Of a stretch of DNA of 23,962 bases, positions 1-23,962 are shown in pieces; the stretch's first letter is position 1, and every line of letters starts with the position of its first letter. The DNA is from a virus. The notes below the pieces were generated by a model. It worked only from the letters and a program-made list of their open reading frames with translations. It did not search any database and was not told the DNA's origin. The DNA is taken from IMG/VR virus record IMGVR_UViG_3300043418_000137, positions 1-23,962 of that record; one strand, given 5' to 3'. The position numbers were made by a program, and so were the translations under genes.

Positions 1-497
1 GCGTTGAGTGTGACGTGTTAGCGTTTGCTAATGGTGTGGCGTTCTCAAATCCATCGGTAACCGATGGTTTGTTGACTTCATTACAAGATAAGCGTTACAT
101 TTTCCTTCGCAAATTTGTAGGCGTTGCCGGAAGTTATTTCAATGAAAATAGTTCAAGTATTGCGGTGTCTAGCGATTATGCTTATATTGCAGACAATAGA
201 ACAATTCAAAAGGCGACACGCGGTATTTATACCAACCTAGCGCCGGCTTTAAATAGCCCGATTGTTTTGAATGCTGACGGAACTATTAGCGATGAAGCGA
301 TTGCGTACTTCACAGGTTTAGCGGAAGAACCGTTAATCCAAATGATTCGCGACGCGGAATTGAGCGGTGAGCAGGTAGTTATCAACTCAACTCAAAACAT
401 TTTGAGCACTGGGATTTTGGTGATTTCGGTTAACCTTGTTCAAGTAGCGACAGGACGTAATATTCAAGTAAATATCGGTTACTCTGTATCCGTTTAA
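1..497 (+). CDS. Phage tail sheath protein, C-terminal part (DUF2586-like)
   Basis: The reading frame is open through the left edge (first full codon at base 3), so the N-terminus is missing and the GTG at 15 is probably not the start. About 165 residues remain. The segment with a Tyr-Ala-Tyr-Ile-Ala-Asp-Asn-Arg-Thr core, followed by a helix, an 'LNSPI' stretch and a final beta-rich part, resembles the C-terminal domain of contractile tail sheaths of the DUF2586 group found in Bacteroidota phages. Sheath subunits polymerise around the tail tube and contract on infection. The tail tube gene 12 bases downstream fits the usual sheath-tube order. Family assignment rests on recalled resemblance; the tail context supports it. 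Confidence 0.7.
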   Translation, partial: VECDVLAFANGVAFSNPSVTDGLLTSLQDKRYIFLRKFVGVAGSYFNENSSSIAVSSDYAYIADNRTIQKATRGIYTNLAPALNSPIVLNADGTISDEAIAYFTGLAEEPLIQMIRDAELSGEQVVINSTQNILSTGILVISVNLVQVATGRNIQVNIGYSVSV

Positions 498-508
498 ACG
501 AAAAAAAA

Positions 509-931
509 ATGCCAGTTACACCATTAATTAACGGCGTAAACTATTCTTGGAGCAACGTCAAACTTAATTTGTTTGGCGTTGTTGTGAATGGTATTACTGA
601 AATCTCTTATAGCCGTAAACAAACAAAAGAGAATAACTACGGAGTGGGCGTTGATCCGGTAAGCCGTGGTTATGGTAATGTAGAAAACGAGGCCAGCATT
701 TCGATTTATCGTGATGAATGGCAGCGTATTATCGCCGCAGCACCAAACAAAGACCCGTTATCAATTAAACCTTTTGAAATTCAGGTTTTATTTGGCGGTA
801 GTTCAGTTCAATTCGCACAAGATACGTTAAAGGCTTGTGAGTTTATGAATGACCCGTTTGAGGCAAAGCAAGGCGATTCTAAATTCATCGTAAAGCTGGA
901 TTTAGTAGTTGGTTTGATTCAACACAATTAA
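509..931 (+). CDS. Phage tail tube protein
   Basis: A 140-residue protein predicted mostly beta, the size of myophage tail tube subunits (P2 FII/T4 gp19 type). It starts with a short N-terminal strand, has a central region with a Tyr-Gly-rich segment (about residues 44-58) and ends in a beta-rich tail. Tube subunits form the inner DNA conduit inside the sheath. Its place between the sheath and the chaperone/tape measure genes is the main support. The start ATG is preceded by an A-rich run and no Shine-Dalgarno sequence, as is common in Bacteroidota. No catalytic motif is expected or seen. Confidence 0.7.
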   Translation: MPVTPLINGVNYSWSNVKLNLFGVVVNGITEISYSRKQTKENNYGVGVDPVSRGYGNVENEASISIYRDEWQRIIAAAPNKDPLSIKPFEIQVLFGGSSVQFAQDTLKACEFMNDPFEAKQGDSKFIVKLDLVVGLIQHN

Positions 932-942
932 AAATTAAAATA

Positions 943-1299
943 ATGGCTGAAAAAATTGAAGAAGTAAAGGCAGCGGCGCAAGCCAAAGCCCTAGAATTAT
1001 CGACGCAATTAAATACCAAGGTTCATCCCTTGGTATTTACTGCGCCGGATGAAGACGAACCGGTAGTCGGTTTCGTAAAAGAACCTAGCAGGGCGGTTAA
1101 AATGGCCGTAATGGACAAAAGCCTTGTAGGTATGTATTCCGCATCGGGCGAAATGCTAGACGTTATTCTTTTGAAAGAATATAGCGACGCAAGAATTTAT
1201 TCGGAACGATCGGAAGACGACAAATATTACCTAGGCGCCGTGATGGCGGTTTACGAGTTAATTAAGGTTTCAGTCAATGTGGCTGATAAAAAAAAATAA
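943..1299 (+). CDS. Tail assembly chaperone, short (in-frame) product
   Basis: A 118-residue acidic, Lys/Glu/Ala-rich protein between the tube and tape measure genes, the place of the tail assembly chaperone (lambda G, P2 E, T4-like equivalents). Such chaperones coat the tape measure during tail assembly. Its last three sense codons are AAA AAA AAA followed by a stop, giving a run of nine A at 1288-1296. A second reading frame without a start codon of its own begins just there. This is the usual layout of a chaperone gene that makes a short protein and a longer frameshifted one. No named domain was recognised by sequence alone; assignment is by position and frameshift layout. Confidence 0.72.
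   Translation: MAEKIEEVKAAAQAKALELSTQLNTKVHPLVFTAPDEDEPVVGFVKEPSRAVKMAVMDKSLVGMYSASGEMLDVILLKEYSDARIYSERSEDDKYYLGAVMAVYELIKVSVNVADKKK
1288..1296 (+). promoter_or_regulatory. A9 slippery site for -1 frameshift in the tail chaperone gene
   Basis: Nine consecutive A form three Lys codons directly before the stop TAA at 1297. The -1 frame has a stop at 1287-1289, so productive slippage is confined to this run. Both ribosomal -1 slippage on AAA-AAA and RNA polymerase slippage on A9 could give the fusion; the sequence does not decide between them. Confidence 0.72.
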
Positions 1300-1469
1300 T
1301 TGACCGTTATAGGATTGATGAAGACGCGTCGGACGAAAGCAAAATTAGTGCTCTTATCCGATGCGTTTTGCATACTGACCCTGACCTAATGACCGACGAA
1401 GAATTTTATCGGGCTTGGTTTCAAGTAAAGTATTTTATGTCCTTGGCGTATCAAGTTAAATTTGATTAA
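1296..1469 (+). CDS. Tail assembly chaperone, -1 frameshift extension (G-T type)
   Basis: In the -1 frame relative to the upstream gene there are about 57 sense codons from 1296 to a stop at 1467-1469. The frame has no plausible start: a stop lies at 1287-1289 just upstream of the A9 run, and its first ATG is at 1389, deep inside. It reads as an acidic segment, then an Asp-Pro-Asp-Leu-Met-Thr-Asp-Glu-Glu-Phe stretch and an aromatic C-terminus. A slip within 1288-1296 would fuse it to the 118-residue product to give about 175 residues. In known tail chaperones the extension recruits the tail tube protein. Inference; it explains an otherwise empty 172-base gap. Confidence 0.72.
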   Translation: MIDRYRIDEDASDESKISALIRCVLHTDPDLMTDEEFYRAWFQVKYFMSLAYQVKFD

Positions 1470-1471
1470 AA

Positions 1472-3091
1472 ATGTCACAACAAGTCGTCTACGAATTAAG
1501 CATTAAGGATTTATTTACGAACAAATTAAATACGGCAAACAATGCGGTAAATAAATTTGAATCATCGATGAACCGCGCGCAAAGTTCGGCGATGTCGTTG
1601 GGCGCCGCCTTGGGTGTTACTTTTGGTATCGCTGGCGTTGTGGCCTTTGGCCGTAGTATGCTAGATGCGGGAATGAAAGTAGAAAACGCGGCAACGGGTT
1701 TGACTACTTTGTTAAAAGATAGCGCGGAGGCGCAGGAAGTCATCGCAAACACGATGAAAGATGCGCTTGAAACGCCTTTCTCATTTGAAAGTTTATTGCA
1801 GGCAAATAAGGCCATTATTTCGGCCGGTGTCGAATCAGATAAAGCCCGCGTTGATGTTCTTAACCTTGCCAACGCAATCGCGGCCACAGGGGGCGGGAAT
1901 GACGAATTAAACCGTATGGTCGTTAACTTGCAGCAAATCAAAAACGCAGGCAAGGCCACGGCTATGGATATTCGCCAGTTCGCTTATGCCGGTGTAAATA
2001 TTTACAAGGTTCTTTCGGATGCAACAGGCCAACCTATTGCAAAAATTCGCGAAATGGGCGTTTCTTATGATATGCTTACAATGGCATTAAAGAAGGCGCA
2101 CGATGAAGGAGGAATTTATTACAATGGCCTTGAAAATATGCAGAAAAATACTAGCGTTCAAATTTCCAATTTAGGCGATGGGATTTTTCAATTATCGGTA
2201 AAAATGTTTGATGATTTAAAACCGGCTATTGATTCAAGTATTTCTTCGCTTCAAGGCTTAATAAAATCATTATCCGAAGGCTGGGACTGGCTTGTAAGAA
2301 ATGGCGATGCGGTTAAGGCTTTAGCCACAGGCGCCGCGGTTTCATTCGGTTTATACAAAGGTTATTTATTGACTACAATGGCAATACAGGCCACGCAAAC
2401 CGTAATTACTTACGGTCAAATTGCGGCTATGTATGTGTTGGGGACGGCATACGATACGGCTTCAATTGCTACAAAATTACTTGCTGCGGCGCAATATGCG
2501 CTTAATGCGGTTATGATGGCAAACCCGATTGGGTTAATTGTTGTCGGCATAGGCGCCCTAGTCGCTGGCATCGTTTACGCTTACAACCATTTCGAAAAGT
2601 TTAGGGGTATTGTGTGGGCGACTTGGGAAGTATTAAAAGAATTTGGCCGCACGGTAGCAAATATTTTTGTCGGTGTAGGTAAAACGATTGTCGGCGCAAT
2701 TACATTTAACCCCGCAATGGTTACCGAAGGCGCGGCGCAAACCATCGAAGCGGTGCGAGGCGCTGGCGAACGTATAGGACGCGCGGCACAGGAAGGATAT
2801 GAAGCTGGAATCGCTGACTTTCAAAAAGGAAAAGCAACAATAAAAGCGCCTACTAATGTTTCGCCAAAAGGTGGCAAAGGTGCAGGCGCAAACGCTCCTA
2901 CCCTGCCATCAGAAACAAAAGGCGCAAAGGGACAAAAAGCGGTAACGATAAATATTAAGATTCAGGATTTAGTCAAAGAACTAAGTATTAACACCGTGAA
3001 TATGAAAGAGGGGGCGGGTAAGCTGCGCGAAATAATCGCAGAAACGTTGATGGCGGCGACTAATGATGCACAATTAATTTCAGGACAATAA
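1472..3091 (+). CDS. Phage tail tape measure protein
   Basis: A 539-residue protein resembling the tape-measure N-terminal domain family. Residues 100-190 carry a Thr-Pro-Phe-Ser-Phe-Glu stretch, a Gly-Gly-Gly-Asn segment (140-143) and a Lys-Ala-Thr-Ala-Met-Asp-Ile-Arg-Gln-Phe segment typical of it. A hydrophobic segment lies at 43-60 and a long hydrophobic, Ala-rich region at about 283-372 could insert into the host inner membrane during DNA delivery. The C-terminal part is Lys/Gly/Pro-rich. It is short for the family. At roughly 0.15 nm per residue the tail would be around 80 nm long, a rule-of-thumb estimate. It follows the chaperone genes and its stop overlaps the next start (TAATG). Confidence 0.85.
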   Translation: MSQQVVYELSIKDLFTNKLNTANNAVNKFESSMNRAQSSAMSLGAALGVTFGIAGVVAFGRSMLDAGMKVENAATGLTTLLKDSAEAQEVIANTMKDALETPFSFESLLQANKAIISAGVESDKARVDVLNLANAIAATGGGNDELNRMVVNLQQIKNAGKATAMDIRQFAYAGVNIYKVLSDATGQPIAKIREMGVSYDMLTMALKKAHDEGGIYYNGLENMQKNTSVQISNLGDGIFQLSVKMFDDLKPAIDSSISSLQGLIKSLSEGWDWLVRNGDAVKALATGAAVSFGLYKGYLLTTMAIQATQTVITYGQIAAMYVLGTAYDTASIATKLLAAAQYALNAVMMANPIGLIVVGIGALVAGIVYAYNHFEKFRGIVWATWEVLKEFGRTVANIFVGVGKTIVGAITFNPAMVTEGAAQTIEAVRGAGERIGRAAQEGYEAGIADFQKGKATIKAPTNVSPKGGKGAGANAPTLPSETKGAKGQKAVTINIKIQDLVKELSINTVNMKEGAGKLREIIAETLMAATNDAQLISGQ

Positions 3092-3768
3092 TGGATATTA
3101 AACCAATTAGACCGGATGATTTGGTAATAAAAGGCGTTCCTGTAACACAATTATTACGAGAATACAACGTCCAAGATATTAGAACGATTACTTTAGCGCA
3201 AGCGGTAAGCGGGTTAAGCGAAAGGCTAGTTAATAGAACTTTGCCGGTGCCAAACGCGCCACAATTTAGCGATAAAATTAATCAAGCGGCATCGCCCGAT
3301 CCTGAACTTTACAAGAGTGCGCTTGGTACCCCAGTCGTGATTGATTTGGCCTTCGAAAGCGTAACTTATAAAGATTTCGTTTCGGGCAAAACATTAAGAA
3401 CACCAAACGTAAAGTTTGAAACAATTCTTTGCACGGTTACACAGGCCAAGAAAATCATTAAAACCGAAATTCAAGGCCGCGACGGAACCGTTAAAGAATA
3501 TATCGGAATGGATGACTATCAGGTTTCAATTAATGGTATTATAGTTGGCGAAAACCGCGTTTACCCTAAATCGGTAGTCTTACAATTAAAAGCCGTTTTA
3601 GATGCGCCGGTTCCGGTTCCGGTTGTTTCTGATTTCTTAAACAATTTAGGGGTTTTTAATATTGTGATAGGTGATTACACTTTGCCACAAGTGGCGGGCG
3701 GGTATTCAAAACAAGACTTTTCGATTAATGCGATTAGCGATGCACCGGTAGAAATTTTGTATTCTTAA
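3091..3768 (+). CDS. Tail/baseplate protein, DUF6046-like
   Basis: A 225-residue protein between the tape measure and the baseplate hub. In Mu- and P2-like tails this slot holds a LysM-type linker (Mu gp43 or XkdP class). The sequence resembles the DUF6046 proteins of Bacteroidota phages: an N-terminal helix with a Val-Thr-Gln-Leu-Leu-Arg-Glu segment, a beta-rich middle with an 'AKKIIKTEIQGRDGTVKEYI' stretch (about residues 113-132), then a Pro-Val-Pro-Val-Pro-Val hinge (about 172-177). A role joining tape measure and hub is inferred from position only. The start is set by the TAATG overlap with the tape measure stop. Confidence 0.6.
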   Translation: MDIKPIRPDDLVIKGVPVTQLLREYNVQDIRTITLAQAVSGLSERLVNRTLPVPNAPQFSDKINQAASPDPELYKSALGTPVVIDLAFESVTYKDFVSGKTLRTPNVKFETILCTVTQAKKIIKTEIQGRDGTVKEYIGMDDYQVSINGIIVGENRVYPKSVVLQLKAVLDAPVPVPVVSDFLNNLGVFNIVIGDYTLPQVAGGYSKQDFSINAISDAPVEILYS

Positions 3769-3779
3769 AATAAAAGGCT

Positions 3780-5036
3780 TTGTATAGGGTTCTCACTAAA
3801 ATAACATTCACGCAACAACCTACGGCAGCAAATGCAACCCGTAAAGGCGTTCTTGTGTATGATTTTTGCCACGAATTCGATATACTGACGACGTGGGATT
3901 CGTTAACGGATGACGGAAGTATAACGCTACCGAAAAACATTTTTATAAAGGATAAGGACGGAAATAAATTTTCGCTAGGTGGCACAAACCAAAATATCGG
4001 TGGCTTTGATAACCCAAACCCGTTTTTTTTAAAAGGGGATAAAATCAAGATAGAATGGGGTTACGCTTATTATGACAAACGCGGAAATGAAATAGCGCCA
4101 ACTGCGGTAATTTACGAAGGTTTTATAAGCGAAGTTTCATCCAAAAAGCCGTTTGTTTTAAAGGTTGAGGATAATATGTACCTGCTTAAAAAGGCGCAAG
4201 CCGTAGGCGGGAATAATGGCTTTTTTTCGGGTAATAAATATACCGTTGAAACAATGCTTGCGGAAATGCTTAAAAATGCGGGACTTTTGTTTACGGTTAA
4301 TAAAACCACATCAACAAGTTTAGGCAATTTTGCAACTAAAAACGAAACCATCGCCGAAGTTTTAGCGCGGTTACGAAAAGATTTTCATTTTGAAGCATAT
4401 TTTAAGGGCGACGAGCTTCGCTGCGGTTCATTCCGTTATTTACCACAAGACGCGCTAATTTTACCCGATGGCAAAACAAGAACAACGTTTCCCTTTTTTA
4501 AATTTCAAGGGAATATTATTAGCGATGATTTGGAATATAAGCGTAAGGATGACCTTACTTTGTCTGCGGTGGCGACTAGCACAATCGAAGTCCCAACGGG
4601 TAAAACAACAAAAGACGGGTTTGCCAAAACAAAAACTAAACGCCTAGAAGTTCTCATAACATTTGAGAACGGTAACGATACTGCGCGCGTCACCGTTGGA
4701 ACGAGGGATCAGCCATTACCTCCGAACTCCGGTGGCGAACGTAGAACATTAAATTGCTACGGCACAAAAACTATTAAAGAACTTATTACAAAAGGAGAAA
4801 ACGAATTACGGAAATACTATTACACTGGCCTTCGCGGTAAATTTGTGACTTTTGGTTTTCCATTTGTTCAGGTTGCTAATTACATAAACGTAATTGACCC
4901 GATATTACCCGAGAGAAATGGGCGCTATGTAGTCAAATCCGTAAAATATACGGGCGGCGTTAATGGCCTCCGCCAAGAAATAGAACTTGATTATTTAATA
5001 TTTCGAATTGACGAAAAAGGAAACCAAATAGTATGA
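3780..5036 (+). CDS. Baseplate hub protein (gpD/gp27-like), TTG start
   Basis: A 418-residue protein in the hub slot, directly before the spike gene. The fold pattern (N-terminal beta-rich half, a central helical segment with 'ETIAEVLARLRKDFHFEAYF', then a beta-rich end with a Gly-Arg-Tyr-Val-Val-Lys-Ser-Val segment) fits hub proteins of the P2 gpD/Mu gp44 class, which form a trimeric ring holding the spike. The frame has a stop at 3771 and no ATG for about 130 codons, so translation must begin at TTG 3780 (or another non-ATG codon close by). The upstream sequence is A-rich. The 3' end overlaps the next start by ATGA. Confidence 0.68.
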   Translation: MYRVLTKITFTQQPTAANATRKGVLVYDFCHEFDILTTWDSLTDDGSITLPKNIFIKDKDGNKFSLGGTNQNIGGFDNPNPFFLKGDKIKIEWGYAYYDKRGNEIAPTAVIYEGFISEVSSKKPFVLKVEDNMYLLKKAQAVGGNNGFFSGNKYTVETMLAEMLKNAGLLFTVNKTTSTSLGNFATKNETIAEVLARLRKDFHFEAYFKGDELRCGSFRYLPQDALILPDGKTRTTFPFFKFQGNIISDDLEYKRKDDLTLSAVATSTIEVPTGKTTKDGFAKTKTKRLEVLITFENGNDTARVTVGTRDQPLPPNSGGERRTLNCYGTKTIKELITKGENELRKYYYTGLRGKFVTFGFPFVQVANYINVIDPILPERNGRYVVKSVKYTGGVNGLRQEIELDYLIFRIDEKGNQIV

Positions 5037-5656
5037 GCGTAGAAAGGGCAATTGTCGAATCAATTCAGCGAATTACCGGAACGCAATTAGCGGACAAAAT
5101 TGCTATTTATTCGGCGACGGTGGATAGCGTTGATTTGGCGGCTAGGACGTGCAATGTAACCACACTAAGCAGTCAAGGCGAAATGACCATCGAAGGCGTT
5201 CAGCTTATGGCGTCAGTCGATGACGGCTTGCTTTTAGTTCCTGTCATCGATAGCACGGTTATTGTAACTTACACGACGTTTAACAAGCCTTTTATTTCTT
5301 TATTTAGTGCAATTGAAAAAGCCGTTTTAATTGTAGGGGATAACAATGTTTCCTTTGAAATGGATAATTTGGGTATTTTGCTAGAAATAGCAAACACAAA
5401 GCTATCTGTAAAAGATGGCATCACCCAATTTAACGACGGTTCGCTTGGTGGTTTAGTCAAAATAATTGACTTGACGACGAAGATAAACAATTTAGAGAAC
5501 AAGGTTAACGCCTTGCTTTCGGCGTTTAATACCCACACCCATATTTTAACGCTTACAAGCGGAACGGGTACGGCAGCGCCAACGACTAGCCCAGTAACTG
5601 GAACGCTTACGCCAACGGTTCGGGGCGATATTGAAGATACGAAGATAACGCACTAA
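5033..5656 (+). CDS. Baseplate spike / assembly protein V-like
   Basis: A 207-residue protein with three parts: an N-terminal beta domain of OB-fold length (about 20-95), a short beta segment (100-140) and a coiled-coil-like helix (about 145-165) leading to a His-Thr-His motif (H168, H170). A Gly/Thr/Pro-rich stretch and a C-terminal His (H207) follow. In P2 gpV and related spikes, His-x-His residues near the tip bind a metal ion that stabilises the point that pierces the outer membrane; that role is by analogy. The gene overlaps the hub gene by four bases and abuts the gp46-like gene. Confidence 0.72.
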   Translation: MSVERAIVESIQRITGTQLADKIAIYSATVDSVDLAARTCNVTTLSSQGEMTIEGVQLMASVDDGLLLVPVIDSTVIVTYTTFNKPFISLFSAIEKAVLIVGDNNVSFEMDNLGILLEIANTKLSVKDGITQFNDGSLGGLVKIIDLTTKINNLENKVNALLSAFNTHTHILTLTSGTGTAAPTTSPVTGTLTPTVRGDIEDTKITH

Positions 5657-5958
5657 TGGCAAACCAAGATTTAGCCCTTTACGGAAACGATTTATTAATC
5701 CAAAACGGGGATTTGGCCATAATGGAATCAGATACCCAGCACATCGCTGATACGATAAACGCTTTCGCGGGGTGGTGGAAACAATACCCGCAAGACGGAA
5801 TCGGCATTTTTCAATATTTGAATTCAGCCGGCCAAGAGCAGGCGCTGAAACGTCAAATTATGATACAACTTACGGCCGACGGTTATCAAGTGGCAAACCC
5901 TGAAGTTTCGGTAAACGCAGCCGGCCAAATGACCATAAATCCAAATGCCACAGTATGA
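5656..5958 (+). CDS. Baseplate protein, Mu gp46 / gp25-like
   Basis: A 100-residue protein starting with an Asp-Leu-Ala-Leu/Asn-Asp-Leu-Leu-Ile/Asn-Gly-Asp-Leu-Ala beta-hairpin pattern. A helix with an aromatic Trp-Trp pair and an Asp-Gly-Ile-Gly turn follow. That pattern is typical of the small wedge proteins in the Mu gp46, P2 gpW and T4 gp25 group, which join the baseplate to the sheath. It follows the spike gene, as in Mu. Start and end both overlap neighbours (TAATG, ATGA). No separate baseplate J (Mu gp47) gene follows, which is unusual. Confidence 0.62.
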   Translation: MANQDLALYGNDLLIQNGDLAIMESDTQHIADTINAFAGWWKQYPQDGIGIFQYLNSAGQEQALKRQIMIQLTADGYQVANPEVSVNAAGQMTINPNATV

Positions 5959-6533
5959 CGAACTACACCGCAATAGCAGGACAAAGCATTTACGACGTAT
6001 GTTTGCAAACGTACGGTTCGCTAGATTTTTTATACAAATTAATGCAAGACAACGCAATCGCCGGCCTTAACGTCGATGTTTTAAGCGGTCAAAAATTTGT
6101 TTGGGATGAAACGCTGGTAGTCAATCAGCAATTAAATTCGGCCTTTGCCGCAAGTGGTATAAATTATGCGACTTCTTCTTCTACTCTTGGCAGCGTTTTC
6201 TTTGTGGAAACAATCCAAGGCGGGCAAATCATTCAGCCTAACCCAACCCCAACCGGCGGAAGCGGTGGCGGAGGCGGTGGCGCTTATGCTATTACTTTGG
6301 GGACTTCATTTACTAGCAACGTAGACAACGCGACGGTAATTACACCGCTTGATATTAACGGAAACACATTGGTAGGCGTTGACATTGTTCAAATTGAAAA
6401 GGAAACTAAACCGATGGTTGCGGCCGATTATAGCTGGAATAAAGCGACGGGCGTTCTTACATTATTAAACGGCAATACCTGCGACCAAGGGATGACGTTA
6501 TTTATTTTATATTCGAAAATTATCACGGCCTAA
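5955..6533 (+). CDS. LysM-like tail protein with Gly-rich linker
   Basis: A 192-residue protein. Residues 1-55 follow a LysM-like pattern (Tyr-Thr...Gly-Gln-Ser-Ile-Tyr-Asp...Tyr-Gly...Leu...Gly-Gln-x-Phe), as in tail proteins of the Mu gp43/T4 gp53 type. About residues 95-108 are a Pro/Gly linker with several consecutive Gly. The C-terminal part (110-192) is beta-rich and could be a small binding or oligomerisation domain that carries the fibre. It lies just before the tail fibre gene, with a TAATG junction, so a role as the baseplate-fibre adaptor is inferred. No exact family was recognised. Confidence 0.55.
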   Translation: MTNYTAIAGQSIYDVCLQTYGSLDFLYKLMQDNAIAGLNVDVLSGQKFVWDETLVVNQQLNSAFAASGINYATSSSTLGSVFFVETIQGGQIIQPNPTPTGGSGGGGGGAYAITLGTSFTSNVDNATVITPLDINGNTLVGVDIVQIEKETKPMVAADYSWNKATGVLTLLNGNTCDQGMTLFILYSKIITA

Positions 6534-9500
6534 TGAAAAAGATATTTTTATTTCTTGTAATTTTTGCACTATCATTCGGGGCTAAAGCGCAAAGCTGGAC
6601 GCCTATTTTTGGTAAACAACGCTTCGCTTCAGGGCTTGGTATTCCGACAAAAGATTCAACGTATTTCGCGGGTTCTGCGGATTCTTCGCTTATTTATATA
6701 AACCCAAAAGACGCGGGTTTATATTACAAATATAAAGGCTATCACAAAAAAGTAGGCACGGGGACGGTTTCTTCGGTTGGGCTTACTATGCCTTCGGCTT
6801 TTAGCGTTTCGGGTTCGCCTATTACAAACAACGGCTCGTTTATTGTTACCAGTGCCGGTTCAATTACGCAATACATTCGGGGCGATGGTTCGCTAGCTAC
6901 ATTAAACACGGCGGCAGTTCCCGAATCAGGAAACCTTTATTACACAGATGCGCGCGCAAGGGCAGCAATAAGCGGAACTAGCCCCATAAGCGTGACTTCG
7001 GGCGTTGTTTCTATTTCTCAGTCAAGCGGTTCGACGAATGGGTATTTAAGCGCTACCGATTGGACGGTTTTTAATTCAAAACAAACGGCTTTAAATGGGA
7101 CGGGCTTTGTTAAGCAATCAGGAACGACAACAAGCTACGATAATACGACTTATTACCCCGCTTCAAACCCTAACGGTTATACATCAAATACGGGAACCGT
7201 TACAAGCGTAGCTCTAACCGCACCCTCAGCGTTTACCGTTACAGGTTCGCCCGTTACAACTTCGGGAACTTTGGCGCTAGGCGCGGCAGGTAATTCGACG
7301 CAATACATCGACGGTTCGGGATCGCTACAAACGTTTCCTACTATGCTTTCGTCTGACAATTTAATTAAGTTAGTCAGAAACCAATCGGGCGCAACAATGA
7401 CGGCCGGCACAATTGTTTACATCGATGGCGCAACAGGAAACAAACCAACAATTGCCAAAGCACTAGCGACAAGCGACGCCACATCGGCACAAACTTACGG
7501 GGCAGTTCAGGTCGATATTGCAAATAATGCGGACGGGTATATTGTTGTAATTGGTAATATTAATAATTTAAACACAAACGGGTTAACGGAAGGCGCCCAG
7601 TTATATTTATCATCAACAACGGCGGGAACCTATACAACGACAAAACAATACGCCCCAGCCCATTTAGTTTATGTGGGTATTGTATTACGCGCACACCCTA
7701 CGCAGGGAATTATAGGCGTAAAAATTCAAAACGGATACGAATTAGACGAGCTTCATAATGTGGCCGCACAAACGCCATCAAATAATGACGGTTTGTTTTA
7801 CGAATCATTGACAAGTCTTTGGAAAAATAAAAGCATTGCAACGGTTTTAGGCTATACGCCCGAGCAACCATTAACGTTTAGCGCGCCTCTTTCGCGTTCA
7901 GTAAATACGGTTTCAATTCCTGCGGCGACAAGTTCGGCAAACGGTTATTTAAGTTCTACGGATTGGACTACATTTAACGGCAAACAAAACGCAATTACCT
8001 TAACAACAACGGGGTCAAGCGGATCGGCTACATTCATTTCAAATACGCTAAATGTGCCAACTTACACGCTTGCAGGCTTAGGCGGTCAGCCACAATTAAA
8101 CGGCACCGGTTTTGTAAAGGCCAGCGGAACGACAATAAGCTATGATAATAGCACATATTTAACAACAAGCTCGGCGTCTTCTACTTATGTACCTTACACG
8201 GGTGCAACCCAAGGCGTAAATATAGGCACAAATATGTACACAGGTGGTTATGCCGTTTTAAACGGTTCAGGCACAAATCAGGCCGGTGTATTAAGTTTAT
8301 TCAAAGGAACTAGCAGAGCAGTCCAAGGTAATGGATACACAAATTTATATGCCGAAGACGGCAAAGTAGGGTTTAACGATTGGATTACAGGTAACGTAAG
8401 AACATTTGAATTTTCACTGGCAAGTTTGACAAGTGGAACGACTCGCGTTTATACTTTACCTGATGCAAGTGGAACTATTGCTTTAACAAGCGGATTGACG
8501 GGCTTTGTTTCGGGTTCCGGTACAAGCGGACAGGTTCCTTTATTTAATGGAACGCAAAGCGTAACAAATAGCCAAATTTATGACAACGGTAATACCGTTT
8601 CAATTGGTAATTCAGTTACATCGCCGAATAAATTGGTTTCGTTTTCAACAAACGCCAGCGGGTTTGCGATTTTAGGTAGCGGTTCAGGTGGTGCCGGTGG
8701 TGTTTACGCCGCAGTTACTTCCGGTACGGGAAATATGTTTCAGGGTAGCACTTCAAACGGCGGGTATTTTATTTCTGACAACGCTGGAAATACTTACATT
8801 TCGGGAAAAGTCGGCATAGGAACTTTTAGTTCTTCGTCTTATAATTTGAACGTAGTCGGTACGGGTTATTTTTCAAACAATTTAACTGCTTCTCAACTTT
8901 TTGCAGGAAGTTCTACTCACGGATATTTAAACTTAACTGCGGCAAATACAGGAGGAAACGAAGCTGGAATATTTTTTGCTATTAATGGCAATAAATGGGA
9001 GCAATATACGGCAGCAAATGATTTGTCAATGAACTGGTATAGTTACGCATTGTCTTCAGTCGCTATGAAAATAAATCCTAGCGGAAACTTAAGCATAGGA
9101 AGTAATACAGACGCAGGCTTCAAACTTGATGTTAATGGTACGGGAAGGTTTAGTGATAGAGTAACTGCAAATGGATTTTCAGCAATAGGCACAAATTCAG
9201 GGTTTAGTATATTCCGAAGAGATAATAATGCTTATGCAGGTGGATGGTATTCTCCTTCAGGAAGTATTTTATTGGACTTAGCTGGATTAGGCACTGCTAT
9301 GACTATCGCTACCTCCACAGGCGCAGCCACGTTTTCGAGTAGTGTAACGGCAACGAGTTTATTTGTAAATGCTGGAACTGGCTCTAATTTAAGAGTAATA
9401 TCAGGAGGAACAAACATTTTAAATGTTGCTAATTATAGTGTAGCAGATGGCTTCAGAGAGTTTTTATTAGCCGGTAGTGAATTATCTTTTTATAGCGGTA

Positions 9501-10543
9501 CTGCTGGAGCTGGTAGTTTATCCGAACGTATGCGAATCACTTCCTCTGGCAACGTAGGCATCGGAACGACGGCGCCAGCGGGCGGAATTTCAGGAACTGA
9601 AGTAGCTTTAGAAATATCAAACCCGAATGTTGGCGTTTTGGCTTTAACATCTTTAGCAGCATCAGGAAGAAAATATCAAATTTATTCTTCAAATGATGGT
9701 TCCTTGTATTTTAGAGATGGAACAACAGGAAACCAAAGATTTAATATTCAATATACGGGAAATGTAGGTATTGGAACAACTGCGCCAACTGGGCAATTAT
9801 CTATTAAAAATCAAATAAGTAACGGGGCAAATCCTACAACATCTTATGCTGCTACAAACGGAGTAGATGGGCAAAATTTCTTTAATGGATATTATGCTAG
9901 TAATTCTGATGGGGCTGGAACTTATCCAAGATATTTTGACATTGTTTCTATTGGGTCTCCTGATGGAACAAACGGAAGTAGTAATATTAGGTTTTTTACT
10001 AATGGAATAGCTAATAATTCTGCGGCAATTGAACGCGTTCGAATTACTGGAGGAGGAACACTAGCAATTAATGGTAGTCAAGATGTTAATAATGGTTTTT
10101 TGGATAAAATATCAATAGGTCATTTAAGTGGGAGTTACGGGTGGATTCAAACTTGGAATGCTACCGCTTTATATCTTAATAAAGTAGGGAATGCCGTTTA
10201 TGCGGGAACCCAAAGAATTGATAACAATTCGGACGCTAGAATAAAAAATAATGTTCAAAAAATCGAAAATGCCTTAAATGTAGTATTGTCTTTAAATGGC
10301 AAAAAATATAATATGCTAGATGAAGATAATATTTTAAGATACGGATTTATTGCCCAAGAAGTAGAACCATATTTAAAAGATTTTGTTACTCATAGTGATA
10401 GAAAATTTGAAAAAGGAAATTTAAAAATAGAAAATTTATTAACGCTTGAAAATTCAGGATCAGCCTGGGCGGCTTTATTAGTTGAAGCAATAAAAGAACT
10501 TAATCAAAAAATAACTAACTTAGAAGCACAAATCAAACAATAA
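6533..10543 (+). CDS. Tail fibre with Sec signal peptide and C-terminal S74 self-cleaving chaperone
   Basis: A 1336-residue fibre. Residues 1-19 form a textbook Sec signal peptide (two Lys, hydrophobic core, Ala-Lys-Ala then Gln20). About residues 75-260 and 440-560 hold repeated beta modules: Gly-Thr-Val-(S/T)-Ser-Val, Thr-Asp-Trp-Thr, and Leu-Asn-Gly-Thr-Gly-Phe-Val-Lys. The last third has Asn-Val-Gly-Ile-Gly-Thr repeats. The C-terminal ~104 residues are an intramolecular chaperone of the S74 type: S1233-D-A-R-I-K1238 matches the Ser/Lys pair, five residues apart, that cuts endosialidase-type fibres, and the end is a coiled coil. The chaperone guides trimerisation and is then released. A signal peptide on a virion fibre is unexpected. 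The 3' part is visibly more AT-rich than the 5' part. Confidence 0.85.
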   Translation: MKKIFLFLVIFALSFGAKAQSWTPIFGKQRFASGLGIPTKDSTYFAGSADSSLIYINPKDAGLYYKYKGYHKKVGTGTVSSVGLTMPSAFSVSGSPITNNGSFIVTSAGSITQYIRGDGSLATLNTAAVPESGNLYYTDARARAAISGTSPISVTSGVVSISQSSGSTNGYLSATDWTVFNSKQTALNGTGFVKQSGTTTSYDNTTYYPASNPNGYTSNTGTVTSVALTAPSAFTVTGSPVTTSGTLALGAAGNSTQYIDGSGSLQTFPTMLSSDNLIKLVRNQSGATMTAGTIVYIDGATGNKPTIAKALATSDATSAQTYGAVQVDIANNADGYIVVIGNINNLNTNGLTEGAQLYLSSTTAGTYTTTKQYAPAHLVYVGIVLRAHPTQGIIGVKIQNGYELDELHNVAAQTPSNNDGLFYESLTSLWKNKSIATVLGYTPEQPLTFSAPLSRSVNTVSIPAATSSANGYLSSTDWTTFNGKQNAITLTTTGSSGSATFISNTLNVPTYTLAGLGGQPQLNGTGFVKASGTTISYDNSTYLTTSSASSTYVPYTGATQGVNIGTNMYTGGYAVLNGSGTNQAGVLSLFKGTSRAVQGNGYTNLYAEDGKVGFNDWITGNVRTFEFSLASLTSGTTRVYTLPDASGTIALTSGLTGFVSGSGTSGQVPLFNGTQSVTNSQIYDNGNTVSIGNSVTSPNKLVSFSTNASGFAILGSGSGGAGGVYAAVTSGTGNMFQGSTSNGGYFISDNAGNTYISGKVGIGTFSSSSYNLNVVGTGYFSNNLTASQLFAGSSTHGYLNLTAANTGGNEAGIFFAINGNKWEQYTAANDLSMNWYSYALSSVAMKINPSGNLSIGSNTDAGFKLDVNGTGRFSDRVTANGFSAIGTNSGFSIFRRDNNAYAGGWYSPSGSILLDLAGLGTAMTIATSTGAATFSSSVTATSLFVNAGTGSNLRVISGGTNILNVANYSVADGFREFLLAGSELSFYSGTAGAGSLSERMRITSSGNVGIGTTAPAGGISGTEVALEISNPNVGVLALTSLAASGRKYQIYSSNDGSLYFRDGTTGNQRFNIQYTGNVGIGTTAPTGQLSIKNQISNGANPTTSYAATNGVDGQNFFNGYYASNSDGAGTYPRYFDIVSIGSPDGTNGSSNIRFFTNGIANNSAAIERVRITGGGTLAINGSQDVNNGFLDKISIGHLSGSYGWIQTWNATALYLNKVGNAVYAGTQRIDNNSDARIKNNVQKIENALNVVLSLNGKKYNMLDEDNILRYGFIAQEVEPYLKDFVTHSDRKFEKGNLKIENLLTLENSGSAWAALLVEAIKELNQKITNLEAQIKQ

Positions 10544-10549
10544 TCCAAA

Positions 10550-10807
10550 ATGAAAAAAGCATTTTTAATCGTTTCCCTTTTTGCTTTATTAGCTTTCACG
10601 GCTGAAAAATTTGTAATTGTTAAATTTACGGAGCCGGAAATTCAATACCACTGGCAATCAATGAACCAAATAAAGGCCATTGTAGACCAGTCAAACCTGC
10701 CTCACAATCAAGCCGTATTTGTGATAAAATCACTTGATTCGCTACAAAAAAGCATTCAAATAAACGCCAAAATTGATTCGACAACATTAAAACAAACAAA
10801 AAAATAA
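10550..10807 (+). CDS. Small secreted protein downstream of the tail fibre, unknown function
   Basis: An 85-residue protein with an N-terminal signal-like segment (two Lys, then a 15-residue hydrophobic stretch ending in Ala-Phe-Thr-Ala). The rest is short and largely helical, with many Gln and Lys. It starts six bases after the fibre stop and its stop overlaps the next start (TAATG), so it is part of the fibre operon. No family was recognised. Possible roles are a periplasmic chaperone for the exported fibre or a factor that changes the infected cell's surface; both are speculation. Confidence 0.6.
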   Translation: MKKAFLIVSLFALLAFTAEKFVIVKFTEPEIQYHWQSMNQIKAIVDQSNLPHNQAVFVIKSLDSLQKSIQINAKIDSTTLKQTKK

Positions 10808-11196
10808 TGAAAAAAGTATTATTTATTTTACTTGCCTTGTTAGCGTTTAACGCAAAGGCGCAATTTGCCGGAAGCGGTCAAAAGGTATATTCTAAAGCGT
10901 CAGGCGATTCTATTTTAGTTCCTGCGGGAGCTATTGAAATCCTGCCTGTAATTGCTAACGCTAAAGGCGATACGGCAATTTCGTTAACGTGGCGCGCGTT
11001 GGATGTTAGACGTGTTGATACAACGGCGGGTTGTAACACTTACGTCGTTTTATTTGACAAAAAAGGCGGTTTTGTGGCCGATTTTAATCAGCCTATTCCC
11101 GCTTCGGTTGTTAACGTATGGGGCGTAGATCCGTGGCCAATTGATGACTACATCTTCCAAAAAAACCCACGCTTTAAACGCGTAATTAAAAAATAA
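10807..11196 (+). CDS. Small secreted protein, unknown function
   Basis: A 129-residue protein with a clear signal peptide (M1-K2-K3, Leu-rich core, Ala-Lys-Ala before Gln19, as in the fibre). The mature part is beta-rich with one Cys and a C-terminal Pro/Trp segment (Val-Trp-Gly-Val-Asp-Pro-Trp-Pro). The signal peptide is nearly the same type as that of the fibre gene, suggesting the three genes are exported together. No family was recognised. The TAATG junction with the gene before implies coupled translation. Confidence 0.6.
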   Translation: MKKVLFILLALLAFNAKAQFAGSGQKVYSKASGDSILVPAGAIEILPVIANAKGDTAISLTWRALDVRRVDTTAGCNTYVVLFDKKGGFVADFNQPIPASVVNVWGVDPWPIDDYIFQKNPRFKRVIKK

Positions 11197-11225
11197 TATT
11201 CACTTAACCCCTCCCCTTTTCTGAA

Positions 11226-11711
11226 ATGAAAGGTATTTTATCCGTCGCACTATTATCACTAATTAACGTGAAACTAAATTTTTTACCCACAGGCACGTTG
11301 ATGGTTGCGATGGGCGCTTGTATTACCTTAGATTTTTTTACGGGGGTAATAAAGGCCACATTTTTACACGAAGCGCGAACTTCGGAAGGGTACAGGAAGA
11401 CGGTGATTAAATTTATGCAATACGGCGGGGCGGTATGCGTATCAATGGTAATGAAATATTTAATGGTAATGAAGGGAGATGCAGACTTTGCACTATTCGT
11501 GCCGTTTTTGGATTACTTAAATAATGGGCTTTTGTTCTTTATCATATTTATTGAAGTGACTTCAATTTTAGAAAATATGTACGCAATAGACCGCGATAGT
11601 CCTTTTGCCCATTACATTATTAAGCCCCTTTTGAAATTGATGACTTTTGCAATAAAGAATAATTCATTTGTGGAGGCATCAAAGAAAGTCGGAAAGACCG
11701 ACGATAATTAA
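11226..11711 (+). CDS. Holin (phage holin family 4-like)
   Basis: A 161-residue membrane protein with hydrophobic segments at about 22-44, 65-83 and 87-113. It carries an Asp-Phe-Phe-Thr-Gly motif (36-40) and a Glu/Ser-Ile-Leu-Glu-Asn segment (about 110-117), both typical of the toxin-secretion/phage lysis holin family 4. Holins form lesions in the inner membrane that let the endolysin out and set the time of lysis. It is the first gene of the lysis cassette, preceded by a C-rich leader (11206-11216) and followed by a small membrane protein. Confidence 0.82.
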   Translation: MKGILSVALLSLINVKLNFLPTGTLMVAMGACITLDFFTGVIKATFLHEARTSEGYRKTVIKFMQYGGAVCVSMVMKYLMVMKGDADFALFVPFLDYLNNGLLFFIIFIEVTSILENMYAIDRDSPFAHYIIKPLLKLMTFAIKNNSFVEASKKVGKTDDN

Positions 11712-11728
11712 ACTAAACAATTTGTAAA

Positions 11729-11887
11729 ATGAAAAATTGGAAAACAACTTTAGCCGGTATCATTGTTGGCGGTGTAGCGGCAGCGACGGCGCTTGGATGG
11801 ATTAGCGCGGAAGTAGGCCAGTCAATCTTAGGCATCGCCGCAGCGGTTGGCTTAATCTTAGCCAAAGACGGCTCAACAATCAAATAA
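11729..11887 (+). CDS. 52-residue membrane protein in the lysis cassette
   Basis: ATG 11729 to TAA 11885. The protein starts Lys-Asn-Trp-Lys-Thr-Thr and has two Gly/Ala-rich hydrophobic segments (about 8-24 and 33-46) before Lys-Asp-Gly. This is a small two-helix membrane protein. Its place between the holin and the spanin-like gene suggests a second holin, an antiholin or another lysis factor; similar small Gly/Ala-rich proteins occur next to holins in Bacteroidota phages. A terminator-like hairpin follows four bases after the stop. Confidence 0.72.
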   Translation: MKNWKTTLAGIIVGGVAAATALGWISAEVGQSILGIAAAVGLILAKDGSTIK

Positions 11888-11890
11888 TTT

Positions 11891-11918
11891 AAGGGGGCGC
11901 AAGCCCCTTTAATCTTTT
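11891..11918 (+). terminator. Hairpin with T-rich tail after the small lysis membrane gene
   Basis: A GGGGC/GCCCC stem closed by a GCAA tetraloop, with AA/TT outer pairs and one bulged G, is followed by TTTAATCTTTT. It may be a weak terminator or an RNA stabiliser. The next gene starts at 11923 and no promoter was seen, so read-through is likely. Confidence 0.5.
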
Positions 11919-11922
11919 CGAA

Positions 11923-12534
11923 ATGAAAACTATTTACAACATCATTCTTTTGGCGCTGACGGCTTTATTTTTACTCGCAGGGTGCAACTATCAATCGCGG
12001 GTAAACAAAGCCAAACAAGTGGTATTAATGGACGCACAGGCGCGCCACGAAATATTCTTGCGCGAGTTGGAATTATACCCGTGTTCAAACGATAGCATAG
12101 TTCAAACTTTTTCAGGCCAAATTGATTCGGTAACGCTGGCCGAATACCTTAGTAATTTTAAAGCGCACGTTTTGGCTAACAAAGTAAGCCTTGATACGTT
12201 GCCAAAAATACTAAAGGATGCCTACGAATTAGGCTACAAAGACGCGAGCGACAAATACTTAGCGGTAAAGGTTCCTAAATGCAACCCGACGTTTGTAAAA
12301 GTAACGGTAAAAGATAAGCAAAAGGAAAAAATACTAGGAGATTCGCTTGTTGCTAGAAATGCAACGATAGGCGCGCGCGATGCTGAAATCTTCGTTTTAA
12401 ACAACGAAATTGATCAAATTCGGGAAGATGCAAAGGCGGCATCAAATAAATGGGTGTGGCGCTTTATTTTGGCCGTTGTGATAGGGCTTATTTCAAACGC
12501 GGCTTGGGCGTATTTTAAAATATTCAAATTATGA
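11923..12534 (+). CDS. Candidate unimolecular spanin (lipoprotein with C-terminal membrane segment)
   Basis: A 203-residue protein. Residues 1-20 are a lipoprotein signal with a Leu-Ala-Gly-Cys lipobox (C21), so the mature N-terminus should be lipid-anchored to a membrane, likely the outer one. A helical, charged middle region follows. Near the C-terminus a Trp-rich segment at about 177-197 looks like an inner-membrane anchor, followed by Lys-Ile-Phe-Lys-Leu. Outer-membrane lipid at one end and inner-membrane helix at the other is the layout of unimolecular spanins (T1 gp11 type), which fuse the two membranes at the last step of lysis. Position between holin and endolysin supports this. An Rz-like protein is the alternative. 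Confidence 0.68.
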   Translation: MKTIYNIILLALTALFLLAGCNYQSRVNKAKQVVLMDAQARHEIFLRELELYPCSNDSIVQTFSGQIDSVTLAEYLSNFKAHVLANKVSLDTLPKILKDAYELGYKDASDKYLAVKVPKCNPTFVKVTVKDKQKEKILGDSLVARNATIGARDAEIFVLNNEIDQIREDAKAASNKWVWRFILAVVIGLISNAAWAYFKIFKL

Positions 12535-13064
12535 GCGTAAAGAATTTTTACCCCGAAAAACCGGTTATGCCGTTTCGGTCTTATAAAATCGAAATGTCGG
12601 TTATTATTGCGGCCATCAGGGCGGTTAATTACCCGCTGGAAGTTAAGCGCACGGCTTACGTTTTAATTCGCAACGAATCAGCCAACGGAAAATCAGTAAT
12701 TAACGGCACGAATTTTTGTGGCGCGCAGTCAGATAGTGGCCGCTGGCCTTCGAAGTTTGACAATATGATACAGGGTACGTGCAACCGTAAAGAAAACGGA
12801 AACACAAACCGCGTACGTGGGTTTTTGGTTTTTACTAGCGTGGAGGCGGGCGTTGACTTTGTTTGTGATCGGGTGCAAAGCAAGGGAATATTTATAGGCG
12901 AAAAAGTTGCGGGCAGGTTCCACAAAGGCGAAGTAAAAACGCCGGAGCAGTTGGCCGATGCGTATCAGGATGAATGGGTAAAAGGCGCAGACGTGAAGCC
13001 TACCACGCTAGAAATGAAAAATTTCGTTTCAATGTACAAACAGGCGTGTGAATTATTTAAGTAA
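12531..13064 (+). CDS. Putative endolysin, lysozyme/transglycosylase-like
   Basis: A 177-residue soluble protein without a signal peptide. Its Arg-Asn-Glu-Ser motif (E49) followed by Gly-Lys-Ser-Val-Ile-Asn-Gly and Asn-Phe-Cys-Gly-Ala-Gln recalls the catalytic Glu-Ser and Gly-x-x-Gln regions of SLT/lysozyme folds. E49 is the likely catalytic acid; the match is partial and other glycosidase folds are possible. The gene overlaps the spanin-like gene by ATGA and ends the lysis cassette before a strong terminator. Muralytic activity is inferred from place and motif. Confidence 0.6.
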   Translation: MSVKNFYPEKPVMPFRSYKIEMSVIIAAIRAVNYPLEVKRTAYVLIRNESANGKSVINGTNFCGAQSDSGRWPSKFDNMIQGTCNRKENGNTNRVRGFLVFTSVEAGVDFVCDRVQSKGIFIGEKVAGRFHKGEVKTPEQLADAYQDEWVKGADVKPTTLEMKNFVSMYKQACELFK

Positions 13065-13106
13065 ATTGTTTTCATAGTTAATAGGATAAATAGGTTTAGG
13101 TGTTTG

Positions 13107-13140
13107 AAACCCCTTTGGCATTGCTAGAGGGGTTTTTTGT
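13107..13140 (+). terminator. Intrinsic terminator after the lysis cassette
   Basis: AAACCCCT (13107-13114) pairs with AGGGGTTT (13128-13135) around a 13-base loop, followed by six T (13133-13138). It marks the end of late transcription and insulates the following promoter at 13145-13193. Confidence 0.85.
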
Positions 13141-13144
13141 TTTA

Positions 13145-13193
13145 ATAAATTTATAATTTTATTTGTTTAGTAATTTACGTTTTACTATTTTTG
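13145..13193 (+). promoter_or_regulatory. Promoter P1 with internal 20-bp operator-like inverted repeat
   Basis: A -33 TTTG (13162-13165) is followed by a 20-base spacer and TATTTTTG (13186-13193), matching the Bacteroidota TTTG/TAnnTTTG promoter. The spacer holds an inverted repeat TAGTAA...TTACTA (13168-13187) that reaches into the -7 element. An AT-rich 13-base segment (13145-13157) lies upstream. The same arrangement recurs at 15840-15890. It probably drives the genes from 13234 on; binding would block the polymerase. Inferred from sequence. Confidence 0.75.
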
Positions 13194-13233
13194 GTTATTC
13201 TTAAACGGGGAAACCCACCTAAACCCATAAATA

Positions 13234-13488
13234 ATGGAAAAGTACACCCACATTATTAACGAATTTTTTACCGCCAACGGTTTAAACGTTGACGATTTTT
13301 TTGTAATTAACATTTGGACACGTCAAAATGAAATTGATTTTCAAGGTTGGTCAAACGCCATAGCGCGCCAAAAATTGATCGATATTGGAGCGCAGTTCAA
13401 AACGTTTGGCAAAGGTGCAACCGCTCACGAAACTTGTAGCATTACTTATTTAAGTTTTCAGTTTCGCTTTTGTTTTACATTTGAATAA
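13234..13488 (+). CDS. Small early protein, unknown function
   Basis: An 84-residue protein, the first gene after promoter P1. It has an N-terminal helix (Ile-Ile-Asn-Glu-Phe-Phe), a middle with Ile-Trp-Thr-Arg and an aromatic C-terminus rich in Phe and Cys. No family was recognised. Its start is preceded by a CCTAAACCC motif (13218-13226) seven bases before the ATG. Being first behind a repressible promoter, it may be an early host-takeover or regulatory factor; that is speculation. Confidence 0.6.
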   Translation: MEKYTHIINEFFTANGLNVDDFFVINIWTRQNEIDFQGWSNAIARQKLIDIGAQFKTFGKGATAHETCSITYLSFQFRFCFTFE

Positions 13489-13490
13489 TT

Positions 13491-13886
13491 ATGAGCATAG
13501 AAAAACAACGGTTTAACCGCATTAAAATGTTGACGTATTTTGCGCTATGCCAAAACCTAATCAATTTTATTGATGCGGAATGGTCAGGCCACCCAGCTAA
13601 TAGGCAGGCCGTCAAATCAGCTTCAAAGGTTCAGCTTCGCGAATTAGAAAAAGCGATGACGATATTGTTTCCGACTAACTTAAACGATATACGGGACGGG
13701 GGCGATGTCATTGACACGTTTATGAATGCCACCGATGCAATGGAGCAATTTTTTGTTTTGGGTATGCACTTGGACGAAATGGCGGAAGAAAATAAAAAAG
13801 AATTAAACGATAAAATTGATAAATTATTAATTTCCTACGGGATTGATTTTTGGAATAAACCAATGTCAAGTCTTTGGGCTAAATAA
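13491..13886 (+). CDS. All-helical hypothetical protein
   Basis: A 131-residue protein, predicted almost all alpha-helical, with Lys/Glu-rich amphipathic stretches and a Met-rich segment (about 75-100). It starts two bases after the previous stop. No family was recognised and no catalytic residues stand out. The following gene starts eight bases after its stop. A small structural or adaptor role is all that can be said. Confidence 0.6.
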   Translation: MSIEKQRFNRIKMLTYFALCQNLINFIDAEWSGHPANRQAVKSASKVQLRELEKAMTILFPTNLNDIRDGGDVIDTFMNATDAMEQFFVLGMHLDEMAEENKKELNDKIDKLLISYGIDFWNKPMSSLWAK

Positions 13887-13893
13887 AAAAAAG

Positions 13894-14268
13894 ATGGAAA
13901 ATATTTTTAAAGAAAACGATCGAGTGTTTCATATTTCCCACGGCTGGGGAAATGTAATAAGCCCAAGCGATAGAAGTGTGGGTGTTAAATTTGACAACGA
14001 AGAAAAGCTATTTTATATCTTAGGTTTAAATTTGCTTTCATTTACCGAATATAGCCTTTGGAATTATAGCCAAGAGCGACCGCAAATAATACCCGAAGTC
14101 GGTCAAGTTGTTTGGGTTAGGGATGAAGATGATGACGAATGGGTTGTTACGCATTTTGTACAAATGGACGGCGCTTATTATTGTACATACGACGGGAACC
14201 CATTTTTAAAGGTTTACAATACTTGGCGTTATTTAACAACTAAAAACCCCTATTTAAATGAAAACTAA
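13894..14268 (+). CDS. SH3/KOW-like domain hypothetical protein
   Basis: A 124-residue protein from ATG 13894, preferred over an upstream in-frame codon at 13843 that would overlap the previous gene. Residues 8-35 read Asp-Arg-Val-Phe-His...Gly-Trp-Gly...Val-Gly-Val-Lys-Phe-Asp, the pattern of a small SH3/KOW-like or CarD-like beta barrel. A second beta segment (about 75-115) contains Gly-Gln-Val-Val-Trp-Val-Arg-Asp. Such barrels often bind RNA polymerase or nucleic acid; here function is unknown. The 3' end overlaps the next gene by 11 bases. Confidence 0.6.
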   Translation: MENIFKENDRVFHISHGWGNVISPSDRSVGVKFDNEEKLFYILGLNLLSFTEYSLWNYSQERPQIIPEVGQVVWVRDEDDDEWVVTHFVQMDGAYYCTYDGNPFLKVYNTWRYLTTKNPYLNEN

Positions 14269-14470
14269 TATAGAATCAGGAATCACGCAGGCTGCGGCTT
14301 GCGATACCTGCGAAAATGTATTGATGGCGACTATTGTTATTGCCGGAATTATAATCGTGGCAACGCTTTACGTTTACTTTCAGGAAAAGAAAGAGAAGGA
14401 AATGTTTTACGGCCAGCCAAAGGGCGACGATTTGGACAATTGGGATGAATTTGATAAATGGATACAATAA
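14258..14470 (+). CDS. Small single-pass membrane protein
   Basis: A 70-residue protein with an N-terminal segment containing Cys-Asp-Thr-Cys (about 15-18), one strongly hydrophobic segment (about 22-41) and a cytosolic-type tail rich in Lys, Glu and Asp. It overlaps the gene before by 11 bases and the next by one (TAATG). No family was recognised. Such small membrane proteins in early regions sometimes act in superinfection exclusion; nothing here proves it. Confidence 0.55.
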   Translation: MKTNIESGITQAAACDTCENVLMATIVIAGIIIVATLYVYFQEKKEKEMFYGQPKGDDLDNWDEFDKWIQ

Positions 14471-14688
14471 TGGAAAGTCGCAAAATAATAAACCGCAGTC
14501 ACACGGTTTTACGTTACATTGTGGCAAAGTATTTCTTTTTAACCTATTGCCCCAGCGTTTCAAATTATAGCCACAAGCTACGGGGTAAAGATGGTAATAA
14601 TAAGCCGATCGATTTTTCGGTGGCAGATAAAACAAAGATTCGCGCGGCGCTTGATTGTATGGTGGCCGATATTAAACGCGATTTGTAA
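14470..14688 (+). CDS. Small basic hypothetical protein
   Basis: A 72-residue basic protein from ATG 14470, chosen because the TAATG overlap with the upstream stop indicates coupling; an ATG four codons upstream (14458) is possible. It has an N-terminal Arg/His-rich part, a Tyr-rich middle and a C-terminal helix (Asp-Lys-Thr-Lys-Ile-Arg-Ala-Ala-Leu-Asp). No family was recognised. Confidence 0.55.
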   Translation: MESRKIINRSHTVLRYIVAKYFFLTYCPSVSNYSHKLRGKDGNNKPIDFSVADKTKIRAALDCMVADIKRDL

Positions 14689-14690
14689 TT

Positions 14691-14748
14691 TACATTTGTG
14701 AATTTTGGGATGGCATTGAGTTATTTAGTGCCGTCCTAAATTCATAAG
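14691..14748 (+). promoter_or_regulatory. TAnnTTTG-like box and leader hairpin ahead of the metallophosphoesterase
   Basis: TACATTTG (14691-14698) matches the -7 form, but no TTG lies at the right distance upstream, so promoter activity is doubtful. Directly after it, 14700-14715 and 14729-14743 form a stem of about 15 pairs with one bulge and two G-T pairs around a 13-base loop. The hairpin ends five bases before the next ATG and has no T tract, so it is more likely a translational control element than a terminator. Confidence 0.4.
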
Positions 14749-15741
14749 ATGGCGCAATTATCATTTAAAAAAATAGAAATTGAACAAGATTTCTATTCTT
14801 CAAACCTGAATTTATTAAACTTTTGCAAAGCAAATTTTGAGCATTACGGCTATGTTAGCGCGTACAGGTTTCAAAAGCAGATGCAAAAATACGGCATCAC
14901 TTTAAGAAGTCGCACAGAATATCACTTGTCCCACAAACCCGAAGCGAAAACAGAAACTTTTGATTTTTCAGAGGTGGACGATTTCGGAATCGAACCAGCA
15001 ATAGGGAAAGATTATGTTTCTGCGCGGCTTCCTGAAGCAATTAAACGCATTGGAATATTATCCGATATTCACGTTCCTTTTCATTCAATGGAAGCGCTTA
15101 TATGCACAATTAAATACCTGAAATCAAAAAGTATCGAATGCCTTTATTTGAATGGGGACGTTTTCGATTTTTATAGCATTTCGCGCCACGAGAAGGAGCG
15201 CGACCTTCGCGATCTACCGCGAGAAATTGAAATGTGCCGAAACTTCTTAGTTAAGATTCGCGAAATATTCCCGAAAATTCCTATTTACTATAAAATGGGG
15301 AACCACGAAAACCGCTGGCAAAGGTACCTAAACGATCAGGCGGAAGAATTTGCCCAGTTGCACGAAATGCAATTTGAACAATTTTTTAGGCTGGATAAAC
15401 TAAAAATTGATTTTGTACCTGACTGGCAAGGTTTCGAAATGGGTGATTTGCTAGTAGTTCACGGCCACGAAATTATGGCCGGCGGTATGAACCCTAGCCA
15501 AACGACGTTTAATAAAACGTTTTGCAATACATTACTAGGCCACGTCCATAGAACAACGGCCACGACAAAGAAAACAGGCTTTAAAGAATACATCCACACC
15601 TTTTCGACTGGATGCCTTACTTACCTTTCGCCCAAATACTACCCTTACGCCCAGCACAATCACGGTTTCGCGTTTGTAGAAATTAAAGACGGCGCGGCAA
15701 AAGTTGAAAATTTGATGATAAAAGACGGGAAAATAGTTTAG
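14749..15741 (+). CDS. Calcineurin-like metallophosphoesterase
   Basis: A 330-residue protein. Residues 1-95 are a charged, helical N-terminal region of unknown role. The phosphoesterase core carries the metal-binding signature in order: D106-x-H108, G136-D137, G184-N-H-E187, H238-G-H240 and G264-H-x-H267. These coordinate two metal ions in enzymes that cut phosphomonoesters, phosphodiesters or nucleotides. The substrate cannot be read from sequence; phage copies may act on nucleotides or nucleic acid ends. It lies just downstream of a leader hairpin and is followed by a candidate small RNA. Confidence 0.85.
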   Translation: MAQLSFKKIEIEQDFYSSNLNLLNFCKANFEHYGYVSAYRFQKQMQKYGITLRSRTEYHLSHKPEAKTETFDFSEVDDFGIEPAIGKDYVSARLPEAIKRIGILSDIHVPFHSMEALICTIKYLKSKSIECLYLNGDVFDFYSISRHEKERDLRDLPREIEMCRNFLVKIREIFPKIPIYYKMGNHENRWQRYLNDQAEEFAQLHEMQFEQFFRLDKLKIDFVPDWQGFEMGDLLVVHGHEIMAGGMNPSQTTFNKTFCNTLLGHVHRTTATTKKTGFKEYIHTFSTGCLTYLSPKYYPYAQHNHGFAFVEIKDGAAKVENLMIKDGKIV

Positions 15742-15746
15742 CTTTG
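15712..15746 (+). promoter_or_regulatory. Possible promoter for the small RNA at 15753
   Basis: TAGCTTTG (15739-15746) matches TAnnTTTG and overlaps the stop codon of the metallophosphoesterase gene. A TTG lies at 15712-15714, 24 bases upstream, at or just beyond the usual limit. Predicted start of transcription is near 15753. Confidence 0.42.
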
Positions 15747-15752
15747 TAAAAT

Positions 15753-15808
15753 CATAGTGGTTTAGAACAGAAAATTAAAGGCTTGGGGCGTTGCTCTAAG
15801 CCTTTTTT
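15753..15808 (+). ncRNA. Candidate small RNA with 5' segment complementary to the next gene's leader
   Basis: Between the promoter-like box at 15739 and the T-tract at 15803-15808 lies a short stretch without a gene. Its 5' part holds GTGGTTTAGAA (15757-15767), which is exactly complementary to 15913-15923, eight bases before the ATG of the next gene. Its 3' part is a 13-pair terminator hairpin. A 5' seed plus terminator is the plan of bacterial antisense-type small RNAs. Blocking of translation start at 15931 is inferred. Confidence 0.45.
15777..15808 (+). terminator. Intrinsic terminator after the metallophosphoesterase
   Basis: AAAGGCTTGGGGC (15777-15789) pairs with GCTCTAAGCCTTT (15793-15805), with two G-T pairs and a three-base loop, followed by T (15803-15808). 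It ends the operon read from P1 and the candidate small RNA. Confidence 0.85.
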
Positions 15809-15839
15809 GTGCCGTAAAAATAAATTTTATAAAATAATT

Positions 15840-15890
15840 ATAAATTTATAATGTTTTTCTTGTCTAGTAAATTTCGGTTTACTATCTTTG
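15840..15890 (+). promoter_or_regulatory. Promoter P2 with internal 20-bp operator-like inverted repeat
   Basis: TTG (15860-15862), 20 bases, then TATCTTTG (15883-15890). The spacer holds a perfect 7-bp inverted repeat TAGTAAA-6-TTTACTA (15865-15884) overlapping the -7 element. It is a near copy of P1: 26 of 31 bases match from TTG to TTTG, and the 13-base AT-rich segment upstream (15840-15852) is identical. It should drive the recombination and replication genes from 15931 on under the same regulator as P1. Confidence 0.78.
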
Positions 15891-15930
15891 TTTCACAATA
15901 GCAACGGAGCTATTCTAAACCACCAAAAAA

Positions 15931-16125
15931 ATGACAACTGAAGCAAAAAATTTAAAAGTAGGAGATAGATTTTTTTATAATAGCTCTATTCAAGAAGTTA
16001 TAGAAATTACAATTATCTCAGATAAAGCAATTACTTTCAGAACAAATAGAATATCGCCTAATCCATACGAAGGAAATTTCTTTCACAGAAAAAGATTAAA
16101 TACTAAACTAGAAATTAGTAAATAA
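15931..16125 (+). CDS. Small AT-rich hypothetical protein
   Basis: A 64-residue protein, the first gene after promoter P2. Residues 8-35 (Leu-Lys-Val-Gly-Asp-Arg-Phe-Phe-Tyr) suggest a small SH3-like beta barrel. Its codons (AGA for Arg, ATA/ATT, GAA) are more AT-rich than those of its neighbours, a sign of a different origin. Its leader pairs with the candidate small RNA at 15753. No family was recognised. Confidence 0.6.
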   Translation: MTTEAKNLKVGDRFFYNSSIQEVIEITIISDKAITFRTNRISPNPYEGNFFHRKRLNTKLEISK

Positions 16126-16199
16126 CGATAAAAGTCTCACAGTATTCGTACAGAGCCCGAGCCGGAGCGGATTCTTCGGCAAACCTAAACCCCCATAAA

Positions 16200-16310
16200 A
16201 TGAAAAATTATTTAAAAACATTCAGCAAACAAGACGCAAAAGATTTGATTCTTGCTTTGGCCATTTTATTAGCCGGCATTACGGCACTTTACTTAGTAGA
16301 ATATTTATAG
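16200..16310 (+). CDS. 36-residue membrane microprotein
   Basis: ATG 16200 to TAG 16308. An N-terminal basic part (Lys-Thr-Phe-Ser-Lys) is followed by one hydrophobic segment (about 16-34) ending in Glu-Tyr-Leu. It is preceded by CCTAAACCCCC (16184-16194) five bases before the ATG, the same leader motif as four other genes, which supports real translation. Unknown function; a single-pass membrane microprotein. Confidence 0.6.
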   Translation: MKNYLKTFSKQDAKDLILALAILLAGITALYLVEYL

Positions 16311-16330
16311 TAACCTAAACCCCTTCAGAA

Positions 16331-16954
16331 ATGAAAAACTTAATTAAATCAGTTATTGCCGTAATGAACGAAGTCAAAGGGATTGAAAAATCGATGACGG
16401 TTGGAAACGGTAATTCTTCTTACAAGGGCGTACCCGATAAAGAAGTAAAAAAGATTTTAGGCGCAGCAATGGCAAAGAATGGCCTTTGTTTATTGCCTAC
16501 CGGTGTAAAGCCAACGATCAAAATTGAACGCTGGGAAGAAACGGATAGCTACGGGCGTACAAAAACCAAACAAACGGTATTTACCGAAGTGACGACAACT
16601 TACTTGCTTATGCACGAAAGCGGCGAATCACAAGAAATTTGCGGCTATGGCCACGGCGTTGATGCGCAAGATAAGGGCGCAGGCAAAGCCACAACTTACG
16701 CGCTTAAATACGCTTTACTTTATAGCTTCTTAATTCCTACGGGTGATATTGACGATGCGGACGCGGTGCATAGCCAAGACGTGCCAGTTAGACAGGATTC
16801 GATGAATATTTCAAGCTGGAAGTCAGGAATTAACGCCTGCGAAACCGTAGAAGCGCTAAACGCTTTGTACAAGGAAAAAGCCTCAATTATTAACAACAAC
16901 GCCGAAGTCTTGGCGCTATTTGCAGAACGTAAACAAACCCTTTTAAATAACTAG
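16331..16954 (+). CDS. ERF family single-strand annealing protein
   Basis: A 207-residue recombinase of the ERF family. The signature is at 105-144: Gly-Tyr-Gly-His-Gly-Val-Asp, then Asp-Lys-Gly-x-Gly-Lys-Ala-Thr-Thr-Tyr-Ala-Leu-Lys-Tyr (114-127) and Pro-Thr-Gly-Asp-Ile-Asp-Asp-Ala-Asp (136-144). ERF proteins anneal complementary single strands in phage recombination and genome circularisation. The usual partners, an accessory gene and an SSB-like gene, follow. Translation starts seven bases after a CCTAAACCCC motif. Confidence 0.88.
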   Translation: MKNLIKSVIAVMNEVKGIEKSMTVGNGNSSYKGVPDKEVKKILGAAMAKNGLCLLPTGVKPTIKIERWEETDSYGRTKTKQTVFTEVTTTYLLMHESGESQEICGYGHGVDAQDKGAGKATTYALKYALLYSFLIPTGDIDDADAVHSQDVPVRQDSMNISSWKSGINACETVEALNALYKEKASIINNNAEVLALFAERKQTLLNN

Positions 16955-16957
16955 AAT

Positions 16958-17425
16958 ATGAAAAATGAATTAATGGCCGTTGATGGCCAAATCCTTGACC
17001 TAAACAAAAAAGAAATTGCAACAATGGCCGAAAATTTTATTTCGGCTAACGCAGATTCGTTTAATACCCTAAAGGTGGCGGCGCAATTGGCTAAATTTGA
17101 ACTATTTGCCAGCGAAGTAGGGAAACACCTTAAGGAACATCTTTTTAACGATTTGCGCCAAAATAAGGATAGCAAGGTTTCGGCCTACGGTGTGGACTTT
17201 TCAGAAATGGAAGCGGGCGTAAAATACGACTACACGGAGACGCCCGATTGGGTTAAATTGCAGGATCAAATAGACGCGCTAAAAGAAAAGCAAAAAGAAA
17301 TTGAAGCGACCTGTAAAACGCTGAAATTTAAGGTTTCAATTTTGGACGAAGAAACGGGCGAATTGCACGATTTTTACCCGCCAGCAAAATCTTCGACGAC
17401 TACAATTAAGAAAATAATCAAATAA
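16958..17425 (+). CDS. Recombination-module protein with coiled coil, unknown function
   Basis: A 155-residue acidic protein directly after the ERF gene. It has a helical N-terminal part (about 17-70) and a Lys/Glu-rich coiled-coil segment at about 100-125, then a C-terminal segment with Gly-Glu-Leu-His-Asp-Phe-Tyr-Pro-Pro. The position between annealing protein and SSB-like protein suggests a role in recombination or DNA replication. The exact family was not recognised. Confidence 0.6.
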   Translation: MKNELMAVDGQILDLNKKEIATMAENFISANADSFNTLKVAAQLAKFELFASEVGKHLKEHLFNDLRQNKDSKVSAYGVDFSEMEAGVKYDYTETPDWVKLQDQIDALKEKQKEIEATCKTLKFKVSILDEETGELHDFYPPAKSSTTTIKKIIK

Positions 17426-17444
17426 CAAATAAACAAAAAAAGCA

Positions 17445-17753
17445 ATGGCTAACGACAAAATTTTCGCAAACGGTTTTTTATTCAAAAGAAATGACAACGC
17501 CCCTCAATTTGTAGTGGGGGCAATTTCAATAAAAGCCGATGAGGCGATTCAATTTATTGAGCAATACGCTAAAAATGGTTGGGTAAATTTAAAGGTAAAC
17601 CAAGCGCAAAGCGGAAAATATTACATTGAGTTAGATACTTGGGAAGCGAAAGGCGGAGCGCCTGCACAGGCACCGGCAAAAGCCCCAGCGCCAAAAGCGC
17701 AACCACAAACAATTCATTTGGAACCGGAAGGCGACGGGGATTCACCATTTTAA
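17445..17753 (+). CDS. SSB-like single-stranded DNA-binding protein
   Basis: A 102-residue protein: a compact beta-rich core (about 5-66), a Pro/Ala/Lys-rich linker (70-88) and an acidic C-terminus ending Asp-Gly-Asp-Ser-Pro-Phe. Core, flexible linker and acidic tip with terminal Pro-Phe is the plan of bacterial SSB, whose tip docks partner enzymes. The core does not obviously match SSB sequence, so it is an analogue or a divergent OB fold. It lies in the ERF module, where an SSB would act with the annealing protein. Confidence 0.62.
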   Translation: MANDKIFANGFLFKRNDNAPQFVVGAISIKADEAIQFIEQYAKNGWVNLKVNQAQSGKYYIELDTWEAKGGAPAQAPAKAPAPKAQPQTIHLEPEGDGDSPF

Positions 17754-17763
17754 TAGTTAAGCG

Positions 17764-17940
17764 ATGAAAAAAATGAAAGCATACGCGCAAATCGCAGATG
17801 AATTAAACGAGAAGGGCATTTTGCCCTCTCGTGCGCGAAAGTTTACCGCCGGCACCGTTTATCAAGCCGTGATGGGAAATATTGACTACCCTGTAATAAG
17901 AAAACGTTTTAACGAATTAATGGCAGAAAATGGAAAATAA
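17764..17940 (+). CDS. 58-residue helix-turn-helix-like protein
   Basis: ATG 17764 to TAA 17938. Residues 8-45 read Ile-Ala-Asp-Glu-Leu-Asn-Glu-Lys-Gly-Ile-Leu-Pro...Phe-Thr-Ala-Gly-Thr-Val-Tyr-Gln-Ala-Val, which resembles the DNA-binding helical part of serine recombinases and small phage regulators. It is basic. It overlaps the next gene by 11 bases. A DNA-binding role is likely; whether regulator or recombination accessory is not shown. Confidence 0.6.
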   Translation: MKKMKAYAQIADELNEKGILPSRARKFTAGTVYQAVMGNIDYPVIRKRFNELMAENGK

Positions 17941-18181
17941 CGAAGTAAAAATAGGAATGAAAGTTATTCCGCATTCTAAAAACTATGCACAAGACTTACA
18001 TAATTCGCAACACTGGAAAATGGCGCAAGAAAAAGGCCAAAATTACCTTTTTGTAAATTATATACACCCTTCACACACTCACGGAAAAGTTTTTGTTTTA
18101 AGTCTTGAACCAACAAGCCCGCCCAGCGGGGCAACAGGCGACTTTTTTATAGCAAGCGATTTTGACCCATTAGAAGATTAA
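17930..18181 (+). CDS. Small hypothetical protein
   Basis: An 83-residue protein with a beta-type start (Val-Lys-Ile-Gly-Met-Lys-Val-Ile-Pro-His) and a His-rich middle (Ile-His-Pro-Ser-His-Thr-His). The Asp/Phe-rich C-terminus includes Ser-Asp-Phe-Asp-Pro-Leu-Glu-Asp. The N-terminal pattern recalls SH3-like barrels of other genes here. No family was recognised. Its start lies inside the previous gene's end. Confidence 0.55.
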   Translation: MENNEVKIGMKVIPHSKNYAQDLHNSQHWKMAQEKGQNYLFVNYIHPSHTHGKVFVLSLEPTSPPSGATGDFFIASDFDPLED

Positions 18182-18184
18182 AAG

Positions 18185-18487
18185 ATGGAAAATCTAACAA
18201 GTGATCTAAAAAACAAATTGCGGATAGCTTTAACGTTTGAAGAATATCACGCAATAAACCCACAGGTTTACTCCAAGTTTTGTATGTACACCGAAATGCT
18301 AATTAAGGCAGGGCGCAAGAAATTAGGCGCTAAAGCAATTATGGAACGGTGCCGGTGGGACACTATGATTGAAACGGTAGGTATTTTTAAAATAAACAAT
18401 AACTATACCGCTGCCTATTCTAAAAAATTCGAACAGGATTACCCACAATTTAAGGGCATTTTTGAGCACCGAATAAAAAGGAATTAG
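18185..18487 (+). CDS. Conserved phage-type protein, unknown function
   Basis: A 100-residue protein. The middle reads Lys-Phe-Cys-Met-Tyr-Thr-Glu-Met-Leu-Ile-Lys-Ala-Gly-Arg-Lys-Lys, followed by Arg-Trp-Asp-Thr-Met-Ile-Glu and Asn-Asn-Asn-Tyr-Thr-Ala. This pattern recurs in small proteins of unknown function in many phages of different hosts. The gene starts three bases after the previous stop. Its stop lies just upstream of the promoter-like box at 18488 and the candidate small RNA. Confidence 0.65.
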   Translation: MENLTSDLKNKLRIALTFEEYHAINPQVYSKFCMYTEMLIKAGRKKLGAKAIMERCRWDTMIETVGIFKINNNYTAAYSKKFEQDYPQFKGIFEHRIKRN

Positions 18488-18495
18488 TATATTTG
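18462..18495 (+). promoter_or_regulatory. Possible promoter for the two-hairpin small RNA
   Basis: TATATTTG (18488-18495) matches TAnnTTTG exactly; a TTG at 18462-18464 lies 23 bases upstream, at the edge of the usual 17-23 spacing. It ends about five bases before the first hairpin, which fits a start near 18500. Confidence 0.5.
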
Positions 18496-18499
18496 TGAA

Positions 18500-18591
18500 C
18501 AATAAGCGACGGGGGTAGGAGTTCGTCGGTTATTTTAGGGTTAAAAAACCAAAAAGCCAGCTTTGCACTCCTACGCAAACTGGCTTTTTTT
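18500..18591 (+). ncRNA. Candidate two-hairpin small RNA with complementary (kissing) loops
   Basis: Hairpin 1 pairs 18501-18511 with 18524-18534 (10 pairs, one G-G mismatch) and has a 12-base loop holding GTAGGAGT (18515-18522). Hairpin 2 pairs 18551-18560 with 18580-18589, then 18562-18566 with 18575-18579, and its 8-base loop is ACTCCTAC (18567-18574). The two loop segments are perfect reverse complements. A T-tract (18585-18591) ends hairpin 2, and a TAnnTTTG box ends at 18495. The stretch of about 110 bases holds no gene. Together this looks like a short transcript with a kissing-loop or switching structure; its target and function are unknown. Confidence 0.6.
18551..18591 (+). terminator. 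Intrinsic terminator forming hairpin 2 of the small RNA
   Basis: A 15-pair stem with one bulged C, an 8-base loop and seven T (18585-18591). It separates the ERF operon from the replication genes. Confidence 0.85.
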
Positions 18592-18599
18592 GTTTAAAA

Positions 18600-18755
18600 A
18601 TGGAAAATAAAAACACAAAAGCGCCTAGAACAATTCTTTGTAATTGGTGCAATAAAAGAAGATTATTTTCAAACGGTTACTATTTAGGCAAAAGCCCCAT
18701 TGGAAAAGAATATTTCATTTGTTCTAAATGTAATTTAATTAAAGACATAGTTTAA
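18600..18755 (+). CDS. 51-residue zinc-ribbon protein
   Basis: ATG 18600 to TAA 18753. C14-x2-C17 and C41-x2-C44 form a two-knuckle zinc ribbon; between them are a basic Lys-Arg-Arg and a Gly/Tyr-rich loop. Small zinc ribbons often bind nucleic acid or polymerase, but nothing fixes the role here. It is more AT-rich than the ERF operon. It starts nine bases after the terminator T-tract, with the replication gene next. Confidence 0.65.
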   Translation: MENKNTKAPRTILCNWCNKRRLFSNGYYLGKSPIGKEYFICSKCNLIKDIV

Positions 18756-18757
18756 TT

Positions 18758-19471
18758 ATGAAATACTACCTACACGATTCGACTTCATTTAACGATGAAA
18801 AAATCACTGAATTATACCTAGAGTTTGGGTACGAAGGGCTTGGTTTATTTTATACAATTCTTGAAAAATTAGCCCTTCAAGAGAAACCAATTAAGACAAA
18901 AATCCTTAAACATCAACTAAATGTTGGCAAAAAATTAGAAAAATGTTGGGATTTTATGGAAAAAATTGAACTTATTTCTTCAATAAATGGCGAAACTTTC
19001 AACGAACAACTTTTAAATTTTAGTAAAAAGTATCAAGTCAACAAAGAGAAAAACGCGGATAAGGTTGCAGAATGGCGTAAAAGTAAAAAAAGTAACGAAG
19101 GTGTAACCGGTTACGAACCGGATTGTAACGCCCCTAAAGTAAATAAAGTAAAATCAATTAAAATAAAAGAAAGTAAATACTTTGAATTTTTTTGGGAGGC
19201 GTTTAATAAAAAAATAGATCGCGCTAAATGCGAAAACGCTTGGACTAAATTAACCGAAGAAGAAATTAAAAAAATTGTGGCAACCGTTGACCAATATGTT
19301 TTGGCAAACCCTGAAATCAAATTCAGGAAAAATCCTTTAACTTACCTAAACGGAAAATGCTTTAATGACGAAATAGTTTTTTACCCTAAACCCCAAAATA
19401 ATGGAAATTTCAACAACGAACAAAAACTCGGAACTAGCGCCGCAAGAATGGAAGCCGCGCGAAATTTCTAA
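18758..19471 (+). CDS. Replication protein with DUF4373 (Lin1244/Lin1753-like) N-terminal domain
   Basis: A 237-residue protein. Residues 1-105 start with Tyr-Tyr-Leu-His-Asp-Ser and include Tyr-Leu-Glu-Phe-Gly-Tyr-Glu-Gly-Leu-Gly-Leu-Phe-Tyr, the DUF4373 pattern of a winged-helix domain seen at the N-terminus of phage replication initiators. A Lys/Ser-rich linker (about 105-125) leads to a second helical part with Phe-Arg-Lys-Asn-Pro-Leu-Thr-Tyr-Leu-Asn, as in DnaD-like proteins. It probably binds the phage origin or loads a helicase. Its 3' end overlaps the next gene by 71 bases. Confidence 0.75.
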   Translation: MKYYLHDSTSFNDEKITELYLEFGYEGLGLFYTILEKLALQEKPIKTKILKHQLNVGKKLEKCWDFMEKIELISSINGETFNEQLLNFSKKYQVNKEKNADKVAEWRKSKKSNEGVTGYEPDCNAPKVNKVKSIKIKESKYFEFFWEAFNKKIDRAKCENAWTKLTEEEIKKIVATVDQYVLANPEIKFRKNPLTYLNGKCFNDEIVFYPKPQNNGNFNNEQKLGTSAARMEAARNF

Positions 19472-20162
19472 GGGAAACGCTCACGCCATAATTGCCGCAC
19501 AAAGCGCCGAAAGTTTACGTACACGGGACGAAAACGACATTAAACAGGTATTGCGTTACGCAATGGTTTTAGTCGGCTTACGTGGCAACAATTTTCCGAC
19601 TGACGAAGAAAAATTTGTTTTGTTAAACTTTGTTCGAAACAATTTTGGAAACCAAACGCCCGAAGAAATAAAAATTGCGTTTGATTACGCGGTTGCGGGG
19701 AAGCTGGAAGTTGATGCGAAATGTTACGAATCATTTTCGTGCGAATATTTCGGCCGAATTATGAAGGCTTACATTGAATTTGCAAGGCTTGAAACTAAAA
19801 ACGTTGTAAAGGCCGTAGAATTACCAAAGCCAGCGCCCAGCGCCGAAGAAATTAAGGCAATGGTTATAAAATCAGCAAATATGTACATAGCTGAAATGAT
19901 CCGTTGCAAAGAAGCCAAAATCGAAATGAATTGGATTGCCGGTGGCCTTTCTTATTTGTACGATTATTTAGTTGACTTCAAAATTTGGGATTGCCCTGAA
20001 GCGGTGCGCGAAGAAATACGGTTTAGAATCAATCCAAATTGGAAACAAAACCCGCGGGAAAAAATGTTTGTTGCAAGTTGCAAGGCGGAGGCATACAAAC
20101 GGTTTATTTCTGATTTGGTAGAAATGGGAATGAGTTTAAACGAAAACGGCGAAATTGTATGA
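19401..20162 (+). CDS. Probable replication-module protein, unknown family
   Basis: A 253-residue protein, mostly helical, whose start lies 71 bases inside the preceding replication gene in another frame. The start is supported by a CCTAAACCCC motif (19385-19394) six bases upstream. Residues about 60-125 (Gly-Asn-Asn-Phe-Pro-Thr-Asp-Glu-Glu-Lys-Phe...Ser-Phe-Ser-Cys-Glu-Tyr-Phe-Gly-Arg-Ile) form a helical domain of unknown family, followed by a Pro-rich hinge (about 140-148). A helicase-loader-like role is possible by position; there is no Walker motif. Confidence 0.62.
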   Translation: MEISTTNKNSELAPQEWKPREISKGNAHAIIAAQSAESLRTRDENDIKQVLRYAMVLVGLRGNNFPTDEEKFVLLNFVRNNFGNQTPEEIKIAFDYAVAGKLEVDAKCYESFSCEYFGRIMKAYIEFARLETKNVVKAVELPKPAPSAEEIKAMVIKSANMYIAEMIRCKEAKIEMNWIAGGLSYLYDYLVDFKIWDCPEAVREEIRFRINPNWKQNPREKMFVASCKAEAYKRFISDLVEMGMSLNENGEIV

Positions 20163-20389
20163 GAACTAAATTAATTTTAAGCGCGTTTTTTTTGATGGGA
20201 TGCGCATTTGTATGTCTTTCTTTTATTATGGCCAAGAAGCCAAAGCAAAGCGGCAAAATCAAAACGTTACAAAATGAAATAGACAACGGCGACGCGTTTA
20301 TGATGGACACGTTTGAGCCAATTGAAGATTTTGAAATGGTTTATTTTGATGAAAACAGGGGATTGGTTCAAATTAAAACAAAACGATAA
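20159..20389 (+). CDS. Small membrane-anchored protein
   Basis: A 76-residue protein with an N-terminal hydrophobic segment (about 5-24, including Met-Gly-Cys, which could be a weak lipobox). A basic patch (Lys-Lys-Pro-Lys-Gln) and an acidic helical tail follow. ATGA overlap with the gene before and TAATG with the next place it in the same operon. No family was recognised; lipoprotein and single-pass membrane protein both fit. Confidence 0.55.
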   Translation: MRTKLILSAFFLMGCAFVCLSFIMAKKPKQSGKIKTLQNEIDNGDAFMMDTFEPIEDFEMVYFDENRGLVQIKTKR

Positions 20390-20916
20390 TGAAACTTGAA
20401 ACAACAAAATTACATTCAGGTCACATAGAGTTAGCGGTAGTAAATCTTTTGAATCCAAGAATTTATGTTATTGTACCAAATGTTAGTTATGGATTATTTC
20501 TTAATCATGAATGCGATCTTCTTGCTTTAGATGCGCAAGGAAGGTTTACTGAAATAGAAATTAAAATTAGCGCATCTGATTTAAAAGCTGATTTTAAAAA
20601 ATCACACGGACACAGTTCAAAAATTATAAGTAGATTAATTTATGCTATGCCCTATGATTTGTGTAAAAAATACGAAGATTTAATTCCGTTAAATTGTGGA
20701 ATTATTTCTATAACAACCGAATGGCATCCTTTTTCTAATAATAACGATGTTGTAATTGTAAAGGCAAATCATTACCGACAAGTAAAGCACGATAAAACCA
20801 AAGAAAAGCCATCCGAAAAAATAAAAATGCTATTTATGAGGTTAGGTTGTATGAGAATATGGAGTTTAAAAGCACACAATAATAAAAGATTGGTTCAATT
20901 AAAAATTAAAAAATAA
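20389..20916 (+). CDS. PD-(D/E)XK nuclease-like protein (MmcB-like)
   Basis: A 175-residue protein. E14 in the first helix, then D43 (His-Glu-Cys-Asp-Leu-Leu-Ala-Leu) and E57-Ile-K59 (Thr-Glu-Ile-Glu-Ile-Lys) give the D...ExK core of restriction-endonuclease-like folds. A following Ser-Asp-Leu-Lys-Ala-Asp-Phe-Lys-Lys segment is seen in MmcB-like repair proteins. It would cut or process DNA, in recombination, repair or host DNA degradation. The gene is markedly AT-rich (many TTA, AAA, ATT, AGA codons) compared with 19401-20162, suggesting a separate acquisition. TAATG at both ends. Confidence 0.65.
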   Translation: MKLETTKLHSGHIELAVVNLLNPRIYVIVPNVSYGLFLNHECDLLALDAQGRFTEIEIKISASDLKADFKKSHGHSSKIISRLIYAMPYDLCKKYEDLIPLNCGIISITTEWHPFSNNNDVVIVKANHYRQVKHDKTKEKPSEKIKMLFMRLGCMRIWSLKAHNNKRLVQLKIKK

Positions 20917-21176
20917 TGGAATTAGATCAAATGTTTGAAAAAATGCAAAAGGCTTATTATAGCGCTTGTGTTTATGGGGGTGAAAAAGAATCAAGTCTTA
21001 GTTATAAAATGCACCCCATTACTTTTAAAAATTTAATTGAAGAAGCAAGAAAGGTTTCTAATATAAATTTTGAAACTAATTTAGATTTTAAATTTATGGG
21101 AATAAAAATCGAACAAGACCCATATATTCCCAACAATATTTTTATTTTATCAGGTTTACCTAAAATTGAAAAATAA
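20916..21176 (+). CDS. Small AT-rich hypothetical protein
   Basis: An 86-residue protein: an N-terminal helix, a His-Pro-Ile-Thr-Phe-Lys-Asn-Leu-Ile segment, and a C-terminal Gly-Ile-Lys-Ile-Glu-Gln-Asp-Pro-Tyr-Ile-Pro-Asn beta segment. The same order of motifs occurs in small accessory proteins of many phages, with unknown role. TAATG overlap on both sides. AT-rich like its neighbours 20389-22029. Confidence 0.55.
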   Translation: MELDQMFEKMQKAYYSACVYGGEKESSLSYKMHPITFKNLIEEARKVSNINFETNLDFKFMGIKIEQDPYIPNNIFILSGLPKIEK

Positions 21177-21382
21177 TGACAACAGAAAGATTTAAAAACA
21201 ACCTGCGCCTAAAAATCATTGAAAAAATGAAAGAGCGAAAAATAACAAACCAAGATTTAGCCGAGGCGGTCGATGTTTCGCTTACTTGTGTTAGGCAATG
21301 GGTTTCGGGCAAACATACGATTTGCTTTGAATTAGGATTACAGGTGTGTACTTATTTAGATATTGATGTTTATGAAATCTAG
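21176..21382 (+). CDS. XRE-family HTH regulator 1
   Basis: A 68-residue protein that is almost only a Cro/CI-type helix-turn-helix. Residues 25-46 (Asn-Gln-Asp-Leu-Ala-Glu-Ala-Val-Asp-Val-Ser...Val-Arg-Gln-Trp-Val-Ser-Gly-Lys) are the DNA-reading part. It starts at TAATG after the previous gene and its 3' end overlaps the next. A second protein of the same type lies at 22010. Either could bind the inverted repeats in promoters P1 and P2; which one is not shown. Confidence 0.75.
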   Translation: MTTERFKNNLRLKIIEKMKERKITNQDLAEAVDVSLTCVRQWVSGKHTICFELGLQVCTYLDIDVYEI

Positions 21383-21803
21383 AGAAATAATATATTTTCA
21401 ACCCGAAGGCATTAAGCCTAAATATTGCGAAGCTGGTGTTATTATGGAAAATGACCCCGATCACATTTGGTTTTTAGACGAACCGTGCAAAATTTTAAAA
21501 TCTGAAGTAAAAATTATACCTAAAGAATTTGTTCATTTTGATAAAAAAACAAAGTGTCATTTGGTTATTAAAGACCCAAACAAAGAAAGTGTAGCCTACA
21601 AAATGACAGCAGTAGAATGGTTTGCAGAAAGAATACAAAGTGATAAAATATTTAATTTTCAAAATGTATTAAATCAAGCCAAAGAAATGGAAAAAGACCA
21701 ACATTGTACAACTTGGTATAAAAGCATTGCAAATGATAGACGCGAACTTCACGAGCCTAGTATAAATTTTAAACAATATTATAACGAAACTTATGACAAA
21801 TAA
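21372..21803 (+). CDS. Hypothetical phage protein
   Basis: A 143-residue protein from ATG 21372 (an ATG at 21366 and a TTG at 21363 are in frame). It overlaps the HTH gene by 11 bases. The C-terminal half contains Ala-Val-Glu-Trp-Phe-Ala-Glu, followed by Gln-Ala-Lys-Glu-Met-Glu-Lys-Asp-Gln, motifs seen in small proteins of Bacteroidota phages. A related Ala-Val-Glu-Trp motif recurs in the gene at 23289. No function known. AT-rich. Confidence 0.55.
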   Translation: MKSREIIYFQPEGIKPKYCEAGVIMENDPDHIWFLDEPCKILKSEVKIIPKEFVHFDKKTKCHLVIKDPNKESVAYKMTAVEWFAERIQSDKIFNFQNVLNQAKEMEKDQHCTTWYKSIANDRRELHEPSINFKQYYNETYDK

Positions 21804-22029
21804 AACCACCATGATGCATTTATTAGAAAAAATCGAAAGGATGCCTGAAAAAAACATTAAAAACTACCTTAAAATTTTAGGAATACTTTACCTTGAAGCT
21901 GAAAGAGATCAAATGATATATTTTGCAATGGATTTGCACAGAATTGATTGCAGTATTACAGGAACCGATATTTTAATTAATGAAGCAGAACAACATTACG
22001 ATAAAACTTATGGCACAGGAAACATTTAA
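21793..22029 (+). CDS. Small hypothetical protein
   Basis: A 78-residue helical, acidic protein. The start at 21793 overlaps the previous stop by 11 bases; an ATG at 21811 is possible. Residues 15-50 form amphipathic helices rich in Leu, Lys and Glu. The C-terminus (Glu-Gln-His-Tyr-Asp-Lys-Thr-Tyr) overlaps the next gene by 20 bases. No family was recognised. AT-rich. Confidence 0.5.
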   Translation: MTNKTTMMHLLEKIERMPEKNIKNYLKILGILYLEAERDQMIYFAMDLHRIDCSITGTDILINEAEQHYDKTYGTGNI

Positions 22030-22219
22030 CCAACGATTTGGCCGCAAAATGGCTATTGCTATGGCCGAAAAAAAGATAAGTCAAATTGACCTTGCTTACG
22101 AAATTAATACAACGCAATCAGCAATTTCGGCGTACATTTCCGGAAAAAATGCGCCCCGCCTTGCAACCGCTTTAAAAATTTGTGCTTACCTTGGCATTGA
22201 TTTAGAGGTTTTTATATGA
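22010..22219 (+). CDS. XRE-family HTH regulator 2
   Basis: A 69-residue Cro/CI-type protein from ATG 22010; an ATG at 21980 would lengthen the overlap with the previous gene. The HTH spans about 24-46 (Gln-Ile-Asp-Leu-Ala-Tyr-Glu-Ile-Asn...Ile-Ser-Ala-Tyr-Ile-Ser-Gly-Lys). The C-terminus (Ala-Tyr-Leu-Gly-Ile-Asp-Leu) parallels that of the HTH protein at 21176. The two are likely paralogues. It may be a repressor or anti-repressor of the phage promoters. Confidence 0.78.
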   Translation: MAQETFNQRFGRKMAIAMAEKKISQIDLAYEINTTQSAISAYISGKNAPRLATALKICAYLGIDLEVFI

Positions 22220-22563
22220 GAAACGACGAAGAACACCGTATTCAAGTAGCGATTTGTAATTACCTGAACTGGCAGAAAGTGCCATTTTATGCGGTGCCGA
22301 ATGGCGGCCAACGCTTGCTAGGCGTTGCAAAAAAGCTAAAAGCGGAAGGCCAAAAGGCTGGCGTTGCTGATTTGTGTTTAATGATTTATAATAAAACGTG
22401 GCACGGCTTGTATTTAGAAGTCAAAACCGAAAAAGGCCGATTATCGGAAAATCAAAAAGAATGGTTTCCGAAATGCGTTGAAGCTGGATATTTTTACCAT
22501 ATTGTCCGTTCGGTTGACGATGTGGTTAAAATACTGAAAGATTTTAAGGCAGATTTGATTTAG
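22216..22563 (+). CDS. VRR-NUC domain nuclease
   Basis: A 115-residue stand-alone VRR-NUC. The family's acidic core is clear: E6...Q10 in the first helix, Asn-Gly-Gly (29-31), Gly-Val-Ala-D52, E68-Val-K70 and the Asn-Gln (79-80) helix. VRR-NUC enzymes cut branched or flap DNA, in replication-repair or Holliday-type resolution. In phages they often sit in the replication region. The start overlaps the previous stop (ATGA). The stop TAG (22561-22563) overlaps the first bases of the tRNA-like gene. Confidence 0.86.
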   Translation: MRNDEEHRIQVAICNYLNWQKVPFYAVPNGGQRLLGVAKKLKAEGQKAGVADLCLMIYNKTWHGLYLEVKTEKGRLSENQKEWFPKCVEAGYFYHIVRSVDDVVKILKDFKADLI

Positions 22564-22668
22564 TCAGGTGGCGGAATTGGTAGACGCTAATATATCCATA
22601 GGTTAGAGGGTATAAACGAAAGGATAGAACGACCCTTCACCGTACAGGTTCGAATCCTGTCCTGACTA
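22562..22668 (+). tRNA. tRNA-Leu-like gene, oversized
   Basis: Acceptor stem AGTCAGG (22562-22568) pairs with CCTGACT (22661-22667). TG, then a D-arm of the Leu type (GCG...AATTGGTAGA...CGC), and a T-arm ACAGG-TTCGAAT-CCTGT (22644-22660) are all intact. The region between D and T arms is 56 bases, against about 40 in a normal long-variable-arm tRNA. It can fold as TATATCC/GGGTATA with a 10-base loop plus a long variable stem, but no normal 7-base anticodon loop is clear, so the amino acid is not certain. It starts inside the stop codon of the nuclease gene. Confidence 0.65.
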
Positions 22669-22758
22669 CAATGGGTGTTATTACCCTTGTTTACGAACTA
22701 AAATAAAAATATGACAGCTCGGAAAGACGGCAAATTTTTAACCCTTAATTATTAACCT

Positions 22759-22971
22759 ATGGCAGAATTAACACCAAAAGAAAAATGCGATGAAATAATA
22801 GATTATATTAGTAATTCGCACCTGAAAGCATACGGAAAAGTTTTTATGAACGCCGTAATAAACGAAGCCTCCGCAAACGTTGTACTTGTTATAAAAAGCC
22901 GGCTAATTGATGGGCTTGATGTTACATATTGGAGAAAAGTAAAAAACGAAATTGAACTTAGACGAAATTAA
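22759..22971 (+). CDS. Small helical hypothetical protein
   Basis: A 70-residue protein: Lys/Glu-rich N-terminal helix with one Cys, a Lys-Val-Phe-Met-Asn-Ala-Val segment and a basic C-terminus. The next gene starts two bases after its stop. No family was recognised. It follows the tRNA-like gene and a 90-base gap that holds only two very short open frames. Confidence 0.55.
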   Translation: MAELTPKEKCDEIIDYISNSHLKAYGKVFMNAVINEASANVVLVIKSRLIDGLDVTYWRKVKNEIELRRN

Positions 22972-22972
22972 A

Positions 22973-23194
22973 ATGGCAATTGAAAACAAACCCGATTTAG
23001 TTAATTCGCCTCCGCATTACATAAGCAAAGGCGGAATCGAATCTATTGACGTAATAGAATCATTTGAACTGGGCTTTAACCTAGGAAACGCAATCAAATA
23101 CATTTTGCGGTGCGAAAACAAAGGCAACAAAAAACAAGACTTGGAAAAAGCCCGCTGGTATTTAAATCGCGAACTTGATAAATTTGTAGGGTAA
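22973..23194 (+). CDS. DUF3310 protein
   Basis: A 73-residue protein from ATG 22973. The DUF3310 signature is complete: Asn-Ser-Pro-Pro-His-Tyr (11-16), Gly-Gly-Ile-Glu-Ser-Ile-Asp-Val-Ile-Glu (20-29), Gly-Asn-Ala-Ile-Lys-Tyr-Ile-Leu-Arg (38-46) and Asp-Leu-Glu-Lys-Ala-Arg-Trp-Tyr-Leu (56-64). The family is common in phages of many hosts and its biochemical role is not settled; a link to nucleotide metabolism has been suggested. The stop overlaps the next small gene by TAATG. Confidence 0.85.
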   Translation: MAIENKPDLVNSPPHYISKGGIESIDVIESFELGFNLGNAIKYILRCENKGNKKQDLEKARWYLNRELDKFVG

Positions 23195-23292
23195 TGGAAG
23201 ACAGGCTAATTACGTTCGGCTATATTGTGGCCGGCTTTGAAACCGCGTTTATTATTTTTATGGTTTGGAAAATATACCACGAAAAGAAATGA
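23194..23292 (+). CDS. 32-residue membrane microprotein
   Basis: ATG 23194 overlaps the previous stop (TAATG); stop TGA at 23290-23292 overlaps the next ATG (23289). One hydrophobic segment (about 8-25) with an aromatic end (Trp-Lys-Ile-Tyr) and a basic tail (Glu-Lys-Lys). The tight overlaps on both sides suggest it is translated. Unknown function. Confidence 0.55.
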   Translation: MEDRLITFGYIVAGFETAFIIFMVWKIYHEKK

Positions 23293-23543
23293 AAACAGAA
23301 TTAAGCCCTAACCAAGTTATGGCCGTGGAATGGATTGACGCCCAGCTACAAAAACCAAACAATAAGTTTTACCTTGGTGGCGGGGTTTATGTTAATGATT
23401 TGCACGAATGCCTAGCAACGCAAAAGGATCGAATTGTATTCGGTTGCGAAACCGTGCAACGGGCTTCTTTTAGAACTACGAAAAAGATTAAAGATTATTT
23501 GTTAAAAAACCAAGGCAATAATGAAGCCGAAACAATAAAATAA
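23289..23543 (+). CDS. Small hypothetical phage protein
   Basis: An 84-residue protein from ATG 23289, chosen because it overlaps the previous stop (ATGA). The N-terminal part has Met-Ala-Val-Glu-Trp-Ile-Asp, related to the Ala-Val-Glu-Trp motif of the gene at 21372. A Gly-Gly-Gly-Val-Tyr beta segment and a basic C-terminus follow. No family was recognised. Confidence 0.55.
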   Translation: MKTELSPNQVMAVEWIDAQLQKPNNKFYLGGGVYVNDLHECLATQKDRIVFGCETVQRASFRTTKKIKDYLLKNQGNNEAETIK

Positions 23544-23550
23544 CAAACCA

Positions 23551-23962
23551 ATGTCCGAACAATTAACAATCAAAATTGAAAAAGGCAAAGTATTTAATTG
23601 TTTGCATTGTAAAAACGATTTTAAATCAATAAAGTCGTGTAAAAATCGAACGCCTAAATATTGCAGTAAAAAATGTTATTCAGAAAATTTAAAAAAATAT
23701 AAAATTTGCAATTGTTGTAAAATTTCATTTGCTAATTGGGCAAATGACAAATATTGTTCATTAAAATGTAAAAACGATTCACGAAAAGGAATAACATTTA
23801 GTGAAGTTTGGAAAAATAACATAAGCGAAGCACGCAAAAATAGCATTAAATGCAAAGGAGAAAATCTTTACAATTGGAAAGGAGGATTGTTGACTTTAAA
23901 ATTAAGAGCTAAAGGATATTTTTATAAAAGAAAGAGAAGTTTAAAATTAGATTTTAATCAAG
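23551..23962 (+). CDS. Zinc-finger HNH-type endonuclease, cut by window end
   Basis: At least 137 residues, open at the right edge. Two similar zinc knuckles: C17-x2-C20 with C38-x3-C42 (Tyr-Cys-Ser-Lys-Lys-Cys), and C53-x2-C56 with C69-x3-C73 (Tyr-Cys-Ser-Leu-Lys-Cys). Gly-Glu-Asn-Leu-Tyr-Asn-Trp-Lys-Gly-Gly (103-112) is the linker typically found before HNH endonuclease domains. The catalytic HNH itself lies beyond the window. The gene is very AT-rich compared with the DUF3310 gene and is probably a mobile homing-type nuclease inserted in the phage. Confidence 0.7.
   Translation, partial: MSEQLTIKIEKGKVFNCLHCKNDFKSIKSCKNRTPKYCSKKCYSENLKKYKICNCCKISFANWANDKYCSLKCKNDSRKGITFSEVWKNNISEARKNSIKCKGENLYNWKGGLLTLKLRAKGYFYKRKRSLKLDFNQ

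Follow-up and report, generated by a model that had tools for sequence, protein, structure and literature searches.

In the textbook account, tailed phages are assembled in the cytoplasm of the host. Phages also send proteins to the envelope during infection, among them the small superinfection-exclusion proteins T5 Llp and lambdoid Cor, and secreted S74 proteins are encoded by host Bacteroidota. The S74 tail fibres and tailspikes of the endosialidase family combine a C-terminal S74 domain, with its SDxRxK-type site, and a beta-rich modular body; their genes are placed in the tail operon, and tips are exchanged between close relatives.

Phage-coded proteins with Bacteroidetes-type signals that expose a Gln are known from the P. 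gingivalis phages (Nixviridae), where they come from five genes of unknown function and where signals on the major capsid proteins are also mentioned (PMC10367356). This Q-rule is a trait of signal peptidase I substrates in the Bacteroidetes, in which the exposed Gln is cyclised and the host mean is 71% (PMC5837995). Another Bacteroidota trait is the O-glycosylation of proteins outside the cytoplasm, at D-S/T when the next residue is A/I/L/V/M/T or a similar one (PMC12871550). The open-licence literature searched (tail fibre, signal peptide, Bacteroidetes, superinfection exclusion) did not describe any tail fibre with a signal.

The window analysed here, 23,962 nucleotides of an IMG/VR virus record, encodes a 1336-aa fibre (ORF 6533-10543, + strand) with an N-terminal Sec signal peptide and a C-terminal Peptidase_S74 domain. 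It shares with the endosialidase-family fibres all the properties listed above, but differs from them in its cleavable Sec signal; its 81 clustered homologues without a signal start as cytosolic proteins (e.g. MIGKKINQLAT). Like the proteins of the P. gingivalis phages it is phage-coded and exposes a Gln, whereas here the gene is fibre-like or receptor-binding-like and the pattern is family-wide. In common with the general O-glycoproteins of Bacteroidota (PMC12871550, PMC8550257), signal-bearing fibres are enriched for the motif of the published specificity, although they are viral, their glycosylation is predicted and the copy in the window has a single motif. As with T5 Llp and Cor, a phage protein would be sent to the envelope during infection, but in this case it is a large modular fibre from the tail operon. 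With moderate confidence, we read the protein as a receptor-binding fibre that is exported, loses its signal by cleavage and is added to the virion outside the cytoplasm, probably during lysis; its attachment to the virion is what we infer from the evidence below.

The fibre gene and its signal peptide

The N-terminus of the fibre ORF reads MKKIFLFLVIFALSFGAKAQSW. Residues 1-20, MKKIFLFLVIFALSFGAKAQ, are coded by 6533-6592, where the sequence-only reading had correctly located a complete Sec signal. The signal peptide itself comprises residues 1-19 (6533..6589, + strand) and has the form MKKIFLFLVIFALSFGAKA↓Q, with KK in the n-region, a hydrophobic core without charge and AKA↓Q, so that the predicted cut falls after A19, between codons 19 and 20 (6589/6590). 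Signals were called by a rule-based test written for this analysis, not by SignalP; 12 of 3786 internal Met starts were called by it, a false-positive rate of 0.3%, and it scored the fibre N-terminus as a strong SPI signal. All the features of a Sec/signal peptidase I substrate, namely n-region charge, hydrophobic core, A-x-A cut and Gln at +1, are present in the window fibre.

In the sequence TAATG, the start codon of the fibre overlaps the stop codon of the tail gene before it, and the first in-frame ATG, GTG or TTG after this start is M86. A mis-called start was ruled out by this overlap and by the lack of an alternative start before M86, and as the next in-frame start comes only there, no short form that skips the signal would have gone unnoticed. 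In the sister phage (IMGVR 3300046323_000172; alias L001, L128 or G001), seven nucleotides differ in codons 1-84 and the protein is 100% identical to the window fibre over this region; therefore, all seven differences are synonymous. An AlphaFold model of residues 1-160 was of low confidence (pLDDT 53) and was not used.

Type IX secretion of the fibre was rejected for lack of a C-terminal sorting domain, as no NCBIfam match to a T9SS sorting domain was obtained in the window fibre or in six relatives. Neither a lipobox nor a type IX sorting domain that would hold the protein on the surface is found in the fibre.

Conservation of the signal among related phages

For a survey of the family, the upstream LysM-like gene was used as the anchor, giving 68 loci. 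All 30 loci with an anchor of 180-198 aa continue with a large gene that carries a signal (called by the rule in 29 and by eye in L196), offset from the anchor by -3 to +9 nt; these loci are related and the counts not independent. The mature N-termini behind the signals include unrelated types (QSWTPI.., QNDTTRYTMVNGYG.., QTVITGKYKYTDSL.. and QSYQPISTYGYQW..). In more distant anchor clades a signal-free gene comes next, and in L219, L238, L241 and L245 such a gene is followed further on by a signal-bearing one. The same N-terminal module as in the window is also found behind a tail-tube gene (Phage_tail_2) in siphovirus-like contigs. The signal is thus not the one-off oddity that it had been taken for, but is conserved throughout a group of phages.

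Among relatives the signal is free to vary in sequence but stays of one type. A Gln stands at +1 in all 28 distinct signals, the window included, compared with 3.8% Gln among nearby residues; L254 was left out of this count, its start being uncertain. Such constancy implies that the fibre signal is cleaved by host signal peptidase I. An uncleaved signal, serving as an inner-membrane anchor or as a hydrophobic helix by which the fibre docks in the virion, would agree with the hydrophobic N-terminal helix predicted in the fibre. Nevertheless, we regard it as very unlikely, given an A-x-A↓Q-type cut in every distinct signal, a +1 Gln explained by cleavage and cyclisation (PMC5837995) and free divergence of sequence within a fixed type. 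The only role known for a Gln at +1 follows cleavage, which contradicts the anchoring role once suggested for the fibre signal.

Isolated phages were considered as a ready model and rejected. In the Winoviridae lotta8-1, FPSV-S1, Peternella_1 and fF4, the gene after the LysM gene is signal-free (the label 'structural protein' in lotta8-1 rests on sequence similarity), and the Flavobacteriaceae phages FCL-2, phi12:3 and P12024S show no tail fibre with a signal. Flavobacterium phage FCL-2 does encode a 147-aa protein (L290:45363-45806) with a Q-rule-like signal followed by VGIATTTPTETLDVNG, which presumably resembles secreted host-type fibre-like proteins.

At one locus, a second large signal-bearing gene follows the fibre (L132:14253-16268; 671 aa, with a weak match to right-handed beta-helix proteins), and behind it lies a small gene (L132:16265-16711) with a similar N-terminus. 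Several tail-adjacent proteins may be exported in some phages, as at this locus. A KINQL-type N-terminal domain, as in signal-free fibres, was sought behind the signal in the L132 and L206 fibres, and the profile test was not significant (E=4.3).

Fibre modules and O-glycosylation motifs

Behind the signal lies a conserved mature N-terminal module, residues 20-80 (6590..6772, + strand; QSWTPI..QRF..LGIPTKDST..ADSS..LYYKYKG), which alignments place, together with its signal, in about 100 viral contigs with two tail types. Residues 221-450 (7193..7882, +) form an exchangeable body segment that also occurs in signal-free phage fibres, with 60-77% identity over parts. The C-terminal end was confirmed as the self-cleaving S74 chaperone proposed from the sequence alone: PF13884 (Peptidase_S74) matches residues 1233-1285 (10229..10387, +) with E=3e-13 and 50 bits against a curated cut-off of 22, and the cleavage motif SDARIK begins at residue 1233, with the predicted cut before S1233. 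The sister-phage fibre lacks this domain and has another tip.

A search with the whole fibre returned 80 viral loci, all with cytosolic N-termini (MIGKKINQLAT.., MESKKINQLAT.., MADKRISQL..) except that of the sister phage. A search with residues 1-84 returned 44 loci, among which all 24 distinct N-terminal variants carry a signal, and a profile search returned 100 loci, of which 80 were kept. The N-terminal module had no match in isolated phages at E<=10 and was absent from the 84,980 bacterial and archaeal genomes searched; a host secreted S74 gene is therefore not a likely donor. On the evidence of these searches, the window fibre is a chimaera of an exported N-terminal module with a body and tip from the pool of signal-free phage fibres. 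The direction of recombination, as read from the same searches, is that of a phage-typical N-terminal module with its body swapped with signal-free phage fibres. This runs opposite to the idea of a 5' end borrowed from a secreted S74 protein of the host and functionless in the phage. Secreted S74 proteins in the host Bacteroidota would make such an origin conceivable, but with the module unmatched in those genomes, carried by so many viral contigs and changed only synonymously between close relatives, we give it hardly any credence.

In 23 signal-bearing fibres with bodies of their own, the motif D-S/T-A/I/L/V/M/T occurred 294 times, compared with 87 expected from shuffles (3.37x). Control motifs in the same fibres gave 1.15x with E for D, 1.0x with N for D, 1.36x when reversed, 0.35x for D-S/T-aromatic and 0.75x for D-S/T-other. 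The motif was at 1.22x in other proteins of the same phages, at 0.94x in signal-free genes at the fibre position and at 0.67x in signal-free fibres sharing the body of the window fibre. Four further signal-bearing fibres, which belong to the anchor clades of 81 aa and 216 aa and not to the first set, reached 3.89x; the ten with grafted-type bodies, the window's among them, stood at 0.65x. The split between own and grafted bodies was made after the per-protein counts had been seen, and the unsplit figure for the 33 fibres is 2.83x. Periplasmic O-glycosylation is accordingly a prediction for signal-bearing fibres as a class.

The window fibre itself holds one motif against 4.0 expected and so lacks the excess that marks an O-glycoprotein. 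The sole D[ST][AILVMT] motif of the mature fibre, D41-S42-T43 (6653..6661, +), lies inside the conserved module, in which D41 is invariant; this fits a recent graft of the body from the cytosolic pool. The body does look like such a graft, without the motif and 60-77% identical over parts to signal-free fibres. Being nearly motif-free like cytosolic fibres, it may still work if made in the cytoplasm, as dual localisation would have it: the signal is used, part of the product is exported for a second purpose and the virion takes a cytoplasmic pool. However, there is no alternative start before M86, and a strong signal with Gln at +1 is kept in all 28 distinct cases, which makes dual localisation improbable in our judgement.

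Tail context and proposed assembly of the virion

Genes upstream of the window fibre match baseplate hub families, and the fibre is placed after hub, spike-like, gp25-like and LysM-like genes. The sister phage has recognisable sheath, tape-measure and baseplate-hub genes, which indicates a contractile tail. The hosts are probably Bacteroidota, as one contig with the anchor gene belongs to a Chitinophagaceae MAG.

Between the window and the sister phage, structural genes are 93-100% identical over their full length, whereas the fibre is 75% identical over 76%, with the tip replaced and no S74. Two other members, G002 and G003, share 47-87% identity in their structural genes but have unrelated signal-bearing fibres. 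Tips elsewhere are S74 (L118) or resemble a depolymerase C-terminal domain, below the cut-off. By this pattern of divergence, the fibre gene looks like one evolving as a receptor-binding protein.

The main rival to a virion fibre is a secreted, non-virion adhesin that masks receptors (superinfection exclusion), keeps progeny off debris or acts as a decoy, while another protein, for example the product of a 256-aa tail gene near the wedge genes, binds the receptor. A cleavable signal, the enrichment of O-glycosylation motifs and the presence of the same envelope/lysis cassette after the fibre in two tail lineages would all suit an adhesin. Against it, a reading of the near-complete contractile relatives turned up no second fibre candidate that is long or evolves fast: G002 and G003 share 61% identity along the entire 256-aa gene, yet their fibres are unrelated. 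The translational overlap of the fibre gene with a tail gene, its linkage to a signal-free tail protein that has a docking-type domain and the lack of a type IX sorting domain or lipobox for surface retention also speak against the adhesin, and we consider it unlikely, though it is the rival to be taken most seriously. Export of the fibre is well supported by the Q-rule, the O-glycosylation motif and the conservation of the signal, so this half of the earlier proposal of an exported, receptor-blocking protein stands; the blocking purpose seems less probable, for the gene has the character of a receptor-binding protein of the phage itself.

Directly upstream of the fibre lies the LysM-like tail or baseplate gene (5955..6533, +; 192 aa, by alignment). 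The last ~85 aa of its product (about 6270-6530, +) form a separate C-terminal domain, which in hhalign matched the last ~85 aa of the siphovirus-like tail-tube protein (96.3%, E 1.8e-9, 75 columns), with 12 control comparisons all below 1%; the tail-tube gene also directly precedes a signal-bearing fibre. Where the next gene bears a signal, the domain is present in 32 of the 38 loci, against 0 of 26 where it does not, the loci being related and the counts not independent. This makes it a candidate dock for the fibre. As the upstream proteins with this domain are signal-free, their contact with an exported fibre would have to wait until the envelope has opened, and from this we infer assembly at lysis.

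Several steps of the favoured reading, an exported receptor-binding fibre, have support in the sequence. The gene belongs to the late tail operon and is expressed through its overlap with the tail gene before it. The host-type Sec signal of its product is expected to be cut by host signal peptidase I, and the Gln20 exposed in this way should form pyroglutamate by cyclisation. Where their bodies are undisturbed, such fibres carry many periplasmic O-glycosylation motifs. Folding and trimerisation would take place in the periplasm, where S74 would cut itself off. Holin, endolysin and spanin would then open the cell, and the fibre would meet particles that had left the cytoplasm fibre-less, its residues 20-80 docking at the C-terminal end of the LysM-like protein, on the separate domain there, and so completing the virion. 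Points that weigh against this reading are the single O-glycosylation motif of the window fibre, the signal-free gene at this position in the isolated Winoviridae, the three isolated Flavobacteriaceae phages in which no such fibre was seen, and the recurrence of the module with an envelope/lysis cassette on two tail types, for which a secreted protein outside the virion would account equally well.

The N-terminal module is found on two unrelated tail types, each with an envelope/lysis cassette. In the window, this cassette includes an 85-aa protein (10550..10807, +) with a hydrophobic N-terminus, in which the rule-based test called no cleavable signal. It is followed by a 129-aa protein (10807..11196, +) with a Q-rule signal peptide (MKKVLFILLALLAFNAKA↓Q), whose homologues lie behind the signal-bearing fibre in either tail lineage; these share a GCNTYVV motif, and in many the N-terminal hydrophobic stretch is weaker. 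Next come a holin (11226..11711, +; Phage_holin_4_1, PF05105, E=1e-10) and a lipoprotein of spanin-like position and shape (11923..12534, +; lipobox at C21, homologues at the same place). A 177-aa protein among the downstream genes had no Pfam match.

Nine relatives have a signal on the product of a 121-144 aa gene that lies between capsid and sheath genes, e.g. MKNLIALFAFIFAFVAVNA↓QSTSPRFGT. It is signal-free in four others tested alike (MSTSARFT.., MSTTARYP.., MSTISRFP.. and MPTARITP..) and in the sister phage (MPNSFRF..). In Foldseek, the AlphaFold model of the protein (pLDDT 80) was related to phage tail-fibre proteins and, weakly, to tailspikes. The product is a candidate for a second exported virion-associated protein. 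In L278-L286, the signal is added exactly ahead of a shared STSPRF-type start.

On a wider scale, we propose tentatively, and with less assurance than for the window fibre, that a large group of Bacteroidota phages may finish its virions outside the cytoplasm, by means of a Sec-exported fibre bearing pyroglutamate, O-glycosylated in the periplasm with host sugars and added at lysis, and in some relatives also of the capsid-gene-adjacent protein. If so, folding of the fibre, disulphide formation, glycosylation and attachment would all occur in another compartment. A virion adhesin could then bear the host's own glycan, affecting host recognition and the immune view of gut phages, and cytosolic expression of such fibres in laboratory work would yield the wrong product. 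For annotation, a Q-rule signal in the tail operon of a Bacteroidota phage would mark a candidate receptor-binding protein.

Other signal-like N-termini were observed in these genomes. The capsid-like proteins of lotta8-1 (L258:2197-3279) and FPSV-S1 (L259:4125-5222) start with a signal-like hydrophobic stretch, which in lotta8-1 reads FAFILGILFASPAFA. Among the replication-side genes of the window, a 76-aa protein (20159-20389) has a lipobox-like N-terminus. A Cys-rich, open-ended ORF at 23551-23961 of the window has, by eye, the look of an HNH-type homing nuclease.

Follow-up and report, generated by a model that had tools for sequence, protein, structure and literature searches.

Two terminator-promoter modules with complementary arms at operon boundaries of an uncultivated phage

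Here, we observe that two operon boundaries of an uncultivated virus share one layout: an upstream arm is followed by a terminator, a promoter, a downstream arm and the start codon of the next operon. The arms are perfectly complementary over 10 bp in module 1 and 11 bp in module 2, and flank the terminator-promoter block. We consider it rather probable that these modules are operon boundaries which silence read-through, working like the leader of gene e in T4. The whole analysis is computational and yields sequence anatomy, covariation and predicted folding, from which we infer promoter activity, read-through, translational silencing and any regulator.

The record comprises 23,962 bases, referred to as the window, and all positions are numbered within it. 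The plus strand carries nearly every gene. Tail genes, a holin (PF05105) and others are located before 13064, and the lysis-end operon precedes module 1. A small operon between the two modules ends in a metallophosphoesterase gene. Module 2 is followed by a recombination/replication operon with genes for Erf, replication initiation, MmcB-like, two HTH, Holliday-resolvase-like and HNH proteins. The promoter type suggests a Bacteroidetes host, as does a match between the tape-measure-like protein and a Flavobacterium phage. The features are as follows.

13093-13102, plus strand: module 1, upstream arm GGTTTAGGTG, located in the lysis-end operon's 3'UTR
13106-13141, plus strand: intrinsic terminator of module 1
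13163-13193, plus strand: putative promoter 1, TTG-N20-TATTTTTG (box at 13186-13193), with the dyad reduced to 6 bp at 13168-13187
13216-13225, plus strand: module 1, downstream arm CACCTAAACC; the start codon at 13234 follows after a gap of 8 nt
14749-15741, plus strand: metallophosphoesterase, last gene of the inter-module operon (phrog_221, 1e-40; PF00149)
15757-15767, plus strand: module 2, upstream arm GTGGTTTAGAA, located in the metallophosphoesterase operon's 3'UTR (covariation in relatives)
15777-15811, plus strand: intrinsic terminator of the metallophosphoesterase operon, AAAGGCTTGGGGC...GCTCTAAGCCTTTTTTG
15860-15890, plus strand: putative promoter 2, TTG (15860-15862), N20, TATCTTTG (15883-15890), by the consensus TTTG/TANNTTTG (PMC6847099)
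15865-15884, no strand: reported dyad TAGTAAA-TTTCGG-TTTACTA, arms 15865-15871 and 15878-15884, perfect over 7 bp with a 6-nt loop
15895-15930, plus strand: predicted 5' leader of the recombination operon, with a small 5' hairpin ATAGC (15898)...GCTAT (15913) (-7 box numbering)
15913-15923, plus strand: module 2, downstream arm TTCTAAACCAC; the start codon at 15931 follows after a gap of 7 nt
16331-16954, plus strand: Erf-like single-strand annealing protein, encoded in the operon that follows module 2 (phrog_155, 2e-22)
21176-21382, plus strand: HTH protein 1 (Cro/CI-type), candidate regulator (PF13443)
21980-22219, plus strand: HTH protein 2 (HTH_3), candidate regulator (PF01381, 4e-12)

The promoters of both modules agree with the Bacteroidetes sigma-A-type consensus, TTTG / TANNTTTG (PMC6847099). 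A matching -7 box is present at 15883-15890 and at 13186-13193, and the -33 box, TTTG or TTG at about 19-21 nt, is represented at both promoters by TTG with N20. Promoters of Flavobacterium johnsoniae show little -33 motif (PMC6847099). The phage promoters differ from the general type in that the spacer holds a 20-bp dyad. The sequence-only reading had described 15840-15890 as the second copy of a promoter cassette, and this holds: 26 of 31 bases are equal to those at 13163-13193, while no other site in the window matches at more than 19 of 31. No further intergenic TTG-N17-22-TAnnTTTG sites occur on the plus strand of the window, and each of the two sits at an operon boundary. By these sequence marks 15840-15890 is the core of a genuine Bacteroidetes sigma-A-type phage promoter, duplicated in the genome and presumably active; start sites were placed from the numbering of the -7 box (PMC6847099). 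A scan with the sigma-70 consensus, which is uninformative for this phylum, returned a promoter count not above that of shuffles. The terminators and the flanking complementary arms, overlooked in the sequence-only reading of 15840-15890, form the conserved part of the module, and no relevant known RNA family was found in Rfam at the module positions.

Partition-function folding separates the two transcripts that such a boundary could give. In 16 of 19 rows, the leader arm of read-through RNA is predicted to pair with the upstream arm and to be unpaired at 0.00-0.14, whereas in promoter-started RNA it is unpaired at 0.40-1.00. The arm pairing was not predicted in L076 and L085. When the upstream arm region of the window was shuffled (200 trials per site), the leader was never closed to the degree predicted for the real sequence, and the medians for the unpaired leader rose to 0.62 and 0.57 versus 0.08 and 0.04. 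The read-through region of module 2 as a whole gives a folding z of -4.3.

In the mechanism that we propose, transcripts of the metallophosphoesterase operon should end at the terminator. Transcripts that leak through would hold both arms, which would pair across the terminator and promoter region, sequester the leader just 5' of the next start codon and leave the next operon untranslated from leaked RNA. RNA from the internal promoter would lack the upstream arm and keep its leader open; since this RNA alone would have an open leader, translation of the recombination operon would depend on its own promoter. The same logic would apply at the 13.1 kb boundary.

This is in good agreement with the leaders of T4 gene e, soc, 49 and I-TevI, whose start regions are masked in transcripts of upstream promoters and in no others (PMC3014915, PMC2988022). 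Here as there, the upstream arm is complementary to the start region, the promoter lies between the arms so that own-promoter RNA lacks the upstream arm, and the start region is closed in the long RNA and open in the promoter RNA, in our case by predicted folding. The phage module differs in carrying a terminator between the arms, which lie about 110-190 nt apart, in guarding whole operons by a predicted silencing, and in belonging to hosts whose mRNAs lack Shine-Dalgarno sequences. The leader accordingly has no Shine-Dalgarno sequence inside the helix, as expected for this phylum (PMC6847099); in F. johnsoniae, which is without such sequences, ribosome profiling has demonstrated that structure of the start region tunes initiation (PMC6847099). 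We thus suggest that the module works like the T4 gene e type, and membership in that type is not claimed.

A comparable logic protects the transposase of IS10 and IS50 from read-through, where RNA from the internal promoter is translatable and transcripts from outside fold over the start. The likeness lies in the element-internal promoter giving translatable RNA while read-through RNA closes the start; the difference is that IS10/IS50 concern transposon ends with no terminator in the loop, and the present modules concern phage operon boundaries.

The arms were also examined in relatives, which were gathered via the metallophosphoesterase and include contigs of 12-39 kb. In most of them, the boundary after the metallophosphoesterase is laid out in the same way; its arms are perfect over 7-14 nt and differ in sequence from one phage to the next. 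Among 23 distinct anchored sequences, 75% of the cells pair at the six variable positions beyond the anchor, and five of the six tested position pairs show double-sided changes (U-A to A-U, G-C to U-A and so on). The covariation score of 0.481 compares with a shuffled mean of 0.208 and was reached by none of 500 shuffles, and slid versions remained at or below 0.132. In a second anchored test of 33 cassettes, including a few mis-anchored rows that work against the result, 4.85 of 8 positions matched versus 3.71 after shuffling, a value reached by none of 5000 shuffles. The shuffles leave phage relatedness in place. Judging from the slid control and from how varied the arm types are, relatedness does not fully account for the pairing. 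Early arm counts had used a minimum-length filter and were replaced by the anchored and column-wise tests, which involve no selection on the tested positions.

Exceptions occur: the arms are short in G013, and some boundaries, of the type found in L005 and L069, have none. In this other clade (L005:3482, L069:3911 and similar) the metallophosphoesterase has its own promoter with another spacer palindrome, ACTAATTAGT, and a 14-nt leader without arms.

The module was searched for beyond these contigs as well. A nucleotide match to the module of this group or of the second group described below was found in none of 50,697 phage records; the same script detected no arms in the isolated phage pippi8-1; and no metallophosphoesterase relative was found in the genome collection searched for prophages with two patterns. 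Our literature search returned no such modules described for Bacteroidetes phages, which is weak evidence as subscription papers lay mostly outside the search.

Inverted repeats also flank the phase-variable promoters of Bacteroides. The arms, which are inverted repeats around a promoter, could hence be recombination sites of an invertible promoter. We regard this as very improbable: all modules found have one orientation, which led us to reject DNA inversion, the arm sequence varies freely between phages, and a tyrosine integrase was not found in the 19 records searched for this type.

A different role for the arms would be pairing in trans. In this reading, the 3' end of the upstream operon mRNA with its terminator hairpin would act as a small RNA that shuts off downstream leaders. 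Small RNAs derived from 3'UTRs typically carry an arm just before an intrinsic terminator, which is the layout of the upstream arm here, and the identical bases would serve a trans-acting 3'UTR RNA as well as cis pairing. Possible further targets exist in the window, where CCTAAACC also precedes the start codons at 16184, 16314 and 19385. Against this, own arms beat foreign arms on internal leaders clearly only in the window, G012 and G014 and not in most genomes, and duplex energies yield no consistent internal target set. In L082, the internal leader before the gene at the erf position retains AATTCTAAAC while the arm reads GTTTAGATGTTTT, and the arms remain beside their own promoter. A trans regulon was rejected because neither the own-versus-foreign test nor the duplex energies gave a consistent signal, and we judge the trans reading unlikely as an account of the arms.

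The 8-mer itself occurs in four plus-strand copies, each just 5' of a start codon (16184, 16314, 19385, and 13218), and by its sequence is a leader motif shared within this phage.

A second group of 25 loci was collected by the upstream gene and not by the promoter. Here, a dyad promoter in the same register precedes an Erf operon, and the arm, TTTTTCATAG, is different from those of the window, its complement including the start codon. The start region is predicted to be 0.01-0.41 unpaired in read-through RNA versus 0.68-0.97 in promoter RNA.

Returning to silencing of read-through in cis, a broader proposal is one that we rate slightly below an even chance: Bacteroidetes phages would repeatedly evolve insulated boundaries in which a terminator is backed by an anti-leader arm. 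The arm would drift with its leader, so that each boundary has its own RNA lock, and in some phages it may double as a trans-acting small RNA from the 3'UTR. If true, this would show how phages whose operons follow one another on a single strand hold a downstream operon silent under leaky upstream transcription, and would do so for hosts that tune initiation by start-region structure and not by Shine-Dalgarno sequences. Complementary arms around a terminator and promoter would then be a signature for operon boundaries in uncultivated Bacteroidetes phages, and compensatory mutations could test the arm mechanism directly.

The analysis separates the arms from the spacer dyad, which is recurrent in its own right. 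The perfect 7-bp repeat TAGTAAA-6-TTTACTA reported from sequence is present, but it does not lie strictly between the promoter boxes, as its right arm shares two bases (TA) with the -7 box at promoter 2. Promoter 1 reads TTG-TT-TAGTAAT-TTACGT-TTTACTA-TTTTTG in equal register, and a mismatch at the seventh arm position leaves only 6 bp. The window has 30 perfect 7-bp inverted repeats whose loops measure 3-10, versus a mean of 28.5 in dinucleotide shuffles; the frequency is thus at chance, the repeat alone is no evidence, and it must be judged by recurrence. As read from the sequence, the evidential weight lies in the conserved register inside a duplicated promoter. The near relative G011 keeps both promoter copies with dyads, but selection on the dyad cannot be deduced from it because divergence is too low (97-99% identity to the window in the two modules and the metallophosphoesterase). 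The dyad is absent from the seven more distant metallophosphoesterase-bearing relatives tested. Across the viral collection, TAGTAAA-N6-TTTACTA-NN-TTTG occurs in 43 stretches. Roughly twenty of these are promoters in which, as in the window, TTG stands exactly two bases before the dyad, and many others lie in coding frames. About half of the loci in the second group carry a perfect dyad and the other half a degenerate one (left TAGTATA or CAGTATA, or right TGTACTA), with the TACTA that overlaps the -7 box nearly constant. By these patterns the dyad is a recurrent spacer feature and plausibly an operator; relative to the arms it is probably secondary, perhaps an operator common to both promoters.

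As an operator, TAGTAAA-N6-TTTACTA would be bound by a dimeric repressor or activator, possibly a phage HTH protein, that co-regulates both operons. We hold this as a tentative and somewhat doubtful reading. The dyad is common to two promoters in the window and in G011, and the register TTG-N2-TAGTAAA-N6-TTTACTANNTTTG recurs in other phages, in some before Erf operons. In L179 (3379 on, minus strand) and L185:10353, an XRE-type HTH gene immediately follows a TAGTAAA-N6-TTTACTA promoter. The matching right half accompanies TTG-N2-TAGTAAA and TAnnTTTG in 8 of 63 distinct hits, mostly intergenic; set against this, TTTAC also occurs at 4 of the 86 background TTG-N20-TAnnTTTG sites in the fetched loci, of which some are probably related, and the right half is partly the -7 box itself. 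The loss of the dyad in the tested relatives and its decay in the second group also speak against an operator, as do four dyad-bearing phage genomes, G022-G025 (32-34 kb), which encode no HTH_3 protein. An operator role would be compatible with the arm mechanism, and both can hold.

L179 and L185 are unrelated contigs, and a dyad promoter before an XRE-type HTH gene would fit autoregulation.

The sequence-only reading had placed the metallophosphoesterase operon and the recombination operon under one regulator. The 31-bp core is indeed shared, the operons downstream of it are the metallophosphoesterase operon and the Erf-type recombination operon, both copies persist in G011, and two HTH proteins are encoded. 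What fails is the link to these proteins: among metallophosphoesterase relatives, an HTH protein of this type occurs only in G011 and, distantly, in G009, which is without the dyad. The HTH protein as binder of the dyad was rejected since co-occurrence is not consistent, and the sequence evidence weakly supports a common regulator for both promoters.

The further suggestion of a lysogeny switch is not borne out. The window resembles a CI/Cro-type switch in having a promoter dyad and two small HTH proteins, which could supply the HTH repressor; it differs in lacking a divergent repressor promoter and a consistent link between HTH protein and dyad. Both HTH genes belong to the recombination operon and share its strand, and no divergent gene is annotated at either promoter. 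A tyrosine integrase (PF00589, the type covered by the search) was not found in the 19 records, which are possibly fragments. As the HTH genes are not divergent and this integrase was not found, nothing points to lysogeny, and the switch was rejected.

Three minor observations concern other parts of the window. The first gene after module 2 (15931-16125, compare L003:3579 on) is swapped for an unrelated one in the near-identical G011, where module 2 is kept, and is also variable among relatives; from these comparisons the position right after the module 2 leader is a gene-exchange hot spot. At 14694-14749, a conserved hairpin, GGGATGGCA...TGCCGTCC, stands directly 5' of the metallophosphoesterase start codon and is altered in G011 only to another pairing version; its weak, sub-threshold match to an Rfam microRNA is due to chance. 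Finally, a 107-nt stretch at 22562-22668, absent from the ARAGORN output, matches a tRNA-like Rfam family above the gathering score and may be an odd or interrupted tRNA.

Follow-up and report, generated by a model that had tools for sequence, protein, structure and literature searches.

A ~95-nt RNA element with complementary, covarying hairpin loops directly upstream of phage DNA-replication genes

Why would two neighbouring hairpins, placed directly 5′ of phage DNA-replication genes, carry loops that are exact reverse complements of each other over 8 nt, and what could the pairing of such loops do at this site? The question arises from an RNA element of ~95 nt in the window analysed here (the whole stretch of DNA under study, a linear virus record of 23,962 bases). 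The initial annotation had described two hairpins with perfectly complementary 8-nt loops, the second doubling as a terminator, behind a TAnnTTTG box and in a gene-free region. The sequence and coordinates proved to be as described, and the layout of the locus is as follows.

18488–18495, + strand: promoter box TATATTTG, −7 element of the Bacteroidota type (from sequence)
18501–18512, + strand: 5′ arm of hairpin 1 (predicted fold; family covariation)
18515–18522, + strand: kissing loop 1, GTAGGAGT, family consensus GU-NNN-AG (7-nt core pairs with loop 2)
18523–18534, + strand: 3′ arm of hairpin 1 (predicted fold; family covariation)
18539–18550, + strand: small linker hairpin, GGTT-aaaa-AACC (predicted fold; family covariation)
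18551–18566, + strand: 5′ arm of hairpin 2, the terminator (family covariation)
18567–18574, + strand: kissing loop 2, ACTCCTAC, family core CU-NNN-AC (pairs with 18515–18522)
18575–18591, + strand: 3′ arm of hairpin 2 with the terminator U-run at 18585–18591 (from sequence; U-run in homologues)
18600–18755, + strand: 51-aa ORF, rich in CxxC, the first gene 3′ of the RNA here (start 8 nt past the U-run)
18758–19471, + strand: replication initiation protein (Lin1244_N / DUF4373-like), which travels with the RNA family (profile matches)

Hairpin 1 is formed by 18501–18512 and 18523–18534 with one G·G mismatch and encloses a loop at 18513–18522, while in hairpin 2 (18551–18566 with 18575–18589) the complementary octamer makes up the entire loop. 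In the window the complementarity around the two loops ends after 8 nt on both sides. The predicted folding energy (−35.6 kcal/mol) is well below the shuffled mean of −22.7 (z = −4.4; 0/200 shuffles), and no ORF of at least 80 aa spans 18488–18599. A detector requiring the box, a hairpin and a terminator, with loops complementary over 7 nt or more, returned a single site in the window, the element at 18488–18591, against a background of 7 matches per 2,686 kb of Markov-simulated strand. The assignment of the downstream replication protein is based on matches to phrog_270 (E 8e-10) and to Pfam PF14297 (E 2e-4, below the Pfam cut-off). The mismatch in hairpin 1 (18506/18529; hairpin 1 columns 7 and 30 in alignments A1/A3) is retained as G·G or A·G in many family members and is possibly a protein-binding feature. 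Elsewhere in the window, Rfam gives a 107-nt tRNA match (22562–22668, 37.1 bits) where ARAGORN calls none; as the match exceeds the 71-position tRNA model, it is perhaps an unusual or interrupted tRNA-like gene.

The initial annotation was aware of no described RNA family of such a form, in agreement with our searches. At gathering thresholds, Rfam 15 produced no match in the RNA regions of the window and seven relatives, and at E values up to 10 the best hit was a 31-bit scaRNA on the minus strand (threshold 113). No published description of such an RNA was found in the open literature searched.

The homologues were collected in steps. The first scan of IMG/VR used the pattern GTAGGAGT-N(25-54)-ACTCCTAC and retrieved at least 120 stretches, many of them chance matches; because both loops were fixed, it mixes the latter with true members. 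Among the matches listed, lengths cluster at 57–60 bases (60 in the window), and most matches of this length are homologues that differ in their stems and possess a terminator and a box resembling TATATTTG. The second scan was therefore performed with the stem of hairpin 2 fixed and its loop left free, and all statistics given below rest on the later scans only. It yielded 75 stretches with four types of loop 2, and loop 1 was the complement wherever it was present on the contig, double changes included. An unbiased set was then assembled from loci reached via the downstream replication proteins rather than via the RNA, followed by a covariance model search, which found the RNA in 55/79, 54/80 and 62/80 protein-anchored loci. 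A hundred such loci gave 92 distinct RNAs.

The loop–loop match is perfect over 7 nt in all 92 of these RNAs, as found with a covariance model for which the training loops were all matched and covered four of the seven types; quite different loops could escape it. The seven types of loop 1 are GUAGGAG (41 RNAs), GUGAGAG (20), GUCGGAG (11), GUGGUAG (11), GUCGCAG (6), GUCAGAG (2) and GUCGUAG (1). With the kissing helix entered as a pseudoknot, its 644 cells are Watson–Crick without exception, no pair being broken, and three positions covary, with 51, 22 and 18 double-change cells (cells count sequences rather than independent events). The covariation score is 0.613, compared with 0.176 after shuffling and at most 0.12 when the partners are slid. 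The stems covary as well: double changes occur in 11/11 pairs of hairpin 1, 4/4 pairs of the linker hairpin and 10/11 pairs of hairpin 2, with 96.7%, 86.6% and 95.3% of the cells paired, respectively. Homologues that keep the hairpins and lose the complementarity, which the initial annotation had named as a refutation, did not appear in this set, which had not been selected on loop pairing. On comparative grounds, these data show that the match between the loops is not due to chance and that the two loops pair. A simpler candidate, according to which loop 1 (AGGAG) mimics a Shine–Dalgarno sequence and loop 2 (CUCCU) an anti-Shine–Dalgarno sequence, was rejected because GUGAGAG, GUCGUAG and GUCGCAG lose the motif and keep the match.

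The same alignment bears on the nucleic acid in which the pairing takes place. On the + strand the stems contain 103 GU pairs versus 22 A·C mismatches, an excess which indicates that selection acts on + strand RNA. A promoter box is present 11–19 nt 5′ of hairpin 1 in 81 of the 92 distinct homologues (2.7% in random 30-nt windows), a U-run follows hairpin 2 in the homologues inspected, and an ATG is found within about 10 nt of the end of the covariance model. The element could instead act at the DNA level, as origin hairpins or as a site of single-strand initiation or packaging that merely looks like RNA. Its position next to replication initiator genes would suit such a role, as would the near symmetry of the region, where the covariance model also weakly matches the minus strand; the GU excess and the fixed polarity of the promoter box and U-run speak against it, and we consider a DNA element very improbable. 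Comparison of the sequences thus shows, for the family, three helices and a kissing helix, with selection acting on the + strand RNA, and the order promoter–terminator–replication gene. The interpretation given in the initial annotation is supported by this comparison, from which we infer transcription, pairing in cis or in trans and an effect on termination. Four points described below had escaped the annotation: that the RNA lies 5′ of replication genes, that its loop types switch, that another family exists in which the loops are swapped, and that cultured phages have versions of their own.

The arrangement is not confined to one RNA family. Most loci of the second protein set that are devoid of the family 1 RNA carry a different, seemingly unrelated RNA at the same place. 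This family 2 RNA has the form AATCGC-CTCACTAC-ATTATA-GCGATT and then a terminator hairpin whose loop contains GTAGTGAG; the polarity of the family is reversed with respect to family 1, the pyrimidine-rich loop coming first. A scan with only its hairpin 1 fixed retrieved 37 stretches; inspection of 25 distinct sequences and their close variants revealed five loop types, and in all of them the terminator loop complements loop 1 over 7–8 nt. The family 2 loci include L276, L278, L292, L315 and L330, where the RNA lies directly 5′ of the replication gene. A third, rare form was found in L232 (about 2375–2480) and L233 (about 2376–2480), with the loops CAGCAC/GTGCTG and AACACAC/GTGTGTT compensated between both sequences. 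One more RNA-like stretch 5′ of a replication gene (L187, about 1900–2050) fits none of the three forms; neither this locus nor L050 was assigned to a family.

Cultured Flavobacterium phages (11b, lillamy, elemo, FCL-2), and Olleya phage Harreka_1 with them, carry further, unrelated versions of the same plan, all of them unannotated and beside replication genes. Elemo, 11b, the lillamy group and Harreka_1 were reached via the replication protein, and FCL-2 by a scan. The loops are TGAGAGC/GCTCTCA in elemo, CGGGCAGG/CCTGCCCG in phage 11b, GTGAGACG/CGTCTCAC in lillamy, tooticki, hemulen and others, GTGGTGG/CCACCAC in Olleya phage Harreka_1 and CATCCAC/GTGGATG in FCL-2. The elements of 11b, Harreka_1, lillamy9-1, elemoC and FCL-2 are located at L472 33621, L473 30070, L474 14098, L475 9712 (− strand) and L477 37475, respectively. 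Each carrier (whole or near-whole genomes) has one convincing element; lillamy and FCL-2 have one further, weaker and AT-rich match each, which is chance-like. According to PMC7077304, the lillamy-group carriers are virulent phages. The detector found no element in phi19:3 (first 50 kb) or in Bacteroides phage B124-14, and neither blastn with the RNA nor megablast with the whole window gave a match among cultured phages. In GTDB (84,980 bacterial and archaeal genomes) the pattern for the main loop types had 0 matches, and close relatives of the replication protein are absent from these genomes. One IMG/VR record, IMGVR_UViG_3300027969_000114 (L020, L172, L182, L270), contains two copies of the RNA; its 59,277 bases approximate the sum of two ~29.6-kb phage records from another sample (L027/L271, L092/L181), and it possibly represents two genomes joined.

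What such an RNA may do is suggested by its genomic place. The distance from the end of the U-run to the next start codon is 8–12 nt in most of 96 distinct loci; since the terminator ends just before the start codon, any read-through transcript of that gene passes the RNA. The first downstream gene varies and is most often the replication initiator, which in the window is preceded by the 51-aa ORF. The neighbours of the element are recombination and replication genes, not packaging genes. In about 20 more distant replication-gene loci, the ~150 nt read upstream of the gene contain no element of this sort, and the element is therefore not essential to the replication-gene family.

We give about an even chance to the reading that the element is a terminator-coupled leader RNA controlling the replication operon, in which loop pairing sets termination. 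Transcription would start at hairpin 1 from the promoter, and the RNA would fold into hairpin 1, the small linker hairpin and hairpin 2 (an intrinsic terminator), with the loops of hairpin 1 and of the terminator forming a kissing helix of 7–8 bp. Most transcripts would end at hairpin 2 to give a stable RNA of ~95 nt, read-through would feed the replication genes, and loop pairing would set the frequency of termination at hairpin 2. With less confidence, the released RNA may also act in trans by pairing with nascent leaders that share its loop type; termination would then rise with phage copy number, against phages of the same type only, resulting in copy control or superinfection exclusion. 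Against control by a leader it can be argued that gene starts close 3′ of terminators are common in compact phage genomes and that the identity of the first gene downstream varies. A conserved antiterminator alternative to hairpin 2 was not seen; pairing of the 3′ arm of hairpin 1 with the start of hairpin 2 is partly possible in some sequences and, judged by eye, is not conserved across types.

The presence of its own promoter and terminator, the size of about 95 nt and the variable downstream gene would also be expected of a stand-alone small RNA acting in trans, whose loops bind host or phage mRNAs and whose loop match masks or auto-regulates the RNA itself. Neither a third copy of the loop 7-mers nor a trans target elsewhere in the phage was suggested by the flanks, where these 7-mers show no enrichment (within up to 14 kb), and the presence of five to seven types of loop in each family implies the absence of a fixed host target. 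We therefore regard such a small RNA as improbable. That no third partner is apparent, that each genome has a single copy and that the same transcript contains both loops are all consistent with pairing either inside one RNA molecule or from copy to copy.

The evolution of the loops bears on the choice between these two modes. Counted on FastTree phylogenies of the replication protein, which have many weak branches, the RNA type has switched at least 24 times among 80 proteins (both RNA families included) and at least 14 times among 48 proteins. Near-identical replication proteins go with different loop types (for example, the close neighbours L338, L341, L346 and L348 differ), and several types occur within the single sample 3300020043. 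Some switches are double point changes on one backbone (L293/L298; L344/L375) and others replace the whole RNA; recombination is likely.

A structure acting strictly in cis, in which the terminal hairpins kiss within one RNA either to compact a small RNA and protect it from nucleases or to improve the terminator, would make the identity of the loops irrelevant as long as they match. Such a structure accords with the invariable presence of both partners in one RNA and the unseen third partner, with the well-conserved stem and linker lengths, as ring closure would require, and with the swap of the purine-rich loop side between the two families, which implies that only the match matters. It leaves unexplained the frequent switching of loop type between near-identical phages, as well as 644 kissing cells without a G-U or one-sided state, unlike the stems, and we consider it rather unlikely. 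Strict Watson–Crick pairing together with frequent type switching favours a role in specificity, hence trans action between genomes. Pairing in cis should be favoured over trans by high local concentration, and rapid switching could stem from a recombination hotspot rather than from selection. A tentative extension, with somewhat more against it than for it, is that type-specific loop codes serve as self/non-self tags in Flavobacteriia phages, virulent ones included, and that several unrelated RNA families have converged on this use. The released RNA would terminate the nascent replication leader of a genome with the same code, and the codes would be under diversifying selection, like plasmid incompatibility types.

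Several known systems share parts of this plan. The put RNA of phage HK022 consists of two hairpins immediately 3′ of an early phage promoter, which bind RNA polymerase and suppress later terminators, thereby influencing termination. The element is similar in having two hairpins directly 3′ of a promoter and a proposed role in termination; we know of no loop–loop match or built-in terminator in put. The packaging RNA of phi29 is a phage RNA with loop–loop contacts that join its copies into a ring. By analogy, the element, a small phage RNA with two hairpins whose loops are complementary and covary, could form rings or chains of copies; we find this extremely improbable for a site at replication rather than packaging genes and a 3′ hairpin that is a terminator. 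GOLLD and ROOL are likewise phage RNAs with loop–loop contacts; these three RNAs either exceed the element in size or are encoded close to packaging genes or tRNAs, whereas the element is about 95 nt long, ends in a terminator and lies 5′ of replication genes. Multimers with covarying contacts between copies have been described for GOLLD and ROOL (PMC12286853).

The CI RNA of satellite phage P4 is a leader RNA of a replication operon in which short RNA–RNA pairing leads to premature termination (PMC4825925). The element, like this RNA (and the P4-like seqA RNA), is small and lies in the leader of an operon for phage replication. In P4 the processed RNA silences the prophage by pairing at seqA and at seqC, which are separate sites, whereas here both partners are loops of one RNA, one of them belonging to the terminator, no external sites of the seqA/seqC kind were found in the flanks, and several carriers are described as virulent (PMC7077304). 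In pT181 and ColE1, kissing hairpins control how a replication initiator or primer is expressed or used, and altered loops give rise to types that do not recognise one another (PMC3753616, PMC9458437). The element shares kissing loops and a proposed replication control with the pT181 attenuator and ColE1 RNAI/RNAII; these plasmids employ a second RNA, transcribed from the other strand and complementary over a long stretch, as opposed to 7–8 nt on the same strand and in the same transcript. The promoter box and U-run of our family are conserved on the + strand. Our reading is that the element resembles P4 CI RNA or pT181 attenuation and belongs to neither, being set apart by the external sites of the one and the long antisense complementarity of the other.

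The elements described here form a widespread unannotated RNA class, in which covariation establishes the key tertiary contact, independently in at least two families. Their loop types are ready-made candidate orthogonal RNA switches for Bacteroidota, and the existence of cultured carriers makes the idea directly testable. The retention of the loop match in many Flavobacterium-type phages, with the paired letters changing in concert, is indicative of an RNA switch or a tag for self-recognition of a novel type. It suggests that phages regulate their replication, and perhaps the competition between phages in one cell, via loop codes of a few bases.
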